Shown here: positions 1-64,000 of the stretch, piece after piece | How positions within the stretch are numbered: the stretch's first letter is position 1 | How the letters are laid out: each line of letters starts with the position of its first letter | Assembly (NCBI RefSeq): GCF_013282215.1 | Contig: NZ_CP048103.1 | Coordinates: 806,001-870,000, forward strand | Source: Kroppenstedtia eburnea | GTDB lineage: Bacteria > Bacillota > Bacilli > Thermoactinomycetales > DSM-45169 | Direction: 5' to 3' | DNA length: 64,000 bases | The notes under the pieces: model-generated | Databases searched by the model: none | Seen by the model: only the letters and a program-made list of their open reading frames with translations | What the model was told of the DNA's origin: nothing | Program-made: the position numbers and the translations under genes

Positions 1-1
1 G

Positions 2-1354
2 ACCGCCCTCAGGTGGCCGGAAAAAGAACTGGTCTCCGTTTCCGCGGAGGAAGTCTATGCCGATCCGATCCGGCCCTTGGCGGATCGAGGGGAAGATGAC
101 GGGGATGGGGCCGGGATCTTGGACATCCGGGATGTGACCGGCAAGATTCAAGTGATGACACGGCTGCTGGGCGGGCTGACTGTCCGGGAAGAACAGACTG
201 CCGCGGCGCTGGAGGTGATCAGCCGATATTCAGTGGATCCCGGCTGGCTGATCTATATTCCACCGACGATGGCCCCCTCAGCCACCTCCGACCGGCCGGG
301 GATGCTGGAACATCCGGAGGAAGCCTTCGCCTATTACCGGAGAGAGGGCGTCCGGCAGGTGGTGTGCCAGGAAAAACACATGGGTTCCCGCGCGGTAGTT
401 GTCGTCTGCCGGGATAAGGAGACCGCCGCAAAACGCTTCGGGATCCGTACCGGGGAAGCGGGTGTGATCTACACCCGGACCGGCCGCCGGTTTTTCGGGG
501 ACCCCGTGGTGGAAGAAGCGATCTTGCAACGCCTGCGGCAGGCGTGGGACGCGACCGGGTTGTGGGAAATCCTGAAGACGGACTGGTTTTGTCTCGACGG
601 GGAGCTGATGCCCTGGTCGGCAAAAGCACAGGAACTCCTGCAAAACCAGTATGCCGCAGTCGGTGCCTCCGCCGCTGCCTCCTTGCCCGAAGCGGTACGG
701 GCTCTGGAAACTGCCGCGGCCCGGGGAGTGGAGACAGAAACTCTCCTGAAGCGATACCGGGACCATGCACAGTCTTCCGAATACTTTATCCAGGCCTACC
801 GACAGTACTGTTGGCGGGTGGAAGGGGTGGAGGATTTCCGTTTTGCCCCCTTCCATCTGCTGGCGACGGAGGGAGAGGTGCATACCCGACGGGATCATGT
901 CTGGCATATGGAGATCCTGGATCAACTCGCCGAAGCCGATGGAGAAATTCTGACCCCCACCTCCCGCCGGATCATCGATCTGGAGAACCCGGGGCAGGTG
1001 TCCGAAGGAATCAGTTGGTGGGAAGAGTTGACGGGCAACGGCGGGGAAGGCATGGTGGTCAAGCCCCGGGATTTCCTGGTGCAAGGGAAAAAGGGATGGG
1101 TGCAGCCTGCCCTGAAGTGCCGCGGCCGGGAATACCTGCGGATCATTTATGGTCCGGACTACACCGCCGATGAACATCTGAAACGACTTCGCAAGCGGGG
1201 TCTCGGGGCCAAGCGTTCTCTCGCCCTGCGGGAATTTTCTTTGGGGGTGGAAGGGCTGGAGCGGTTTGTGGAGGGTCAGCCCCTGCGCCGGGTGCATGAG
1301 TGCAGTTTCGCTGTCCTGGCCCTGGAGAGCGAGCCGGTGGATCCCCGGTTGTAG
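2..1354 (+). CDS. pnkp: Polynucleotide kinase-phosphatase Pnkp, C-terminal ligase part (5' truncated by window edge)
   Basis: This is the adenylyltransferase (ligase-like) end of bacterial Pnkp, which heals and, with Hen1, seals cleaved RNA. The frame is open from base 2: the residues before the first internal Met (LRWPEKELVSV) resemble the end of the family's phosphatase domain, so the kinase and most of the phosphatase lie upstream of the window. Visible ligase motifs are the nucleophile Lys in EKHMGSRA (codon 374-376), LDGE, EGMVVKP (motif IV) and a PALKCRGREY segment (motif V). In the family the domain charges itself with AMP but needs Hen1 for efficient ligation. No Hen1 is seen downstream, so it would be upstream or absent. 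The identification is strong; the total length is unknown. Confidence 0.9.
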   Translation, partial: TALRWPEKELVSVSAEEVYADPIRPLADRGEDDGDGAGILDIRDVTGKIQVMTRLLGGLTVREEQTAAALEVISRYSVDPGWLIYIPPTMAPSATSDRPGMLEHPEEAFAYYRREGVRQVVCQEKHMGSRAVVVVCRDKETAAKRFGIRTGEAGVIYTRTGRRFFGDPVVEEAILQRLRQAWDATGLWEILKTDWFCLDGELMPWSAKAQELLQNQYAAVGASAAASLPEAVRALETAAARGVETETLLKRYRDHAQSSEYFIQAYRQYCWRVEGVEDFRFAPFHLLATEGEVHTRRDHVWHMEILDQLAEADGEILTPTSRRIIDLENPGQVSEGISWWEELTGNGGEGMVVKPRDFLVQGKKGWVQPALKCRGREYLRIIYGPDYTADEHLKRLRKRGLGAKRSLALREFSLGVEGLERFVEGQPLRRVHECSFAVLALESEPVDPRL

Positions 1355-1440
1355 AGGCTGTCGACAGGAAAAACGTCTCCCGCCGAAAAAATATAAGATA
1401 AAAGAAGCCGCACTTTGGCGGAGGGAAGGGGTGTTGGAGG

Positions 1441-2133
1441 ATGATCCTCCGGGAACGGGAAGACCGGTTCATTCTGATCCGCCAGCATGACCATGGGAGG
1501 GTCGCGGGGGATTTTGCCGATCATTGGAGGGAGCCGGTCGACAGGTCCACAGGGATCGGGATTCGGTTCCACGATGTGGGCTGGGAAGCGTTGGACCGGG
1601 AAGTGCGATGGAATCCGGCGACAGGGAAGCCCTATTCTTTTGAAGATTACCCCCTGGAGGAAAAACTCCCCTCCTACACAGCGGGGGTGGACCGGGTGGA
1701 GGCGAAGGATTCCTTTGCCGGCTGTATCTGCAGCATGCACTTTGTTTCCTTTTTCACCGATCCAAAGGAGCCGGAGGCGATTCGCTTTGTGGAGTGGGAG
1801 AAACAACGGCAACAGCGGCTGATCACCGCCATGGGGAGAGGAGAGCGGGAAAAGCTGAATGAGAGTCTGCGGCTGTTGAAGCTGTGCGATGACCTCTCCC
1901 TGTTCCTCTGTCTGAACGAGCCGGGTCAAAAGGAGCATCCCTGGTACCGGGACGGATTTCGCTGGGGAAATGAGCTTCTGCAACCGGTCTGGGAAGCGAG
2001 GGATCGTTTGCGGATCGATCCCAGTCCCTTCAGATGCTCCTTTGAAGTGACGATCCCGTATCGGGCGGTGGCCCGGGATCGTCAGCCCCTGGAGCAGGGA
2101 ACCTACCGGATCCGCATCCTCAACCGGGAATGA
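1441..2133 (+). CDS. DUF3891 family protein
   Basis: A 230-residue cytosolic protein that opens with MILREREDRFILIRQHDHG, the typical start of DUF3891 proteins (read a message, 'IRQHDHG', then 'A.FA.HW'). The pattern HDHG...HDVGW, rich in His and Asp, suggests an HD-like metal site, but no activity is established. It starts 86 bases after pnkp in the same direction, with a purine-rich GGAAGGGG upstream, so it may be cotranscribed with it. No signal peptide or membrane segment is visible. Confidence 0.75.
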   Translation: MILREREDRFILIRQHDHGRVAGDFADHWREPVDRSTGIGIRFHDVGWEALDREVRWNPATGKPYSFEDYPLEEKLPSYTAGVDRVEAKDSFAGCICSMHFVSFFTDPKEPEAIRFVEWEKQRQQRLITAMGRGEREKLNESLRLLKLCDDLSLFLCLNEPGQKEHPWYRDGFRWGNELLQPVWEARDRLRIDPSPFRCSFEVTIPYRAVARDRQPLEQGTYRIRILNRE

Positions 2134-2198
2134 GGGTTCCCCAGACGTGCTGATTATCCATATTTTCGGTGGGGAGATCGTGTTCTACCACGCTCCGG

Positions 2199-2338
2199 TT
2201 GCCATCCAGCAAGGAAGTAATGACTGTCCGCTCCAAATCTGACCTTCGGGCAGGGGCAAAGCCTTACGGAAGCAACACAGGGAAGAATGTTGCCCCTAAA
2301 CGCCCTCTCTCCAGATTCTCCGCTGGGTAGGATGGCAA
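2199..2338. repeat. Structured intergenic element, copy 1 (nested inverted repeats)
   Basis: This 140-base stretch between DUF3891 and erm contains nested complementary arms: TTGCCATCC (2199-2207) with GGATGGCAA (2330-2338), AATCTG (2236-2241) with CAGATT (2312-2317), GGGC (2248-2251) with GCCC (2302-2305), and AGGGGCAA (2252-2259) with TTGCCCCT (2290-2297). Bases 2281-2307 match 46642-46668 at 25 of 27 positions. The nesting suggests a folded RNA or an IS-derived palindrome. I do not recognise the family, and the strand is undetermined. Confidence 0.45.
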
Positions 2339-2419
2339 AGGTCGCTTTGGCAGCACACGACTCCCTTCCACTGCCCATTTTCTGGTTAATCAACAGCCCT
2401 GAGGGTTCCCGATTTTCTG

Positions 2420-2448
2420 TTGACACGGGTGGTTTTCCCTGTTACATT
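2420..2448 (+). promoter_or_regulatory. Promoter of the erm leader
   Basis: A consensus -35 TTGACA (2420-2425), a 17-base spacer and -10 TACATT (2443-2448). Transcription would start near 2455, about 30 bases before the leader peptide. Confidence 0.75.
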
Positions 2449-2486
2449 GGGAGGGACTGTAAATTTACGACAGGAGGGATTTCCCT

Positions 2487-2531
2487 GTGTTGGTGTACAT
2501 CAGACTCCGTTTTTTTTCTTTGAGCCGCTAA
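2487..2531 (+). CDS. Erm leader peptide (ErmD-type, RLR stalling motif)
   Basis: A 14-codon ORF starting at GTG 2487, with a perfect AGGAGGG site at 2472-2478 (8-base spacing) and a TAA stop at 2529. It encodes M-L-V-Y-I-R-L-R-F-F-S-L-S-R. The known ErmD leader is also 14 residues and has R6, L7, R8, F9 and L12 at the same positions. The Arg-X-Arg motif is the established macrolide-dependent ribosome arrest signal. A drug-stalled ribosome here would refold the downstream leader RNA and permit erm expression. It is too short to be a conventional gene, but its position, RBS and motif agree. Confidence 0.85.
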   Translation: MLVYIRLRFFSLSR

Positions 2532-2547
2532 CTGAATAGCTCAAAGG

Positions 2548-2654
2548 CTCTGCCTGTGTGGCAGAGTAAACGGGATCGGTCTGCCCATTTTCAGGGAAAC
2601 CCTTATACACTTGAATCGTTAAAAGGGAGGGGCCCATCTGCCCTTCTTTTTTTT
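2548..2654 (+). promoter_or_regulatory. erm attenuator: alternative hairpins and first terminator
   Basis: Just after the leader stop lies a perfect 7-bp hairpin, CTCTGCC (2548-2554) with GGCAGAG (2560-2566). The second arm can pair instead with TCTGCC (2580-2585), giving mutually exclusive folds. Further on, AAGGG (2623-2627) pairs with CCCTT (2641-2645) and is followed by an interrupted T tract ending at 2654, a terminator-like structure. ermK-class genes are known to use tandem leader terminators. The exact switch is inferred. Confidence 0.6.
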
Positions 2655-2763
2655 GAGTGTTCACCCGGATTCGGGAAGTCCTTTTACCACGAGGAACGGC
2701 TTGTTTTGCACTGGAAAACTGGCGTTCTGTTGGTAATTTTTTCTATGTCCTCTTCCGTTACTC

Positions 2764-2792
2764 AAAACACAGGCAGCTTGCCTGTGTTTTTT
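2764..2792 (+). terminator. Second leader terminator, directly before the erm ribosome site
   Basis: AAAACACAGGCA (2764-2775) is complementary to TGCCTGTGTTTT around a GCT loop and runs into a T tract ending at 2792. It lies about 10 bases before the erm Shine-Dalgarno sequence, far too close to terminate an upstream gene usefully, so it is best read as an attenuator for erm itself. Confidence 0.8.
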
Positions 2793-2811
2793 AATGGAAC
2801 GGAGGATGAAC

Positions 2812-3645
2812 ATGCAGAAACAAAATCGACGTCATCAGCGGGTGCAAAAGCATCGAGAGGGAGCCAATTTTCCGGGTCAACACCTGATGCACAACAAAGG
2901 CTTGATCAAAGAGTTGGTGAAAATATCCGAAGTAAACCGACAGGACCTCGTCCTGGAAATCGGTGCTGGAACCGGCAATCTGACCATGCCCTTGGCTGAA
3001 AAGTCGAAGAAGGTGCTGGCGGTGGAGAACGATCCTGTTTTTGCGGAACGGTTGCAACGAAAGATCGAATCGGTTTCCAATATTGAGGTCATTCAACAGG
3101 ATTTTTTACAGATGAACCTCCCACGGGTGCCCTTCAGTGTCGTAGCCAACATCCCTTACTCCATCACCACCCCGATCCTGGGGAAGCTCTTCGATCGACC
3201 GACTGTTCCGATCCGACGGGCTGTTCTTGTCATGGAGAAGGGAGCGGCCAAACGCTTCACCGCCGATCCGATCACAAACCCACGCATCCTGAAATGGAGA
3301 ATGTGGTTCGAGATGAAGATGGGACGGACGATTCCGCCGCACCACTTCTCGCCGCCACCCCGTGTCGATTCGGCCATTCTGACTCTGTGGCGAAGGGATC
3401 AACCGATGGTCGCCCTGCGCCATCATTCCCGGTTTATGGCCCTGGCCACATTTGGACTGAAGTCCCCACAATTGCCTGTCTCCCTGGCTCTGAAGGGGGT
3501 GTTCACCCCACCCCAATTGAAACGGTTGCTGAGGAGCTTGATGATGGACCGGGATGCCCCGATCTGTTCCCTGACGGAAGAGCAGTGGGGATTGGTGTTC
3601 CATACGATGATGCAGGTGGTTCAACCTTTTCGCCAGCCCAGATGA
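2812..3645 (+). CDS. erm: 23S rRNA (adenine-N6)-methyltransferase, ErmD/K group
   Basis: A 277-residue SAM-dependent enzyme expected to methylate A2058 of 23S rRNA and confer macrolide-lincosamide-streptogramin B resistance. It carries the Erm N-terminal signature (GANFPGQHLMHNKGLI), the SAM-binding LEIGAGTGNLT, and the NIPYSIT catalytic motif (motif IV); the MEKGAAKRF and HFSPPPRVDS segments are typical of the ErmD/K branch. ATG 2812 is chosen over ATG 2794 because GGAGG (2801-2805) sits 6 bases before it and would be coding otherwise. The arrest-type leader and terminators upstream predict macrolide induction by attenuation. KsgA (A1518/A1519 dimethyltransferase) is the alternative, but the leader and these segments point to Erm. 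Confidence 0.9.
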   Translation: MQKQNRRHQRVQKHREGANFPGQHLMHNKGLIKELVKISEVNRQDLVLEIGAGTGNLTMPLAEKSKKVLAVENDPVFAERLQRKIESVSNIEVIQQDFLQMNLPRVPFSVVANIPYSITTPILGKLFDRPTVPIRRAVLVMEKGAAKRFTADPITNPRILKWRMWFEMKMGRTIPPHHFSPPPRVDSAILTLWRRDQPMVALRHHSRFMALATFGLKSPQLPVSLALKGVFTPPQLKRLLRSLMMDRDAPICSLTEEQWGLVFHTMMQVVQPFRQPR

Positions 3646-3657
3646 AAATCGGAGGAA

Positions 3658-3685
3658 GAGGCGTCCCGGAGATCCGGGGCGCCTC
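3658..3685 (+). terminator. Hairpin after erm
   Basis: GAGGCG-TCCCGG pairs with CCGGGG-CGCCTC around AGAT. The T tract after it is poor (GATTTG), so it may be a weak or Rho-assisted terminator. Confidence 0.5.
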
Positions 3686-3809
3686 GATTTGCCTGACTTG
3701 GTATAATGGGGGTGAACAATATCCGTCCGGTCCGTCGGGGAATCGGGGGACGGGATTTCCCGTCACGGGGTCCGTGGACCCAAAACAGTACAAGGGAGAG
3801 GAAAACCAG

Positions 3810-4484
3810 ATGCTCCGAGCGGTGATCTTTGACTTTGACGGTTTGATTCTGGATACGGAAACAGCCGGTTACCGGACCTTTGCAGAGATGTTTGCAGCGT
3901 ATGATGCGCAACTGCCTTTGGATCTGTGGGCCCGGGCGATCGGCAGTTCGGACCATCATGATGAGATTTATGACCATCTGGAAGCCGCAGCAGGCCACAA
4001 ATTGGACAGGGAAACCCTGGAGAGGGAACGCCGGGAGAAAAAAATCTCCCTCATCGCCCGAGAGAAAGCCCTGCCCGGGGTGCGATCCGTGCTGGAGCAG
4101 GCCGGAGAACTGGGGTGGAAGATCGGGCTGGCCTCCAGTTCCGATCGGGCATGGGTGGAGGGACACCTGGAGAAACTGGGCCTGCGGCATTATTTTTCGT
4201 GTCTTTGCAACCGGGAGGATGTGGAGCGGACCAAGCCCGACCCGGCCTTGTATCTGCAGGCGGCAAAATGCCTCGGGGTGGATCCGTCGGAGGCGGTGGC
4301 ACTGGAGGATTCCCCCAACGGGGCATTGGCCGCCAAAAGGGCAGGCATGAGATGCATCATCGTCCCCAACCGGGTCACCCGCTCTCTTTCCTTTGGTGAG
4401 GTGGATCTGCGGCTCTCCTCCCTGGAAGAACTGAATCTGAGGGAATGGGCGCAAACCTGCCCGGTGAGAGAAGAGCAACGATGA
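3810..4484 (+). CDS. HAD superfamily hydrolase, YhcW-like phosphatase
   Basis: A 224-residue cytosolic phosphatase of the beta-phosphoglucomutase-like HAD group. Motif I is DFDGLILDTE (Asp nucleophile and acid Asp near residues 9 and 11), motif II ASSS near residue 108, motif III Lys in KPDPALY, and motif IV EDSPNG. The helical cap between motifs I and II is of the expected size, and the sequence follows B. subtilis YhcW closely. ATG 3810 has GGGAGAGG upstream; the longer open frame before it overlaps erm and is not coding. A TATAAT-like box at about 3702 may serve it. It overlaps the next gene by 4 bases (ATGA), so the two are translationally coupled. The substrate is unknown. Confidence 0.85.
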   Translation: MLRAVIFDFDGLILDTETAGYRTFAEMFAAYDAQLPLDLWARAIGSSDHHDEIYDHLEAAAGHKLDRETLERERREKKISLIAREKALPGVRSVLEQAGELGWKIGLASSSDRAWVEGHLEKLGLRHYFSCLCNREDVERTKPDPALYLQAAKCLGVDPSEAVALEDSPNGALAAKRAGMRCIIVPNRVTRSLSFGEVDLRLSSLEELNLREWAQTCPVREEQR

Positions 4485-4873
4485 AAGTCACCGGATTTAA
4501 TCATGTGACCATTCGCGTCTCCAACCTGCAACGGTCCCTGAAATTCTACCGGGGGATTCTCGGGATGGAGTTGGTTCATCAGGGACGTCGGGATGTCTAT
4601 CTTGAATGGGGAACCGCCTGGATCTGTCTGCTGGAGAGGGAAGGGGAAAGGATGGACGCCTCGGCGGGGCCGGGGGTGGATCATGTCGCTTTCACCATCG
4701 CCGATGAGCACTTCGATGATGCGGTGGAGCGGCTGAGGGAGTACCAGGTGAGGATGATCCGCGGTCCGATGGAACGGGGCGGGGGACGGGTGATCAACTT
4801 CCTCGACCCGGACGGAACCCAGCTGGAGCTGTACACGGGAAACCTGGAGGGACGGATGAAGAATTGGGTGTAG
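4481..4873 (+). CDS. VOC family metalloenzyme, resembling fosfomycin thiol transferases
   Basis: A 130-residue vicinal-oxygen-chelate protein of two beta-alpha-beta-beta-beta modules. Likely metal ligands are His in GFNHVTI, His in VDHVAFT and Glu in LELYTG, the FosA/FosB/glyoxalase arrangement. The endings NFLDPDG and LYTGNLEGR are shared with FosA/FosB. The loop residues that bind fosfomycin are not clearly conserved (GPMERGGGR), so resistance is only a possibility; another thiol-dependent detoxifying lyase or dioxygenase fits equally. The start overlaps the stop of the HAD gene. Confidence 0.7.
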   Translation: MKVTGFNHVTIRVSNLQRSLKFYRGILGMELVHQGRRDVYLEWGTAWICLLEREGERMDASAGPGVDHVAFTIADEHFDDAVERLREYQVRMIRGPMERGGGRVINFLDPDGTQLELYTGNLEGRMKNWV

Positions 4874-5036
4874 TCCCGTGGAAATGGGATCGGCTGGATG
4901 GTTTTAGGGGCGGGAAAGCATGTGAGTGTCCGGGAATATTGCAGGCGGAACCGGGGCTGTTAAAATCGGACTTGGAGCCGGCGTTTACGGGTCGATCGCC
5001 TTTCCATCCACCGAAGGAAGAAAGGAGGAGGGTTCC

Positions 5037-5507
5037 TTGAGACGGAAATGGGTTTCCCTGATCATCTTTTTCATGGTGAGCTTCGGAGTGTTCGGGCTGG
5101 GAGCAGCGATCACGGATCTGGGGCCGGGAACCTGGTACGATCAGTTGCAGAAACCATGGTTTCACCCGCCGCAGGGGGCCTTCAGACCGGTCTGGCTCCT
5201 TCTTCACTTCCTGATCGTGGTATCCGGGTGGCGGGTCTGGCTGCAACGGGATACGGCGGAACGTAGATACGCCCTGTTGTTCTGGATGATCCAGTTGGCT
5301 CTCCTCCTGTTGTGGGTGTGGCTCTTTTTCTCCCATCATTTGATCGGAGGGGCGCTGTTGGAGAGCCTGGTGCTTTGGTTTTTCATCGGCTCCTTTGTGA
5401 TCGCCGCTTGGAGAGTCGACCGGGCGGCCTCCGTCCTGTTTCTCCCATATTGGTTCTGGATCAGCTTCACCGCATTGTTAAACCTGGGCATCTGGTGGCG
5501 AAATTGA
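5037..5507 (+). CDS. tspO: TspO/MBR family membrane protein
   Basis: A 156-residue membrane protein with five hydrophobic segments. The hallmark is TDLGPGTWYDQLQKPWFHPP with the following FRPVW, the loop 1/TM2 signature of the tryptophan-rich sensory protein TspO. In bacteria TspO binds tetrapyrroles and relates to oxidative stress. The TTG start at 5037 is chosen because AAAGGAGGA (5021-5029) precedes it at normal spacing and it gives the usual family length; the longer frame from 4926 adds a non-homologous tail. It is monocistronic, closed by a bidirectional terminator. Confidence 0.88.
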   Translation: MRRKWVSLIIFFMVSFGVFGLGAAITDLGPGTWYDQLQKPWFHPPQGAFRPVWLLLHFLIVVSGWRVWLQRDTAERRYALLFWMIQLALLLLWVWLFFSHHLIGGALLESLVLWFFIGSFVIAAWRVDRAASVLFLPYWFWISFTALLNLGIWWRN

Positions 5508-5601
5508 TCCCCTACGGGAAGTTCCGTCAGTCACCGCACTCCGTTGTCTGAATGCTCCACGCCCCCCTCTCCGGCCCGAACCGGTGGCTCACCATCCCGT
5601 A

Positions 5602-5638
5602 AAAAAGAGGCGACGGGAAATGTTCGTCGCCTCTTTTT
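5602..5638. terminator. Bidirectional terminator between tspO and the nitroreductase
   Basis: A 9-bp stem, GAGGCGACG with CGTCGCCTC, with an A tract before and a T tract after, so it can stop transcripts from both sides. Confidence 0.85.
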
Positions 5639-5660
5639 CCATACAGGAACCCGCGAAGTA

Positions 5661-6260
5661 TCAAACAAAAGTGGCAATGCGATCCAGAGAATGCCGGTGA
5701 TGGGGACGTCCGGGTTCCGTTCCTTTGCCCAAGGCCACCAGTGCCGCGATTCGGACATGGTCCGGCAGTTGGAAGAGAGCTTTTACTTTCCCGGCATCAA
5801 AGCCCAACATGGCAGAGGTGTCATACCCTTTTTCCTGGGCGGCGAGCAACAGGAATCCCAAACTTATGTACGTTTGCGCTACCGCCCACTGTCCCCGTTG
5901 CTCCACACTTTGGGAACCGAAGGTGTTTTGGATGGTGCCGACGAGGCGATCTTTTTCCTCCTCGGACATTTCGGGATGGGCGAACTCCCGGGGGTTGGCG
6001 AGCACGTCCTCCATGTCACTGACCACCACAATCACCGCCGGCGCATTGCCCACTTGTTTTTGATTGTTGGCTGCTGCTTGGAGTTCCAACTTTTTATCCG
6101 GGTGGGTCACCACGATAAAGCGCCAAGGCTGAACATTCCAGGCGCTGGGAGCCAGACTCGTCAGGCGGAGGATTTCTTCCAGGTCTGCTTGGGGAATGGG
6201 TTCCTGTACATACTGACGGATACTGCGTCGGTTTTGGATCGCTTCTGAAACGGATTTCAT
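5661..6260 (-). CDS. Nitroreductase family NAD(P)H:FMN oxidoreductase
   Basis: A 199-residue flavin enzyme related to the YdgI/YodC nitroreductases. The N-terminal RRSIRQY FMN-phosphate motif (residues 11-17) and APSAWNVQPWRF are diagnostic; the C-terminal part keeps the LVALGKG stretch. Expected activity is NAD(P)H-dependent reduction of nitro compounds or quinones in the cytosol, as a homodimer. GGAGGAG sits just upstream of the ATG on the minus strand. It is monocistronic. Confidence 0.88.
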   Translation of the reverse strand: MKSVSEAIQNRRSIRQYVQEPIPQADLEEILRLTSLAPSAWNVQPWRFIVVTHPDKKLELQAAANNQKQVGNAPAVIVVVSDMEDVLANPREFAHPEMSEEEKDRLVGTIQNTFGSQSVEQRGQWAVAQTYISLGFLLLAAQEKGYDTSAMLGFDAGKVKALFQLPDHVRIAALVALGKGTEPGRPHHRHSLDRIATFV

Positions 6261-6366
6261 CAGATGCTCCTCCTTTTACAAAAAAAAGATGGTTTTCTGT
6301 GATCATTATATATCAAAGGGTTTTCCATCTTAATTCGTTTTGCTCAGAAACGAACTGGATCCAACA

Positions 6367-6554
6367 CTAGAAGCGTTGTGATTTATACATTCATGGCCGG
6401 TCGGGATTGGGTTTCACATGTCGTTTTCGTTGTTCTTACGATCCAAAATCACTCCATGTGAAACCCAACCCTCCCTACATAGCGAGACCGGGAACGGAGT
6501 GACCTGGCGAGACTTGTGCCCCATGGGTATGAATGGCTTTTTCACAACACTTTC
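6367..6554 (-). repeat. Palindromic intergenic element, copy A
   Basis: Inverted ends CTAGAAGCGTTGTGA (from 6367) and TTCACAACACTTTC (to 6554) flank the core ATTGGGTTTCACATG...CATGTGAAACCCAA (about 6406-6467). It is in reverse orientation to the other copies and lies between the divergent nitroreductase and IMPase genes. MITE-like: no ORF and strong fold-back potential. Confidence 0.75.
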
Positions 6555-6592
6555 AGTTCTTATCGTTGTCCGTCCACAGGGGGTAAGATAAA

Positions 6593-7459
6593 ATGAAGTC
6601 CATTCCTGAAGGGGAGGGAGAGACGTTGCAGGATACACTTCAAACCGCTCGCAGAGTGGCGGCGGAGGCGGCGATGGCGGCGGGGCGCCTCGCCAGGGAA
6701 CGGTTTTTCGGCGGATGGACCCGACGGGAAAAAGGGAACCGGGGGGACTGGGTGACGGATGTGGATTTGAAAGCGGATCATCTCATCGTGGACCGGATCC
6801 GGCAACACTTTCCGGATCATCAAGTGAGGAGCGAGGAGCAGGGAACCGTCGGTCCGGAGAGCGATTGGCTCTGGTATGTGGATCCGCTGGACGGGACCAA
6901 CAATTATGCCATGGGACTTCCCGTCTACGGGGTGAGTATCACATTGCTTCACCGACGCCGGCCGGTATTGGGTGTCATCTATGATTCCCCGCTGGACCGG
7001 TTGTACATCGCGGAAAAAGGAAAAGGAGCCCAATGCGGGGAGGCTTCTCTCCAGCTGAACAAGGGTGACTCCCTTGCCAAGATGACAGTGGGCTGGATCC
7101 AGGGACACCAAGTGGGGAATGATCCCGCCGCCGGGATCTTGAGACAACTGATGGACCGAAAATTTAAACGGGTCCTGCGGCTGTGGGCTCCTTCACTTCT
7201 GTGGTGCATGTTGGCCCGGGGGGATTTGGACGGGATCATCCTGTATAACTCCGAAGGGGAGGATCTCTACGCGGGTCTCCTGATGGCCAAAGAAGCGGGA
7301 GCCGCCGTGGTCGATTACCAGGGAAACCCCTTCACCGTGATGAATCCGGAACCCTATTTGATCGCCTGTCATCCAGATTATATGGAAGAGTTTCTTGCGC
7401 TGGTCAGTGAGGGAAGAGAGGGGGATGCAGGGGATGTTTGCACAGAGGGTGAGGGATGA
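6593..7459 (+). CDS. Inositol monophosphatase family phosphatase
   Basis: A 288-residue Mg-dependent phosphatase. It has the family metal motifs SEEQ (near residue 82) and DPLDGTNNY (near residue 99); the C-terminal WDxAAG-type motif is altered to GEDLYAGLLMAKEAGA, keeping the Asp and EAG. The family hydrolyses inositol, histidinol, nucleotide or sugar phosphates; the altered third motif prevents a substrate call. ATG 6593 has AGGGGG 9 bases upstream, while TTG 6625 behind GGGGAGGG is a credible alternative start 11 codons in. The next gene overlaps the 3' end by 26 bases, suggesting coupling. Confidence 0.8.
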   Translation: MKSIPEGEGETLQDTLQTARRVAAEAAMAAGRLARERFFGGWTRREKGNRGDWVTDVDLKADHLIVDRIRQHFPDHQVRSEEQGTVGPESDWLWYVDPLDGTNNYAMGLPVYGVSITLLHRRRPVLGVIYDSPLDRLYIAEKGKGAQCGEASLQLNKGDSLAKMTVGWIQGHQVGNDPAAGILRQLMDRKFKRVLRLWAPSLLWCMLARGDLDGIILYNSEGEDLYAGLLMAKEAGAAVVDYQGNPFTVMNPEPYLIACHPDYMEEFLALVSEGREGDAGDVCTEGEG

Positions 7460-7994
7460 GCTGAGTCTCCGCTGGTTGGAGCCGTACCATGGTGAAGCGC
7501 CGTTTCGTCTGATCGACGCCAGCCGGGAACATCTCCGTCCCTGGTTTCCCCGGATGGATTCCACGCGGGAGCCGAAGGATACAGAGGAGTTTATCCGTGA
7601 GGCCCTTCGCGGGATGGCCGAGGGGCGGGAGGCCCATTTCGGGATCTGGGTGGGTGGACAGATCGCCGGGGTGACGGGGGCCCATACCATCCATCGGCTC
7701 AACCGCCACGCCGAGATCGGGTACTGGTTGGGACAAGACTTTGAGGGAAGAGGGATTATGACCGCCTCTGCCGCAGTCCTGCTGGATTATCTGGTGGAAG
7801 AGAGAGGGCTTCACCGGATCGAAGCCCGCTGTGCGGCAGGGAATGACCGCAGCCGTCGGGTGATGGAACGCCTCGGCATGCGCCGGGAAGGGACCCTCAG
7901 GGAAGGGGAGCGCCTGGCGGACGGCACCTATGACGATACATTGGTCTACGGGATCCTGGCTTCGGAGTGGAAGGAGAGGAGGGGTACCCGATGA
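7434..7994 (+). CDS. GNAT N-acetyltransferase, RimJ/RimL type
   Basis: A 186-residue acetyl-CoA-dependent transferase of the ribosomal-protein-alanine acetyltransferase group (Acetyltransf_3). It opens with the familiar RDELSLRWLEP...HLRPWFP and has the acetyl-CoA loop GQDFEGRGIM and the closing ERLGMRREGTLRE segment. ATG 7434 is chosen because GAGAGGGGG lies 9 bases upstream and the family begins here. It overlaps the IMPase gene and is probably cotranscribed with it. The target could be a ribosomal protein or a small amine. Confidence 0.85.
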   Translation: MFAQRVRDELSLRWLEPYHGEAPFRLIDASREHLRPWFPRMDSTREPKDTEEFIREALRGMAEGREAHFGIWVGGQIAGVTGAHTIHRLNRHAEIGYWLGQDFEGRGIMTASAAVLLDYLVEERGLHRIEARCAAGNDRSRRVMERLGMRREGTLREGERLADGTYDDTLVYGILASEWKERRGTR

Positions 7995-8019
7995 TTTGAG
8001 ACTGCACAAGGAATTCAGC

Positions 8020-8050
8020 CGGCGGACCTCAAGGGGGCCGCTCTTTTTTA
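8020..8050 (+). terminator. Terminator after the GNAT gene
   Basis: A GC-rich imperfect hairpin (GCGGACC with GGCCGC) followed by TCTTTTTT. Confidence 0.65.
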
Positions 8051-8152
8051 CGTCAGTAAATAGAATTGTAGGGAAAAGGTCGAATGGCTTGTTGACATGT
8101 GTTAAAGTGTTTTTGTCAACCATTGTCCAACCTGCTAAGGAGGGTGATCGGA

Positions 8153-9025
8153 GTGGGGGAATTTGATGGTTCCCGATTCATGAAGTTTAAGGCGGAACCC
8201 TTTAACACCAAAGGCTCAGAGCTGTTGAAAAATGCCGTGGGCGCAGGTACGCTGAAAGAAGAGGATACTGTGCTGGTGGTGGAACGGGGCGGCGAGCGGC
8301 TCTCCTTCTGGATGTACCAGATGACCACCCATCATGTGGCACAGGGAAGTCTGGGCGGGTTGCCCTATTTGGTGAACTACTGTGCCCTCTGTCACAGCGC
8401 AACCGCCATGGTCCCCGTAATCGACGGCGAGGTGCATCACTTCTCCTGCGTGGGGATTCTCAACGGGATGGCCATCCTGGAAGATCGGGAGACGGGATCC
8501 TACTGGGACATCCAAGGAGAGTGTGTCGAAGGTCCTTTAAAAGGGCGGAAGATGGAGAGCCTGCTCCTGGGACAGATGACGGCGAGACAAGCTTTGAAAC
8601 AGTGGCCCGACATCTCCCTGGCATTGCCGGAGCAAACTTGGATCCAACGCTGGCTCATGCAACCGGCGAAAAACTTCTTCGGACGACACGGAATCTTTCC
8701 TCCCTTTATCAAAAGGACACTGGTCCGACGGGACACCCGACTGCCGGACATGATGAGCGGAGTGGGAATTATGACTGACCAGACGAAAAGGTTTTACCCG
8801 ATTCAGGAGATTAAAAAGGCTGGCGGGGAAATCCGGGATACCTTGGACGGACGTCCGGTGATGATCTCCCTCGATGAGGATGGTTTCCCGGATGTCAGTT
8901 ACACGGATGCCACCGATGGGGATGATGTCCCGCTCTACTTGTATGCCAGGTGGTACGGTTTTTCCCTGACTTACTGTGATTGCGAGATTTATCAGGGGGA
9001 GCGGGATGAATCCGTCGCCTCCTGA
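8153..9025 (+). CDS. DUF3179 family protein (Cys form)
   Basis: A 290-residue protein of DUF3179, function unknown. It has the family core YCALCH (Cys codon 77, 8381-8383), then FSCVGILNGMAILEDRETGSYWD and EGPLKG; the CxxCH arrangement looks like a redox or metal site. No signal peptide is visible. GTG 8153 is chosen because AAGGAGGG (8137-8144) lies 8 bases upstream. The inverted pair GTTGACA (8091-8097) and TGTCAAC (8114-8120) lies upstream and may be an operator. A paralogue follows at 9221 with a UGA at the equivalent of Cys77. Confidence 0.8.
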   Translation: MGEFDGSRFMKFKAEPFNTKGSELLKNAVGAGTLKEEDTVLVVERGGERLSFWMYQMTTHHVAQGSLGGLPYLVNYCALCHSATAMVPVIDGEVHHFSCVGILNGMAILEDRETGSYWDIQGECVEGPLKGRKMESLLLGQMTARQALKQWPDISLALPEQTWIQRWLMQPAKNFFGRHGIFPPFIKRTLVRRDTRLPDMMSGVGIMTDQTKRFYPIQEIKKAGGEIRDTLDGRPVMISLDEDGFPDVSYTDATDGDDVPLYLYARWYGFSLTYCDCEIYQGERDESVAS

Positions 9026-9034
9026 CCGGATTTT

Positions 9035-9078
9035 ATCTGAAAAGCGGTCTGCCCGGGGGTGGGCCGTTTTGTTTTATT
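9035..9078 (+). terminator. Terminator after the first DUF3179 gene
   Basis: GCGGTCTGCCC folds on GGGCCG around GGGGGT, with TTTTGTTTT after it. Confidence 0.65.
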
Positions 9079-9220
9079 CCAAAAAGAAAGAAGCAAAACA
9101 CATCCTGGAACAAAAGATATCAAATGCGATTATTTTTAAAAGGCGTGCTGTTTGGTCTCTACAAGGAGTCCGTCTTGTGCTACATTGGGATTGCATCAAA
9201 GGGAGAAAGGAGGGGATGAG

Positions 9221-10081
9221 GTGCAGGATTTTGATATCTCCCGTTTTATGAAACAACAGTTCAAGCCGTTTCCGGTCGAGGGCTCTGAACCGTTGAAAAA
9301 CGCCGTCGGTCGGGGACAGATCAAAAAAGAGGACACGGTGCTGGTGGTGAACCGGGGCGGTGAACGCCTCTCCTTCTGGATGTACCAGATGACTTACCAC
9401 CATGTGGCTCAGGGAAAGCTGGCCGGTGAGCCCTACATCGTCAACTACTGAGCGATCTGTCACACCGGAACCAGTATGGTTCCTCTCATAGATGGCGAGG
9501 AGCATCATTTTTTCTGTGTCGGTGTCTACAACGGCCTGGCGGTTTTGATGGACCGGGAGACCCGCTCCTATTGGAACCATATCACCGGGGAGTGTGTCCA
9601 TGGGCCGTTGAAGGGGGAGAAGATGGAGATGCTCCTCCTGGGGCAGATGACCGCAGGACAAGCCTTGGATCAATGGCCCGATCTCCAACTGGCTCTGTCA
9701 AAGCAACCCCCGTTCCGCCGGTTCGTACTCCAGCCCCTGATGAACTTTTTCGGCCGGTTCGGGATTTATCCCCCGGGATTCAAGGGAACGATCATCAAAC
9801 GGGATCGCCGCTTGCCGGATATGAAAAGCGGAGTGGGGATCATGACTTCCCAGGTGCAACGTTTCTATCCGATCAACGTCATTGAACAGGCGGGAGGCGA
9901 GCTTCGGGATACCCTGGTAGGTCGCCCGGTGGTGATTTCAGTCGATGAGGACGGATTCCCGGAAGTTCATTACGAAGATACAGAAGATCCGCAGGATGTT
10001 CCCCAGCACTTATTCACCCGGTGGTACGGTTTTGCACTCACATATCCCAATTGCGAAATTTACGGTGAAGACCCATCATGA
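9221..10081 (+). CDS. DUF3179 paralogue with in-frame UGA: candidate selenoprotein, or gene with one nonsense change
   Basis: A reading frame of 287 codons from GTG 9221 (AGGAGG at 9208-9213) to the stop at 10081, aligned throughout with the paralogue at 8153. A single TGA (9449-9451) interrupts it at codon 77, precisely where the paralogue has Cys77 of CxxCH (here Y-TGA-AICH). The downstream 210 codons remain open and keep family motifs (FFCVGVYNGLAVLMDRETRSYW, HGPLKG, DEDGFPEV). A perfect 6-bp hairpin begins 15 bases after the TGA. Sec replacing a redox Cys next to a bacterial SECIS would look like this; a recent nonsense mutation is the plain alternative. No sel gene lies in the window. 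Confidence 0.6.
9467..9483 (+). promoter_or_regulatory. SECIS-like hairpin after the in-frame UGA
   Basis: GGAACC (9467-9472), loop AGTAT, GGTTCC (9478-9483). The loop begins 21 bases after the UGA and has G in its second position, matching the general bacterial SECIS pattern. The Cys paralogue has GCAACC-GCCAT-GGTCCC there and cannot form the full stem. Confidence 0.45.
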
Positions 10082-10084
10082 TGA

Positions 10085-10121
10085 ACCGGCCGCTCCCCAT
10101 GAGGAGCGGCCGGTCTCTTTG
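10085..10121 (+). terminator. Terminator after the second DUF3179 gene
   Basis: A perfect 12-bp stem, ACCGGCCGCTCC with GGAGCGGCCGGT, followed by CTCTTT. Confidence 0.8.
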
Positions 10122-10147
10122 GCACAGACGGATGGGGTTTCGCTGTC

Positions 10148-10438
10148 TCAGAAAGATGGGTAAGAGGAATCCCCGAATCCACCGATTCCCGGGAAATCGA
10201 CAGCTCCCCCGGGATAACTGCCATATCTCCCGTACCCGGGATATCCATACCCTCCACCGAAGGGACTGTATCCGCCATATCCCCCGTAACCTCCATATGC
10301 GGGGTATCCTCCGTACCCCCCGTAACCGCCAAAGGGGGTTCCGTATCTCCCAAAAGGTGTGCCCCACCGGTATCCTCCGTATTGGGAAATGACCCCATAG
10401 GGACCGGCATGGGTGGGATCCGCTTGCGCACCGCTCAT
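10148..10438 (-). CDS. Gly/Tyr-rich low-complexity protein, possibly a spore-coat component
   Basis: A 96-residue protein whose middle is built of GGYGGY and PFGGYG units, framed by a short non-repetitive head (MSGAQADPTHAGPYGV) and tail. Such Gly/Tyr-rich small proteins in endospore formers are often coat or crust proteins, but there is no specific family match here. GGGAGG precedes the ATG by 8 bases on the minus strand. It is convergent with the second DUF3179 gene. The coat role is inferred from composition only. Confidence 0.6.
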   Translation of the reverse strand: MSGAQADPTHAGPYGVISQYGGYRWGTPFGRYGTPFGGYGGYGGYPAYGGYGGYGGYSPFGGGYGYPGYGRYGSYPGGAVDFPGIGGFGDSSYPSF

Positions 10439-10556
10439 TTTTGTTTCCTCCCATCGTCAATCACGATATATCCTATTCCCTCCTCTTCAATGGGTGCTTG
10501 TACCGGGAGGAATCCCGGGAGCGATCGGAGAATCAGAGGAGAAAGGAGGGCTCGGG

Positions 10557-10706
10557 ATGCAGGAGCGGGTTGGCAATTGTACCGATTGCGGCCGACCGGT
10601 GGATTGTCTGGATGGATTTTTAAACGGAGTGATTCTCCAGGATGGCCGGTTGCGTTGTTTTCCTTGTAACGAAAAAAATAAAAAGGAAAAAGACGATCCC
10701 AGGTAA
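10557..10706 (+). CDS. Small zinc-ribbon protein
   Basis: A 49-residue protein with two CxxC knuckles, CTDC (residues 8-11) and CFPC (residues 36-39), and a lysine-rich tail, consistent with a structural zinc site. AAAGGAGGG precedes ATG 10557 at normal spacing; the longer open frame upstream runs through the neighbouring gene's promoter and is rejected. It is closed by a strong terminator. The function is unknown; DNA, RNA or sigma-factor binding are typical of such small ribbons. Confidence 0.6.
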   Translation: MQERVGNCTDCGRPVDCLDGFLNGVILQDGRLRCFPCNEKNKKEKDDPR

Positions 10707-10724
10707 GGGACCGTCTTTTTTTTT
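10688..10724. terminator. Terminator between the zinc-ribbon gene and the thermitase gene
   Basis: AAAGACG-TCCC pairs with GGGA-CGTCTTT and is followed by a nine-T run; the flanking A-rich side allows use from the minus strand too. Confidence 0.8.
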
Positions 10725-10729
10725 AATGA

Positions 10730-11905
10730 TCAGTAGCGAACAGCGCTGTTGGCGTTGACCCGCCCGTGAATCCAGTAGCTGCCCGTTCCGCTGATACGGT
10801 CGGCGCTGTTCTGGATGGCTGCCCGGATGTTGCTGTTGCTCCGTCCCTGGGAAGCCAGCAGACCTGCCACACCGGCGACATGAGGCGTGGCCATCGAGGT
10901 TCCGCTCAGGGAAGCGTAGCGGCTGGTCGGGTAGGTGGAGTAGATGTCAGAACCGGGAGCGGCCACATCCACCCAGGAACCATAGGTGGAGAAGGAAGAT
11001 TTGCGGTCGTTGCGATCAGTGGACGCCACGGCGATGGCATTGGAATAGGCGGCAGGGTAGTTTCTGACGGTGTTGCCGGCGTTACCGGCGGCGGCGACAA
11101 CCACGGATCCTTTGTTCCAGGCGTAGTTCACAGCGTTTTCCAGCGTGCTGCTGGTACCGGTGCTGCCCAGGCTGAGGCTGATCACTTTGGCGCCATTGTC
11201 GGCGGCGTGGACGATACCATCAGCCACATTGTTCAGAGATCCGCTGCCGTTGGCATCCAACACGCGGACTGCGTAGATGGAGGCATTGGGAGCCATCCCG
11301 GCGATTCCGGTGCCGTTGTTGGTGGAGGCGGCGGCAATCCCGGCGCAGTGGGTGCCGTGGCCGTTCAGGTCATTGGGATTCCAGTCCCGGTCCACAAAGT
11401 CGTACCCGTTGATCACTTTGCCGGACAGATCGGGGTGGTTGGCCTGAACTCCGGTGTCCACGATGGCGATCCGGACACTGCTGGAGCTGCGGGTGACGTC
11501 CCAGGCGGACTCCGCCTTCATGATCTGCGGTCCGTACTGCTGGGAACTGAAATAGGGGTCGTTTGGAGTCCATTGAGTTTTCACGATGTAGTTGGGCTCG
11601 GCATACTCCACATTGGGGTTTTTCTCGTAGGCTTTGACCGCCTCTTCCACGGAACCCTTCACCTTAACCAGCTCATAGCCGGTCTTTTGGTGGTCGTTCC
11701 GTTGGATCACCTGGGCGTTCAGTTTTTTGTGGGCATTGGATTCAGCGGCGGTGGTCACACCTTTATCCTTGAACTTGACGATGATCTGTCCATCCACATA
11801 GGGGGTGGCCTTCTCTTTACCGGCGGCGTTCACATCCATGCCGGGGGAGATGAACATCCCCGCGGCGAGAGCCAGGATGGCCACTAAAACCAGAAAGCGT
11901 CTCAT
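10730..11905 (-). CDS. Secreted subtilisin-like serine protease, thermitase type (S8)
   Basis: A 391-residue pre-pro-protease. Signal peptide at residues 1-28 or so (MRRFLVLVAILALAAG...), then an I9-like propeptide (VDGQIIVKFKD...NPNVEYAEPNY), then a mature domain from about WTPNDPYFSSQQYGPQ, which matches Thermoactinomyces thermitase almost segment by segment. The triad is Asp in IVDTG, His in NGHGTHCAG (with the free Cys next to it typical of thermitase/proteinase K) and Ser in GTSMATP. ATG 11905 is preferred over the upstream frame because GGAGGG sits 6 bases before it and the signal peptide begins there. It is expected to act extracellularly as a heat-stable, calcium-dependent protease. 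Confidence 0.95.
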   Translation of the reverse strand: MRRFLVLVAILALAAGMFISPGMDVNAAGKEKATPYVDGQIIVKFKDKGVTTAAESNAHKKLNAQVIQRNDHQKTGYELVKVKGSVEEAVKAYEKNPNVEYAEPNYIVKTQWTPNDPYFSSQQYGPQIMKAESAWDVTRSSSSVRIAIVDTGVQANHPDLSGKVINGYDFVDRDWNPNDLNGHGTHCAGIAAASTNNGTGIAGMAPNASIYAVRVLDANGSGSLNNVADGIVHAADNGAKVISLSLGSTGTSSTLENAVNYAWNKGSVVVAAAGNAGNTVRNYPAAYSNAIAVASTDRNDRKSSFSTYGSWVDVAAPGSDIYSTYPTSRYASLSGTSMATPHVAGVAGLLASQGRSNSNIRAAIQNSADRISGTGSYWIHGRVNANSAVRY

Positions 11906-12492
11906 TTGATTCCCTCCAGTGTTTGTAATATTCCGATTCCAATCATTCTGAAACCGGCGACCGAAAACCGACCCGAGGTGACCCTGTTCCGAGTGTCCCA
12001 CACCTGTTCAACCCGTCCATGCTTGTCCATCCGGGGGTGGATGGACAGACCCTTTTTCCTTCCGTCATCGGCCGACTTCTCACTCTTCAGAAAGATTCGG
12101 GTGGATTTCCCCCACCCTCTTTCAAATTCCCCTCCTTCTGAAAAAAGAATCAGAGGATCCTCAATCAGTACTATATCATAACAGACTGACCATTTGTATA
12201 TATTTAATTGATTAATAATAAGGAATTTTATTTTACCCTTTAACGCGTCTTATCGCGAATATTACATTGTAATTTTATTTCCTGAAAAGAAGTGGATCGA
12301 CTAAATCATATAATTTATGGATTGGGTTAATTCAGATCGTATAAAAGTGGATATGTTTTTTCAGGATGACCGGGTGAAGGGAACAGAACGGCGGATATGG
12401 GGGCGATGGGAGGGTGCAAAGACAGAAAGAGGGGCATAACTTAATACAGGAAAAATCGACGGTCACCCGTCGAACTTGGGAGGGATGTTTCG
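11906..12492. other. Intergenic region between the divergent thermitase and small membrane protein genes
   Basis: 587 bases without a credible gene. The part from about 12170 to 12350 is markedly AT-rich, as expected for promoters and activator sites of a regulated exoprotease. I could not assign a specific promoter or operator. Confidence 0.4.
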
Positions 12493-12798
12493 GTGTCCAC
12501 TGCACGGATACTCAAATGGATTTCCGGCATTTTGGAAGCGGTTCTGGCCATCCCGGTGTTGGGTGGTCTGATCGTCCTGGGTAATGGATATGCTCCCTTG
12601 GGAGTGATGTTGATCCTCCACATCATCACCATGGCTGTCAGCTCCCAGGCCGGGGTGAAAAAACACGGCAGCATCCTGGGGATCATCACCTCCTGCCTCG
12701 GCTGGATTCCCGTCCTGGGCTGGATCCTCCACGCAGTCACCGCCATCGCCCTGATCCTGGACGCAGCCAAAAGTGACACCCAGGTCAAGGCAGATTGA
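12493..12798 (+). CDS. Small membrane protein, paralogue 1
   Basis: A 101-residue protein with three hydrophobic segments (about residues 12-33, 35-52 and 60-88) and short charged ends. It is near-identical in plan to the protein at 17292 (both begin STARILKWISG and share GSI.GIITSCL.WIP.LGW). The start is GTG 12493 behind GGGAGGG. The function is unknown; the size and topology resemble small stress-induced or holin-like membrane proteins, which is only a guess. Confidence 0.7.
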   Translation: MSTARILKWISGILEAVLAIPVLGGLIVLGNGYAPLGVMLILHIITMAVSSQAGVKKHGSILGIITSCLGWIPVLGWILHAVTAIALILDAAKSDTQVKAD

Positions 12799-12799
12799 A

Positions 12800-12822
12800 C
12801 GGGCCATGGTGCCCGCTTTTTT
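12800..12822 (+). terminator. Terminator of small membrane gene 1
   Basis: CGGGC (12800-12804) with GCCCG, followed by CTTTTTT. It ends 8 bases before the next promoter. Confidence 0.7.
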
Positions 12823-12829
12823 CAGCGGG

Positions 12830-12882
12830 TTCACAGGAACCAATGTTCGTGATATGATCAGATAAACCGGGAACATACGTTC
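12830..12882 (+). promoter_or_regulatory. Promoter with two LexA/DinR-like boxes
   Basis: -35 TTCACA (12830-12835), a 17-base spacer and -10 TATGAT (12853-12858). GAAC-CAAT-GTTC (12837-12848) sits in the spacer and GAAC-ATAC-GTTCC (12871-12883) just after the expected start site. The second fits the Gram-positive SOS consensus GAACRNRYGTTYC; the first has the right half-sites but a C for R in its centre. Two operators over one promoter suggest tight SOS repression. Confidence 0.65.
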
Positions 12883-12900
12883 CGGCATGGGGTGATGGGC

Positions 12901-13032
12901 ATGATTGGAGAAGTGGAAGCCCTGATTCATATTTTGGAGAGCGACCGACTGGACCAAGTTCACTTTGAGGAGGACGAAACCGGTCTGCTTAGAGAAGACC
13001 GACAGGGCAACCGATCAACAGAATCACCGTGA
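12901..13032 (+). CDS. Small acidic protein (43 aa), predicted SOS-regulated
   Basis: A 43-residue, Glu/Asp-rich ORF from ATG 12901 to TGA 13032, with GGGGTGAT 4-11 bases upstream and an intrinsic terminator beginning within 10 bases of its stop. Its own promoter, two LexA-like boxes and terminator make a complete transcription unit. No hydrophobic segment is present, so it is unlike YneA or TisB. No family is recognised; DNA-damage response is inferred from the operators. Confidence 0.6.
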   Translation: MIGEVEALIHILESDRLDQVHFEEDETGLLREDRQGNRSTESP

Positions 13033-13036
13033 GCAT

Positions 13037-13061
13037 AACGGGGAGGGCTCCCCGTTTTTTT
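13037..13061 (+). terminator. Terminator of the 43-aa ORF
   Basis: CGGGGA with TCCCCG (13039-13054), followed by seven T. Confidence 0.85.
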
Positions 13062-13146
13062 ATTTGCCATCCAACACCAACCGGTGCCAGCCCCCCTTCC
13101 TCACATCCCCACCCGCAGTTGCCAGATAAAACAGACCCACACGGAA

Positions 13147-13175
13147 AGGGTGTCCAAAAATGGGCACCCTTTTTT
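13147..13175 (+). terminator. Orphan terminator-like hairpin upstream of the NTP-PPase gene
   Basis: AGGGTGTCC with GGGCACCCT (one wobble) around AAAAAT, then a T6 run. No gene precedes it on this strand within 85 bases. The hairpin and the following TTTTTTGGTAGGGTGGA resemble the element at 29708-29750. Confidence 0.55.
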
Positions 13176-13224
13176 GGTAGGGTGGATGATGCAAAATCGG
13201 TTTGCAGATGGATCTTTTATAGTC

Positions 13225-13253
13225 CTGATGGAATGGAATTCTTTCGTTATAAT
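13225..13253 (+). promoter_or_regulatory. Promoter candidate of the NTP-PPase/helicase operon
   Basis: A perfect -10 TATAAT (13248-13253) with a weak -35 CTGATG 17 bases upstream. Confidence 0.5.
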
Positions 13254-13300
13254 AGAGTTCACTATCAATTTCAAATACAACGTGAACTGGGGGAGAGACC

Positions 13301-13627
13301 ATGCCGGTCTATCGAAAGCTGGTTCGTGACCGTATTCCCGAGATTATAGCCGCTTCGGGGAAAGAGGCGATATGGCGAGTGATGGAAGATGACGAATATC
13401 AAAAGGAAGTCCGAAAAAAGCTTCATGAAGAACTGGCGGAGTATGAAGCAGCGAAGGATGATTCATCCGCTTTGGAAGAGCTGGCTGATATGTTGGAATT
13501 GATCCATACTCTTGCCGGTATTCACGGATCGAAGCCTGAGGATTTGGAGAGAATTCGCGCCACCAAAGCGGCGGAGCGGGGCGGCTTCAAGCGAAAGCTA
13601 TTGCTGGAGAAAGTGATAGATGGATAA
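13301..13627 (+). CDS. All-alpha NTP pyrophosphohydrolase (COG4997 type)
   Basis: A 108-residue MazG/phosphoribosyl-ATP-pyrophosphatase-like protein. It has the opening VYRKLVRDRIPEII, the metal-binding EELAEYE...ALEELADMLELI segment (acidic residues of the all-alpha NTP-PPase fold) and the end ERGGFKRKLLLE, typical of COG4997 'house-cleaning' enzymes. It would hydrolyse a (non-canonical) NTP to NMP plus PPi. It overlaps the helicase-nuclease gene by 8 bases, so the two proteins are made together; NTP depletion or sanitation next to a nuclease-helicase fits a phage-defence role, which is inference. Confidence 0.85.
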   Translation: MPVYRKLVRDRIPEIIAASGKEAIWRVMEDDEYQKEVRKKLHEELAEYEAAKDDSSALEELADMLELIHTLAGIHGSKPEDLERIRATKAAERGGFKRKLLLEKVIDG

Positions 13628-15986
13628 TTTGAGACTCACCACAGAAAACATCTACCCACACTTGCTTCAAGCGATAGAAGAATCCTCATCCATCTATTTT
13701 CTCACTTCCTTTATCCAGAAATCCGGGGCGGCATTACTGGCGGATCCACTCCGGAAAGCGGCGGCAAGAGGGGCCGATATCAAGATTTGTACAGGGGATT
13801 ATCTCTATATAACCTCTCCGGATGCACTGGAACTACTCAGCTCCATCGATGGAGTCGATCTTCGTTTATACCGTTCGGGCAACCGGGGCTTTCATCCCAA
13901 AGCCTATCTGTTTCGGAAGGAAGATGAGGGGTTGATGATCATCGGTTCCGCCAACCTTTCCGAAAGTGCGCTGAAATCTGGTGTGGAGTGGAATCTGTCT
14001 GTAAATAAAGATGTGGATCCGTTGGTGTTTGAACAGGCATTGGAAGAATATATGAAGGTGTTCCACCATGAAAAAACCGTGGAAGTCCACCCGGAAACGA
14101 TCAAGGGATACCGTCGGGACTATGAGGAGTATCATCGGACATACCCGGAGATGCCGGAGGAGGAATCGGAACTTTCCGCATCAGATGGGAGACTGGTGGA
14201 AACTGTAATCACCCCTCACGAAATTCAACGTGAGGCTTTGCGGTCTTTGGATGCAACGATGGAAGAAGGTTATGACCGGGCCATGGTCGTGATGGCCACG
14301 GGCTTGGGTAAAACCTATATGAGCGCTTTTTTTGCGGATCAAATGAAATTCGGGAAGATCCTGTTTATCGCTCACCGGGAAGAGATCCTGCGGCAGGCGG
14401 AAGCCACCTTCCTGGGGGTGAATTCCTCCTGGAGAACGGGCTTTTTCAACGGCTCCCGCAAGGAGCGGGATGCGGAGGTTCTCTTTGCTTCGATCCATAC
14501 ATTATCCATGCTCCATCATCTCAGCTCATTCCGACCGGATGAATTTGATCTGATCATTGTGGATGAATTTCACCATGCTGCAGCCAAATCCTATCGGCGT
14601 GTGATCGGGCATTTTCACCCCCGATTCCTGCTTGGGATGACAGCCACTCCGGATCGCTTGGACGGCGGGGATATCTATGTCTTGTGCGACAACAACCTGG
14701 CATTTCAGATGGATTTCGTCCAAGCGATTGAACGGAAGTTTCTGGTGCCCTTCCGCTACCAGGGTATCTACGATGACATCGACTACAGTCAAATCCGGTA
14801 TGCAGACGGACGATATAACCGGGAGCAACTGGACCAAGCCTATATCCAGGAATCGATGGCGAAGAAGATCCATCAAAAATGGATGGAATTCCGCCAATCA
14901 AGGACACTTGTTTTTTGCTCTTCTGTTCGCCAGGCGCAATTTTTATCCGACTATTTTAATCAACAAGGGAATAAAACGGTAGCCCTTCATGCCGGGACAA
15001 AAAACCGCATCGAGGCGGTTCGGGCATTGCGGGAAGGCAGGATCGAAGCCATTTTCACCGTGGATCTGTTCAATGAAGGGGTGGATATTCCGCCGGTGGA
15101 TACCCTGTTGTTTGTACGCCCGACAGAATCCGTCTCCGTTTTTATCCAACAACTGGGTCGCGGATTACGTCTGGCCGAAGGTAAATCCCACTGTCAGGTG
15201 ATAGACCTGATCGGTAATTATCGGAACCTGGAAGTGAAATTGAAGCTGTTCGGGGAATTGAACAGAAAAAACGGCAAAACCGAATTTGCTCCATCCGCTT
15301 TACCCGATATCTGTGAGTTTGAATTGGACACCCAGGCCATCGATTTTATTGCCAGATATCATGAACAGATGCCGCTTCGCAAGCGCCGGCTGATGAACAG
15401 TTATCACGATGTGAAACAAAAATTGGGTCGGAGACCCGAGTATCTGGAACTTCATCTTCACGGATGGGAAGATGTTCGGGGATATAAGCAGGAGTGGGGC
15501 TCCTTTCCGGAATTTCTGCTGGATGTGGAAGAAGAGCTGTCTGACAAGGAAAGAAGCATCATTATGACGTACAAAGATTTGATCCGGGATGTGGAAAGAA
15601 CAGCCATGTCCCGCAGCTACAAGATGGTGCTGCTGAAATGCATGCTGGAACGGGGGCCGGCGAAGTGGGCACATCCTATCACAGCCCGGGATGTGGCTCC
15701 GTTTTTCTATCAATACCTGGCCGATGCACCCTACCGTAAACAGAAAGACCTGACCACCCAAACGCTGAAAGGCGGATACAGAGAAAAAGCGGTGTCACAA
15801 TTGATCCAAACCATGCCCATGAACAAATGGGCGGGCTCCTCCAAAGGGATCTTTGGCAAGGAAGGCGATGCTTTCTATGTGGAGGGGTATCAGTCGATAC
15901 ATTCGGTCGAATTGCACCGGTTCATCTCCGAAATCTGTGAATACCGGTTGCACGCCTATTTTGAAAGAGGCACCGGAAACAGTTGA
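13620..15986 (+). CDS. PLD-nuclease/SF2 helicase fusion protein
   Basis: A 788-residue protein. An N-terminal phospholipase-D-like nuclease domain carries one HxK motif (GFHPKAYLF, residue about 92, then GSANLSES); PLD nucleases form dimers. An SF2 helicase follows: Walker A ATGLGKTYM (about 226), DEFHH box (about 315), GMTATPDR motif III (about 338) and QLGRGLRL motif VI (about 508). The last 250 residues are of unknown fold, possibly target recognition. Similar PLD-helicases occur in restriction-like defence loci. The ATG overlaps the NTP-PPase stop. It is not one of the named defence systems that I can assign with confidence. Confidence 0.85.
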   Translation: MDNLRLTTENIYPHLLQAIEESSSIYFLTSFIQKSGAALLADPLRKAAARGADIKICTGDYLYITSPDALELLSSIDGVDLRLYRSGNRGFHPKAYLFRKEDEGLMIIGSANLSESALKSGVEWNLSVNKDVDPLVFEQALEEYMKVFHHEKTVEVHPETIKGYRRDYEEYHRTYPEMPEEESELSASDGRLVETVITPHEIQREALRSLDATMEEGYDRAMVVMATGLGKTYMSAFFADQMKFGKILFIAHREEILRQAEATFLGVNSSWRTGFFNGSRKERDAEVLFASIHTLSMLHHLSSFRPDEFDLIIVDEFHHAAAKSYRRVIGHFHPRFLLGMTATPDRLDGGDIYVLCDNNLAFQMDFVQAIERKFLVPFRYQGIYDDIDYSQIRYADGRYNREQLDQAYIQESMAKKIHQKWMEFRQSRTLVFCSSVRQAQFLSDYFNQQGNKTVALHAGTKNRIEAVRALREGRIEAIFTVDLFNEGVDIPPVDTLLFVRPTESVSVFIQQLGRGLRLAEGKSHCQVIDLIGNYRNLEVKLKLFGELNRKNGKTEFAPSALPDICEFELDTQAIDFIARYHEQMPLRKRRLMNSYHDVKQKLGRRPEYLELHLHGWEDVRGYKQEWGSFPEFLLDVEEELSDKERSIIMTYKDLIRDVERTAMSRSYKMVLLKCMLERGPAKWAHPITARDVAPFFYQYLADAPYRKQKDLTTQTLKGGYREKAVSQLIQTMPMNKWAGSSKGIFGKEGDAFYVEGYQSIHSVELHRFISEICEYRLHAYFERGTGNS

Positions 15987-16181
15987 TCCAAATAAGCCTA
16001 CCAAAGATATTAGGAATCGGTGGTTTCTTTGGGGTGATCCGAAAAAACACCTCTTCAGAAGTTGCCGGATTATTAAATTTAAAGGAAAGCAGTCCATACA
16101 GATAGAACAACAATCTGTATCTTTTCCGGATGAATCAAATCAGGGGGCGATTCATAACCGGTCGGGTGGGGGGGATCTCTG

Positions 16182-17145
16182 TTGCGTGCGATGATGTACG
16201 GGTTGGCTGCTTCGCTGTTCTTTGCGGTTACGTTTATCCTGAACCGGTCTATGGAGATCTCCGGCGGGAACTGGATATGGAGTGCATCCCTTCGTTTTTT
16301 TGTTCATGATTCCTTTTCTGATGCTGATCGTCGGGATTCGGGGGAAACTCGCCGGGCTGTGGGTGGAGATGAGACGGCATCCCGTAGCTTGGTTGGGGTG
16401 GAGTTTAGTCGGTTTCGGCCTGTTTTACGCTCCCTTGTGTTTTGCCGCTGCCTATGGACCGGGGTGGCTGATTGCCAGCACCTTCCAGGTGACGATCGTG
16501 GCCGGTACCCTGTTGGCCCCCCTTTTCCGGCGAAAAATCCGGATCGGGGGCGTGGACAGGATGGTGAGGGAACGGATTCCCGTCAGGGGATTGGCCCTTT
16601 CATCGATCATCCTGTTCGGGATTGTCGTGATGCAGTCGGACCACGCCCGGAGTGTTCAAGTCACCGAGGTGCTCCTCGGTGCACTCCCCGTCCTCATGGC
16701 GGCGTTCGCCTATCCCCTGGGCAATCGCAAGATGATGGAGATCTGTGAAGGGAGACTGGATACCTTTCAGCGAGTTCTGGGCATGACTTTGGCGAGCCTT
16801 CCTTTGTGGGTGATCCTTTCCTGCATCGGCTGGACCCTGTCCGGACCGCCGGGAGAAAGCCAGATTGGACAGACGTTTATCGTGGCTCTCAGCTCGGGGG
16901 TGATCGCCACGGTCCTGTTCTTCCGGGCGACGGATCTCGTTCGGGAGGACCAGAGGAAACTGTCCGCAGTGGAAGCAACCCAGTCCGGGGAAGTGATCTT
17001 TGCCGCCCTCGGCGAGCTGATCCTGTTCCCCTCCGCCCTCCCCTCTCCCCTTGCCATCACGGGGATGGGATTGATCGTGGCGGGAATCATCTGCCACAGC
17101 CGGTTCTCCCACGAGGGGAAGGCTGTGCAAAAATCGGCGGTTTGA
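16182..17145 (+). pseudogene. EmrE-family multidrug efflux transporter with a +1 frameshift in a T7 run
   Basis: Two overlapping frames together make one membrane exporter of about 320 residues: the first reads LAASLFFAVTFILNRSME...WSASLRFF, the second continues MIPFLMLIVGIRG...FGLFYAPLCFAAAYGPGWL...AFAYPLGNRKMM...VEATQSGEV, the recognised pattern of the multidrug resistance efflux (EmrE-like DMT) group. The break is at the T7 tract 16295-16301; six T would restore the frame exactly. A mutation, phase-variable tract, transcriptional slippage or sequencing error would all fit. Start TTG 16182. Nothing coding is seen in the 190 bases before it. Confidence 0.75.
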
Positions 17146-17291
17146 TTCAAAGTCAGGCTGCTCGTTTTTCTAATTTGAAAATGGTAGAGTATAGATCGGG
17201 TAGAAAATTATTTTTTAAGAGAAACCGGTAGACCACAATGAATGGGAGAAGCCGGGTACAGCTTTTCTAAAGATGAGGGGGAGATGGTTCA

Positions 17292-17600
17292 TTGTCGACG
17301 GCTCGGATCTTGAAGTGGATCAGTGGGGGTTTGGAAGGAATTTTAGCCATCCCGGTTCTGGGTGGTTTGATTGTAGTGATGAATTCCTATATTCCGTTGG
17401 TTGTCATGTTAGTGCTCCATATCATCACTCTGGTGATCAGTATCCAGGCACAGGTCAATAAGTACGGGAGCATTATGGGGATCATCACTTCCTGTCTCGC
17501 CTGGATTCCCATCTTGGGCTGGTTCTTGCACGTCCTCGCCGCCATCTTGCTCATGATCGATGCGGTAAAAGATGACAGGAAAACGGTGGAGATCGGCTGA
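17292..17600 (+). CDS. Small membrane protein, paralogue 2
   Basis: A 102-residue three-segment membrane protein, paralogue of the one at 12493, with the same STARILKWISG start and GSIMGIITSCLAWIP core. It starts at TTG 17292 after GAGGGGGAGATGG. The two copies bracket the helicase-nuclease and exporter genes, so the interval may have moved or duplicated as a unit. It is followed by its own terminator. The function is unknown. Confidence 0.7.
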   Translation: MSTARILKWISGGLEGILAIPVLGGLIVVMNSYIPLVVMLVLHIITLVISIQAQVNKYGSIMGIITSCLAWIPILGWFLHVLAAILLMIDAVKDDRKTVEIG

Positions 17601-17604
17601 ACAG

Positions 17605-17628
17605 ACGGGCCCTTTGGGCTCGTTTTTA
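17605..17628 (+). terminator. Terminator of small membrane gene 2
   Basis: ACGGGCCC with GGGCTCGT around TTT, followed by T5. Confidence 0.75.
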
Positions 17629-18009
17629 TTTGGAGATTTAACTTTACCCTTTTCCTGTGTAGATTTGTTTTAGCATTATGGTATAATAGATAGAATAATA
17701 TATTTTCTATATTTTTAATGTTGATAATAAATTTAATAGTGAATCCCAGAGGCAAGAAGGTGGGTTTAGGTTATGGAATGTAATTTTTTGTGTTTTGGCT
17801 TCCCGGCTTCATGTAGTATCTTCCATAATCTGTACTAGAAAGGAGCGTTTCACCTTAAGGGGAAAAAGACAATGGGGACTGAAAAATAGGAGTACTTACG
17901 AATAAATAAGTAGACCGTTTATAGCGCCCCATTTTAAAATGCAACACCCGGTTTACTGAGACATCCAGCACCCCATAATGGTAGAAAAGCCAATGATGGA
18001 GGGAAGAAG

Positions 18010-18226
18010 ATGAAGCGTCGTCAATGGAGCAGTGAAGAAAAAGTGGCGATTGCGCTGGAAGGTTTGAAACATCGTAGGATCTGGGCTCTGCAATTATGGA
18101 CATACAGATCGAAAGGGAGATGTCCCCAAAAAACTGATAAGTTATGGGTATAAGGTGTATAACTGGCCATTTAACAATGAAAAATTTGCGAAATGGATTG
18201 AGGAAGCGTATAACGAAGCCAATTGA
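18010..18226 (+). pseudogene. IS3-family transposase OrfA stump joined to the tail of an unknown gene
   Basis: ATG 18010 starts MKRRQWSSEEKVAIALEGLK, the first helix-turn-helix residues of IS3/IS150-type OrfA, which then breaks off. A few bases later a different frame gives a gene tail, KKLISYGYKVYNWPF...KFAKWIEEAYNEAN, stopping at 18226. Neither is functional. About 380 bases (17630-18009) before it hold no gene; this is an insertion and recombination scar. Confidence 0.55.
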
Positions 18227-18269
18227 ACTTTCCGTGAAAAAATAATTGTTGCAATCAGGAGGGATATTA

Positions 18270-19640
18270 ATGGGTTTTGAAGTAAATGAGATAAGTGCAA
18301 TGCAAAAGAAGAGGATTTTGAGTTCTGATGAAGGACATTTTGTTGACTTTAAATCCAAAAACATCAAACCTGCGAAACTAACAAAAACCATTTCTGCTTT
18401 TGCTAACTCTATGGGAGGAGAACTTTATATTGGAATTGAAGATGACCGTTCTTGGAAAGGATTTAAGGATCCCGAGGAAGCAAATGGGTTTATCCAGATT
18501 TTCGAGGAGCTCTTTCCATTTGGCGAGTACTTTACGTATGAGTTTTTGTCGAACCGAAAAGAAATGGGATACGTTTTACATGTGAACGTATTGAAAACAA
18601 ATGAGGTTATGAAAGCTTCCGACGGAAACCCATATATTCGTCGAGGTGCCCAAAGCCTAGCTGTGAAAACCGTAGAAGCCCAAAAAAGATTGGAATTTGA
18701 TAAAGGGGTATCGTCTTTTGAATCTCAAACATTAGACATGGATGTTGATGTGCTGGTTGAGTCCGAAGTATTAGAGCGATTTATTAATGACGTCTTACCA
18801 ACAGAGACGAGAGCAGAAGCATGGTTAAAGAAGCAAATTCTTATTAAAAAGGGCAAACCGACCGTTGCGGGTGCTTTGCTTTTTGCGGAAGAACCTCAAG
18901 CCTTGTTGCCGAAGAGATGTGGGATTAAAATATATCGTTATAAAACCAAAGATGAAAAAGGCACAAGGGATACCTTGGCTTTTAATCCATTAACTATTGA
19001 AGGATGTCTGTATGACCAAATTTATGGAGCCGTCAAACGAACTACTGAAATCGTAGAGGAAATTAAAAAACTGGGCAAAGAGGGCTTGGAGCCAATTACC
19101 TATCCCGAAGAGACTTTGCATGAAATTATTACCAATGCAGTTATTCACAGGGACTATAGTTTGGCATCTGATATTCATGTCAGAGTTTTTGATAACCGTA
19201 TTGAAGTTGAAAGTCCAGGTAAATTGCCTGGTCATGTTACTCCAGATAATATACTAAACGAGCAGTTAGCTAGAAATGGTACAATTGTAAGATTGATAAA
19301 TAAATTCCCTAACCCACCGAACAAGGATGTTGGAGAAGGGTTAAACACCGCATTTGAGGCGATGAACAAGTTAAGGTTAAAGGAACCCATTATTGAAGAA
19401 ACCCGAAACTCTGTTATTGTTTATATTAGGCATGAATCATTGGCTTCTCCGGAAGAAATTATTTTGGACTATTTAGAAACGCACGAGGAAATCAGTAACA
19501 GAGTTGTGAGAGAACTCACTGGTATTGGGTCAGAAAATAAGGTTAAGAGTACATTTTATGCATTAAGGGATAGAGGATTACTTGAAAGAACACCGGGGAA
19601 ACAGGGCTCAGCTTCAACGTGGAGAAAACTTAAAAGCTAA
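18270..19640 (+). CDS. AlbA_2/Schlafen-like (AAA_4) protein with C-terminal GHKL/HATPase_c_4 domain
   Basis: A 456-residue protein. The N-terminal AlbA_2 domain has EGHFVDFKSKNI...ISAFANSMGGELYIGIEDD; the middle has the HATPase_c_4 region of RecG-like regulators (ETLHEIITNAVIHRDYS, GEGLNTAFEAM); a winged-helix-like tail follows (ISNRVVRELTGI...VKSTFYALRDRGLLE). This architecture is common near mobile elements and in defence loci as a putative DNA-binding regulator or effector; no activity is proven. ATG 18270 follows AGGAGGG. The gene is clearly AT-richer than its neighbours and sits beside IS debris, so it is probably acquired. Confidence 0.8.
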   Translation: MGFEVNEISAMQKKRILSSDEGHFVDFKSKNIKPAKLTKTISAFANSMGGELYIGIEDDRSWKGFKDPEEANGFIQIFEELFPFGEYFTYEFLSNRKEMGYVLHVNVLKTNEVMKASDGNPYIRRGAQSLAVKTVEAQKRLEFDKGVSSFESQTLDMDVDVLVESEVLERFINDVLPTETRAEAWLKKQILIKKGKPTVAGALLFAEEPQALLPKRCGIKIYRYKTKDEKGTRDTLAFNPLTIEGCLYDQIYGAVKRTTEIVEEIKKLGKEGLEPITYPEETLHEIITNAVIHRDYSLASDIHVRVFDNRIEVESPGKLPGHVTPDNILNEQLARNGTIVRLINKFPNPPNKDVGEGLNTAFEAMNKLRLKEPIIEETRNSVIVYIRHESLASPEEIILDYLETHEEISNRVVRELTGIGSENKVKSTFYALRDRGLLERTPGKQGSASTWRKLKS

Positions 19641-19643
19641 ACC

Positions 19644-19695
19644 AGTAATATAACTTAACCGCTCTAGCTAGCCAGAGCGGTTAAGTTATATTACT
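19644..19695 (+). terminator. 22-bp perfect inverted repeat after the AlbA_2 gene
   Basis: The left arm 19644-19665 (starts AGTAATATAACTT, ends CCGCTCT) is perfectly complementary to 19674-19695 around AGCTAGCC. The AT-rich outer part gives T-rich flanks on both strands, so it could terminate either way; its length is unusual for a terminator. Confidence 0.7.
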
Positions 19696-19822
19696 AAAAC
19701 TAAAAAATAACGTTTGGATCTCATTCGCAGGTCGGGGACTAGATTCCCAATAATACTCGATTCAATGGGTTTCAGTATTCTGGAAACTAATCCGCTAATT
19801 CAACTGGGAGAGTTTACCCTGA

Positions 19823-19888
19823 TGTACATGTACACGAAACGAAATCCCCAAAAAAGTGTGGACAAACCCTGGCCATTTTTGGCCAGGG
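19823..19888 (+). promoter_or_regulatory. Palindrome and hairpin in the upstream region of the Wadjet operon
   Basis: A perfect 12-base palindrome TGTACATGTACA (19823-19834) and, 30 bases on, a 9-bp hairpin CCCTGGCCA-TTTT-TGGCCAGGG (19867-19888) lie 46 to 111 bases before the jetD start. The first is operator-like, the second could act as an attenuator or leader structure. The regulator is unknown. Confidence 0.4.
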
Positions 19889-19933
19889 TCTTCGTTTATA
19901 CTAAGGGGAACAGGGGTGAGAGGAGGTACAAGT

Positions 19934-21016
19934 TTGAAACGAGAGGTACTTCAACATCTAAATCGGGAGAAAAGAAAGCGAGTTTCCACCCGGGAGCTTG
20001 AGGATGCCTTGATCCATCAAATGGGACAGAGGAAGTACCTGCAAGCAGGGGGCTACTCCGCCTTTGTCGAAGTGATCACCGAATTGGAGGCGGAAAAGTG
20101 GATTCGTCCGATCCAAGCGAGTAAACAAAACGGGATGATTCCCCCGTTATTTAACCGCTATGAAAAGTTACACCGGGAAAGCCCCCTTGATGAAGAAATC
20201 AAAAGGGAGCTTTTGACCCGGTTTCATCCTTCTATTCAAACCTCCTATTATCTTAAACATCCGGATGAATGGGAGAGGGATGCTCCCTATGTCACCGCCA
20301 TTCATCACTTCTTGTCCGACCCGGATCCCCTTCAACAAGTCCGGATCCCGCTTAACGAGCGATCCTTTCAGTTGTTTCGTGATGAAAAGTGGATCAGCTC
20401 CTCGCATGGCCGGGGCCTTTTGCGAAACATCGGTCTAACATGGGATGATTTATGCTGTTATGCCACCCATGAGCCTTTCTTTTACATCCGGCGCACCCTG
20501 CCGGAACAGAGTACCGTCCATGCCCTGATCATTGAAAACAAAGATACTTTCTATTCGCTGAAAGAACTGCTTCAACAAGGAATTGTGTCTTGGGGAGGGG
20601 TTCCCTTCTCCCTTTTAATCTATGGGGAAGGGTGGAAGATCACAAAGAGCTTTCCTTTTGTCTGGGAGTTGGAAGGACTGCAGGAGCGGGAGGTGCGCTT
20701 TTATTATTTCGGCGATCTCGATCCCGTCGGGATTGAGATCTGGCATCAGTTGGATCAACAGCAGGAAGATGTGACCATCCTTCCCTTCTGCTATTTCTAT
20801 GAACACCTTCTTCAACGATGCGGACATCAAGCTCCTGTGAGAACAAAAGCCCAGCGTGGTCGGCCCGAGACGGAACAGAAGTTTTTGGAGCACTTTCGCA
20901 GGGAAACGGCAACGGAGATGCGGGAGTTGTTAAAGCAGAAGTACCTGCCACAGGAGGGACTTCATTATTTATGGCTGAAGGAGCACGGAGAGGAGGGGGA
21001 AGATGAGCCGGTTTGA
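19934..21016 (+). CDS. jetD: Wadjet anti-plasmid system protein JetD (Toprim-like nuclease subunit)
   Basis: A 360-residue protein with an N-terminal DUF3322-like arm and a C-terminal DUF2220/Toprim domain. The acidic metal site is visible in FYYFGDLDPVGIEIW near residue 260. In Wadjet, JetD cleaves closed-circular DNA that the JetABC SMC complex has extruded, limiting plasmids. TTG 19934 is chosen from AGGAGG 7 bases upstream; an earlier Met in the frame has no ribosome site. It is first in a four-gene operon with overlapping ends (14 bases with jetA). The order D-A-B-C differs from the common A-B-C-D. Confidence 0.88.
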   Translation: MKREVLQHLNREKRKRVSTRELEDALIHQMGQRKYLQAGGYSAFVEVITELEAEKWIRPIQASKQNGMIPPLFNRYEKLHRESPLDEEIKRELLTRFHPSIQTSYYLKHPDEWERDAPYVTAIHHFLSDPDPLQQVRIPLNERSFQLFRDEKWISSSHGRGLLRNIGLTWDDLCCYATHEPFFYIRRTLPEQSTVHALIIENKDTFYSLKELLQQGIVSWGGVPFSLLIYGEGWKITKSFPFVWELEGLQEREVRFYYFGDLDPVGIEIWHQLDQQQEDVTILPFCYFYEHLLQRCGHQAPVRTKAQRGRPETEQKFLEHFRRETATEMRELLKQKYLPQEGLHYLWLKEHGEEGEDEPV

Positions 21017-22562
21017 TGACATGATCTCCGGGTTTTCGGGGCGGATGCAGAATATTGCCGCCTTTTACCCTTTCTTCGTCTTGTCCCAAAAACAAAAGCA
21101 ACCCTATCCCTTGGCCCCCCTTGGTTTGGCGGTGATGCTGTTCATTTTGGAAGATATGCTACGGGCCGACCGGGATTGCACTTATGACAAGATCGCCACC
21201 TTTCTGCAAGAGCTGATCGAAGGGCAGTATGGTGAGATCTTGACCCATGAAGAAGCGTTGGATCTGACCCATACCCTGGTGCGGGAAGGGCTTCGCAACA
21301 GCGGCCGCCCTTTTTCCTTTACCTATCCCAACTTTGAAAAGGGTGTCGAGGAGACATACAAATTTGATCTGATTGAGTTCGAGGATTATGAGGTGCAGGA
21401 TAAGACCGTGCGCCTGAAGTTGTCCGGTGTTGGTCTGGAGTTGTTGTTCAAGACAAAGGAATTGTACAACGAGTTGCAAGTATCGATTACGCAACTCTAC
21501 TTACGACAACAGATCCTGAAGGGTGTCTTTGATGATGCACTGGGAACGGTCGAGGATCTGCGGCTGGCTGTGAACAGTGAGAAGGAAAAGATCCGAGCCT
21601 TGGAAGAGCGGATCCTTCGCGATGTGTTGCAGGTGGCAAAGGAAGAGGAGTTGCAAAGGCGACTTGCAAGTATCAATGAGCGGTTGGAACAGGAGAAGAG
21701 GGTTTTTCTTGAGCTGGATGGATTGATCCGGGATACCTTGGCAGAGTATCATTCCGGGAAATTGACGGAAAAAGAAGAACAGGCGGTGGAAAAAATCACG
21801 TTGTTGCAACATCGGATGCACCGGGTGATGGGAGATCACGAATCGCTGTTCACTGATAAAATCCGGTTGCAGCATTTGATGAACCGGTCGGTGGAGTCGG
21901 CTATCCTGAATACGTTCAGTACCCGGGTCAATTTTGAAAACGAGTTTTTATACCCGGCGATTCATAAAAACTGGGGATTGAACAAGTTGAAGGCGATTCT
22001 GGATCCGCTACTGCCTCTTCGCCGTCGGGCCGCTTTTCATCCCGGTCGAGTCTTTGAACGACAACCGGTGCGCCGGCTGGATGGGGAAGGAGAGGAGGCG
22101 GTCAGTTTGGAGATCGAGGAAGAGCGGTTGAGAGAGGAGGAGGCGAAGGAACGGGAACGGCTGAAGGAAAAGGAACGAAAGCTGGAAGGTTATTGGCGCT
22201 TGCTTTTAAACAGTTTGAAGGGGCGGGATGAGATCGGGGTGAACGACGTTTTAAAGCGCCTGGAGCAGGAGAGTCCGGATAAATTTGCAGAAGTGACCTC
22301 CGATCTGCAGTTTTATCATTTTTTGATTCAATTGCATCAGATGGGGGTCATCCATGTGATCGCCGACCGGGAAGCGGAGAAGATGGCGGTGGATGTATTG
22401 CCCCGCATGCTGATTCAAGTGGCCCGGTCCGATCCGGAGATTCAAAAACTGGGGGCTGTTGAGTTGGTTGCAAAGGATGAAATCATCCGTCTGCCCCGAG
22501 GGTATGTCATGTCGGAATTTACAATCCGAAGGAGGAAGCTGGATGGCTTGGGAGCAGGATGA
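21003..22562 (+). CDS. jetA: Wadjet system protein JetA (kleisin-like)
   Basis: A 519-residue protein of the Wadjet JetA family (formerly DUF5716). It opens with an alpha-helical head (MSRFDDMISGFSGRMQNIAAFYPFFVLSQK), has a long charged coiled region at about residues 185-290 and a second basic/acidic helix at about 360-400 (EEERLREEEAKERERLKEKE), and ends in a winged-helix-like tail, as expected for the kleisin that bridges the JetC heads. ATG 21003 follows GGAGGGGG and overlaps jetD; jetB overlaps its 3' end by 20 bases. It is the MukF-like member of the complex. Confidence 0.85.
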   Translation: MSRFDDMISGFSGRMQNIAAFYPFFVLSQKQKQPYPLAPLGLAVMLFILEDMLRADRDCTYDKIATFLQELIEGQYGEILTHEEALDLTHTLVREGLRNSGRPFSFTYPNFEKGVEETYKFDLIEFEDYEVQDKTVRLKLSGVGLELLFKTKELYNELQVSITQLYLRQQILKGVFDDALGTVEDLRLAVNSEKEKIRALEERILRDVLQVAKEEELQRRLASINERLEQEKRVFLELDGLIRDTLAEYHSGKLTEKEEQAVEKITLLQHRMHRVMGDHESLFTDKIRLQHLMNRSVESAILNTFSTRVNFENEFLYPAIHKNWGLNKLKAILDPLLPLRRRAAFHPGRVFERQPVRRLDGEGEEAVSLEIEEERLREEEAKERERLKEKERKLEGYWRLLLNSLKGRDEIGVNDVLKRLEQESPDKFAEVTSDLQFYHFLIQLHQMGVIHVIADREAEKMAVDVLPRMLIQVARSDPEIQKLGAVELVAKDEIIRLPRGYVMSEFTIRRRKLDGLGAG

Positions 22563-23286
22563 GGTGACATGGGCTTTCCGCCTCTTTTTGAAGCTGTTGC
22601 GTGAGGGGGAAATCCCGGCGGATGAGCGGGAGTTTCATTTTGCTTATCAGCGGACCGGGGTTCGGGATGTGCTGGAACATGTGATTGAACCAGAGGCGGA
22701 TGTGAAGATTTTTTCCACGGAATCTGCCCTCTACCTGTCTCCGGGGATCAGTAACCAATATTTCGGCTATTCCAATGAGGAGCTTCGAAAGCAGTTAAAC
22801 CTAAAAAACAACCAAGAGTTGTATCTGGCTTACTTTGTCCTTCTTTGTCTGTTTGCCAAATTTTATAACAGTGAGGATCAACAAGGATCCTCACGTCAAT
22901 TTGTTTCCATCGAAGAGCTGGAAAAGACGGTGACCGATCATATCACCTCGATCAGGGAAGCGGAAGAAGAGGATCTGGCCCACATTGAAGAAAGCGAAGG
23001 GATTCATCTCCGTTCCGCCGCTGAGCTGTGGTTGGAGATCCCCTCCTTTGACGACCGGGTGAAAAACCTTAAACGGGCAATTAACAACCGGGTCAGCTTT
23101 ATATTGCGTGTCCTCGGCTTCATGGAAAAAGAGGGGCTGCTTCATGTTTTGGAAGAGCGGGAGATCCGACTTCTTCCCAAGTGCCACTATTTGATTACCC
23201 ACTATTATTTCAACCGCCAACGAAAAGAGAACCTTCTGCAACTGTTATCTCAGCCCTTAACGTTTAAAAAGGAGGATTCACGCTGA
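22543..23286 (+). CDS. jetB: Wadjet system protein JetB (KITE-like)
   Basis: A 247-residue protein corresponding to JetB, the MukE/KITE-like accessory subunit. It shows two winged-helix-like segments (about residues 125-165 and 185-240) and an RLLPKCHYLITHYYFN tail. ATG 22543 is chosen because AAGGAGG lies 8 bases upstream. It overlaps jetA at the start, and its TGA overlaps the jetC ATG (TGATG). It would bind JetA and regulate the SMC motor. Confidence 0.82.
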   Translation: MAWEQDEVTWAFRLFLKLLREGEIPADEREFHFAYQRTGVRDVLEHVIEPEADVKIFSTESALYLSPGISNQYFGYSNEELRKQLNLKNNQELYLAYFVLLCLFAKFYNSEDQQGSSRQFVSIEELEKTVTDHITSIREAEEEDLAHIEESEGIHLRSAAELWLEIPSFDDRVKNLKRAINNRVSFILRVLGFMEKEGLLHVLEEREIRLLPKCHYLITHYYFNRQRKENLLQLLSQPLTFKKEDSR

Positions 23287-26200
23287 TGCCGAAAATCCAT
23301 CGGGTTCGTGTCTCCAATATTCGGTATGACGGAGGCAAAAAGCAATATCCGGATATCACCTTTGATTTTCACGGGAAAAATGCCATTGTACTTTTAGCAA
23401 ACGGGGGCGGGAAGACCTTGCTCCTGCAACTGATCATGCAGACCGTCCTGCCCAACGAGAAAATCAACGACCGCCGGATCGCAGATTTGTTGCAGCACGA
23501 ACGGTACACCGGGCAGATCGCGGTGGAATGGGTGTTGGATTCCGAAGGGGATCAACCCGGTTATCTGTGTACCGGTTTCTGTTTTACCAACCCCCGTCCG
23601 GATGATCGAAATTCGGTCCGCTATTTTACCTATCTTTTTGATTACGGGCTGGATCCTTCCCTGACGATTGAATCCCTTCCCTTTTTTGTAGAGCAGGAAG
23701 ACGGCTCCAAACGGCCCATCCAGTTTCAGGAGATGAAGGATTGGTTGAGGGAGCGGGAACGGCAGCGGGTGCAAGTGTTTGATTCGATCAAGGAGTACCA
23801 GCGGCGGTTGCGCCAGTTCCAGGTGCTTCCGGAAGAATGGAAGAGCATCCGGGATACCAACGGGACGGAAGGCGGCGTGGAAAAGTTTTTCGAGAGGAGC
23901 AAAACCGCACAGCAATTATTGGAACACCTGTTGATTCCTCATGCCGAAGAAGTGATCTACCAGACAGAATCCAGAAAAAAAGAGTTGGTGAACGCTTTTC
24001 AGGAACACCGAAAGATGTTGCTGGAAATCCCTGTTATCAAGCAGAACATCTCCGATTTTCAGGTGATCCGCGACCATGCGGAAACGGTACTGGAAGAAGC
24101 GAAAAAAGTAAAAAAGACTGGTTCACAACTGATGGCGTCCCACCGGTGGCTGGAACGTTTGGGGAAAACCTTTGCCCGATATCAGGAGGAATCCAAAAAG
24201 AGGGCGGAGAGTCTGGAACAAAAACGGAAGATGCTGGAGGATGTCCGAAAGGATCTGATATGGAAAATCGACAGTCACCGCTATTACACTCAACTGCTGG
24301 AATTGGAAGAGGGAGAGAAGGCATGCAGGGAGTCTGAAAAGGAAAAGAATCGCATGTCGGAACAGCTCCGGGAAGCCGAATCCCACTTGGCTTCTATGCA
24401 AGCGTTAAAAGATTTTAACGAGGCGGAGGAAGCTGAACAGAACCTCTACAAGTATTCCAGGGAGCTGGAATTGTTGGAGCGAAAGACTCCCGACAGTCAC
24501 CGGAAATTAGAGAAGTTGAAGAGGCACTTGCGTTTCAGTTGGAAACAGGAGAGGGAGAAGCGGGAAGGTCACAAGTTCAAAATCGAGCAAGAAAACGGGG
24601 AGCTGGTATCTCGACGGAAACACATCGAAGAAAATTTGAATGAGAGCGAGCAACGTGAAGAAAGTTTGATGAGGGAATTGGGGAGAGTGGAGGAGTGGCT
24701 TCGCCAGTACAGGGAGAAAGAAGCCGAAATCAGGCGGGAGTTGGGAGAAGATGCGGCCCATTCTCCCCAAAAGGTCTTGGATGGGGAAGAGGCTTCCCGC
24801 AAAGAAAACCGAGACGAGAAACAACAGCTGGAGCTGAAGCTGGGATCGATGGAAGAAAAGAAGGAGCAATTGGAGCAGAAAAATATTCAGTTGTCGATCA
24901 GGAAAACGGAAATCATTTCGGAAAAGAAAAACCTGGATCAGCAGCTGTCCATTTATTCCCGGCGGGCAGAGGAGCTGAAAAGAGAATGGAATCATACCAT
25001 CGGCCTCCGTCACAGTCCGGATCTTTTTGCTGACAAAGAAGAACTCATCAGCCAAGCAGACCGACACTTGCAAAGGGTGCAGAGCGATCGGGCGGATTTG
25101 CAGGCGGAGCTGGCCCGGTTGGATGAGAAGTGGGTGTGGGTCGAAGGGGTCGATTATTATGTTCCCCATGGGGAGCTGGTCCGGATCCAACGTCGCTTGG
25201 AACAAAGGGGAGTTTCCGCTGTATTGGGAGCGGAATGGCTCTCGCGGCAACCTTTATCCGAGCAAGAAAAAGAACAGATTCTGCAGTCCCGGCCTCTGCT
25301 TCCCTATTCGATTTTGGTGGAAGAGAATCAGCTGAACCAAGTCAAGCGAGTGATGCGTCAAAATCAATCTTGGTCGGCGGATTTCCCCATCCTCTTCCTT
25401 GTGAAAAGCACAGCCAATCTGAGTGGATCCACGGAAATACCGGACTTTCACTTATTCACTGTGGGACAAGGAGTGTATCTTTATCAACCTCCATCGGTGA
25501 AGCTGTATTCCGGGTTGGAAGCCTTTGTCGAATTTAAACAACGTTTGGGTTCCGAGCGAGAGGAATTGGAATCCCGCTTGAAAGAGCTGGCGGGAAAGGA
25601 GAAGAGAGTTCTTGACTGCACACAGCTGATTCGGCAGTTTTACCGGGAATTCAGCGCGGACCAGGTTCAGGTGTGGACCAGGAGAGAAAATGAGATCGCT
25701 GTGGAATCGGATCAGCTGGAGGAAGAGCTGGGCCGGATCCACCGGCTGAAACAGGAGTTGTCCACACAGCAGAAAAACATTCGGCAGGAGTTGCAACAGA
25801 AAGAACAAGAAGAACGGATCATCGAAAAGAGAATGGGTCGCCTGGAGGAATTTTTGAAATGGGTGAAACTTCTTCCCGACAAAACAGCAGAGAAAAGCCG
25901 GTCCCTGAAACAAATAGAGGAATTGAAGCAGAGGATGGAGCGATTGGAAAACGAGCTGGAGAGCATCCGGAAGCGGCAGGAAGAGGGCCGGCAGCGGCTA
26001 CGGAAATGTGTGAACGAGATTGAAAAACTGATCGATGATGAGCGGCGTTTTCGTTTGCATGAAGTGGAAGCGGAACCGACAGATAAAGAGTATTTCCAGT
26101 GCAAAGCGGATGTTGAAACCGAAGAGTCCTTAATCGAAAAGCAAGATACCGATATCACTTTATTAAAAAGCTTAATCGAGAAAGAGGAAAAACAAAGGGA

Positions 26201-27701
26201 AGAAGCGCGCTATCGACTGGAACGTTCTGGTTTCCCCGGTGAATGGTTGCGGGAAAACCGGAGGGAAATCACCCGGGATGAGTTGGAAGAGGGGGAACAA
26301 CAGGTTCACGAGGCTAAAGAGGCGGAGAAAGTTGCTGTTGAGTGTTGGAACCAATGGCAAAGGAGGGTGAGCCAATGGCGCGGGGGGTGTGAGGAGTGCC
26401 GGAAGCGAGTGATGAAGGATCACGGTCGGGAGCCTTTTCCGGATTATTCACCGGAACGTCACGATCACCAATACAGGGGTTTCCAAAAAGAACTGACAGA
26501 TGTGAACAAAGAACGGACGGACCTGATGGAACTTCTGGAGCGGGAACATCGATGGCAAGATGAATATCGGGAACAGGCGGAGCGCATCGGTGACCATCGG
26601 TCCATTCGCTTGGAAGAGCTGCCGGCCGATGAAATCGATGAAGAAATATTGCCGTTGACAGATGCCGAATGGGAATCCCTGAGTCTGACTCCACGAGAAT
26701 CAGTGCAGAAAGGAATGAAACAGTGGCAGGAGAACGGAAAAAGAATGAAGGAGCAAAAGCGTGTTCTGGAACAGGAATTTCAGCGCTTTGCTAGACGGCT
26801 CCAGGAGCGGAATAATCCCAAGTTGCATCAGTTTGTCCGGATGATGATTGAAATCAATAACGATGGGCGACTCTACGATTATGAGTTTGTGGAGACTCAT
26901 TTTGTGCGGATTTATGAGGCCTTGGATCAGTACGAAAAGGAATTTCAACGCACTATGGAGGAGAGCGAGAAAAATCATCATCATTTGGTCCAGCTCTGTT
27001 TGCAGCGTGCCAAAACCGTCCATGACAGTATATTGGAAGTACCCAAAAGTGCACGGGTGGAAATGTACGATCGGACTTTGCAAGTCATCCGGATTGACTG
27101 GCCGGCCTGGGAGGAGGAGGAAGGGAGGGAGAAAATGTCGCGCTACCTGGAGAAAGCATTGAACGATCTGCAACAATGGAGTGCGGAGGGAATGGAGGAT
27201 GACCAATTGAACCTCCGGATGGAAGAAAAATTACGAACTCGCAACCTCCTTCAGCTGCTGACACCCTTGGAAAATTGCCAAGTAACCGTCTATAAACCGA
27301 GAAAAGAATCGATCGCCCGTCGATCCCGGACGGAATACGCTCCCTGGGATGAGGTGGCCCGTTGGTCCGGTGGGGAAAACTACAGTATTTACATGACGAT
27401 GTTTATGGTGTTGATCAGTTATATACGCCGGCAAACCACAGGGAATCCGCGCGCCCATAAAACGATTATCGCCGATAATCCCTTTGGAAAAGCCTCCTCT
27501 CCTCATATTTTGGAGACGGTTTTTCGAATTGCGGAACAAAACTCGATTCAGCTCATCTGTCTGACTGCCCATAAAGACGAAGACATCCTGGCCCGTTTTC
27601 CCATTGTATACAGTCTCCAGTTACAACCGGCCTTTGGCAGAGAGGTGATGAAAGCAGAGGAGATCGAGAAGGGGTTTTATCATGTGGATCCTTCAGCATG
27701 A
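23286..27701 (+). CDS. jetC: Wadjet system protein JetC (SMC-like ATPase)
   Basis: A 1471-residue SMC/MukB-type ATPase. Walker A is ANGGGKT (near residue 40); two long coiled-coil arms run from about 240 to 590 and 770 to 1290; a hinge-like non-coiled stretch lies between (KWVWVEGVDYYVPHGEL onward). The ABC signature WSGGE (about 1360) and Walker B TIIADNPFG (about 1392) form the C-terminal half of the head. It extrudes DNA loops on plasmids and hands them to JetD. It is the last gene of the operon and appears intact. Confidence 0.9.
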   Translation: MPKIHRVRVSNIRYDGGKKQYPDITFDFHGKNAIVLLANGGGKTLLLQLIMQTVLPNEKINDRRIADLLQHERYTGQIAVEWVLDSEGDQPGYLCTGFCFTNPRPDDRNSVRYFTYLFDYGLDPSLTIESLPFFVEQEDGSKRPIQFQEMKDWLRERERQRVQVFDSIKEYQRRLRQFQVLPEEWKSIRDTNGTEGGVEKFFERSKTAQQLLEHLLIPHAEEVIYQTESRKKELVNAFQEHRKMLLEIPVIKQNISDFQVIRDHAETVLEEAKKVKKTGSQLMASHRWLERLGKTFARYQEESKKRAESLEQKRKMLEDVRKDLIWKIDSHRYYTQLLELEEGEKACRESEKEKNRMSEQLREAESHLASMQALKDFNEAEEAEQNLYKYSRELELLERKTPDSHRKLEKLKRHLRFSWKQEREKREGHKFKIEQENGELVSRRKHIEENLNESEQREESLMRELGRVEEWLRQYREKEAEIRRELGEDAAHSPQKVLDGEEASRKENRDEKQQLELKLGSMEEKKEQLEQKNIQLSIRKTEIISEKKNLDQQLSIYSRRAEELKREWNHTIGLRHSPDLFADKEELISQADRHLQRVQSDRADLQAELARLDEKWVWVEGVDYYVPHGELVRIQRRLEQRGVSAVLGAEWLSRQPLSEQEKEQILQSRPLLPYSILVEENQLNQVKRVMRQNQSWSADFPILFLVKSTANLSGSTEIPDFHLFTVGQGVYLYQPPSVKLYSGLEAFVEFKQRLGSEREELESRLKELAGKEKRVLDCTQLIRQFYREFSADQVQVWTRRENEIAVESDQLEEELGRIHRLKQELSTQQKNIRQELQQKEQEERIIEKRMGRLEEFLKWVKLLPDKTAEKSRSLKQIEELKQRMERLENELESIRKRQEEGRQRLRKCVNEIEKLIDDERRFRLHEVEAEPTDKEYFQCKADVETEESLIEKQDTDITLLKSLIEKEEKQREEARYRLERSGFPGEWLRENRREITRDELEEGEQQVHEAKEAEKVAVECWNQWQRRVSQWRGGCEECRKRVMKDHGREPFPDYSPERHDHQYRGFQKELTDVNKERTDLMELLEREHRWQDEYREQAERIGDHRSIRLEELPADEIDEEILPLTDAEWESLSLTPRESVQKGMKQWQENGKRMKEQKRVLEQEFQRFARRLQERNNPKLHQFVRMMIEINNDGRLYDYEFVETHFVRIYEALDQYEKEFQRTMEESEKNHHHLVQLCLQRAKTVHDSILEVPKSARVEMYDRTLQVIRIDWPAWEEEEGREKMSRYLEKALNDLQQWSAEGMEDDQLNLRMEEKLRTRNLLQLLTPLENCQVTVYKPRKESIARRSRTEYAPWDEVARWSGGENYSIYMTMFMVLISYIRRQTTGNPRAHKTIIADNPFGKASSPHILETVFRIAEQNSIQLICLTAHKDEDILARFPIVYSLQLQPAFGREVMKAEEIEKGFYHVDPSA

Positions 27702-27777
27702 GAGGAGGCCTTGTTCTTGGTTGAGTGTCGGAGTTGGTAATGGTTAAAGGAAAGATTGGCCATTCGCAAATTTAAAT

Positions 27778-27811
27778 CAAAAGGGCTGCCAACAGGCGGC
27801 CCTTTAATCAC
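27778..27811. terminator. Bidirectional terminator between jetC and the S9 peptidase gene
   Basis: AAAGGGC-GCC pairs with GGC-GCCCTTT around AACA, with A and T tracts on the two sides. Confidence 0.7.
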
Positions 27812-27818
27812 TCCATTC

Positions 27819-29624
27819 TCACTTCTTCATCAACCACTTCTCCAGCCAATCCGCGATGGCGCTGTAGGCGTGGACGCGGTTTTCCAGTTTGGCGAGGCCG
27901 TGGCCTTCGTCTTCATAGCGAAGGTACTCCACCGGGTGGTTGCGCTTTCGGAGGGCAGCGACGATCTGTTCCGCTTCGGAGACGGGGACGCGGGGATCGT
28001 TGGCGCCGTGGACGACGAAGAGAGGGGCCCGGATGTTGTCCACATGGTGAATGGGGGAGATCCGGTCGAAAAAGTCGCCGTCCTCCTCGATGGTGCCGTA
28101 CTCCGACTCCCGCAGATGGCGGCGGTAGGGGCTGGTGTTTTGGATGAAGGTCCGCAGGTTGGCGATCCCCACGATATCCACCCCGGCGGCCCAGAGATCG
28201 GGATGATGGGTCAAGGCCGCCAGCACCATGAATCCGCCGTAGCTTCCTCCCATGACGGCGATGGCGTCCTCCCGCGCATTGCCGTGCTCTCTCAGCCAAT
28301 CGACGCATCGGGCCAGATCGGTGACGGAATCCATCCGCTTGCGAACATCGTCCAGATGGACATAGGTACGGCCGTATCCGGAACTGCCCCGAACATTGGG
28401 GACAAAGACGGCCATACCCCGCTGCAGGAAAAACTGGATCAACGGGTTGAAACTGTTCCGGCTCTGGGACTCCGGTCCCCCATGAACCAACATGATGACG
28501 GGGTGGGGACCCTTATGGCCCGGGGGACGGTAATAGAAGGCGGGAATCTCCAGCCCGTCAAAGGAGGGATACGTCACCTCTTCCGGTGAGATAAAGGTGT
28601 CCTGGGGAACGCCGGAGATGGAGGCATAGGTGATTCGCTCCGGCTGGGGTTCCTCCGGCTGGATCTGCCAGATCTCCGTTCCGTGGCGGGGGCTGCTCAG
28701 GGTGAGGGCCAGCCTGTTTCCCCGTCGGTTCCATGTCGTGCCCAGAATCACCCCCTGCGGCAGTTCGGGAAGCTTCAGGGATCGGGAAGATTCCGCTTTG
28801 AGAACCTTCAGCCGGGAGTTGCCCCCTTCATTTTGGGTGAAAGCGAGGAGGCCACCGTCGGGGGACAAGGACAGGTCTTCCGCATCCCAACGGTCCTCCG
28901 TCAACCAAGTCCAGTCCAGGGTGTCCAGGTGGATCCGGGCCACCCGCGTAAACTCGCTTTCCCGGTTCGACAAGAGAAACAGAGTGTCACCGTCAGGGGA
29001 AAAACGGGCTCCGGTAAAGAGGGCCTGCCCCTTGCGGGGAGTGAGCAGCCGGGTATTCCCGGTGTCCAGGTCCAGGAGGTGAAGGTCGTTGTCCATATTG
29101 GAGTACACCCGGGAGAAGAGGATTTTCTTCCCGTCGGGGCTGAAGCGGCCGGCGTAATTGGTGTGGTCGCTCTGGTGCAGAAGCCGGTGGCTGTCCGTCT
29201 CCAACTCATACAAATACACGTCGAAGTTTTTTCCATTACGCCGGTTGGAAGCGTATGTGAAGCGTTTTCCGTCAGGAGACCAGGCACCGAAAGCATAGAT
29301 GTGTTCCGGGTCCTGGGATATATCCTTTATATCCAGTCCGTCTCCGTCCATCAGAAAGAGTTGGGCCCGCTCGTTTCCACCCCGGTCTGCGCTGACCAGG
29401 ATGCGGTCTTCCCGGGGGGAGGCGGCCACCCCTCTCACTCCGTCCGGGAAAAAGGTGATCTGTCTCGGCCACGGGAGGTCCACATCCTGTCGCCACACCT
29501 GGGCGATGCCGCTCATCGTGGACAGAAAGTAGATCCCCCGGTCGTCATGGGCAAAAGAGGGACCAAAAGCTGAACGGATCTCCATATACCTACGGATATC
29601 GATCGATCTCGCATCAGATGTCAC
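27819..29624 (-). CDS. S9 family (acylaminoacyl/prolyl oligopeptidase-like) serine peptidase
   Basis: A 601-residue cytosolic peptidase: an N-terminal beta-propeller with WD40-like PD40 repeats (SPDGKRFTYAS, SPDGKKILFS, SPDGDTLFLLS, SPDGGLLAFTQ), then an alpha/beta hydrolase domain. The triad is Ser in GGSYGGFM, Asp in NDPRVP and His in EGHGLAK near the end. GTG 29624 is chosen because GGAGGAG lies 9 bases upstream; the frame extends to 29726 but has no ribosome site there. It trims short peptides. It is monocistronic. Confidence 0.88.
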   Translation of the reverse strand: MTSDARSIDIRRYMEIRSAFGPSFAHDDRGIYFLSTMSGIAQVWRQDVDLPWPRQITFFPDGVRGVAASPREDRILVSADRGGNERAQLFLMDGDGLDIKDISQDPEHIYAFGAWSPDGKRFTYASNRRNGKNFDVYLYELETDSHRLLHQSDHTNYAGRFSPDGKKILFSRVYSNMDNDLHLLDLDTGNTRLLTPRKGQALFTGARFSPDGDTLFLLSNRESEFTRVARIHLDTLDWTWLTEDRWDAEDLSLSPDGGLLAFTQNEGGNSRLKVLKAESSRSLKLPELPQGVILGTTWNRRGNRLALTLSSPRHGTEIWQIQPEEPQPERITYASISGVPQDTFISPEEVTYPSFDGLEIPAFYYRPPGHKGPHPVIMLVHGGPESQSRNSFNPLIQFFLQRGMAVFVPNVRGSSGYGRTYVHLDDVRKRMDSVTDLARCVDWLREHGNAREDAIAVMGGSYGGFMVLAALTHHPDLWAAGVDIVGIANLRTFIQNTSPYRRHLRESEYGTIEEDGDFFDRISPIHHVDNIRAPLFVVHGANDPRVPVSEAEQIVAALRKRNHPVEYLRYEDEGHGLAKLENRVHAYSAIADWLEKWLMKK

Positions 29625-29707
29625 TGGATCTTTCTCCTCCTGTTGAGTGGAGTCCCTTTCCAGAAAATCGTACCTTCCTTTCTGCATTTTCACAACCCCC
29701 GGCTGGA

Positions 29708-29736
29708 GGGGTGCCATTTTTGGCACCCCTTTTTTG
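29708..29736 (+). terminator. Orphan plus-strand terminator-like hairpin
   Basis: GGGGTGCC-ATTTTT-GGCACCCC followed by T6. No plus-strand gene precedes it; the S9 gene reads away on the other strand. It could close an antisense transcript or be a mobile piece, as a related hairpin with the same 3' flank lies at 13147. Confidence 0.55.
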
Positions 29737-29846
29737 ATATGGTGGAATTTGGACTGAAAAGGTTGAATTTCATACGAATAATGGTTGTAGAGGATGTTTT
29801 ATTTTTTTTAGGTATATTATGTCCGACCATAGGAGGATGTACAAAG

Positions 29847-31844
29847 TTGGAAATCTATCAAATGATCAATTCGGTGAAGGCCAAACGGGGGGGACTGACC
29901 CGAAACCTGTTGACAAGGGCGAAGCTTTTGGCAGAGGAGCTCAACCGGAGGATCCATGTGGTGACCTTTGACTTCAACCCGGATTATGACCAAGTGAGAC
30001 AGGATTTGTTGCGCCTGCAAATCATCAACGAAAAAGTAATCATCCATAATCTGTATGAGTTTTTATGCGAGCAACCACCCTCTCGTCCCCAGGTGGACCG
30101 GATCCTTCATCCTGTGGAGGAGCCCGGCTTTGTCGTCGTGAAGGATGAAGAGAAAAGAGGGTATCATTTTTTTCAAAACGGGCTCTATGTCAAGTACAAG
30201 GAGTATGACGAGGACGGTCGGCTGAAGTTTATTGACTTTTTCAATGAAAACCACTACCGGATCCGTCGGGAACATTTCGATGCCAAGGGGCGGCTCAGAC
30301 GGACGGTATATTTGGATCAGATCTTGGACAAGCCCCGCCAGACCCGTTTTTTCGATGAAGAGGGACATTGCTTTCTTTCCAATTGGTATGAACCCGAACA
30401 GGGGAAATGCTACCGGGTTCATTGGTTTGACCGGGGTGGGCAACTGATTCGGACATTTCAAAGCGAAAAAGAGATGAAACTGTTCTGGTTAAATCGATTG
30501 GTCCAAGAAGAGCCGACGGTGATCCTTCAGTCGGATGATCCCAAAACCAGCCGTCTACTGCTTGATGCCGACCCGAGGGCTGTCAAGGTGAAGATGCTTC
30601 ACAGCAATCATCTGGATGAGCCATACGTGTATGGTGCACCTGTTTCCAAGCAGAACGAACTGGCACTGAAACAAGCCGACGGGTTTGATGCTTTTGTTGT
30701 GATCACGGAAGAGCAGAAGCGGGATATTCAGCGCCAGTTTGGCATGCGAACAACCTTTCACGATATCCTTCATGCTGTCCCCCGGGTGGAACCGGATCCC
30801 CATATCCAACGGGATCCGTGGAAGGCGGTGGTGATCAGTCGGTTTGTCGCTTCCAAACATTGTGATCATGCAATCCGTGCTTTCCAAAAGGTGGCGGAAC
30901 GATTCCCCCAGGCTCGGCTGGAGTTGTGGGGTTTCGGGCGTGAAGAAGCAAATCTTCGCGAATTGATCAGGGAATTGGGCCTGCAGGACCATGTGTTCAT
31001 CCAAGGAGCCACCCAGGATGCCCAGGCTGTCTTCCAAAGTGCGGCGTTTTCCTTACTCCCTACGGAAAGGGAAGCCTTTGGCTTGGTGATTGCTGAAAGT
31101 TTGGCAGCGGGTGCACCGGTGATTGCTTACGATGTCAATTACGGCCCCCGGGATCTGATCACCCATGATGTCAACGGCTTCCTGATTCAGCGGGATGATC
31201 TGGACGGGATGAGTGAGGCGATGATCACGCTGTTTCAAGATCGGGAAAAGTGGGCGGCTATGTGTCGGGAGGCCCGGAACATCAGCGAGAATATCAGTGA
31301 GGAGAGGTTTGTCCGACAATGGATTCAGGTTTATGAGGAAGCGGTGAAACAAAAACAAAACCGGGTTCAGATGAAAAAACCCACCTGCCGGATCACCGAT
31401 TTCTCTTGGGCGGACCCCTCCACCGGCACATGGAGACTGGAGGGGGAGGTGGTTTTCCGGCAGGAGATGGAGCGGTGGAGGGAAGAGGTGCAGATGGCTC
31501 TCTATCTGCGAAAACGGACGGAATGGATCGATGGATATTTCCCGGCTGTCATCCAATGGAAAGACGATCGTAGCATTTTTTTTCAATCTGAACTCACCCT
31601 CGCCAAGTGGATGGAGCAGAGCAAGACTTTGCGGGGCAGATGGGATGTATATACAAGCATCACCGTCCGGAACGCCCATCACTTTGTCCGTCTCGGAGGA
31701 ACGGAGGAGAATCCGCCCGACACCGAAGTGGAAGTGCCAAACGGGATTATTTGTCCTTATTACACTGAACACGGAAATCTCAGCTTGTGGTGCAAGAAGG
31801 CGGATCAGAAGAAAAGTCTGCTCTCTTTGCTCGTCGGGAATTGA
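29847..31844 (+). CDS. Glycosyltransferase family 4, TagE/TarM-like
   Basis: A 665-residue enzyme with a retaining GT-B fold. An N-terminal half of about 330 residues with a beta-rich insertion (residues 110-210, YKEYDEDGRLKFIDFF-type repeats) precedes the GT4 nucleotide-sugar domain, which shows VISRFVASKHCDHAI, LELWGFG, FSLLPTEREAFGLVIAES (E-x7-E) and YDVNYGPRDLI. These resemble poly(glycerol-phosphate) alpha-glucosyltransferases, which decorate wall teichoic acid and alter phage receptors. A third domain of about 140 residues follows. TTG 29847 follows AGGAGG (29831-29836) with a slightly long spacer. The acceptor is uncertain. Confidence 0.75.
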   Translation: MEIYQMINSVKAKRGGLTRNLLTRAKLLAEELNRRIHVVTFDFNPDYDQVRQDLLRLQIINEKVIIHNLYEFLCEQPPSRPQVDRILHPVEEPGFVVVKDEEKRGYHFFQNGLYVKYKEYDEDGRLKFIDFFNENHYRIRREHFDAKGRLRRTVYLDQILDKPRQTRFFDEEGHCFLSNWYEPEQGKCYRVHWFDRGGQLIRTFQSEKEMKLFWLNRLVQEEPTVILQSDDPKTSRLLLDADPRAVKVKMLHSNHLDEPYVYGAPVSKQNELALKQADGFDAFVVITEEQKRDIQRQFGMRTTFHDILHAVPRVEPDPHIQRDPWKAVVISRFVASKHCDHAIRAFQKVAERFPQARLELWGFGREEANLRELIRELGLQDHVFIQGATQDAQAVFQSAAFSLLPTEREAFGLVIAESLAAGAPVIAYDVNYGPRDLITHDVNGFLIQRDDLDGMSEAMITLFQDREKWAAMCREARNISENISEERFVRQWIQVYEEAVKQKQNRVQMKKPTCRITDFSWADPSTGTWRLEGEVVFRQEMERWREEVQMALYLRKRTEWIDGYFPAVIQWKDDRSIFFQSELTLAKWMEQSKTLRGRWDVYTSITVRNAHHFVRLGGTEENPPDTEVEVPNGIICPYYTEHGNLSLWCKKADQKKSLLSLLVGN

Positions 31845-31854
31845 ATTAACCTGT

Positions 31855-31893
31855 ACAGAGGCTGTCGAGGAGTCTTGACAGCCTTGATTTTTA
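31855..31893 (+). terminator. Terminator of the glycosyltransferase gene
   Basis: AGGCTGTC with GACAGCCT, followed by TTGATTTTTA. Confidence 0.75.
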
Positions 31894-32072
31894 TCTCAAA
31901 TCTCTTTCAACCACGGTAATTGATATAAAACATCATTGATTATTCGATTATTCCCATAAATGTAAGGTGATTCGGGTTGAACTCTTTGGCAGGTGGGGAC
32001 TTGAATCCATTGTTTTGTGGTAAAATTGCATCATTTCCGATACAATCATATCCAGAAAAAGGAGGGGTGTGA

Positions 32073-34385
32073 TTGATTGAAACGATGCGGCAGTGGGGGA
32101 CCGCTTGCCTGCAATATGGGGAACAACGGTGGAAACGGTGGAGAGAAGCCCATCCCGAACTGCTTCGCTGGGGGAGGAAGGCATACATCCTGTTGGCCTG
32201 GGTCCTGATGCCCCTCGCCGTCCTCGCCTGGATCTTCATCCCGCAAGCGAGGCAGGCGATGGTTCAGTTCTTGTGGAGCTACTACCTGCTGTGGCAATTT
32301 TGGTTCCTCGCCCGCAGCAAGACGATGACCTGGACGGGGACCGCCCGTTTTTTTGCGGTGGGTGCATGGCTGATCGCCCCCTTATCGGCCTTGATCATCT
32401 ACTTCACTCATGGCCTGTTTGCTGAGGGAGCCCTTTCCGTGCGGGCGGACTGGAGCAGTGAGGTGTTGGGGCCCTTCGTCGAGGAGACGGTGAAGCTGTT
32501 CCCTTTCTTTCTCCTCTTCCTGTGGACCCGGCGTACCCAAACCTTCAGCCTGACCGACTATCTGTTGGCCGGTGCGGCGGTCGGGGTCGGGTTTGACTTT
32601 ATGGAGGAGATGTTGCGGCGTTGGGTGACGGCGGATTCCGGAAGCGGGTTGTTTGGTTTCCTGGCGGAACTGTTGTCCGACACTGAGCAGAATTGGGGGG
32701 TATTCACCCTGTTTCCCGGCTCCTTTGAAAGCCATGAGGCCTTCTCCTCGGGGCATGGGATCTGGAGCGGGTTTGTCACCTTGGCGATCGGACTGGGGAT
32801 TCATTTGCAGAAACGGTGGGGGAGGAAGGCTTTCCTCCTTCCGTTGGCGGTCTTCGCCTGGGCCGTGTTCGACCATGGGGCCTGGAACGCTCACAGTGAC
32901 GGGATGCCGTTACCCTTGGAGTGGCTGTATCTGTTGACAGGACAGGGACACTTCTTTAAATGGGTCTTCGTGGCGGCGTTTCTGTTGGCGATCGGGCTGG
33001 ACTACCGCCGGTTGAACCGGGTGGGGGAAAGGTTGCCCCTGCTCCCCGGTGAGCGCCTGTTGGAGCCCTTGACGGAGCTGTTGACGATTCTGCAGGCGAT
33101 CCCCCGGGGGCGACAAGTATGGGGCCACATGGTCTTGTTCACCCGGGAACGAAGGCGCCTCGGTTTCTCGTTGCTGGCGCCACGGGATGATGACATCGAG
33201 GTGGAACAGGAACCCCTGCGTCAGACGCTCCACCGGCGTTCCCTGATTCTGGGGAGTGCCTTGGCCGCTTTGCTGTTGCTGTGGCTGTCCGCTGATGTTT
33301 ATATCCTGCATGATGGACCGGATGCCTATTTCACAGGTCTGCTGGACCGTCTCGCTGACTGGTGGCAAGGGCTGAACGGCTGGGAAAAGGCGGGGGTGAT
33401 CACCGCCGTCACCGTGCTGGGTGGCATGCTGACGGTGGCGACGGGAGGCGGTTTCCTGGCGGGAGGATTCACCGCTCTCGGTGCCGCACTCACCGCCCAT
33501 GACATCCTGCAAAACCCGGAGCCGACAAAGGCTTTTCTGAAAGATCCAGTCGGAACCTTGAAACAGTGGGGAAAGGAGTTGCTCCGGCGCCCACCCCAGG
33601 AAGCCGGGGTCCTCGTCCTGGCTGTGGCGGCGGATCAGCTTTCCCGTCGCGTCCCTGTCATCCGGGTGGTGGATGAGCTGATCCACCGGGGAAAAGCGGC
33701 CCTCCAGCGTTTTGCGCGGAGATGGATGCCCGGCCGCTCCATGCAGGAGGCCGGCACGGGAGCAAGAGTGGACTGGACCGGACCGGATGTGAGGCAATCC
33801 CGCGGGACCGGGAGTTCCGGCGGAGGAGATGGGAAGGAGCCGGAGAAAAAGAAGACAGGATGGGAACGCTTTGAAGAAGAAGATCCCCTGCCGGGAAGTC
33901 TGGGGACGAGTAAGACCAGGAGTTTGTTTAAAAGCGTTTTGGATCAGGCTTATAAAGAAGATCCCGGGCGAAAAACCACCTTTGGGATTCCGGATGATAT
34001 AGTGGTCAAAGATGGAAGAATTACGATCGTGGAAGAAGCGAAGATGTATTCGAAAAAGGAATTTGAGCGGCTGGCTAATCTGGCGGAGGATGATCCTGAT
34101 CGATTTATTAGGCGAGGTATTCCGGCAAATACTGATGCAAGGCAGATACGCTATATTCAATTTAAGAAGCATAAGGAGTCTGTAAACTATCTCCTCAACA
34201 ATCTGGACAAGATTTCCTCAGCCAAGGAGCTGGGAATCACTCATTCCGATGCGAAGGTGGAATATATGCTGAAAGTGCCGAAATGGGCGTCCGAAGACAT
34301 GTTGGAGAAGATGAAGAAGGCTTTTGAAGAGCAGCTCAACATCACGGTGAAATATCGCCGCATCGACTGGGGTGGGAAAGGATAA
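32073..34385 (+). CDS. Polymorphic toxin: PrsW-type membrane protease fused to a PD-(D/E)XK-like toxin domain
   Basis: A 770-residue protein. Residues 35-325 form a multi-pass PrsW-like intramembrane protease with its motifs FVEETVK (about 135), GFDFMEEM (about 171), SGHGIWSG and FDHGAWNA. A helical/transmembrane middle follows (about 389-410 and a Gly/Ala-rich stretch at 445-485), then a Gly/Ser/Lys linker (about 575-600). The last 160 residues are a separate module with PDD (about 640) and EEAK (about 655), spaced like a PD-(D/E)XK nuclease site. TTG 32073 follows AGGAGG at 7 bases. The stop overlaps the next gene (TAATG). Self-cleaving release of the toxin tip is inferred; toxicity is untested. 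Confidence 0.7.
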   Translation: MIETMRQWGTACLQYGEQRWKRWREAHPELLRWGRKAYILLAWVLMPLAVLAWIFIPQARQAMVQFLWSYYLLWQFWFLARSKTMTWTGTARFFAVGAWLIAPLSALIIYFTHGLFAEGALSVRADWSSEVLGPFVEETVKLFPFFLLFLWTRRTQTFSLTDYLLAGAAVGVGFDFMEEMLRRWVTADSGSGLFGFLAELLSDTEQNWGVFTLFPGSFESHEAFSSGHGIWSGFVTLAIGLGIHLQKRWGRKAFLLPLAVFAWAVFDHGAWNAHSDGMPLPLEWLYLLTGQGHFFKWVFVAAFLLAIGLDYRRLNRVGERLPLLPGERLLEPLTELLTILQAIPRGRQVWGHMVLFTRERRRLGFSLLAPRDDDIEVEQEPLRQTLHRRSLILGSALAALLLLWLSADVYILHDGPDAYFTGLLDRLADWWQGLNGWEKAGVITAVTVLGGMLTVATGGGFLAGGFTALGAALTAHDILQNPEPTKAFLKDPVGTLKQWGKELLRRPPQEAGVLVLAVAADQLSRRVPVIRVVDELIHRGKAALQRFARRWMPGRSMQEAGTGARVDWTGPDVRQSRGTGSSGGGDGKEPEKKKTGWERFEEEDPLPGSLGTSKTRSLFKSVLDQAYKEDPGRKTTFGIPDDIVVKDGRITIVEEAKMYSKKEFERLANLAEDDPDRFIRRGIPANTDARQIRYIQFKKHKESVNYLLNNLDKISSAKELGITHSDAKVEYMLKVPKWASEDMLEKMKKAFEEQLNITVKYRRIDWGGKG

Positions 34386-35179
34386 TGGAAGAGATCGAAA
34401 GATGGCTGATGTTTTCTTATTGGGGCTCCTATCTGAAGGAAGATTATATGCAGGTGGGGCTGGATGTGACGGAAGTCCTGATGAAGCACTGGGGTCAGGT
34501 AGAGTGGCTAAGGGGAACTTTATTTAGCTATGATGAAGGGCTGAAAGATGTCGATTCCTTCGACAAGATCAGGGATGAGGTCTTGAGTAATCAAAAAAGA
34601 TATAGATTATATGATGTTACATTCTTCAATCCCACTGTGACAGAAGAAATCTATGTGAACCGGTTGGATATTTTTGATGCAATGTTAACGATTCAAGAAT
34701 ACGATGATCTGAAATATTTCCAAACCGAGGATCCTGCCTTGAATGAACAGAGAACCCGGGCGCTGTTGGAAGTGTTCACCGATGTGGCCAGTCTGCCCGC
34801 CATTGAAGAACTGTGGATGCCGGATCGCGATTTAAATGCCTTCATGGGCCATCCCGCTTATCTGTACCGGCCCCGTCCGCTGTATGAACGGGTGGAGGAT
34901 TCGCTTTATACATTGAAGACAAAAGACGAAGTAACCCGATTGGTGGAGGAGTTTCATACCTATGTGCCGATGGAATGGGTGATCGACTATTTGCAGGATC
35001 ACCTGGGGGCAGATGCGGTACAGGTGATGGCGGACGGCAAGGTCCGGGTCTTGTTTTATGATCGGGAGCTAACCAAAAGCAAAGTGGATACCCGGGAGTT
35101 TCTGAACAACTTTGAAGCAGATGTGGATCGGTTTTGCCGGGAAAAGGGTGTAACGTTGTACAAGGGTGAGGCGTCATAA
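34385..35179 (+). CDS. Candidate immunity protein for the PrsW-linked toxin, copy 1
   Basis: A 264-residue acidic cytosolic protein with no family I recognise. Its ATG overlaps the toxin stop, the usual position of an immunity gene, and a second copy lies at 36308 behind another scrap of the same toxin tip. Features include the start MEEIERWLMFSYWGSYLKE and conserved blocks DVTFFNPTVTEEIY, GHPAYLYRPRPLYERVE and VTLYKGEAS shared by both copies. It would bind and neutralise the toxin module; that role is inferred from context only. Confidence 0.6.
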   Translation: MEEIERWLMFSYWGSYLKEDYMQVGLDVTEVLMKHWGQVEWLRGTLFSYDEGLKDVDSFDKIRDEVLSNQKRYRLYDVTFFNPTVTEEIYVNRLDIFDAMLTIQEYDDLKYFQTEDPALNEQRTRALLEVFTDVASLPAIEELWMPDRDLNAFMGHPAYLYRPRPLYERVEDSLYTLKTKDEVTRLVEEFHTYVPMEWVIDYLQDHLGADAVQVMADGKVRVLFYDRELTKSKVDTREFLNNFEADVDRFCREKGVTLYKGEAS

Positions 35180-35188
35180 CAGTTTGAG

Positions 35189-35228
35189 ACGAACGGGGAA
35201 TCTGTTGATTCCCTGTTCGTCCTTTTTT
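35189..35228 (+). terminator. Terminator after immunity copy 1
   Basis: ACGAACGGGGAATC with GATTCCCTGTTCGT around TGTT, then CCTTTTTT. Confidence 0.85.
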
Positions 35229-35255
35229 GCAGGACTCAGGCATGGCAGCCGTTTA

Positions 35256-35460
35256 TTTTCTTAGCAACCTCGATAAGTTCCCCTGGCCAAGGAGCTGGGA
35301 ATTACTCATTCCGATGCAAAGGTAGAATATATGCTGAAGGTGCCTAAGTGGGCATCTGAAGATGCATTGGAGAAAATGAAGAAAGCTTTTGAAGAGCAAC
35401 TCCGTATCACAGTGAAATATCGCCGAATCGACTGGGGTGGGAAAGGATAATAGAAGAGGT
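35256..35460 (+). pseudogene. Orphan, frameshifted copy of the toxin C-terminus
   Basis: From LSNLDK to the stop at 35450 the DNA matches the end of the toxin gene (equivalent to about 34190-34385). One base is missing near 35278-35286 relative to the toxin, and there is no start. The last 52 codons (AKELGITHSDAKVEYMLK... to RRIDWGGKG) are nearly unchanged, and about ten bases of the immunity start follow with ATG changed to ATA. It is a remnant of a second toxin-immunity cassette. Confidence 0.8.
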
Positions 35461-35614
35461 CGAGCGCGGCAGGCTGTTTCGGTCCCCAAACCCCTTCATA
35501 ATGGTTTTGGTGGTATCACAATGCTGAAAAAAAGATCGGTATATGGGGTAGAGATAAACCTTATTCGGATATGCTTCAACGAATGCTGGAGTCGTTGGAG
35601 AACGGAGGTAGAAA

Positions 35615-36163
35615 ATGAAAAAAGAAATGGAAAAATATTTTGCAAGGTTATTTCAAAAGTATCAAGAAAATGGTCATCCCTACCCTAAAGCACCTTGGAA
35701 TGAAGATGTGGAGCATTTTATCTACCAAGGAGAGCCAGATGAAGATGACTGGATTTATTGGAAGCCAGTTGAAAAAAGAAAAAAACATGATTTTCATGTG
35801 ATTGAAGAAGAAATGGGTTGTCAACTTCACCGTTCGGTCAAAGAATATTTTAATTGCTACTGGTTTTTAAGTATGGCGGGGATTTATCAATTGTATTCAA
35901 TTCATTTGGATCCGGTTGCCCCCGGGATTGAACCTGATCATTTTACCACGAATTTGGTTGGTTATTACAGTACTCATCAGGATCAATTAAGAGATACACC
36001 TGTTGGAATTGAAACAAATAGCAGCATGTTGGTAGTAGTCGATAATGAGAGTGGAAAGGTTAAATTAGAGGATTTTGTAGTAATATCCTCCAATGAAGCC
36101 GTTTCTTCATTCAAAGAGATTGCTGAGAGCTTGGAAGAGTTAATTGAAAACCTGTCCGTTTAA
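35615..36163 (+). CDS. Syd/SUKH-superfamily protein, predicted immunity protein
   Basis: A 182-residue acidic protein resembling SecY-interacting Syd and SUKH immunity proteins: DDWIYWKPVEK, then a long helical-beta core with FNCYWFLSMAG, and the late LVVVDNESGKVKLED segment with an alpha-helical end. SUKH proteins neutralise diverse nuclease toxins in polymorphic toxin loci. ATG 35615 follows CGGAGGT. It is AT-rich compared with the toxin gene and lies between two fragments of the toxin tip, so it likely arrived with a lost alternative toxin module. It has its own terminator. Confidence 0.65.
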   Translation: MKKEMEKYFARLFQKYQENGHPYPKAPWNEDVEHFIYQGEPDEDDWIYWKPVEKRKKHDFHVIEEEMGCQLHRSVKEYFNCYWFLSMAGIYQLYSIHLDPVAPGIEPDHFTTNLVGYYSTHQDQLRDTPVGIETNSSMLVVVDNESGKVKLEDFVVISSNEAVSSFKEIAESLEELIENLSV

Positions 36164-36221
36164 GCGTAAGAAGTGAAAGTTGGAAAAGGGAAGCATCTGA
36201 TTTGAAAAGCAAATCAAACAT

Positions 36222-36259
36222 GAAGAAGCCCCGGCCATCAACATCAGGGGCTTCCGTTT
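36222..36259 (+). terminator. Terminator of the Syd-like gene
   Basis: GAAGCCCC with GGGGCTTC around 14 bases, then CGTTTT. Confidence 0.7.
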
Positions 36260-36261
36260 TA

Positions 36262-36307
36262 ACATCATGGTGAAATATCGCCGGATCGACTGGGGTGGGA
36301 AAGGGTA
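36262..36307 (+). pseudogene. Second toxin-tip scrap
   Basis: The last 15 codons of the toxin gene (VKYRRIDWGGKG and stop) recur directly before immunity copy 2, with the same TAATG overlap. No upstream toxin coding remains. It marks the cassette boundary. Confidence 0.75.
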
Positions 36308-37102
36308 ATGGAAGAGATCGAAAGATGGTTGATGTTTTCCTACTGGGGCTCTTATCTGAAGGAAGATTATATGCAGGTGGGGCTGGATGTGACGGAAGTC
36401 CTGATGAAGCACTGGGGTCAGGTAGAATGGCTAAGGGGAACTTTATTTAGCTATGATGAAGGGCTGAAAGATGTCGATTCCTTCGATACCGTTCGAAAAG
36501 AAATTTTGAGTGATCGGGATCGTTATGAATTATACGATGTTACATTCTTCAATCCCACTGTGACAGAAGAAATCTATGTAAACCGGTTGAATGTTGATGA
36601 TGCCATGTTAACAGTCGCAGAATTTGATGATATGAAATATTTTCAAACGGGCGATTCCACTTTAAACGAACAAAGAGTTCGGAAACTGTTGGAAGTATTC
36701 ACGGAAGTAGGCAGTCTTCCCGCCATACAAGAGCTGTGGATGGTGAATCCTGAGCGATTCGCCTTCATGGGCCATCCTGCCTATCTGTATCGTCCCCGTC
36801 CACTATATGAACGGGTGGAGAATACACTTTATACACCGAAAACCAAAGATGAAGTGGCCCGGTTGGTGGAGGAGTTTGAAGCTCATGTGTCACTGGAGTG
36901 GGTGATCGATTATTTTCAGGATCGTCTAGGGAAAGATGCGGTACAGGAGATGGCGGACGGCAAGATCCGGGTTCGCTTCTATGATCGGGAACTGACCCAA
37001 AACAAAGTAAACACTCGGGAATTTCTGCGCACCTTTGAGAAAGATGTGGATCAGTTTTGCCGAGAAAAAGAGGTGACGCTGTATAAGGGTGAGGCGTCAT
37101 AA
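36308..37102 (+). CDS. Candidate immunity protein, copy 2
   Basis: A 264-residue paralogue of the protein at 34385. The first 60 codons are almost base-for-base identical, the middle (about residues 62-150) has diverged strongly, and the last third is again similar. This mosaic fits recombination between cassettes. It keeps full length and a normal start, so it is probably expressed and may protect against a variant toxin. It is preceded by a 46-base toxin scrap rather than a toxin gene. Family unknown. Confidence 0.6.
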   Translation: MEEIERWLMFSYWGSYLKEDYMQVGLDVTEVLMKHWGQVEWLRGTLFSYDEGLKDVDSFDTVRKEILSDRDRYELYDVTFFNPTVTEEIYVNRLNVDDAMLTVAEFDDMKYFQTGDSTLNEQRVRKLLEVFTEVGSLPAIQELWMVNPERFAFMGHPAYLYRPRPLYERVENTLYTPKTKDEVARLVEEFEAHVSLEWVIDYFQDRLGKDAVQEMADGKIRVRFYDRELTQNKVNTREFLRTFEKDVDQFCREKEVTLYKGEAS

Positions 37103-37146
37103 CAGTTTGGGACGAACGGGGAAATCCGCTCCCGGAAGAAGTGAAA

Positions 37147-37190
37147 ACAGTCACCGTCTCCACCCAACAGGTGACGGTGACTGTTTTTTT
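37147..37190. terminator. Bidirectional terminator between immunity copy 2 and the MFS gene
   Basis: AACAGTCACCGTC with GACGGTGACTGTT, then a seven-T run. Confidence 0.85.
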
Positions 37191-37199
37191 CTTGTGCTG

Positions 37200-38411
37200 C
37201 TATTTCTCGTGGAAAACCGTCACATTGCGACCGGCACCCAGTCCGGCCATCAACATGAAGAGGCTGACGAGGAGGAAGCTGAGGATCGGCAGGGTCCAGG
37301 AGTGTGTGGCGTCGTAAAGGAAACCGGTTAAAATCGGTCCGATGGCAGCCAGCAGGTAACCGAAGGATTGGGCCATACCGGAGAGAGCGGCGGCTTGTTT
37401 CGCATGGTTGGCGCGCAGGCTCAGCATCGTGAGGGACAGGCTGATACTCGCCCCCTGAGCCAAACCGATGAAGATCACAGACAGGACCGCCATGACGGGA
37501 TTTCCACTGGCAAACAAGCCGAGCAAGCCCAGGAAGTACAGGAGGCTGATCACCCCCACGATCCCTCTCTGATGGGAGAAACGATCCGCCAAGACCGGTG
37601 CGAGGAATGTGGCGGGAAGCCCGATAAACTGCACCCCGAACAACATCCAGCCGGCCATTCCCCTGCTCATTCCCTGACTGCTCAAGATCTCCGGAAGCCA
37701 GGCGATAATGCAGTAAAAAAGAAAGGACTGCAACCCCATAAAAAAGCTGACCTGCCAGGCGAGGGGAGATCGCCACAGGGGGGTGGAGTCCGCAGCCGAT
37801 TGCGGGATGTCGGGGCGGTCCTTTCTCCCGAGCTGTGCCACCCACAGGATCAGGGCGATGACTCCGACGATTCCCCACAGCAGCAATGCTCTGCGCCAAC
37901 CCAGGTGTAACCCCCGGGACAGGGGAATGCTGACCCCGGAAGCGATGGCGGCGAACAGACCCATGGAGGTGGAATAAATGCTGGTCATCATCCCTGTTTT
38001 TTCAGGGAAGCGATGTTTGACGATCCCGGGCAGCAACACATTGCCGATGGCCACCCCGACTCCGATCAGGGCGGTGCCGGCAAAGACGGCGGCGATCGGA
38101 CCGCTGGAACGGATCACGATCCCGGAGGTGAGAATGATCAAACCCAGAAACACCGTCCGCTCGTTTCCCAGGCGATTCCCCATTTTGGGTGCCAACAGAG
38201 AAAAAAGAGCAAACCCGAGTACAGGAAGGGTGGTCAGCAATCCGGCCAACCCGTTGGAAATGCCCAGATCCTGACGAATATCGCCAATCAGTGGACCGAC
38301 GGAGGTGATGGCCGGCCGCAAATTAAAGGCAACCCAGATCATGCCGATAATGAAAAGGGCTGTTCTCCCTTTTGAGATTTTTTCTGTTGCCGGCAAAGAA
38401 TGCTCGGTCAT
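37200..38411 (-). CDS. MFS transporter, CynX/NimT family
   Basis: A 403-residue 12-helix major facilitator protein. The CynX/NimT group signature is visible: FNLRPAITSVGPLIGDIRQDLG, LPVLGFALFSLLAPKMGNRLG, and the central IGNVLLPGIVKHRFPEK. The family includes cyanate and 2-nitroimidazole exporters. ATG 38411 is used; the frame extends to GTG 38438 without a better ribosome site (AGAGAGG lies 6-13 bases before ATG 38411). It is transcribed away from the yhf operon. The substrate is unknown. Confidence 0.8.
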   Translation of the reverse strand: MTEHSLPATEKISKGRTALFIIGMIWVAFNLRPAITSVGPLIGDIRQDLGISNGLAGLLTTLPVLGFALFSLLAPKMGNRLGNERTVFLGLIILTSGIVIRSSGPIAAVFAGTALIGVGVAIGNVLLPGIVKHRFPEKTGMMTSIYSTSMGLFAAIASGVSIPLSRGLHLGWRRALLLWGIVGVIALILWVAQLGRKDRPDIPQSAADSTPLWRSPLAWQVSFFMGLQSFLFYCIIAWLPEILSSQGMSRGMAGWMLFGVQFIGLPATFLAPVLADRFSHQRGIVGVISLLYFLGLLGLFASGNPVMAVLSVIFIGLAQGASISLSLTMLSLRANHAKQAAALSGMAQSFGYLLAAIGPILTGFLYDATHSWTLPILSFLLVSLFMLMAGLGAGRNVTVFHEK

Positions 38412-38664
38412 ATGAAGAACCTCTCTTTCTGCCTTCACGATTGCGTTCCGGATGGGGATCCAGCTTTGACGGGCAGAACTATTCTTTTTAGACTAATGGT
38501 ATGCCCGATGTACAGTCAAGGGGGCCGCTTTGGAGAAGGATCAGGGTGACGGGAGGGAAAAGGTTGTCCTTATTCACAAACATTTTTTCTGGTAACCGAA
38601 ATTTCGTACATCCGGCAAAATAACGTCAGTAAAAAATTTCCGAATAAAAACCGCCTCAAATAGA

Positions 38665-38717
38665 TTGACATGAAGAGGACCTCGTGCAAAGATAAAAGTA
38701 CAATATACTGTATATTG
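38665..38717 (+). promoter_or_regulatory. yhf operon promoter candidate and palindromic operator
   Basis: TTGACA (38665-38670) lies 57 bases before the yhfZ start; the -10 is unclear. A perfect 17-base palindrome, CAATATAC-T-GTATATTG (38701-38717), ends at the ribosome site of yhfZ. As YhfZ is a GntR-like regulator and first gene of the operon, the palindrome is a likely autoregulatory operator. Confidence 0.55.
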
Positions 38718-38727
38718 GAGAATGCTC

Positions 38728-39660
38728 ATGGACACACAAATCGAACGTATTTATACGAAGAATGGAAGAGTTGCACAACAGATTGCTGTGCAGTTGCTCC
38801 GTTTGAAAAAAGGAGGGAAACTACCCCGCATCGACGATTTTGTAAGGGCTTTCAATGTAGCCCGGGGAACGATTCAAGGCGGGCTCAGACTTTTGGAGGA
38901 AATGTCAGCGGTACGTTTGGAGTCCCGAGGCCATCTGGGAACTTTCCTGGTGGACAAAGATCAGTCCCTGCTCTGGAAAATCGCCGATCGCGGTGCATTG
39001 GTGGCAGCGATGCCCCTTCCCTACTCCCGGAGGTACGAAGGGTTGGCTACCGGACTGGTGCAAATTTTTGAAGAGATGAAGCTGCCTTTTACCATCGCTT
39101 ATATGCGCGGTGCCGACAGCCGGATCGAAGCCCTCCGCTCCCGACGGATCGACTTTGCCATCGTCTCCCGGTGGGCTGCGGAAAAAGCTTGCCGTCAGTA
39201 TGACGACCTATTCCTTCAGCAATCCCTGGGTAAGAAAACCTATGTAGAGCATCATGGAGTTCTATTTGCCGATTGGAATAAAAAGAAAATAGAGCCTGGG
39301 ATGCGGGTGGGAATCGACCCTTCTTCCCCGGATCAGCGGGACCTCACCTATGCGGAATGCGAAGGATTGGATGTCAAATTGGTGGAGATCAACTATATGC
39401 AACTGTTCGAACAGTTGGAAAGCGGACAAATTGATGCGGCCATCTGGAATCTGGATGAAACGGCAGGCGGATCTCATTGGGGAAAAGGCCGGTTTCAAAA
39501 AGAATATGTCCAAAACATGAGCCTCTCCCTATCCGAAGCCGCTCTGCTGATCCGGCGCCCTGGGGAAGAGGTGGCGCAAGTATTGGATGCGCTCCCTGTA
39601 CAAAAGATTAACCAAATTCAGAAGGAAGTATTGCAGGGCCACCGGATTCCGCATTATTGA
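38728..39660 (+). CDS. yhfZ: YhfZ-like transcriptional regulator (GntR-type HTH plus substrate-binding-like domain)
   Basis: A 310-residue regulator. The N-terminal winged helix (residues 10-75, ...KLPRIDDFVRAFNVARGTIQGGLRLLEE) is joined to a periplasmic-binding-protein-like C-terminal domain (VAAMPLPYSRRYEGLATGLVQ, RRIDFAIVSRWAA, GQIDAAIWNLDE), the known YhfZ plan, which suggests sensing of a small pathway metabolite. ATG 38728 is chosen because GGAG lies 7 bases upstream; ATG 38722 is too close. It heads the yhf operon, 14 bases before yhfY. Confidence 0.85.
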   Translation: MDTQIERIYTKNGRVAQQIAVQLLRLKKGGKLPRIDDFVRAFNVARGTIQGGLRLLEEMSAVRLESRGHLGTFLVDKDQSLLWKIADRGALVAAMPLPYSRRYEGLATGLVQIFEEMKLPFTIAYMRGADSRIEALRSRRIDFAIVSRWAAEKACRQYDDLFLQQSLGKKTYVEHHGVLFADWNKKKIEPGMRVGIDPSSPDQRDLTYAECEGLDVKLVEINYMQLFEQLESGQIDAAIWNLDETAGGSHWGKGRFQKEYVQNMSLSLSEAALLIRRPGEEVAQVLDALPVQKINQIQKEVLQGHRIPHY

Positions 39661-39674
39661 GGGGGGAAAGCGAC

Positions 39675-40052
39675 ATGCTACCAGCGGAAGTGAAAGAACG
39701 ATTGGACTTGCTTGTCAACAGCAAGCAAATCGAACCCGATACCCGCAAAAAGGTGTGGGAATCCCTGAGCCGATTGGAAAGAGAGGGGCACCTGGATCCG
39801 ACCAGCGAAAGCATCGGACCCTTTACCAACCATTTGGCCATCGCTGTCGAACGGATTTCCAAGGGGGAACCCATCACCGACATCAATGAGCAAGTAAATG
39901 AGGTTGTCAGAGATCACCCTGGATTAAACCGGGAAGCGGAAAAGCTCCTGCGCCAGTGTATACAGGATTCAGACGCAGAGATTACCTCAGCGGAAACCGG
40001 ATTTGTCGCCTTGTACCTGGCACTGTTACGCAGACAGCCCGACATGGACTGA
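39675..40052 (+). CDS. yhfY: YhfY-like PRD-domain protein
   Basis: A 125-residue protein with a single PTS-regulation-domain fold: helical, with conserved NHLAIAVER (phosphorylatable-type His near residue 55) and a second His in RDHPG near residue 82. In E. coli yhfY is the small PRD gene of the same operon. It has no DNA-binding domain, so it may modulate YhfZ or a PTS partner. GGGGGGAAAG precedes ATG 39675. Confidence 0.8.
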   Translation: MLPAEVKERLDLLVNSKQIEPDTRKKVWESLSRLEREGHLDPTSESIGPFTNHLAIAVERISKGEPITDINEQVNEVVRDHPGLNREAEKLLRQCIQDSDAEITSAETGFVALYLALLRRQPDMD

Positions 40053-40085
40053 CATCGGGTACGAATACAAATGGAGGGATGTTTC

Positions 40086-40454
40086 ATGATTCGCATTGTG
40101 ATCGGTGGCTTGCAAAAGGATCTGATAAAAAAGAAGGTGGATGAAACTGGAGAGGATCGCGTAGAAGCCGTGATCACCTCTGATTTCGAAGGGGCCAAAA
40201 AAGTGAAAGCCGGACAGGCAGATTACTATTTGGGCGCCTGTAACAGCGGCGGCGGTGCCGCTCTTTCCGTAGCCATCGGCATCCTGGGTTACAACCGTTG
40301 CGCCACCGTCGCCAAAGCAGGAGGCCGACCCAATCCCCAAGAGATCGAAAAGCGGGTCCAGGAAGGAAAAATCGCCTTCGGCATGTCTGTGGAAGCCATC
40401 GAAAGTACAGTCCCTGTCTTGGTTCAAAGTTTGCTGAAACATTCTGATCAATAA
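40086..40454 (+). CDS. yhfU: YhfU-like DUF2620 protein
   Basis: A 122-residue protein of DUF2620. It has the glycine-rich Rossmann-like start MIRIVIGGLQKDLI and the central GACNSGGGAALSVAIGILGY. No catalytic function is known; the fold resembles small nucleotide-binding or PTS IIB-like proteins. ATG 40086 follows GGAGGG at 7 bases. It lies between yhfY and yhfT, the conserved order. Confidence 0.85.
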   Translation: MIRIVIGGLQKDLIKKKVDETGEDRVEAVITSDFEGAKKVKAGQADYYLGACNSGGGAALSVAIGILGYNRCATVAKAGGRPNPQEIEKRVQEGKIAFGMSVEAIESTVPVLVQSLLKHSDQ

Positions 40455-40473
40455 TCCGGAGGAGGAACCTCTC

Positions 40474-41790
40474 ATGGAATTCTCCCTGCTGAAAATGATT
40501 TTGGTTGCCCTGTTGACTGCCAGTACAGCTCTCCTCTCCTACTACGGGCGGGCGGTTTTTCACGATGGAATTCGCCCCATCATGCCTGAATTTATCGAGG
40601 GGAGAATGAAACGTCCCGAACTGGCTTCCATCTCCTTTGGATTGAGTGTGGGTTTTATCGCTTCTGTCGGAATCGCCTTCACCTTGTCCACCAAACTGCT
40701 CAACCCCTGGTTGTTGTTTTTGCCCACCGATATCCTGGGAGTTTTGGCCACCCGGGCCTGGATGGCTGCATTGTTTGGAGGCGCTTGGGGAGTGGCCGTC
40801 GTTTCGGGATTGACGGCTGTGCAATCCGCCTTCGGGTTCTTTCCCATCGACTTTATCGGTGCATTGGGAGAACTGAGCTCTCCAGTACTGGCCGGGTTCG
40901 CCCTTTTCCCGGTCTTGGCCATTGCTTACCAATTCGGCTGGAAAAAGGCGACTTTCTCCGCAGCTCTGGTTTTGCTGGTGCGACAACTGGTGGAGCTGGG
41001 CCTGATCCTGCCGAAAGACTTTAAACTCCTTCCGGAAGCCGGTCAGCTTTTCGTCGGGACTGTTTTGCTGGTGATATTTGCCCTGATGAAGGACAGGGGC
41101 GAGACTTCCTCCATTTCCGAAGGCGAATCCCTGTTTGAAGAACGGACACAGCGGATCCGCAGAGGCCTCCCCTTCTTTGCCGTCACCGGAGCATTGATCG
41201 CAGTTGTTGCCAACCTGGGTTACTTTGCCGGTTCCGAAGTTTCCATCTTTACCTTGAAAGAAGCTTATAACGCCACCGATCCGTCCCAGACTCAGTCACT
41301 GATCCAGCAGGCGGCATTGGCTGATTTCCTGCGCGGGATCGGTTTTGTGCCACTGATCGTAACGACAGCGCTGACCACAGGAGTGTACGGTGTTGTGGGA
41401 CTCACCTTTATTTTCCCCATCGCCTACCTCTCACCCAATCCTGTGATCGCTGCCATCGGAGGGGCACTTATGATCTCTTTGGAAGTTTTGCTTCTGTCCA
41501 AGCTCGGAAAGGTCCTGGAACGTTTCCCTTCCTTGCGGGAAGCTTCGGACAGCATCCGCACGGCCATCTCCAACGTGATGGAAATTGCCTTGCTGCTGGG
41601 GTCGGTACTGGCTGTACTCAAGATGGGGGAATTCACCGGATTCAGCATCTTCGTCGCGCTTTATGCTCTGAATGAGGCATTGGGTCGGCCTGTCATCCGT
41701 CTGGCCGCCTCTCCCTTGGCCGCTATTTTGACCGGGTTAATCTTGAATCTGCTCTATGTATTGCAGTTGTTTACGCCGGCTGCCGGTTGA
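40474..41790 (+). CDS. yhfT: YhfT-like membrane transporter
   Basis: A 438-residue protein with about ten to twelve hydrophobic segments and the typical start KMILVALLTASTALLSYYGRAVFHDGIRPIMPEF, conserved in YhfT. It is the only membrane protein of the operon and presumably imports the substrate. CCGGAGGAGG precedes the ATG. In the family YhfU and YhfY may act with it as PTS-like partners, but this is unproven. Confidence 0.83.
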   Translation: MEFSLLKMILVALLTASTALLSYYGRAVFHDGIRPIMPEFIEGRMKRPELASISFGLSVGFIASVGIAFTLSTKLLNPWLLFLPTDILGVLATRAWMAALFGGAWGVAVVSGLTAVQSAFGFFPIDFIGALGELSSPVLAGFALFPVLAIAYQFGWKKATFSAALVLLVRQLVELGLILPKDFKLLPEAGQLFVGTVLLVIFALMKDRGETSSISEGESLFEERTQRIRRGLPFFAVTGALIAVVANLGYFAGSEVSIFTLKEAYNATDPSQTQSLIQQAALADFLRGIGFVPLIVTTALTTGVYGVVGLTFIFPIAYLSPNPVIAAIGGALMISLEVLLLSKLGKVLERFPSLREASDSIRTAISNVMEIALLLGSVLAVLKMGEFTGFSIFVALYALNEALGRPVIRLAASPLAAILTGLILNLLYVLQLFTPAAG

Positions 41791-41812
41791 TCTGTCAGGA
41801 GGGAATGACACT

Positions 41813-42733
41813 ATGGGTCACGCAATCAGAACCGTCACTGGAGATATTCTGCCAAAAGCACTGGGGCCAACTCTGATCCACGAACATGTTGTATTGGATC
41901 TCTCCCGGATCCGGAAAGATCAAGATGCCATACTGGCGGACTCCGATCCACTGAACCGGGAGCTGCAAAATCTCCGTGCTGCCGGTTGCGGCGGGATCGT
42001 GGAAGTGACCAACCGGGGAATGGGCAGGGATGTCCAATCCCTGGCTGATCTTTCCCGGAGACACGGGATCCCGATCGTAGCTGCGACGGGCTTTTATAAG
42101 CAGTCTTATTACACAGAAGAGGTGTTTCAAAAAACCGAAGAAGAGCTGACAGAACGGTTTGTGAAAGAACTGACGGTGGAAGTGGAAGGCACCGGCATCC
42201 GTGCTGGAATCATCGCCGAAATCGGCAGCAGTCTTCATGAGATCACACCGGATGAACACAAAGTGTTCCAAGCAGCGATCCGGGCGCAAAGAAAAACCGG
42301 CGCCCCACTTAGTACCCATTGTGAAATGGGCACCATGGGTTCTGAGCAGCTCACCCTCTTTTCCCGGGCCGACCTGGATCTTTCCAAAGTTTCCATCGGC
42401 CATCAGGATCTGAACGGAAACCGTCAAGAATACGAAGCTCTGCTCAGGGCAGGTGTCTACATCCAGTTCGACACGATCGGCAAAAACGCTTACCGCCCCG
42501 ATGAAGAACGGTTGGATGACTTGCTGTGGATCCTGGACAAAGGATACGAAAAACAGATCATGTTATCCACGGATATCACCAAAAAGTCCTACCTGAAGGT
42601 GAACGGGGGATTCGGTTATGAACACTTGTTTACCCGTTTTCTTCCCCGATTGAAAGAAAGGGGCGTCCACCAAAGAGAAATCGATACCATGATGGTGGAC
42701 AATCCCCGGCGCTTCCTATCCTTTGCGGTGTAA
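41813..42733 (+). CDS. php: Phosphotriesterase homology protein (Php/YhfV), amidohydrolase
   Basis: A 306-residue binuclear-metal amidohydrolase. Metal ligands are HEH (near residue 23, IHEHV), Glu in IIAEIGSS (where PTE has carboxylated Lys, as in Php), His in STHCE, His in SIGHQD and Asp in LSTDIT. Homologues hydrolyse lactones or phosphoesters rather than organophosphates. ATG 41813 is 8-9 bases after AGGAGGG; an upstream frame extension overlaps yhfT. It probably opens a lactone or ester in the yhf pathway. Confidence 0.87.
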   Translation: MGHAIRTVTGDILPKALGPTLIHEHVVLDLSRIRKDQDAILADSDPLNRELQNLRAAGCGGIVEVTNRGMGRDVQSLADLSRRHGIPIVAATGFYKQSYYTEEVFQKTEEELTERFVKELTVEVEGTGIRAGIIAEIGSSLHEITPDEHKVFQAAIRAQRKTGAPLSTHCEMGTMGSEQLTLFSRADLDLSKVSIGHQDLNGNRQEYEALLRAGVYIQFDTIGKNAYRPDEERLDDLLWILDKGYEKQIMLSTDITKKSYLKVNGGFGYEHLFTRFLPRLKERGVHQREIDTMMVDNPRRFLSFAV

Positions 42734-42872
42734 ATAAAGTGCTGTGATCGGCGTGATCACTGACATTTGACTTTGGCCGGTTGTTCACACCACCGCAACA
42801 ACATGCATCGATGAGGAAAATCAGGGTATCACTCTTCGTACCGGTGCCGGTTAGCTTCTGAGGAGGAGGATC

Positions 42873-43982
42873 ATGGGACCTGCAAATTTGAACACAATGA
42901 CGGTGAATGAAGCGAAGGAAATGCAATTCCGACTGACAGAAGCGATTGCTGCAATATTCCGGGGAAATGAGTTTCTGAATCTCGGAGACCTGGGGGTGGT
43001 CCCCGGTAAGGGCAGGCCTTTGCAAACGGAAAAAGTGGAGGAGGTTTTGGCTCGATTTTTCGGGGTTGAAGCATGTGCACTTGTAAGAGGAGCCGGAACA
43101 GGAGCCATTCGCACGATTTTGGCGGTATTGACCGAACCGGGAGACCCATTGATGGTACACACCAGCCCGATGTACCAAACAACAAAGGAGACGGTTCGTT
43201 TGATGGGGTTAATCCCCAAAGTTGTGGATTACAACAATTCAGAGGCATTGAGAAATGCTCTTAAGGAACAACGGGATTGTAAAGTGTTTTATGTGCAACA
43301 TTCCCGACAACACCCGGAAGATACCTATGATCTGGACTCTGTGATCCAATTGGTCCGCAGTTACCGTCCCGATCTGCCCATTGTGGTGGATGATAACTAC
43401 ACAGCCCTGAAGGTGCCCAAAATCGGGGTTGAACTGGGAGCCTCCTTTTCCTGTTTTTCCGGGTTTAAACTGCTGGGCCCTCCCGGCATCGGAATCGTCG
43501 TGGGGAAAAAGGAACCCATCGATACCCTTAAGAAACGCAACTATTCCGGTGGCGGACAGGTTCAGGGGTTTGAAGCCATGGAGCTTCTCCGCTCCCTGGT
43601 CATGGCTCCGGTGGCCATCGCTGTTCAGACGGAACAAGTGGATTTTTTGTGCCGGGGATTGAACAATGGGGAAGTTCCACTGGTAGCCAAAGCTTATATC
43701 ACCTTTTCTCAATCCAAGAATGTCATATTGGAACTGGAGGAACCCATCGCCCCCCAGGTGATTGCCGCCAGCGAGAAATACGGCGCCGCGATCTATCCCG
43801 TAGGTGCCGAGTCCCGTTACGAAGTGCTTCCCATGATCTACCGTCCGTCGGGAACCTTTTTGGAAAGCCGTCCGCAACTGGCACAAACGGGAATCCGCCT
43901 CAATCCCATGCGGGCAGGAGCGGAACTGACCATGGAAATCTTGCGCAAGGCGATCGCCGATGTGACCGGGGAGCGGGTTTAA
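42873..43982 (+). CDS. yhfS: YhfS-like PLP-dependent enzyme (aminotransferase/cystathionine-gamma-synthase-like fold)
   Basis: A 369-residue fold-type I PLP enzyme. The probable Schiff-base Lys is in CFSGFKLLGPPG (near residue 196), the PLP-Asp in PIVVDDNYTAL (near residue 176), and the helix that binds phosphate is GAGTGAIRT (near residue 73). It belongs to the YhfS group near cystathionine synthases. GAGGAGGAGG precedes the ATG. The 139-base gap before it has no gene but may hold a second promoter. The next gene starts one base after its stop. Confidence 0.85.
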   Translation: MGPANLNTMTVNEAKEMQFRLTEAIAAIFRGNEFLNLGDLGVVPGKGRPLQTEKVEEVLARFFGVEACALVRGAGTGAIRTILAVLTEPGDPLMVHTSPMYQTTKETVRLMGLIPKVVDYNNSEALRNALKEQRDCKVFYVQHSRQHPEDTYDLDSVIQLVRSYRPDLPIVVDDNYTALKVPKIGVELGASFSCFSGFKLLGPPGIGIVVGKKEPIDTLKKRNYSGGGQVQGFEAMELLRSLVMAPVAIAVQTEQVDFLCRGLNNGEVPLVAKAYITFSQSKNVILELEEPIAPQVIAASEKYGAAIYPVGAESRYEVLPMIYRPSGTFLESRPQLAQTGIRLNPMRAGAELTMEILRKAIADVTGERV

Positions 43983-43983
43983 C

Positions 43984-45150
43984 ATGTTTCTTTCCACAAC
44001 CATCTCCCAAAACCCCCGGTTGGCGGAGTATGCCGTTCATCTGCACCAAAGGGGAACGATTCGTCCCAACACCTATGTTCTCGACCTGGATACCATCAGC
44101 GAAAATGCCGCCAAACTGGCTGAAACCGCTCGAAAACACGGAATGAAGCTCTATATGATGACGAAGCAGGTCGGACGTAATCTTGAAGTGGCCCAGGCCG
44201 TTGCCGACTCCATTCCCAGCGCGGTGGCCGTCGATCCTTGGGAGGCGCTCCATCTGGCCAAAGGTGGGATTCCACTGGGACATGTCGGACATTTAGTGCA
44301 GATTCCCTCTTCCATGGTGGAAGCGATTCTCGATTACCGCCCGGAAGTGATTACTGTCTTCTCCCTGGAAAAAGCCCGGGAAATATCCGAGGCGGCCCGT
44401 GCCCGCCACTACCGGCAAGATCTTTTGCTGAAAGTGAAGGGAGAAGAAGATCTGGTATATGAAGGCCAATGGGGAGGGTTCCGGGAAGAAGAATGGATCT
44501 CGGCGGCCCGGGAAATCGAAGCATTGCCTGGGGTGCGGATCGCCGGCGTCACCGCCTTTCCCTGCCTGCTGTATGATGGAAAAGAGATCATCCCCACCCC
44601 CAATTTTCAAACCCTGATTCGCGCTAAAGGCACCCTGGAAGAGGTATTGAACCGCCCGCTGGATCAAATCAACGCCCCCAGTGCCACCTCCTGTGCCAGC
44701 CTCTCTCTGCTGAAATCCATGGGAGCTACACATGGAGAACCTGGACACGCTTTGACGGGGACCACTCCCTTACACCAGCACCCCGGTCAACCGGAGCAAC
44801 CGGCCATCGTCTATATCAGCGAGATTTCCCATCGCGAGGGGGACGTCGCCTATGCCTACGGAGGAGGCCACTATCGTCGCTCCCGGATGCGACAAGCCAT
44901 GATCGGGCGCAACTTGGAGGAGATGATGAACCGGAAAGTTCCCCTGATGGAACTGGCACCGGAAGCCATCGATTATACCATCGGACTCCATGTGGGAAAG
45001 ATGCCGGTGGAAGTGGGCGAAACTGTCTTATTCGCTTTTCGGACCCAGATTTTTGTTACCCGCAGCGAAGTCGCCGTGGTATCGGGGTTGCATTCGGGAA
45101 GACCTGAGATCAAGGGAATCTATAACCACTTGGGGGAGTCACTTAGTTGA
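43984..45150 (+). CDS. yhfX: YhfX-like PLP-dependent racemase-type protein
   Basis: A 388-residue fold-type III PLP protein (alanine-racemase N-terminal TIM barrel). PLP Lys is in LYMMTKQVGRN near residue 62; the entry motif NTYVLDLDTISENAAKLAE is characteristic. In E. coli YhfX sits with YhfS and YhfW, suggesting racemisation or elimination on an amino-acid-like intermediate. It is closely packed with yhfS and yhfW. Confidence 0.85.
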   Translation: MFLSTTISQNPRLAEYAVHLHQRGTIRPNTYVLDLDTISENAAKLAETARKHGMKLYMMTKQVGRNLEVAQAVADSIPSAVAVDPWEALHLAKGGIPLGHVGHLVQIPSSMVEAILDYRPEVITVFSLEKAREISEAARARHYRQDLLLKVKGEEDLVYEGQWGGFREEEWISAAREIEALPGVRIAGVTAFPCLLYDGKEIIPTPNFQTLIRAKGTLEEVLNRPLDQINAPSATSCASLSLLKSMGATHGEPGHALTGTTPLHQHPGQPEQPAIVYISEISHREGDVAYAYGGGHYRRSRMRQAMIGRNLEEMMNRKVPLMELAPEAIDYTIGLHVGKMPVEVGETVLFAFRTQIFVTRSEVAVVSGLHSGRPEIKGIYNHLGESLS

Positions 45151-45166
45151 GAGAAGGTCGATTGGG

Positions 45167-46372
45167 ATGAAAAAACGGGCCATCTTACTCATATTGGACA
45201 GCTTGGGAGTCGGAGCCATGGATGATGTGCCAAAGGTACGTCCCCGTGATGTTGGGGCCGATACCTTTCGCCATATCCTGGATCAGGCGGAACAGATCGA
45301 GATCCCCAATCTGGAGAAGTTGGGGATCAATCAACTGCTGCATCATCCCCGTCTCCGGAACCAACCTCCCCTGGCCAGCTGGGGCACCCTGAACTTACAG
45401 CATGAAGGGGCGGACAGCTATGCCGGTCACCAGGAAATCATGGGAACCCGACCCCGAAAACCGGTGCGGGAGCCTTTTGTGAAAGTTCTCCCCCGTGTGA
45501 AAAAAGCGTTGCAAAATGAAGGATATCGCGTGGAAGTCCCGAATCCCGATCTCCCATACCTGTGGGTGAATCCCGGAGTCGTCATCGGAGACAACATCGA
45601 AACCGACTACGGACAGATTTACAACGTCTCCGCCGCTTTGGACGTGATTTCCTTTGCGGAGGTACTGAAAATCGGAAAAGCCGTCCGGGAAGAAGTGCGG
45701 GTCAATCGTGTGATCGCCCTGGGCGGAGAAGGAATCTCCCCCGAACATCTCCGACAGAATGTGGAACGCCGGGAAGACGGCCTGATCGGTCTCAACTCCC
45801 CAAAATCGGGTGTTTACAGGAAAAATTACCAAGCACGCCACCTTGGCTACGGTGTCGACCCGGAGAAACAGATCCCCACACTCTTGGTCCGGGCCGGCTG
45901 GCCCGTCCATCTGATCGGCAAAATGCAGGATGTGATCACATGTGAAGGGGCCGAAACCTTTCCCGGCGTGGATACGGACCAGGTGATGCGAAATGTGAGA
46001 AATCGTTTCAGTCAGCTGGAGCGGGGACTGATCGCCGCAACCGTTCAGGAAACCGACCTGGCAGGTCATGCGGAGGATGTCAACCGCTATGCCCGGAAAA
46101 TCATGCAGGTGGACCGGCATTTAGGCCCACTTCTGGATCAGATGGGAGAAAACGACTTGCTTCTGATCAGCGCCGATCACGGCAATGATCCCACTGCTGG
46201 CCACAGTCAACATACCCGGGAAAAAACGTTTATCTTGTCATACAATCAAAAAAGGCCTGCCGCCTTCCTTGGCCATCGGTCCACCCTGTCCGATATCGCT
46301 GCCACCCTGTCACAGTTCTTTCGCGTTCCGCCTCCGGAAAACGGAACTGGATTTTATAAAGAGAGGAAATGA
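45167..46372 (+). CDS. yhfW: YhfW-like phosphopentomutase-family metalloenzyme
   Basis: A 401-residue alkaline-phosphatase-superfamily mutase close to DeoB. Metal motifs are LLILDSLGVGAMDD at the N-terminus (first Asp), the Thr-type nucleophile region GADSYAGHQEIMG, and SADHGNDPTAGHSQHTRE near the C-terminus. The TPGTDHSREHVP block of true phosphopentomutase is not obvious, so the substrate may differ. ATG 45167 gives the normal start MKKRAILLILDSLG; the longer upstream frame lies inside yhfX. It is the last gene of the operon. Confidence 0.85.
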   Translation: MKKRAILLILDSLGVGAMDDVPKVRPRDVGADTFRHILDQAEQIEIPNLEKLGINQLLHHPRLRNQPPLASWGTLNLQHEGADSYAGHQEIMGTRPRKPVREPFVKVLPRVKKALQNEGYRVEVPNPDLPYLWVNPGVVIGDNIETDYGQIYNVSAALDVISFAEVLKIGKAVREEVRVNRVIALGGEGISPEHLRQNVERREDGLIGLNSPKSGVYRKNYQARHLGYGVDPEKQIPTLLVRAGWPVHLIGKMQDVITCEGAETFPGVDTDQVMRNVRNRFSQLERGLIAATVQETDLAGHAEDVNRYARKIMQVDRHLGPLLDQMGENDLLLISADHGNDPTAGHSQHTREKTFILSYNQKRPAAFLGHRSTLSDIAATLSQFFRVPPPENGTGFYKERK

Positions 46373-46388
46373 ATCGGGAAACCTTTAT

Positions 46389-46511
46389 TAGAAGCATTGT
46401 GGAAAACAGGGAGGGTTGGGTTTCACATAGAGTGACTTTGGCTCGTAAGAACAACCGGAAGGTCATGTGAAACCCAATCCCACTTCAAACGCAGTAAATC
46501 ACAATACTTTT
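46389..46511 (+). repeat. Palindromic intergenic element, copy B
   Basis: Ends TTAGAAGCATTGTGG and AATCACAATACTTTT flank the core GGGTTTCACATA...CATGTGAAACCC. It is inserted between the yhfW stop and the operon terminator. Confidence 0.75.
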
Positions 46512-46516
46512 ATGTC

Positions 46517-46542
46517 CTGGCTTCTATAAGCCAGTTTTTTTT
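46517..46542 (+). terminator. yhf operon terminator
   Basis: CTGGCTT-CTAT-AAGCCAG followed by eight T, 145 bases after the yhfW stop. Confidence 0.88.
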
Positions 46543-46560
46543 GCGTTAAGTTTAAGTGTA

Positions 46561-46705
46561 AACTGAGAGGTGATCCTTGATCCCGGGTTCGGTCCTGGAA
46601 GCCTTCAGCAGATTGGGAAAACCCTTAAGGAAGTGTCACGAGGAAGAATGTGGCCCCTAAACGCACTCCCGAAGACCACTCACTGAATGGAATAGAAACC
46701 TTCAT
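46561..46705. repeat. Structured intergenic element, copy 2
   Basis: It shares the 27-base core (46642-46668) and about 40 weaker bases upstream (CTTCAG...GGGAAAACCCTTAAGGAAG) with the element at 2199-2338. It lies just upstream of the GDPD gene. Identity unknown. Confidence 0.4.
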
Positions 46706-46750
46706 CCCGAAGCACCAGCCTATTTTCACATGAGGTCAGGTGAGTATAAC

Positions 46751-47761
46751 ATGTCGACGAAGAAGCGGTTGCTTCTGAATAATACCGGAAGACGGGTGTG
46801 GGTGTGGTTCCTTCTCTGCGTCCTGATCTTTGTATATTTCAATAACAGCTCGTTATTTGTACAATCCGGTTCCGGGAAGCCGAAGCTGCTGGCCCATCGT
46901 GGGCTGGCTCAAACCTTTGACATGGAGGGGGTGACCAATGAAACCTGCACCGCGGAGCGGATCCATCCGCCGGAGCATCCTTATCTGGAGAATACGATCC
47001 CCTCGATGCGGGCGGCATTTGCGGCCGGTGCCGATGTGGTGGAACTGGATGTTCATCTGACAGCGGATGATCAGTTTGCCGTGTTTCATGACTGGACTCT
47101 GGATTGCCGGACCGAAGGCACAGGGGTCACACGGGATTACACGATGGCGAAGCTGAAGCAACTGGATGTGGGCTACGGTTATACTGCTGATGGGGGCAAA
47201 ACCTTTCCTTTTCGCGGGAAAGGAGTCGCCCTCATGCCCTCACTGGATGAAGTCTTGTCCACTTTTCCCGATCGTTCTTTTCTCATCCATGTGAAAAGTG
47301 AGGATCCGGAAGAGGGGGTGAAGCTGGCAAAGCGCCTCTCCGCTCTGCCACAGGAGCATCGGAAACGCCTCAGTGTATACGGCGGAGATCAACCGATCAA
47401 AACGTTACACCGACACCTTCCGGATGTCCGTGTCATGTCCCGGGAAACGATGAAAGATTGTCTGATCCCCTACATCGGGGTCGGTTGGACCGGGGTCGTT
47501 CCCTCCGCCTGCGAGCAGACACAACTGCACATTCCTGAAAAAATCGCCCCTTGGCTTTGGGGCTGGTCCGACCGTTTTATGGAACGGATGGATCGGGCGG
47601 GGACACGTGTCATCCTGGTTGCCGGCAGCGGGGGCTTCTCTGAAGGATTTGATACCGGCGAAGCTCTCAACCGGCTCCCCTCCGGCTACTCCGGTTGGAT
47701 CTGGACCAACCGCATCGACCGGATCGCACCCACGGTGAAGGGGGAAGGAGATTCGGATTAG
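46751..47761 (+). CDS. Glycerophosphodiester phosphodiesterase family protein, membrane-anchored
   Basis: A 336-residue protein with one N-terminal transmembrane segment (about residues 15-32, VWFLLCVLIFVYF) and an outward GDPD TIM barrel. Catalytic pattern: LLAHRG (His, Arg), ELDVHLTADDQFAVFHD (metal Glu, Asp and second His), and Lys in FLIHVKSED. It would cleave glycerophosphodiesters at the cell surface into glycerol-3-phosphate and an alcohol. ATG 46751 follows AGGTGAG, a weak site. Copy 2 of the structured element lies upstream. Confidence 0.85.
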   Translation: MSTKKRLLLNNTGRRVWVWFLLCVLIFVYFNNSSLFVQSGSGKPKLLAHRGLAQTFDMEGVTNETCTAERIHPPEHPYLENTIPSMRAAFAAGADVVELDVHLTADDQFAVFHDWTLDCRTEGTGVTRDYTMAKLKQLDVGYGYTADGGKTFPFRGKGVALMPSLDEVLSTFPDRSFLIHVKSEDPEEGVKLAKRLSALPQEHRKRLSVYGGDQPIKTLHRHLPDVRVMSRETMKDCLIPYIGVGWTGVVPSACEQTQLHIPEKIAPWLWGWSDRFMERMDRAGTRVILVAGSGGFSEGFDTGEALNRLPSGYSGWIWTNRIDRIAPTVKGEGDSD

Positions 47762-47944
47762 GAAAGTTTGGTCGGGATGAGGGAACCAGTTGCCCCTTGG
47801 AATGGGTCAACCTGTTCCTCACCTTTTTAGGTGGAGGCAGGTTCACAAATGATAAACACAGCGCCTCAAACAACAGGTGTTACGCCATTCCCATCTGCGC
47901 AGTGCAATATTTTCTGATATCTTGATAACATATAGGGAAATCCG

Positions 47945-47973
47945 TTGACACTGCACACAGGGGCTGACATACT
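47945..47973 (+). promoter_or_regulatory. Promoter of the tartrate/D-malate dehydrogenase gene
   Basis: TTGACA (47945-47950), a 17-base spacer, then CATACT (47968-47973), 62 bases before the start codon. The 180 bases before it hold no gene. Confidence 0.6.
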
Positions 47974-48034
47974 TGCCGACAAACCTGATGGGTGTTTTTG
48001 TCGTGGCATTCTGGCTGACAGGAGGCGCAAAACC

Positions 48035-49114
48035 ATGAGACAGTATTCCATTGCATTGATTCCGGGGGACGGGATCGGGGTGGATGTGATCCGGGAAGGA
48101 AAAAAAGTGTTGGATACGATCGCGGACATCGACGGATCTCTTGCATTTTCCTATCGCGAGTTTGACTGGAGTTGTGAATACTACCTCCGGCACGGCAAAA
48201 TGATGCCGGAAGACGGGCTGGAGACTTTGAAAGGCTTTGATACCATTTATCTGGGGGCCGTCGGTTACCCCGGCGTGCAGGACCATGTCTCCCTGTGGGG
48301 GTTGCTGTTGCCGATTCGCCGTACCTTTCAGCAGTACATCAACCTCCGGCCTGTGAAGTTACTCCGCGGCATCCGCTCCCCCCTCGCCGGACGCGGCGCG
48401 GAGGACCTCGACTTTCTGGTGGTCCGGGAGAACAACGAAGGGGAGTATTCCAACATGGGTGGCCGCATCTACGAGGGGACCGAGCAGGACATGGCGATCC
48501 AGAACACCGTCTTCACCCGCACCGGCGTGGAGCGGGTGTTGCGCTACGCTTTCCAGGTGGCCCGGGATCAGGGGAAGCGCAGACGGCTGACGGCAGCCAC
48601 CAAATCCAACGGGATCAACTACACGATGCCCTTCTGGGACGAATACGTGCGCAAGATTCAGCAGGAGTTTCCCGATGTTGAAACCAGTCTCGTTCATATC
48701 GACGCCCTGGCAGCCTTTTTTGTCACCAAACCGGACACCTTCGATGTAGTGGTGGCCTCCAACCTGTTCGGAGATATCCTGACTGACCTGGGAGCCGCCA
48801 TTGTCGGCGGAATTGGGATCGCTCCATCGGCCAATATCAACCCTGAGAAAAAATATCCTTCCATGTTTGAACCCGTTCACGGTTCCGCCCCGGACATCGC
48901 CGGCAAAGGCATCGCCAATCCCGTGGCCGCCATCTGGTGCGCCTCCATGATGCTGGATCACTTCGGGGAGAGTGCCGCGGCGGAAGCGATCCTGGAGGCG
49001 CTCCAGGACGTATTGGAAGAGGGACAGCATGTGACGCCGGACCTCGGCGGAAGCGCACGGACGGAAGAAATGGGAGAGGCGGTGTGCGACAAGCTGAAGG
49101 AAAAGTTGGGCTAG
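48035..49114 (+). CDS. Tartrate dehydrogenase/D-malate dehydrogenase (decarboxylating)
   Basis: A 359-residue NAD-dependent beta-hydroxyacid oxidative decarboxylase of the isocitrate/isopropylmalate dehydrogenase family. Motifs: IPGDGIGVDV at the start, LRPVKLLRG, the substrate-phosphate-free DFLVVRENNEGEYSNMGGR loop typical of TtuC/YeaU enzymes, Lys in TAATKSNGI, and the metal site SNLFGDILTDLGAA. It converts D-malate or tartrate using Mn and NAD. ATG 48035 follows AGGAGG with a 9-base spacer. Copy C of the palindromic repeat begins at its stop codon. Confidence 0.85.
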   Translation: MRQYSIALIPGDGIGVDVIREGKKVLDTIADIDGSLAFSYREFDWSCEYYLRHGKMMPEDGLETLKGFDTIYLGAVGYPGVQDHVSLWGLLLPIRRTFQQYINLRPVKLLRGIRSPLAGRGAEDLDFLVVRENNEGEYSNMGGRIYEGTEQDMAIQNTVFTRTGVERVLRYAFQVARDQGKRRRLTAATKSNGINYTMPFWDEYVRKIQQEFPDVETSLVHIDALAAFFVTKPDTFDVVVASNLFGDILTDLGAAIVGGIGIAPSANINPEKKYPSMFEPVHGSAPDIAGKGIANPVAAIWCASMMLDHFGESAAAEAILEALQDVLEEGQHVTPDLGGSARTEEMGEAVCDKLKEKLG

Positions 49115-49275
49115 GGCGTGGCAGGTCCATTCAATTTTTCGTGGAATGTGAGACGCGGTAGGAGTAACAGAGGGAGGGTTGGGTTTCACATGGAGTGATT
49201 TTGGATCGTCAGAACAACGAAAAGGTCATGTGAAACCCCATCCCGACCGGCTCGGCCCAGAGATTTATCAGATAC
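49113..49275 (+). repeat. Palindromic intergenic element, copy C
   Basis: It begins at the dehydrogenase stop codon (AGGGCGTGGCAGGTC...) and carries GGGTTTCACATG...CATGTGAAACCC. Nearly the whole 165 bases match copy E (62747-62912). Confidence 0.75.
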
Positions 49276-49278
49276 ACC

Positions 49279-49415
49279 CTAGAAGCGTTGTGAAAAAGCG
49301 ATTCATAGGGAGGGTTGGGTTTCACATGGAGTGACTTTGGCTCGTAAGAACAACGGAACGCAATGTGAAACCCAATCCCGACCGCCTTCAAACGCACTAA
49401 ATCACAATGCTTCTA
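49279..49415 (+). repeat. Palindromic intergenic element, copy D (perfect terminal inverted repeats)
   Basis: Ends CTAGAAGCGTTGTGA (49279-49293) and TCACAATGCTTCTAG (49401-49415), one mismatch, with the core palindrome between. It is the cleanest member and defines the unit at 137 bases. Confidence 0.8.
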
Positions 49416-49443
49416 GTATACGGTAAGAAAACAATGAAGGCGG

Positions 49444-49476
49444 GTTGGCGTCTGTACTCCACAGGCGTCAACTTTT
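49444..49476 (+). terminator. Terminator after the dehydrogenase and its repeats
   Basis: GTTGGCGTCTGT with ACAGGCGTCAAC (two wobbles) around ACTCC, then T6. The only plus-strand gene upstream is the dehydrogenase, 330 bases away, with copies C and D between. Confidence 0.75.
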
Positions 49477-49561
49477 TTAATTTCGAGAGTCCACCCCCGC
49501 CAAGGGTCCAAGCAGGGGAGGCAAGGGGAAAGCAACGGCGCTGCCGCAGTACTGCAGAGAT

Positions 49562-49577
49562 ATAAGTACTTCTTATG
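49562..49577. promoter_or_regulatory. LysR-type operator, site 1
   Basis: ATAAG-TACTT-CTTAT plus G, followed by TC.GAGATAG. It matches the site before the lysR gene (50907-50923) and lies about 90 bases before the gene at 49668. Confidence 0.55.
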
Positions 49578-49667
49578 TCAGAGATAGAATATATGTCTTT
49601 CACTGATCGGGATCGATCATGTTAACATCAGATCGAGAAGATTAAAAGATTCCGGAGGATGAAAAAG

Positions 49668-50009
49668 GTGGATCAGTTCTCGATATTATCAAAAAAGTAC
49701 CATGCCATTGTAAGGAATGGAAAGTTGATTTTGTTGGTCCGTGACAGAGATCCACGTGAGTTTCAGATCCAGGACATCGACACCATTGAAATCCACAAGC
49801 CTTTTCTTGGACTTAAAGGGTACATTCAAATCCGCCTCAAGAAAAACGAAGAGGCGAAGGATGTTTGGACAGCAGGGGCTCCCAGTGCAGTTCTTCTGAT
49901 CTCCAAAGGGGAATACCCGGGATGGAAAACCATGGAGCAAATCATCAGCGGGTACCTCAAATCCAGGGATCAGGCCGGATCATCGGACACCAGGTGCTCC
50001 AGCACATAA
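49668..50009 (+). CDS. Small PH-like (DUF4429-type) hypothetical protein
   Basis: A 113-residue protein, beta-rich with a FSILSKKYHAIVRNGKLILLVRD...IDTIEIHKPFLGLKGYIQIRLKK pattern that resembles short DUF4429/PH-like domains. GTG 49668 is chosen (GGAGG 10 bases upstream); ATG 49659 is immediately after the ribosome site. The gene converges with lysR and their ends overlap by 40 bases. A LysR-type operator lies upstream. No function is known. Confidence 0.5.
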   Translation: MDQFSILSKKYHAIVRNGKLILLVRDRDPREFQIQDIDTIEIHKPFLGLKGYIQIRLKKNEEAKDVWTAGAPSAVLLISKGEYPGWKTMEQIISGYLKSRDQAGSSDTRCSST

Positions 50010-50884
50010 CGTAAAAAGGTTTCCGCCGCCGGAGACAGATAGCGTCCTTCGACGAAAAAGGCGGCGATGGGCCGTGAAATTGGCGGATCAAGGGAGAGGG
50101 GGACCACCGGTGGTCCCGGTGGTTCGGTCATGGTGCGAGGAAGCACCGCCACTCCCAGTCCCGCTGCAACCAGCGTCCGCGGTCTGGCACACTCGTAGAG
50201 AATACGCGGCTTAAACCCCTTCTCCGCGCATGTCGCCAGCAGGACGGCGCGGACCCAGGAACCCTCCTTGAAGCAGATAAAAGTCTCTTCCTTCAGCTCC
50301 CCGAGGGAAATACGATTTCGATCCGCCAATCGATGCCCTTCCGTAACCGCCAGGACCAGCTCATCCCGGTACAAAGTCTTTACCGCCAGATTGGCCGGGG
50401 GATTCAGGCTGTCAACTTGTTCAGCAGACACTCCGTCCAATCTGGCGGCTAGCACGAGGTCCAGCTCACCCCTCTTCAAAGCGCCGAGCAACGGGATCGT
50501 TGTCTCCTCCCGTATGGATACCTCCACCCCCGGATACCTCTGTCCGAACTCAACCAAAATGCGCGGAAGTCTGGCCTGCACCAAAGAGTCCAGAGTACCG
50601 ATTCTCACCTTGCCCTGGGGAAAATCGACAAACATCCTGGCCTCGTCCTCGGCCCGCCTCACCTCGGCCAAAGTCCTTTCCGCACCGATAAAAAACGCCT
50701 CCCCGGCTCTGGTCAGGGTCACTCCCCGGCCGGAACGCTCAAAAAGCCTGATTCCCAATTCTTGCTCCAGGTTCCCGATCTGTTGCGAGAGTGCCGGCTG
50801 GGCGACCCTGAGCCGCTCCGCCGCCCGCGTGAAATTAGACAACCTCGCCGCCTCGACAAAGTACCTCAACTGTCTCAGTTCCAT
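49970..50884 (-). CDS. LysR family transcriptional regulator
   Basis: A 304-residue activator. The N-terminal HTH (MELRQLRYFVEAARLSNFTRAAERLRVAQPALSQQI) is textbook LysR; the C-terminal effector-binding half has GTLDSLVQARLP and VAAGLGVAVLP. It is most like the CysB/AlsR-type group in length, but the effector cannot be named. TTCTTCC-side ribosome signals (GGGGAAGAAGC) precede the ATG. Two matching inverted repeats, one by its promoter and one before 49668, are its likely targets. Confidence 0.9.
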   Translation of the reverse strand: MELRQLRYFVEAARLSNFTRAAERLRVAQPALSQQIGNLEQELGIRLFERSGRGVTLTRAGEAFFIGAERTLAEVRRAEDEARMFVDFPQGKVRIGTLDSLVQARLPRILVEFGQRYPGVEVSIREETTIPLLGALKRGELDLVLAARLDGVSAEQVDSLNPPANLAVKTLYRDELVLAVTEGHRLADRNRISLGELKEETFICFKEGSWVRAVLLATCAEKGFKPRILYECARPRTLVAAGLGVAVLPRTMTEPPGPPVVPLSLDPPISRPIAAFFVEGRYLSPAAETFLRYVLEHLVSDDPA

Positions 50885-50906
50885 GCTTCTTCCCCTTTGT
50901 TGGTGG

Positions 50907-50923
50907 CATAAGTATTCCTTATG
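50907..50923. promoter_or_regulatory. LysR-type operator, site 2 (autoregulatory)
   Basis: CATAAG-TATTC-CTTATG, an interrupted palindrome with T-N11-A spacing, 23-39 bases upstream of the lysR start. The flanking GTCCAGAATAG also resembles site 1. No gene is seen from here to 51210. Confidence 0.6.
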
Positions 50924-51210
50924 TCCAGAATAGCACAGATATCTCTCGCTTTTTGGATCATGTCACGGAAACCTGTAACCGGGACTTCCCAGACCCCAAA
51001 TCCCGATGATTCGTTTTGTTCGCTGCATTTGTGGCTATGCTAACGGCTCCCGAAACCCTCTCCTCCATCTTCCCCCTGGAAAAGGAACGTTCGATCTGGT
51101 GTATAAAATTACTCTCGTTTTCTGAGGGTACTTTTTTATAGGTGTCACCGGATTTTTTAGAAGAATTAAGCCTCAGCAAAAGGGTGGCCATTTTTTGTCC
51201 TACCTTACTA

Positions 51211-51365
51211 GTGCCCCCTCAGCGAACATTGTATGGAAAATCACAGATTGGCTTGGATGGTGGGGAGGCGAAGAGCCTTTGCGCTCTTTGCAAGAGATCG
51301 GAGCCGCCCCACCATCCTGCCCCCGCCTTGCTGAAAAACAAGATCAAAGTTGCCTGAAGGGGCAC
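51211..51365 (+). mobile_element. Non-autonomous IS630 derivative (MITE)
   Basis: 155 bases with ends GTGCCCCCTCAG and CTGAAGGGGCAC, flanked by TA on both sides (51209-51210, 51366-51367). The last 31 bases match the right end of the IS630 element at 55128-56295 at 30 positions. It contains no ORF and could be mobilised by that transposase. Confidence 0.8.
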
Positions 51366-51376
51366 TAGGTATAGTA

Positions 51377-51451
51377 GATGTGTCCTTCATTTTTTAATCC
51401 AACCACGCCCACCATTTAAGTCCCCCCATCATCATAAAAATTGGACACATC
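51377..51451. repeat. Inverted repeat in the AT-rich gap before the R-M operon
   Basis: GATGTGTCC (51377-51385) and GGACACATC (51443-51451) are perfect complements 57 bases apart, possibly IS ends or a fold-back. The rest of 51366-51703 is AT-rich and holds no gene or other signal I can support. Confidence 0.4.
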
Positions 51452-51703
51452 ATCTGTATCCACAAATTCAGCCATTATCTTTAAAATGATAAGACACTTC
51501 CAAATCCCGAGTACCCATCAATCTCGATAAAATGGGATGCAGTACTTCTTTTTTTTAATTAAATCAGAATGGCTTGAACCAGTTCCATGTCTTGTTTTTT
51601 TATCTCGCCTCCCCCTCCTTAAAAATTGTTCGTAAGGAAGGTTTCTTATCTGTTCATTCTTCAGACAAAATATAACCCTTCTCCCTTAAGGGGAGGTGAA
51701 AAA

Positions 51704-51781
51704 ATGAAGACTTTACAAAACCTATGTTCGTCTGATAATCTAGTGTCAAAAGTATTCCCAGAGGAGTTCCGATACATATGA
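51704..51781 (+). CDS. 25-aa leader ORF coupled to the EcoRII-type methylase gene
   Basis: A 25-residue ORF from ATG 51704 to TGA 51781 with a strong AGGGGAGGTGA site. Its stop overlaps the methylase start (ATGA), while the methylase itself has only a distant GAGGAG. CTCCC (about 51681-51685) can pair with GGGAG over the leader's ribosome site. The likely role is translational control of the methylase; the peptide itself has no recognisable motif. Confidence 0.6.
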
Positions 51782-53061
51782 AACTATACAAGGTAACGGC
51801 ATTCTCCCAACTCCGTGAAAAGTCGGGCATATCGATAAAAAGTCTTGCTGGGCTAACTGGGAAATGCGAGAGAACCATATATCGTTGGGAACGGGGAGAG
51901 ACTAATCCTGATCCAAAAATTATGGAGGAGCTGAAATTAATGGCTGGAGAGACACTTACAAAATCGCCCAACAAGTCTCCCTTTTTTAGTTTTATCGACC
52001 TTTTTGCAGGGATTGGAGGGTTGCGCAAGGCATTTGAAAGTATCGGAGGCAAGTGTGTATTCACCAGTGAGTGGGATAAGGCTTGTCGGCAAACTTACCA
52101 GGCCAATTTCGACTGTGACCATGAGGTTGCGGGGGATATTAGAGAGGTTGATCCGGACAGCGTTCCTGATTTTGATGTACTGCTTGCAGGTTTCCCATGT
52201 CAGCCATTCTCTATCGCTGGGGTATCCAAAAAGAATTCACTTGGTATGCCGCATGGATTTCATTGTGACACACAAGGCACTCTTTTTTTTGAGGTGGCAC
52301 AAATGATTGAGAGGCGGCGGCCAGCCGCTTTCTTGCTGGAGAATGTAAAAAACCTTGTTAGCCATGACAAGGGAAAAACCTTTAGGATTATCATGAAGAC
52401 CCTGAAGGAAGAGCTTGGATATACTGTAAGTTATCGGGTGATTGATGCGAAAGGCTGGGTTCCCCAGCACCGTGAGAGGATTTTCATTGCTGGCTTCCGG
52501 AACGATGCGGACTTTACTTTCGATGATATGGACATTCCCGATCCGCATGAAGGCCCCAAGATTGGTACTATCCTTCATCCAGAGAACGGAACTGAAGAGG
52601 AGGAACCTCCATATACGGTTGGTGAATATGGCGAGGTATCTAAGAAATATACACTGAGTGATCGATTGTGGGAATATCTCCAGAATTATGCAAAGAAACA
52701 CAGGGAGAGGGGAAACGGTTTTGGGTATGGCCTTTGTGGCCCGAACGATGTCGCTCGAACCCTTTCCGCGCGTTATTATAAGGATGGCTCGGAAATCTTG
52801 ATTCGTCAGGATGGGGGGAAGAACCCTCGCCGACTGACACCCCGTGAATGTGCGAGACTGATGGGGTTCGATAAACCTGATGGGAGATCGTTTGTAATCC
52901 CCGTATCTGATACGCAGGCGTACAAACAGTTCGGAAACTCCGTGGCAGTTCCTGTTGTAGAGGCTGTAGCCCGCCATATGCTCCCCTCTATACTGGAGGC
53001 CAGACGCCACCAAAACCATATTGAACAGCCCAGTCTTTTTGAGGTGGCCGGAAATGCCTGA
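51778..53061 (+). CDS. DNA (cytosine-5) methyltransferase, EcoRII/Dcm type, with N-terminal XRE-like HTH
   Basis: A 427-residue m5C methylase. An HTH resides in residues 15-45 ([23 protein letters not shown]), followed by motif [13 protein letters not shown], motif [10 protein letters not shown] with the Cys nucleophile, motif VI ENVKNL, motif [12 protein letters not shown], and motifs [15 protein letters not shown] and [11 protein letters not shown]. EcoRII-type enzymes methylate the inner C of CCWGG. The HTH may autoregulate the operon, as in M.EcoRII. It is translated from an ATG overlapping the leader ORF and overlaps vsr by 8 bases. Confidence 0.88.
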
Positions 53062-53524
53062 TTCAGTGCCTCCCGACGTGCGAAGCCGGATAATGTCAAG
53101 TATCCGGGGGAAGGACACAAAACCTGAGTTGGTACTTAGAAGAGGCCTTCACCGGCTTGGGTTTCGTTTCCGTCTGCATGATAAACGACTACCCGGGAAG
53201 CCTGATATCGTCCTGCCAAAGTATCGGGCGGTCATCCTTGCACACGGGTGTTTCTGGCATGGACACCTGTGCCATCTATTCAAATGGCCATCAACCAGGG
53301 AGGAGTTCTGGCGAAAGAAGATCACTAGAAACCGAGATCTGGACAATATCAATATCAACAAACTGATGGAAAGTGATTGGCGGGTGTGCATTGTTTGGGA
53401 ATGTGCATTGAAGGGTAAACACAGGCTCCCGCACGATGAAGTTATAGAAACATGCTCTAAATGGCTGGATTCAGAGTCTGTTTATATTGAGATCGATGCA
53501 AAATACAAGGGCGTGAATGAATGA
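53054..53524 (+). CDS. vsr: Very short patch repair endonuclease Vsr
   Basis: A 156-residue T:G mismatch endonuclease that repairs deaminated m5C. Visible motifs: [28 protein letters not shown], the catalytic Asp in [11 protein letters not shown], and HGCFWHGH and [12 protein letters not shown]. It is encoded between the methylase and the restriction enzyme, overlapping both (8 and 4 bases). The context predicts CTWGG-type mismatch repair matching the CCWGG methylase. Confidence 0.93.
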
Positions 53525-54741
53525 ACAGAGGGTATCTTTCCCAGTATTTTGAGGCCGTTGCGATCAAGCGTCTTAGTGCTGTGGAGACAGACCGAAACCG
53601 TTCTAATCAACATGAAATTAATGGAAGCCGGCCCCTCGTTCGGATTTTTGGAAGAGAAAGACTGACGGAATTTCCTGCACAGTTTGTCTGGCTTGGAGGA
53701 GAAAACGAGGGGATTTCCCAAGAGGGCTGGATTACTTGGTATGATGCGAGGGAAAACCACCCTACCCGTTCGGAGTACCGTCTCTATTTTAGGGACAACG
53801 AAGTAATAGAACTCGCCAGCCCGGGGGATCTTCTCATAGTGGCCAAGCGGCCTGACGCCCAGATCTACATGATTGTCGTCAAGGCTGGCAGCACTCTCGA
53901 AAACCAGCTGGTGTGGCTCTTCGGGGTTCCGGAGGATATTGGTTTTCAGTTTAACTTTGAAGACATTGCGGAGGAAAGAGATCTCAAGATTGACTTTGCA
54001 GTACGTTACATTTTGGAGGAGATCGGTCTTTCCGTTGAAGAGCCTGAAACCGATTTCCTGGACAGGATTCTCGAACCATATATCAATATTGGTTTTCCCA
54101 AGACAATCGAATTTTCGGAACTTGCTCGTAAAAGTATGCCGGAAGCGGTTTCTCCGCTCGATGATCCTGACCATGCCCTAATCCGGTGGATGGAACATGA
54201 AGAAAATCTGTTTAAACGGCTGGAACGACATATTGTAGCTGAGCGATTGAAGGACGGTTTCAATGTTGGGGATGTAACTGACATTGATGGATTTATTAAG
54301 TTTTCGCTTAGTGTTCATAATCGGAGAAAATCCCGTGTGGGCTATGCCTTGGAAAACCATCTTGAGGAAATTTTCAAGATCCATGGTGTTACATATTCAC
54401 GCAATAAAGTGACGGAAAATCGTTCAAAACCGGACTTTCTCTTTCCTGATATCGGTCTATATCATGATCCCCAGTTCCCCGCTTCACATTTGACTATGCT
54501 TGGGGTAAAGTCGACATGCAAGGATCGTTGGCGGCAGGTTCTTGCAGAAGCCGGACGAATTGAGGAAAAACATCTGTTTACATTGGAACCTAGCATCAGC
54601 GAAAACCAGACAGTAGAAATGCAGGAAAACAATCTCCAGTTGGTTTTGCCCAAACAACTACATGAGACCTACAAACCCCATCAACAGGAGTGGCTGATGG
54701 ATCTTTTCTCATTTGTTGATTTGGTCAGAAATAGGCAATGA
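53521..54741 (+). CDS. EcoRII-type restriction endonuclease
   Basis: A 406-residue type IIE enzyme, the same length as EcoRII. An N-terminal DNA-sensing domain (about residues 1-170) precedes the catalytic PD-(D/E)XK domain: SKPDFLFPD (near 302) and LGVKSTCKDRWRQV (near 330). The target is probably CCWGG, inferred from the methylase neighbour and this signature. Its ATG overlaps the vsr stop. The three-gene unit is AT-richer than the host, in an IS-bounded island. Confidence 0.88.
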   Translation: MNRGYLSQYFEAVAIKRLSAVETDRNRSNQHEINGSRPLVRIFGRERLTEFPAQFVWLGGENEGISQEGWITWYDARENHPTRSEYRLYFRDNEVIELASPGDLLIVAKRPDAQIYMIVVKAGSTLENQLVWLFGVPEDIGFQFNFEDIAEERDLKIDFAVRYILEEIGLSVEEPETDFLDRILEPYINIGFPKTIEFSELARKSMPEAVSPLDDPDHALIRWMEHEENLFKRLERHIVAERLKDGFNVGDVTDIDGFIKFSLSVHNRRKSRVGYALENHLEEIFKIHGVTYSRNKVTENRSKPDFLFPDIGLYHDPQFPASHLTMLGVKSTCKDRWRQVLAEAGRIEEKHLFTLEPSISENQTVEMQENNLQLVLPKQLHETYKPHQQEWLMDLFSFVDLVRNRQ

Positions 54742-54756
54742 TACGTGATACGTGCA

Positions 54757-54788
54757 AAGGCCGGGGGTCAACCCTCGGTTTTTTATAG
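54757..54788 (+). terminator. Terminator of the R-M operon
   Basis: CCGGGGG with CCCTCGG around TCAA, then six T. Confidence 0.75.
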
Positions 54789-54800
54789 TCATATCCCAAA

Positions 54801-54977
54801 CCCTATCGCGAAGTTTTCGGCTGCGAGGAACCTCGGCAAACCTTGGAACGTTATATGACAGGTCTTTTGAGTGATCTTCCCCGTAAAAACGGCCAGACCA
54901 TCGGTGAATACTTGGAAGGAATAAGCTACCGTCGGAACTATCAGATTTTTGGTGACAACCGTCGGGATGAGAAATGA
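54801..54977 (+). pseudogene. IS701-family transposase N-terminal remnant
   Basis: The frame YREVFGCEEPRQTLERYMTGLLSDLPRKNGQTIGEYLEG resembles the start of IS701-type transposases, then diverges and stops at 54977. It has lost its start and most of the DDE domain. Confidence 0.55.
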
Positions 54978-55127
54978 TGGAAAGCATTTGATTCTAGCAG
55001 CTCACTTAGCAGACAGGGAAAGTTCCCGCAGATGTGTGTGGATCTGGCCTGCTCATATCTGTTCCCTGGTGTTTCATGATTCCGGCTGTATTGTTTTTCC
55101 AAATTTCATTCGCAAAATGTAAAGCTA

Positions 55128-56295
55128 GTGCCCCATCCGGAAATTTAGTTTGGTAATGGAGGAAGGATTTACACTTGGTTTTCTGGAAGATAGAAGAATC
55201 TACCACGGAAACAGCAGGTGAGAGAAATGACCCTTTATGTACGGGATTTAACCAATGAAGAAGGCAACCGGCTCAAAAAAATCGCGCGAAAAAACACGGA
55301 TGGGGTCAAAGTACGGCGTGCATTGGTGATTCTGGCATCTGCTCAAAAAATGAAAGTACCGGAGATCGCCAAGCTTTACCAACTATCCCAAGAGCATATC
55401 CGGAAATTCATCCACCGTTTCAACAAAGAAGGAATGGACGCGATTCAGCCTCGGTACAACGGCGGTCGTCCGCGGACGTTTACCCCTGAACAGCGGGCAG
55501 ACATCATCGAGTTGGCACAGATTCCTCCCAAGGTTTTGGGAATGCCTTTCACCCATTGGTCCTTGACTAAACTAAAAGAAGCGGCGGAGAAGAAGGGGAT
55601 CGTCCGATCAATCAGCATCGAAACGATCCGATGCATATTAGAGGAAGCGAACATCACTTACCAGCACACAAAAACGTGGAAGGAGTCCAATGATCCTGGG
55701 TTTCACACGAAAAAAAACGAATCAAACAGCTCTACAAAAACCCGCCGAAAGATGGACGGGTAATTTGCGTGGACGAGTTTGGACCGCTGTCGATCCGGCC
55801 GTATGCCGGAAAGGGGTGGTTTCTGCAGAAAAAAGCGGATCGCTTGCCTGCCACTTATACACGAAAACATGGGGTACGCCACTTGTTCGCAGCTTTGGAT
55901 CTGAAGACAGACAAACTGTATGCCCACAACAAGAAAACCAAGCGACACCAAGATTTTTTGGGCTTTCTTCAAGTGTTGCGTCGTCGTTTTCACCGGAGCG
56001 AACGCCTGTATATCGTGCTGGATAACTTTTCTCCCCACCACCATAAAAAAGTGAAAACATGGGCCGAGGAGAATAATGTCAAGTTAATCTACACACCCAC
56101 ATATGCTTCTTGGCTCAACCGCATCGAATGTCACTTTGGTCCGCTTCGGAAATTTGTCTTTGAAGGAAGTAACTATTCCTCTCATGATGGGTTGATGAAG
56201 GCGATTCAGGAGTACGTACGGTGGCGCAACAAGAACAAGCGGGATGCGCAAATCCTAAAAGAGCAAAACAAGATCAAAGTTTCCTGAAGGGGCAC
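55128..56295 (+). mobile_element. IS630-family insertion sequence (1168 bp)
   Basis: Imperfect 17-bp inverted ends GTGCCCCATCCGGAAAT and, reversed, GTGCCCCTTCAGGAAAC, flanked by a TA duplication (55126-55127 and 56296-56297), as is typical of this family. It carries a split transposase and interrupts a dehydrogenase gene. It is structurally intact and so potentially active. Confidence 0.88.
55227..56287 (+). CDS. IS630 transposase, two frames joined by -1 frameshift
   Basis: Frame 1 (from ATG 55227, or GTG 55218) carries the HTH_29/33 DNA-binding domains (YQLSQEHIRKFIHRF, THWSLTKLKEAAEKKGI) and ends at 55763. Frame 2 gives the DDE domain: CVDEFGPL, VLDNFSPHH and NRIECHFGPL (the final Glu), ending at 56287. 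An A8 run (55710-55717) lies where a -1 slip joins the frames as one 350-residue protein. Programmed slippage is a common control in this family; a simple indel is the alternative. Confidence 0.8.
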
Positions 56296-56822
56296 TAGGA
56301 ACTTTTCCGGTCGGCCGGTCGCGTCCGCAAACTGACTGGGCAACAACGTGGAGGAGTTCGTGGCGAATACGGTTTTTGCGGGTGCCACTTTCCCTAACTT
56401 CGTGTAAAAGTCGGTTTTTATATCCACCACTTCAGGAATCGCTTCAATCAAGAGATCTGCTTCCGCTACAGCCTTTGATAAATCTGAAGTGAAGGTAATA
56501 CGGTCATAAGCCGAATGAACCTCTTCTTCGCTGGCCCCCAGATCTTTTTGATAACGTGGCTTTAAATCCATGATTCTTTTTTTGGCACGTTCCAATGCTT
56601 TATCATCAATTTCATATACACATACGTCAAATCCTTTGAAAGCGGTCTGGTACGCAATCTGACTTCCCAAAACACCGCCGCCGGCAACGGTCTATACACC
56701 AGGGTTGGCGTACTCGTCTGGAGATAGAGACGGATGTCCTCATCCAAACGTTGCTTCCTGTTCCGGTATCAGTTTATACTCATATGAGAGGTTTCTACCG
56801 TTATAGAATGATTTGTGTTGCA

Positions 56823-56856
56823 CAGGCGATGACTCGGGGGTTGTCGCCTGTTTTAT
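56823..56856 (+). terminator. Hairpin upstream of the coiled-coil gene
   Basis: CAGGCGA (56823-56829) with TCGCCTG and TTTTA following, 20 bases before the ribosome site at 56861. It could be a leader attenuator. Confidence 0.5.
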
Positions 56857-56876
56857 TCATGGAGGAGGGAAGGGAA

Positions 56877-57395
56877 ATGGCGGAGACTGTGGAGAAGCGG
56901 TTTCGACGGATGGAGAAGTACCTGGAAGGGTTGGTGCAGGAGTTGGAAGCCTTGCAGTCGGAATTGCCGGGATTTGGGTATGAAATCCGCAATATCGGGA
57001 TGAAAACCCATGAGGTGCATCGGAATATTCAGCATCTGCGGCGGAAGACATCACCACCGGGTGGGGGATCCGATCCGGGGATGACGGGATCGTCTGTGGA
57101 AGCCCCCCGGGATGCAGGGGAGATGGCCCGGGATTTGCACCAGTTTTTGAGCCAGTGCAAGGATTATATGAGTCAGATGGAAGAGGTGGATCCCTCCTTC
57201 GCCTCGTACCGGACTGATTTGCGCATCCTGTTTAACCAGGCCCAGGATCGGCTGCAACAGTATTGGGAGCGGGAGCGACAGGAGAGAAGGGAGCCTTTCA
57301 TCAAACCGCTGGTTAAACATGATGACCGAAACCAAAAGGATCACTATGAGATTCCCCCTTTTATGGAGATCACCAAGGGGATGGGAAAAGCGTAA
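56877..57395 (+). CDS. Coiled-coil hypothetical protein
   Basis: A 172-residue soluble protein with a predicted coiled coil at residues 1-55 (VEKRFRRMEKYLEGLVQELEALQSEL) and a second helical part at 80-150, Pro/Gly-rich linker between. ATG 56877 follows GGAGGAGGG; the preceding frame is intergenic. No family is recognised. It is closed by a strong terminator. Confidence 0.6.
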   Translation: MAETVEKRFRRMEKYLEGLVQELEALQSELPGFGYEIRNIGMKTHEVHRNIQHLRRKTSPPGGGSDPGMTGSSVEAPRDAGEMARDLHQFLSQCKDYMSQMEEVDPSFASYRTDLRILFNQAQDRLQQYWERERQERREPFIKPLVKHDDRNQKDHYEIPPFMEITKGMGKA

Positions 57396-57432
57396 ACCGG
57401 GACAGTCGCTCAGACTGTCCCGGTTTGATTTG
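57396..57432 (+). terminator. Terminator of the coiled-coil gene
   Basis: CCGGGACAGTC-GCTCA-GACTGTCCCGG followed by TTTGATTT. Confidence 0.85.
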
Positions 57433-57528
57433 AGAAAAAAGCCGGGTTTTCCCCAGCTAAAAGCTTGCCCTGATCCATGTTCCGGTTCGACGAAGGGGAA
57501 GGAGCCGAAGATAAGAAAGGGCCTGCTA

Positions 57529-58788
57529 TTATTGCAGTTCCATTTGAATTCGGTCTTTTAAGCACATGGCCAAATGGTACCAAGCTTGAACTTTTTTGTC
57601 CTTGTATTGGTGTTGTTCAGATAACTCTGCGGCTTTGTGGAAATAACCGACTGCCTCTTCCAGCTGATCCTGAGCCGAATACAGGTTGCCCATGGTAAGG
57701 AACGCATCTGTCAGATAGGCTGTGCTTTGGAGTTTCTCTCCTTTGGTGATGGCCGCTTGCAGGGCTTCTTTGGCTGATTGCCATTGTTTTTTCTGTATGT
57801 TCAGGAGTCCCAGTTGTATGTAACCCCGAACCACCCGGCTGTCATCAACATGATTTTCGGCGACTTTGAGGGCGATGTTTAATGAGGTTTCTGCTTTTTC
57901 CCAGTCTTGTTGATCCATATAGATACTGCCCAATACAACCCAATGATCGTAAGTCATGGGGAAATGACGATTGAGGCTGGCCAGTTTCAGCCCTTCCCGG
58001 GCCACACGGGTCGCGTCTTCCAAGGCACCGCTTTTTCGCAGCAGTTCACTCTTCAGCCAATAAAATCCCAGGACCGTCTCCGCCTTCTGGACCCGGGGCA
58101 GTTCGTCCCATATATCTTCCACGATCCGCAGGGCTTCCACGACTCTCCCCAATCGTTCCAGATAGGTTGCCTGATTTCGTAGCAGAATGTATTTCACAAA
58201 GTCCCGTTCGCCCTCTGGGTTCAAAGCAGCCAGCCCGCTTTTGGTGTATTGAAGCGCCCGCTCCAGGTCGTTCTGAAAGTAGCTGCACAGGCTCAGGTCG
58301 TTAAAGCTGTAAGCCTCGATGTTGGCATTGGCGGCGTAACCGCTCTGTTTGGACAGACGAATGGCATCAATCAGGGACCGTTCGGCTTTTGGGTACTTCT
58401 TCTGAAACAGGTGGATGGTTCCCTTTAACCAATAGTATTCCGGGGCATAGGGATGATCATCTGACAGATCCAGTCGGTTTAAAGCCTTCAGTGCTTCAGC
58501 CCATTGTCCCATCCGTTTCAAGGATTCAATCGCATCCAATTCAAATTTCAAATCGCTTAACTGTTCCTTTTCCCCCAGTATCAATTCAGGGATCTTTTCC
58601 AGGGAGATATTCAACTTGTCCAGTAGATAATCCACTTTATCCTGACGAACGTGAGAGACACCCCGCTCAATATTGCTGATGGTTGCCGGAGAAATTTTTT
58701 CATCCGCCAGATCTTCCAGCCGCTTTCCTTGTTGTTTACGTACCTTTCGGATGATTTCGCCGATTTCACTTACTCCCATACCGTACAT
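57529..58788 (-). CDS. RRNPP-type regulator: XRE HTH plus TPR repeats
   Basis: A 419-residue protein. The HTH occupies residues 5-65 (EIIRKVRKQQGKRLEDLADEKISPATISNIERG), followed by about eight TPR units to the C-terminus (EYYWLKGTIHLFQKKYPKAE, HWVVLGSIYMDQQDWEKAE, TDAFLTMGNLYSAQDQLEEA). The plan matches PlcR/NprR/Rgg-class quorum receptors that bind exported peptides. I looked for a cognate peptide ORF in the 100 bases downstream and in the upstream gap and saw none with a secretion signal. ATG 58788 is used; GTG 58800 is too near GGAAAGGAG. Confidence 0.8.
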   Translation of the reverse strand: MYGMGVSEIGEIIRKVRKQQGKRLEDLADEKISPATISNIERGVSHVRQDKVDYLLDKLNISLEKIPELILGEKEQLSDLKFELDAIESLKRMGQWAEALKALNRLDLSDDHPYAPEYYWLKGTIHLFQKKYPKAERSLIDAIRLSKQSGYAANANIEAYSFNDLSLCSYFQNDLERALQYTKSGLAALNPEGERDFVKYILLRNQATYLERLGRVVEALRIVEDIWDELPRVQKAETVLGFYWLKSELLRKSGALEDATRVAREGLKLASLNRHFPMTYDHWVVLGSIYMDQQDWEKAETSLNIALKVAENHVDDSRVVRGYIQLGLLNIQKKQWQSAKEALQAAITKGEKLQSTAYLTDAFLTMGNLYSAQDQLEEAVGYFHKAAELSEQHQYKDKKVQAWYHLAMCLKDRIQMELQ

Positions 58789-58955
58789 CCCGGTGTCCAC
58801 TCCTTTCCAACTCTTAATGTTATTCTCATTTTATACTCTCTCAAGGGATTTGGAAATACAAAACTATTGTTTCTGATGGAAGAGTTTTATCGGAATCCTT
58901 CCGTTCAAACCCAAAAAACGACCTCCCGCTGATGGGAGGTCGTTGTGAGGTGTAT

Positions 58956-60275
58956 TCATATCGCTGCTGAGTTCAGTTCCAGGTCGTCTTCGGGGTCGTT
59001 GTTGAAGGCGTCGCGGTCGAATTCGTCTTCGGAGTTGGCGATGACGAGGGAGGCGACGGTGTCACCGGTGACGTTGACGGCAGTGCGGGCCATGTCCAGG
59101 ATGGCGTCGATGCCGAGGACCATGGCCAGCCCCTCCACGGGCAGGCCCATACTGGTGAGGACGACGGTGGTCATGATGGAGGCGGTGCCGGGGACGCCGG
59201 CGGTGCCGATGGAGGCCAGAGTGGCGGTGGTGACCAGGATCAGGTAGTCGGTGAGGCCCAGGTCCATGTGGAAGACGTTGGCCACGAAGATGGCGACGAT
59301 GGCGGGGTAGAGACCGCCGCAGGCGTCCATGTTCATGGTGGCGCCCAAGGGGGCGACAAAGCTGGAAATCTTCTCGGAGACCTTCACCCGGCCGGTCAGG
59401 GTCTTCAGGGTGACCGGGAGAGTTCCGTAACTGCTCCGGGTGGAGAAAGCGACCACCATCACCGGCCAGATCTTTTTCAGAAAGCGGATTGGATTCACTT
59501 TGGCTACAAAGGTGACCAGGCCGCCGTAGGTTACAACCAGGTGGATCAGGCAGGCGAGGTAGACCGCGACCACCACCTCCATCAAGGGGAGCAGGGTGGA
59601 GAGTCCATGGATGGCGGCCACTTGGGTCAGCAGACCGTAAACCCCGTAGGGGGTCAGCTTCAGAACCATCTTGGTCACCCGGAAAATGACCCGGGAGAAG
59701 GATTCGATCAAGCGCTTCACCGGTTCGACAGAGTCCGGGTTGCGACGGGATTCAATGGTGATGGCGATCCCGATCAGCATGGCGAAGAAGATCACCGGCA
59801 GAATCTTGCCCTCGGCCGCGTTGGCGATGGGGTTATCCGGGATCATGTCCAGAAAGACCTGGCTGACAGGAGGGATCTCCCGGGCCTCACCGGGATCCTT
59901 CACATTGAAATCCATTCCGGCTCCCACATCGAAGGCGTTGCCCACGAGAATTCCGATGACGCTGGCGATGACTGCAGTCGCCAGAAACAGCCCGATCGTC
60001 TTCACCCCGAGCTTTCGCAATTGGGCCGGATCCTTGATGGTGGTGATACTGGCGATGATCGCTGTCACCACCAGCGGGAGGACCAGCATTTTGATCAGGT
60101 GGATAAATGCATCCCCGAGGAAACCGACGATTTCGGCATCCTTTCCAAAGAGGGCTCCGACGGCCACCCCCAGTAGCATCGCCACCAGCACACGGATACC
60201 AAAGCTCACTTTTTTCCGTTTCAACCAGACGAGAAACAGGATCAGGACAGCGGATACCGCCAGACTTGTAACCAA
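58956..60275 (-). CDS. Dicarboxylate/amino acid:cation symporter, TcyP-like
   Basis: A 439-residue DAACS-family symporter with eight membrane helices and two re-entrant loops. The serine-rich loop motif is AFSTRSSYGTLPVTL and the NMDACGGLYPAIVAIF region matches the binding core; the overall path follows the cystine transporter TcyP more than GltP. Driven by Na or H, it would import L-cystine or a dicarboxylate. TTG 60275 follows GGGGAGGT at 8 bases on the minus strand. The ending is acidic. Confidence 0.75.
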   Translation of the reverse strand: MVTSLAVSAVLILFLVWLKRKKVSFGIRVLVAMLLGVAVGALFGKDAEIVGFLGDAFIHLIKMLVLPLVVTAIIASITTIKDPAQLRKLGVKTIGLFLATAVIASVIGILVGNAFDVGAGMDFNVKDPGEAREIPPVSQVFLDMIPDNPIANAAEGKILPVIFFAMLIGIAITIESRRNPDSVEPVKRLIESFSRVIFRVTKMVLKLTPYGVYGLLTQVAAIHGLSTLLPLMEVVVAVYLACLIHLVVTYGGLVTFVAKVNPIRFLKKIWPVMVVAFSTRSSYGTLPVTLKTLTGRVKVSEKISSFVAPLGATMNMDACGGLYPAIVAIFVANVFHMDLGLTDYLILVTTATLASIGTAGVPGTASIMTTVVLTSMGLPVEGLAMVLGIDAILDMARTAVNVTGDTVASLVIANSEDEFDRDAFNNDPEDDLELNSAAI

Positions 60276-60546
60276 TGGGTCAACCTCCCCGAATAAAATA
60301 ATCTACCGATATATATTCGTGAACGGGAGTCCAAACGATCAGACCCTTCGTATAAAAATCATATCGGGATAGTCGGTATTATGATAGATCCAAAATCGGG
60401 ATTCGTCAACCACTCTTTCGCAGGACTTGGTTGATCCGGGAAAAAGGTGCCAAATTGACCCCTTTTCAAAATGCATATGCCGGATCAAAACAGATGAATC
60501 GTCTTCTTCCTGTTGCACAGAAGTCTGATGGGACGGGATTTGGACG

Positions 60547-60582
60547 CAAAAAAACCCGGCTCAGGGAGACCGGGTGCAATCT
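60547..60582 (-). terminator. Terminator of the M14 peptidase gene
   Basis: ACCCGG with CCGGGT around CTCAGGGAGA, with the T run on the minus strand side (AAAAAAA on plus). Confidence 0.75.
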
Positions 60583-60600
60583 GACTGTATGAAACGCGTC

Positions 60601-61653
60601 TTATTCTCCTTCTTCTTCGTTTGAGGGCCTGTTCTTCTGCTCAGGCAGACGGTTCCAGAAGCTGATGTCTGCATCGGCAATGGAACCATCAGCTATCGCT
60701 TGTGTAGCAGCAGTGAGTGTTTCCACAGATTGTTTGATGAGATATCCGTTACTTTTTTGTCCAAGCACATAGGACTCATAGTAGTGGTCAGACATGCCGC
60801 GCATCTCGAAAAGCAAGGTGGCGATGCCATACTCTTTGGCGATGCCGTTCCGGCCGATGGTCAATTCCGAGCCGCCCACATATTTGCCGATATGACCCCA
60901 TCCTTTGGAGTTGATCCGGTGGTAGACAACGGAGCCCAGCCGCTTGGATTTTTCCACCACGGCAGGGTCCACTCCGGAATTTGTGGGATAAAGAATGGAA
61001 CCGGAAACCAATTCTCCGTCCACTTCAGACCGTGTTCCCTGGTGATGCAGATCAATCATATAGTCGATGTGATATTTTTTCAGCACCTGGTTATGAAGTG
61101 CTTTCGTTTCCGGCTGTACATTCGCCACATGATCGCGATTCAAGTCTGCCTGAACCGCATTATAGCGGGTCAATTGTCGTCCGGTGGCCACGTAGTCATC
61201 CAATGGGAAGTTGACGTCTCCCATCGCCCCGTCCGCATTGAACATCGGGACAATCAAAATATTGACGTTGCCTAACATTTCCCGATTTGCCTTACTGTTG
61301 GCACCCAGGTTCTTGATAAACTGCAGGGCCCCTTCCGTACTCAGCTGTTCATTTCCATGCTGTTGCGTCAGGAAAAGAACGGTCGGACGACTCTCATCGG
61401 ATACATACTTGACTAGGTAGAGATCCCGGCCTTTGACGGTTTGTCCGATGACTTCGAGCTCCATGTGGTCTTGCTTGGCATCCTGCTTTTTCAGGAAATC
61501 GACCATTTCATCATAGGTGTGGAGCATCGATGTCTGAATCGTCTCGTTTCCCCCGTAGTTGGGACCCTCCCCGACTGCCTCCACAGATCCCGATACTGCC
61601 ACTCCTGCCACGAGTGCGCTTGCCAATGTGACTGCGAGCATTTTTCGTTTCAT
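60601..61653 (-). CDS. Secreted M14-family zinc carboxypeptidase
   Basis: A 350-residue extracellular enzyme with a signal peptide (residues 1-26, MKRKMLAVTLASALVAGVAVSGSVEA). The metal site is HGNE (near residue 100) with the later His in MIDLHHQGT, and the catalytic Glu in TLLFEMRG. It resembles bacterial M14 peptidases of the cell-wall or protein-degrading type; its specificity is not evident. CGGAGG precedes the ATG by 8 bases. It is monocistronic. Confidence 0.85.
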   Translation of the reverse strand: MKRKMLAVTLASALVAGVAVSGSVEAVGEGPNYGGNETIQTSMLHTYDEMVDFLKKQDAKQDHMELEVIGQTVKGRDLYLVKYVSDESRPTVLFLTQQHGNEQLSTEGALQFIKNLGANSKANREMLGNVNILIVPMFNADGAMGDVNFPLDDYVATGRQLTRYNAVQADLNRDHVANVQPETKALHNQVLKKYHIDYMIDLHHQGTRSEVDGELVSGSILYPTNSGVDPAVVEKSKRLGSVVYHRINSKGWGHIGKYVGGSELTIGRNGIAKEYGIATLLFEMRGMSDHYYESYVLGQKSNGYLIKQSVETLTAATQAIADGSIADADISFWNRLPEQKNRPSNEEEGE

Positions 61654-61887
61654 TGTAAATCCTCCGTTTGATGATCTTGGGACCGATCCTTTTCGGATTT
61701 CCGCCCATGGTATCTATTTCGATATGCGAATAATGTATCCTCCCATTTTTCTAATTATTTTTTATTATCGAATTCGTCAACAGCTCTTTCGCCGGAGGGT
61801 TCATTCCGTAGCAAAAGGAATCCAAACCGGCCCTTTGATTCGAATAATCAGGTGAGCTCATTTATTTTTGAAATGGAGGCACACATC

Positions 61888-62175
61888 ATGTGGCAAAAAG
61901 TTGCGGTGGTTTGGGTGGGGTTGGTTTTGTTTCTGACCGGATGCATTCCCGGGGATTTCTTTGATTTCCCTTGCGGACTGGAAAACTGCGGAGATGAGAA
62001 GGGAGCCCGTTTTGTTCCCGAGGTGAAGGTGGAGGAAGATTTCGGTTTTTATTTTAACGTTTATACCGACCGGGACACCGGGTGTAAATACCTGACGACG
62101 GATGTGGGGGTGACCCCGCTCATGACTGAGGAAGGAAAGCCGGACTGTGATCCGAAACGGATTCAAAAGTATTGA
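61888..62175 (+). CDS. Small lipoprotein with DUF6440-like domain, paralogue 1
   Basis: A 95-residue lipoprotein: signal segment VVWVGLVLFLTGC with the lipobox Cys near residue 19, then a compact domain with GFYFNVYTDRDTGCKYLTTDVGVTPLM, resembling DUF6440. It has a paired Cys content. ATG 61888 follows GGAGG. The neighbouring lipoprotein is its paralogue. Membrane-attached, function unknown. Confidence 0.7.
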   Translation: MWQKVAVVWVGLVLFLTGCIPGDFFDFPCGLENCGDEKGARFVPEVKVEEDFGFYFNVYTDRDTGCKYLTTDVGVTPLMTEEGKPDCDPKRIQKY

Positions 62176-62282
62176 GTCCCCAGCCTTTGTCGGTACGACA
62201 GGATTTCAAGTGGGTCCTGAAAGGCCGTCGATGATCCGAATAAAGTATTGGGCTCTTCAATCGTGAAACGGGGTGTGACATC

Positions 62283-62630
62283 ATGTGGGGAAAAACAGCC
62301 GGGATCTGGTTGGCATTGGTGCTGTTGCTGACCGGGTGCCTGCCGGATCCGGAGGCCTTGCAAAGGATGAAAGAGGAGATCGAACTGGGGCTTGATGAGA
62401 TGGATGAGGATTTTGATGAGGAATTCCCCTGTGGATTGGGCTGTCAAGAGGATAAGGATGCACGATTCGTCACCCAGGAGGAAGTGGAAGAGGACTACGA
62501 CTTCTACTTCAACATCTTCACCGATCGGAAAACCGGTTGCCAATACCTGACGACGGATGTGGGAGTGACCCCGCTTTTAACCAAAGAAGGAAAGCCGGAT
62601 TGTGATCCGAAGCGAATAGAGAAAAAGTGA
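62283..62630 (+). CDS. Small lipoprotein with DUF6440-like domain, paralogue 2
   Basis: A 115-residue lipoprotein with lipobox LLLTGC and the same C-terminal domain (DFYFNIFTDRKTGCQYLTTDVGVTPLLT), but an extra acidic stretch of about 20 residues (MKEEIELGLDEMDEDFDEE) after the anchor. Tandem duplication of the 61888 gene is evident. The start ATG 62283 has only a weak GGGGTG site. Closed by a strong terminator. Confidence 0.7.
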   Translation: MWGKTAGIWLALVLLLTGCLPDPEALQRMKEEIELGLDEMDEDFDEEFPCGLGCQEDKDARFVTQEEVEEDYDFYFNIFTDRKTGCQYLTTDVGVTPLLTKEGKPDCDPKRIEKK

Positions 62631-62635
62631 ACCAA

Positions 62636-62668
62636 AAGCCCGGTGCCGATGGAGCACCGGGCTTTTGC
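62636..62668 (+). terminator. Terminator after the lipoprotein pair
   Basis: GCCCGGTGC-CGATGGA-GCACCGGGC followed by TTTTGC. Confidence 0.85.
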
Positions 62669-62746
62669 ACAGGAAAGATCAGGATGGATAGTGCTGAAGG
62701 AAGCCCGACGGAGTGAAAATAGTTCGGTTGTAAAAATGAATGAATC

Positions 62747-62912
62747 AGGGCGTGGCAGGTCAATTCAAATTTCCGTGGAATGTGAGACGTTGTGAGAGTA
62801 ACAGAGGGAGGGTGGGGTTTCACATGGAGTGATTTTGGATCGTAAGAACAACGAAAAACGACATGTGAAATCCCATCCCGACCGGCTCGGCCCAGAGATT
62901 TATCAGACACAC
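62747..62912 (+). repeat. Palindromic intergenic element, copy E
   Basis: AGGGCGTGGCAGGTC...GGGTTTCACATG...CATGTGAAATCCC...CAGAGATTTATCAGA. Near-duplicate of copy C (49113-49275). The remaining bases to 63225 show no gene. Confidence 0.75.
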
Positions 62913-63225
62913 CTAAACTTTCCGCTCCCGGGGCGGATTTTTAATTTTCGGCTTCGCTTCCCCCCTTTTCGTCGGTGCGGTCTTTGGATCGGATATCCGG
63001 CAATGGACAAGTTCCCAAGTCGGCAGTGAATCAAAGGGTATCCCGATCTCACCGACCGGCCCGGAGCAGTTTACATAAACAGGCCGGATCTGTACAGGAT
63101 AAATAGTCGAAAAGAACGATCCCCCGGCTCTCCACTGGAGGGGTCAATCTTGGACATGGTTTGTAATTCAAGTGTTTAAGGGAAAGACGGTACCACCCGG
63201 TTTGCAGCAAAGCAAGACATGTTCC

Positions 63226-63379
63226 TGAAGCGTGGTGAAAAAACGTAGGAGGGAGGGTTGTTTCACATGGAGTAACTTTGGCTCGTAAGAACAACGGAAG
63301 GACATGTGAAACCCCATCCCGACCGGCCTGGCCCCAGATATGGATTGCCAGATGCAACCTAAAAGCGTTGGGATTTAGT
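63226..63379 (+). repeat. Palindromic intergenic element, copy F
   Basis: Starts TGAAGCGTGGTGAAAAA and carries GTTTCACATGG...ACATGTGAAAC; the right end AAAAGCGTTGGGATTTA is in the same sense as a left end. It lies directly upstream of the gene at 63404. Confidence 0.7.
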
Positions 63380-63403
63380 GCATTCTTGAACGGAGGAGTG
63401 AAG

Positions 63404-63682
63404 ATGATGCAGAAGAATCGACAGGAGTACCAATTGACCAGTGTGGATCAGGCATTGATGGATGAGTTGACCGGGCGGGTGCGGGACTGTTACAGGCAAA
63501 TGACGGAGATCGCCCTGCGTGCGATGGAGGACGGGGGAGAGGTGGAGCGCCGGGATGTCTCCACTGCGGAAGGAGAGCCCGATCCTTTTCATGATGAGGA
63601 GGTTCGGTGGTGGATGGGTCCCGGCCGGGAGTTGTGCTACCGCAAAGACGGCGGCAAGGTGATCGTCCGTCCTGCCCGTTGA
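63404..63682 (+). CDS. Hypothetical small acidic protein
   Basis: A 92-residue acidic protein, mostly helical in the first half (VDQALMDELTGRVRDCYRQMTEIALRAMEDG) with a WWMGPGRELCYRKDGGKVIV tail. ATG 63404 follows CGGAGGAG; the larger frame from 63278 lies in a repeat. No family is recognised. Confidence 0.55.
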   Translation: MMQKNRQEYQLTSVDQALMDELTGRVRDCYRQMTEIALRAMEDGGEVERRDVSTAEGEPDPFHDEEVRWWMGPGRELCYRKDGGKVIVRPAR

Positions 63683-63753
63683 GTGAAGGAAGTACTGTCG
63701 GGAAGCGATCAGTTGCGGAACTACTGTATTGACGATTTTTATTCATTTTAGGC

Positions 63754-63816
63754 TTTACATACCCTGGCAGGGTATAGTATATTAATTTTGACGATCGATA
63801 TACCCACCCTAGGTAT
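63754..63816 (+). promoter_or_regulatory. copZ promoter with CsoR-type operators
   Basis: -35 TTTACA (63754-63759), -10 TATATT (63778-63783). The palindrome ATACCC-TGGCA-GGGTAT (63759-63775) occupies the spacer, the usual position of CsoR; a second imperfect site ATACCC-ACCCT-AGGTAT lies at 63800-63816. CsoR releases when Cu(I) binds. Confidence 0.8.
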
Positions 63817-63835
63817 AGTAAAGGAGGAAAAATAA

Positions 63836-64000
63836 ATGAACCAGACTATTTTACATGTGAAAGGGATGTCCTGTGGTCACTGCGTCGATTCCGTCGAAGG
63901 TGCCCTGAAGCGAATCGGGGCGAAAGGGACGGTCGATTTGGAAGCCGGGACCGTCCAGGTCGCCTATGATGAGAATCGCGTGACATTGGAACAAGTGAAA
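63836..64000 (+). CDS. copZ: Copper chaperone CopZ (3' cut by window edge)
   Basis: A 55-codon start of a heavy-metal-associated domain protein. The metal site is GMSCGHC (near residues 10-16), and the fold's helix 1 follows (VDSVEGALKRI). AAAGGAGG lies 8 bases before ATG 63836. It carries Cu(I) in the cytosol, normally to a CopA ATPase, which would lie beyond the right edge. Controlled by two CsoR-type sites. Confidence 0.9.
   Translation, partial: MNQTILHVKGMSCGHCVDSVEGALKRIGAKGTVDLEAGTVQVAYDENRVTLEQVK

What the first reader, a model, noticed from the sequence alone, without database searches (positions are those of the whole stretch)
9221..10081. DUF3179 paralogue with UGA at the Cys position: candidate new selenoprotein family
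The tandem paralogue at 8153 has Cys at codon 77 (YCALCH); the copy at 9221 has UGA at exactly codon 77 and is otherwise open with an intact start, RBS and family motifs. A 6-bp hairpin starts 15 bases after the UGA with a G in its 5-base loop, as in bacterial SECIS elements, and this hairpin cannot form in the Cys paralogue. Established: Sec commonly replaces a redox Cys in a UxxC pattern. Inference: selenocysteine rather than a nonsense mutation. I know of no described DUF3179 selenoprotein.
Basis: partly seen in the sequence, partly recalled or inferred. Interest (0 to 1): 0.85.

Follow-up and report, generated by a model that had tools for sequence, protein, structure and literature searches.

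The report
DUF3179 selenoprotein with Cys-type twin
The in-frame UGA in this gene is almost certainly read as selenocysteine, because the genome has the whole selenocysteine machinery and relatives in many phyla have the same UGA followed by the same RNA hairpin; the protein family was, however, already listed as a selenoprotein family.

Summary
In detail: the DUF3179 gene at 9221-10081 has UGA at codon 77, and the tandem paralogue at 8153 has Cys there. A 7-bp hairpin lies 15 nt after the UGA and cannot form in the Cys gene. Selenocysteine is the right reading. The closed genome (same genus as Kroppenstedtia guangzhouensis) has selA, selB, tRNA-Sec(UCA) and a selD with its own in-frame UGA. 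Within the bacterial family, 8 UGA genes in 6 genomes all lie in Sec-machinery-positive genomes; the 3 machinery-negative genomes have only Cys forms or none. 69 more homologues from about nine phyla have UGA at the same codon, and 65 of them form the whole stem, far above what the coding sequence alone would give. The claim of a new selenoprotein family is wrong: two reviews list DUF3179 (UxxC/T), citing Zhang & Gladyshev 2007. What appears new is its presence in a family of aerobic Bacillota, at least three Sec/Cys exchanges there (best read as Sec to Cys, which a 2026 review calls rare), and a relative that lost its UGA by recombination between the tandem genes. Biochemical function is unknown; a UxxC redox enzyme is inferred.

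The parts
9221..10081 (+). DUF3179 selenoprotein gene (286 aa, Sec at residue 77, U-A-I-C motif)
   Evidence: UGA homologues
9207..9213 (+). ribosome-binding site AAGGAGG of the selenoprotein gene
   Evidence: sequence
9449..9451 (+). in-frame UGA, codon 77, read as selenocysteine (inferred)
9467..9483 (+). SECIS-type hairpin, 7 bp, GUA loop (A-GUA-U), 15 nt after the UGA
8153..9025 (+). tandem DUF3179 paralogue with Cys (TGT) at the same codon, no hairpin
9041..9070 (+). terminator-like hairpin between the two genes (separate transcription units likely)
   Evidence: 3 found, 1.3 expected in shuffles, so weak alone

Best explanation
The gene encodes a DUF3179 selenoprotein. UGA codon 77 is decoded as selenocysteine by SelB with tRNA-Sec(UCA), directed by the hairpin 15 nt downstream inside the coding region. 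The product is probably a thiol/selenol oxidoreductase whose working motif is U77-x-x-C80, cycling between a selenol/thiol pair and a selenenylsulfide. The neighbouring Cys copy is a paralogue whose UGA was most likely changed to a Cys codon, after which the hairpin decayed. Shown by sequence: gene, UGA, hairpin, sel genes, recurrence, conservation. Inferred: actual Sec insertion, redox chemistry, direction Sec to Cys. The substrate is unknown.
For: selA 609 bits, tRNA-Sec UCA, selB, selD with in-frame UGA and its own hairpin in the closed genome. Family-level co-occurrence: 7 of 10 genomes are selB+selD positive; all 8 UGA DUF3179 genes lie in 6 of these, and the 3 negative genomes have only Cys DUF3179 or none. 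69 homologues of other phyla have UGA at this codon, and the only other stop in any of them is at the extreme end of one (L085); selA is present in 17 of 18 such genomes tested. Hairpin conserved beyond coding constraint, with base-pair changes on both sides. pN/pS about 0.2 after the UGA. Residues 77 (U/C) and C80 are invariant in 64 homologues, H60, H61 and Q64 nearly so. A TlpA/thioredoxin-like gene is near DUF3179 in 4 loci of 2 phyla (name is my reading of the sequence), a weak hint of a redox partner.
Against: No protein-level data. The nearest relative, K. guangzhouensis, is sel-positive yet has only a Cys-type copy, so the Sec form is dispensable. Single-gene hairpin p-values against synonymous codons are modest (0.02-0.17); the strength comes from the set. 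A free-energy test over 48 nt was not significant for single genes of the family. Function rests on the UxxC motif only.
Confidence: 0.96

Rival explanations
1. Nonsense mutation: a recently broken paralogue that keeps reading-frame features by chance.
For: A Cys copy lies next to it, so one copy could be lost without harm.
Against: UGA at the same codon in 7 other family genes and 69 genes of other phyla; conserved hairpin; purifying selection downstream; sel genes present.
Confidence: 0.02
2. UGA is read through as another amino acid (Trp or Cys) by suppression or a changed code.
For: Cys stands at this position in paralogues.
Against: UGA is also the ordinary stop of this same gene; the genome has tRNA-Sec(UCA) and a Sec-type hairpin follows the codon.
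Confidence: 0.02
3. Sec is inserted, but in this bacterial family the Cys copies are ancestral and the UGA forms were gained from them (Cys to Sec), as is usual for bacterial selenoproteins.
For: Plain parsimony also allows one U-to-C and two C-to-U changes on the tree; PMC13188914 calls Cys-to-Sec the common direction.
Against: All 69 sampled outgroup genes are UGA; Cys rows held as one clade are rejected (p-AU 1e-71); UGA genes in distant parts of the clade share the identical 17-nt hairpin; one Cys gene (L031, Marinithermofilum) keeps the whole hairpin, and Cys genes as a set keep more stem pairs than coding alone gives (64 against 56.3, sd 2.7).
Confidence: 0.12

Closest known systems
DUF3179 (PF11376) selenoproteins first listed by Zhang & Gladyshev 2007 (Olavius algarvensis deltaproteobacterial symbiont), as tabulated in PMC9312934 and PMC13188914
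   Same: Same Pfam family, one Sec per protein, UxxC/T motif
   Different: Those were reported from a marine symbiotic deltaproteobacterium; this one is in Bacillota with a tandem Cys paralogue. The 2007 paper itself was not held
Bacterial SECIS (bSECIS) consensus
   Different: Nothing of note
Sec-containing SelD of the same genome
   Same: In-frame UGA followed by a nearby hairpin
   Different: Different protein family
Rieske [2Fe-2S] domain fold
   Same: Model residues 46-145 align to Rieske ferredoxins, about 91 residues, rmsd 2.4-2.6, Z 7.2; nearly all listed rows are Rieske domains
   Different: Z is in the range the tool calls middling; no profile similarity (hhalign probability 0.3%); CxH...CxxH ligands are not conserved; by the aligned ranges they would not fall on U77/C80

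Membership tests
DUF3179 (PF11376) | Score over Pfam gathering cut-off | tested here: met
   98.6 bits against 27
Bacterial selenoprotein | In-frame UGA at a position that is UGA or Cys in homologues | tested here: met
Bacterial selenoprotein | SECIS hairpin just downstream fitting the bSECIS model | tested here: met
Bacterial selenoprotein | selA, selB, selC, selD in the genome | tested here: met
Bacterial selenoprotein | Selenium present in the protein | not testable with these tools
   needs 75Se labelling or mass spectrometry
Rieske iron-sulphur protein | Rieske fold | tested here: inconclusive
   VIA-align Z 7.2 over 91 residues, middling by the tool's note
Rieske iron-sulphur protein | Profile match to PF00355 and CxH...CxxH cluster ligands | tested here: not met
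   No Rieske hit in Pfam for 64 members; hhalign to a Rieske alignment 0.3%; ligand pattern not conserved

The most novel reading that the evidence does not exclude
In one family of aerobic Bacillota the DUF3179 selenoprotein was changed from Sec to Cys at least three separate times, leaving Sec and Cys twins side by side, a Cys gene with a still intact SECIS hairpin, and a Kroppenstedtia species in which recombination between the twins removed the UGA. The protein may also be a Rieske-like fold without the iron-sulphur cluster that works through a selenol.
Probability: 0.3. Interest if true: 0.55.

Novelty: new member of a known kind. Interest (0 to 1): 0.4.

Why it matters
It corrects an annotation trap: by the standard code this gene reads as two broken pieces. 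It shows that this little-studied family is a selenoprotein in about ten phyla. The Sec and Cys twins in one genome give a natural pair for asking why Sec is kept or dropped, in a direction (Sec to Cys) that PMC13188914 describes as rare and mainly known for FdhA and SelD.

Tried and rejected
NCBIfam gave no model for either copy. Rfam gathering search of the window: no hit. Overall folding energy of 48 nt after the UGA against synonymous codons was uninformative per gene; a stem-specific test was used instead. PDB sequence search gave nothing significant. Foldseek against PDB gave no match below E 0.001; against viral models one hit to an uncharacterised Indivirus protein, not followed. hhalign to Rieske proteins of the same bacterial family failed. 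A by-eye mapping of H61-x15-U77-x-x-C80 on the Rieske CxH-x15-17-CxxH pattern was dropped because the aligned ranges place the Rieske ligands elsewhere. Gene neighbourhoods across phyla showed no common partner. No phage record matched.

Full report
Observation. The gene at 9221-10081 (+) starts with GTG after AAGGAGG, has TGA at 9449-9451 (codon 77) and is otherwise open to its TGA stop. Both it and the tandem copy at 8153 are DUF3179, PF11376. The paralogue has TGT at the aligned codon. The hairpin at 9467-9483 is 15 nt after the UGA, -8.3 kcal/mol, and has no counterpart in the Cys gene.

Machinery. The window lies in a closed 3.56 Mb genome that holds selA (609 bits), a tRNA-Sec with anticodon UCA, selB (322.6 bits) and a selD with an in-frame UGA at residue 11 of the matched stretch followed by its own hairpin. 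Kroppenstedtia guangzhouensis is in the same genus: its DUF3179 locus in the named collection has the coordinates of the same-genus genome G003.

Recurrence. In ten genomes of the same family, 8 DUF3179 genes in 6 genomes have a TGA at exactly this codon and nowhere else inside the gene. selB and selD over their cut-offs occur in 7 of 10 genomes; all UGA genes are in these, and the three genomes without them have only Cys copies or no copy. In a named genome collection, 69 further homologues from Chloroflexota, Gemmatimonadota, Acidobacteriota, Planctomycetota, Thermodesulfobacteriota, Myxococcota, Rokuibacteriota, Calditrichota and Pseudomonadota have UGA at this codon; a seventieth was frame-broken and not used. 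selA was found in 17 of 18 of those genomes tested. The search patterns did not include the UGA codon, and the first query row carried X there. The sample is the best 80 matches, so more distant Cys forms are not represented.

Hairpin. For each gene, codons after the UGA were redrawn among synonyms by the gene's own usage. All seven pairs form in 8 of 8 family UGA genes against a null mean of 0.6, and in 65 of 69 others against 7.8; paired cells 479 of 483 against 377 (sd 6.3). Pairs change on both sides (C-G, G-U, A-U, G-C and U-A at the third pair). The loop has G at its second position in every case. Cys homologues have all pairs in 2 of 12. The element meets the four constraints of the bSECIS model in PMC13188914. 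Downstream of the UGA pN/pS is 0.18-0.23 between UGA orthologues.

Prior knowledge. Two reviews list 'DUF3179 domain-containing protein, pfam11376, UxxC/T' among known selenoprotein families; the 2026 review's reference is Zhang & Gladyshev 2007; that paper was not held. An NCBI plasmid record names a homologue 'DUF3179 domain-containing (seleno)protein'. I found no paper on selenoproteins with Thermoactinomycetaceae or Kroppenstedtia in the held library. So the family is known; this occurrence appears unreported, within the limits of that library.

History. DUF3179 was found in 9 of 399 sampled genomes of the class, all in this one family, which points to acquisition from another phylum. On a careful tree rooted on other phyla, Cys and UGA rows need at least three changes and one Cys clade is rejected (p-AU 1e-71). 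All outgroups are UGA, UGA rows in distant parts of the family share the identical 17-nt hairpin, and the Cys gene L031 still has it intact. Sec-to-Cys is therefore the likelier direction, though plain parsimony alone does not force it. In K. guangzhouensis the single copy is a chimera: the first three quarters match the Cys copy (for example 22 against 2 informative sites in the first 60 columns) and the last quarter and downstream flank match the Sec copy (17 against 1), so its UGA was most likely lost by recombination between the twins.

Function. The AlphaFold2 model is confident (mean pLDDT 94.1). U77 ends a strand and C80 lies in the following turn. Both are invariant, with H60, H61 and Q64 nearly invariant. 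Residues 46-145 resemble Rieske domains (Z 7.2), but without conserved cluster ligands or profile similarity, so this stays a lead. A thiol/selenol oxidoreductase using U77-x-x-C80 is my best guess, from the motif and established chemistry of UxxC selenoproteins; the substrate is unknown.

Verdict. Selenocysteine: yes, with high confidence from sequence. New family: no. Interest is moderate, mainly for the Sec/Cys twins and the repeated exchange in a family of aerobic Bacillota (aerobic growth is from my general knowledge of these genera).

Noticed in passing
L067:5001-5858 (Kroppenstedtia guangzhouensis): Single DUF3179 gene is a chimera of the Cys copy (5' three quarters) and the Sec copy (3' quarter plus downstream flank).
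   Followed up: yes
L031 (G006, Marinithermofilum abyssi, reverse strand): Cys-type DUF3179 that keeps the intact SECIS-type hairpin GGAACCAGTATGGTTCC: a likely SECIS fossil.
   Followed up: partly
L029 and L032 (G008, Melghirimyces thermohalophilus): Adjacent fragments of a degraded DUF3179 gene (residues 52-106 and 239-283 only), with Tyr at the Sec/Cys position.
   Followed up: no
L099, L106, L129, L141: A TlpA/thioredoxin-like gene lies within 2.5 kb of UGA-type DUF3179 in Gemmatimonadota and Gammaproteobacteria: possible redox partner.
   Followed up: no
L077:8189-9970: A protein with a Rieske-type start lies near UGA-type DUF3179 in five Caldilineaceae loci.
   Followed up: no
model m18ffeaa99924 (window 9221-10078) against BFVD: Uncharacterised Indivirus protein A0A1V0SD44 matches the DUF3179 model (E 3.6e-8, TM 0.5-0.6).
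   Followed up: no
G000:C1:2431964-2432893 (L039): selD of the same genome is itself a selenoprotein gene (in-frame UGA); formate dehydrogenase alpha here has no in-frame UGA.
   Followed up: partly
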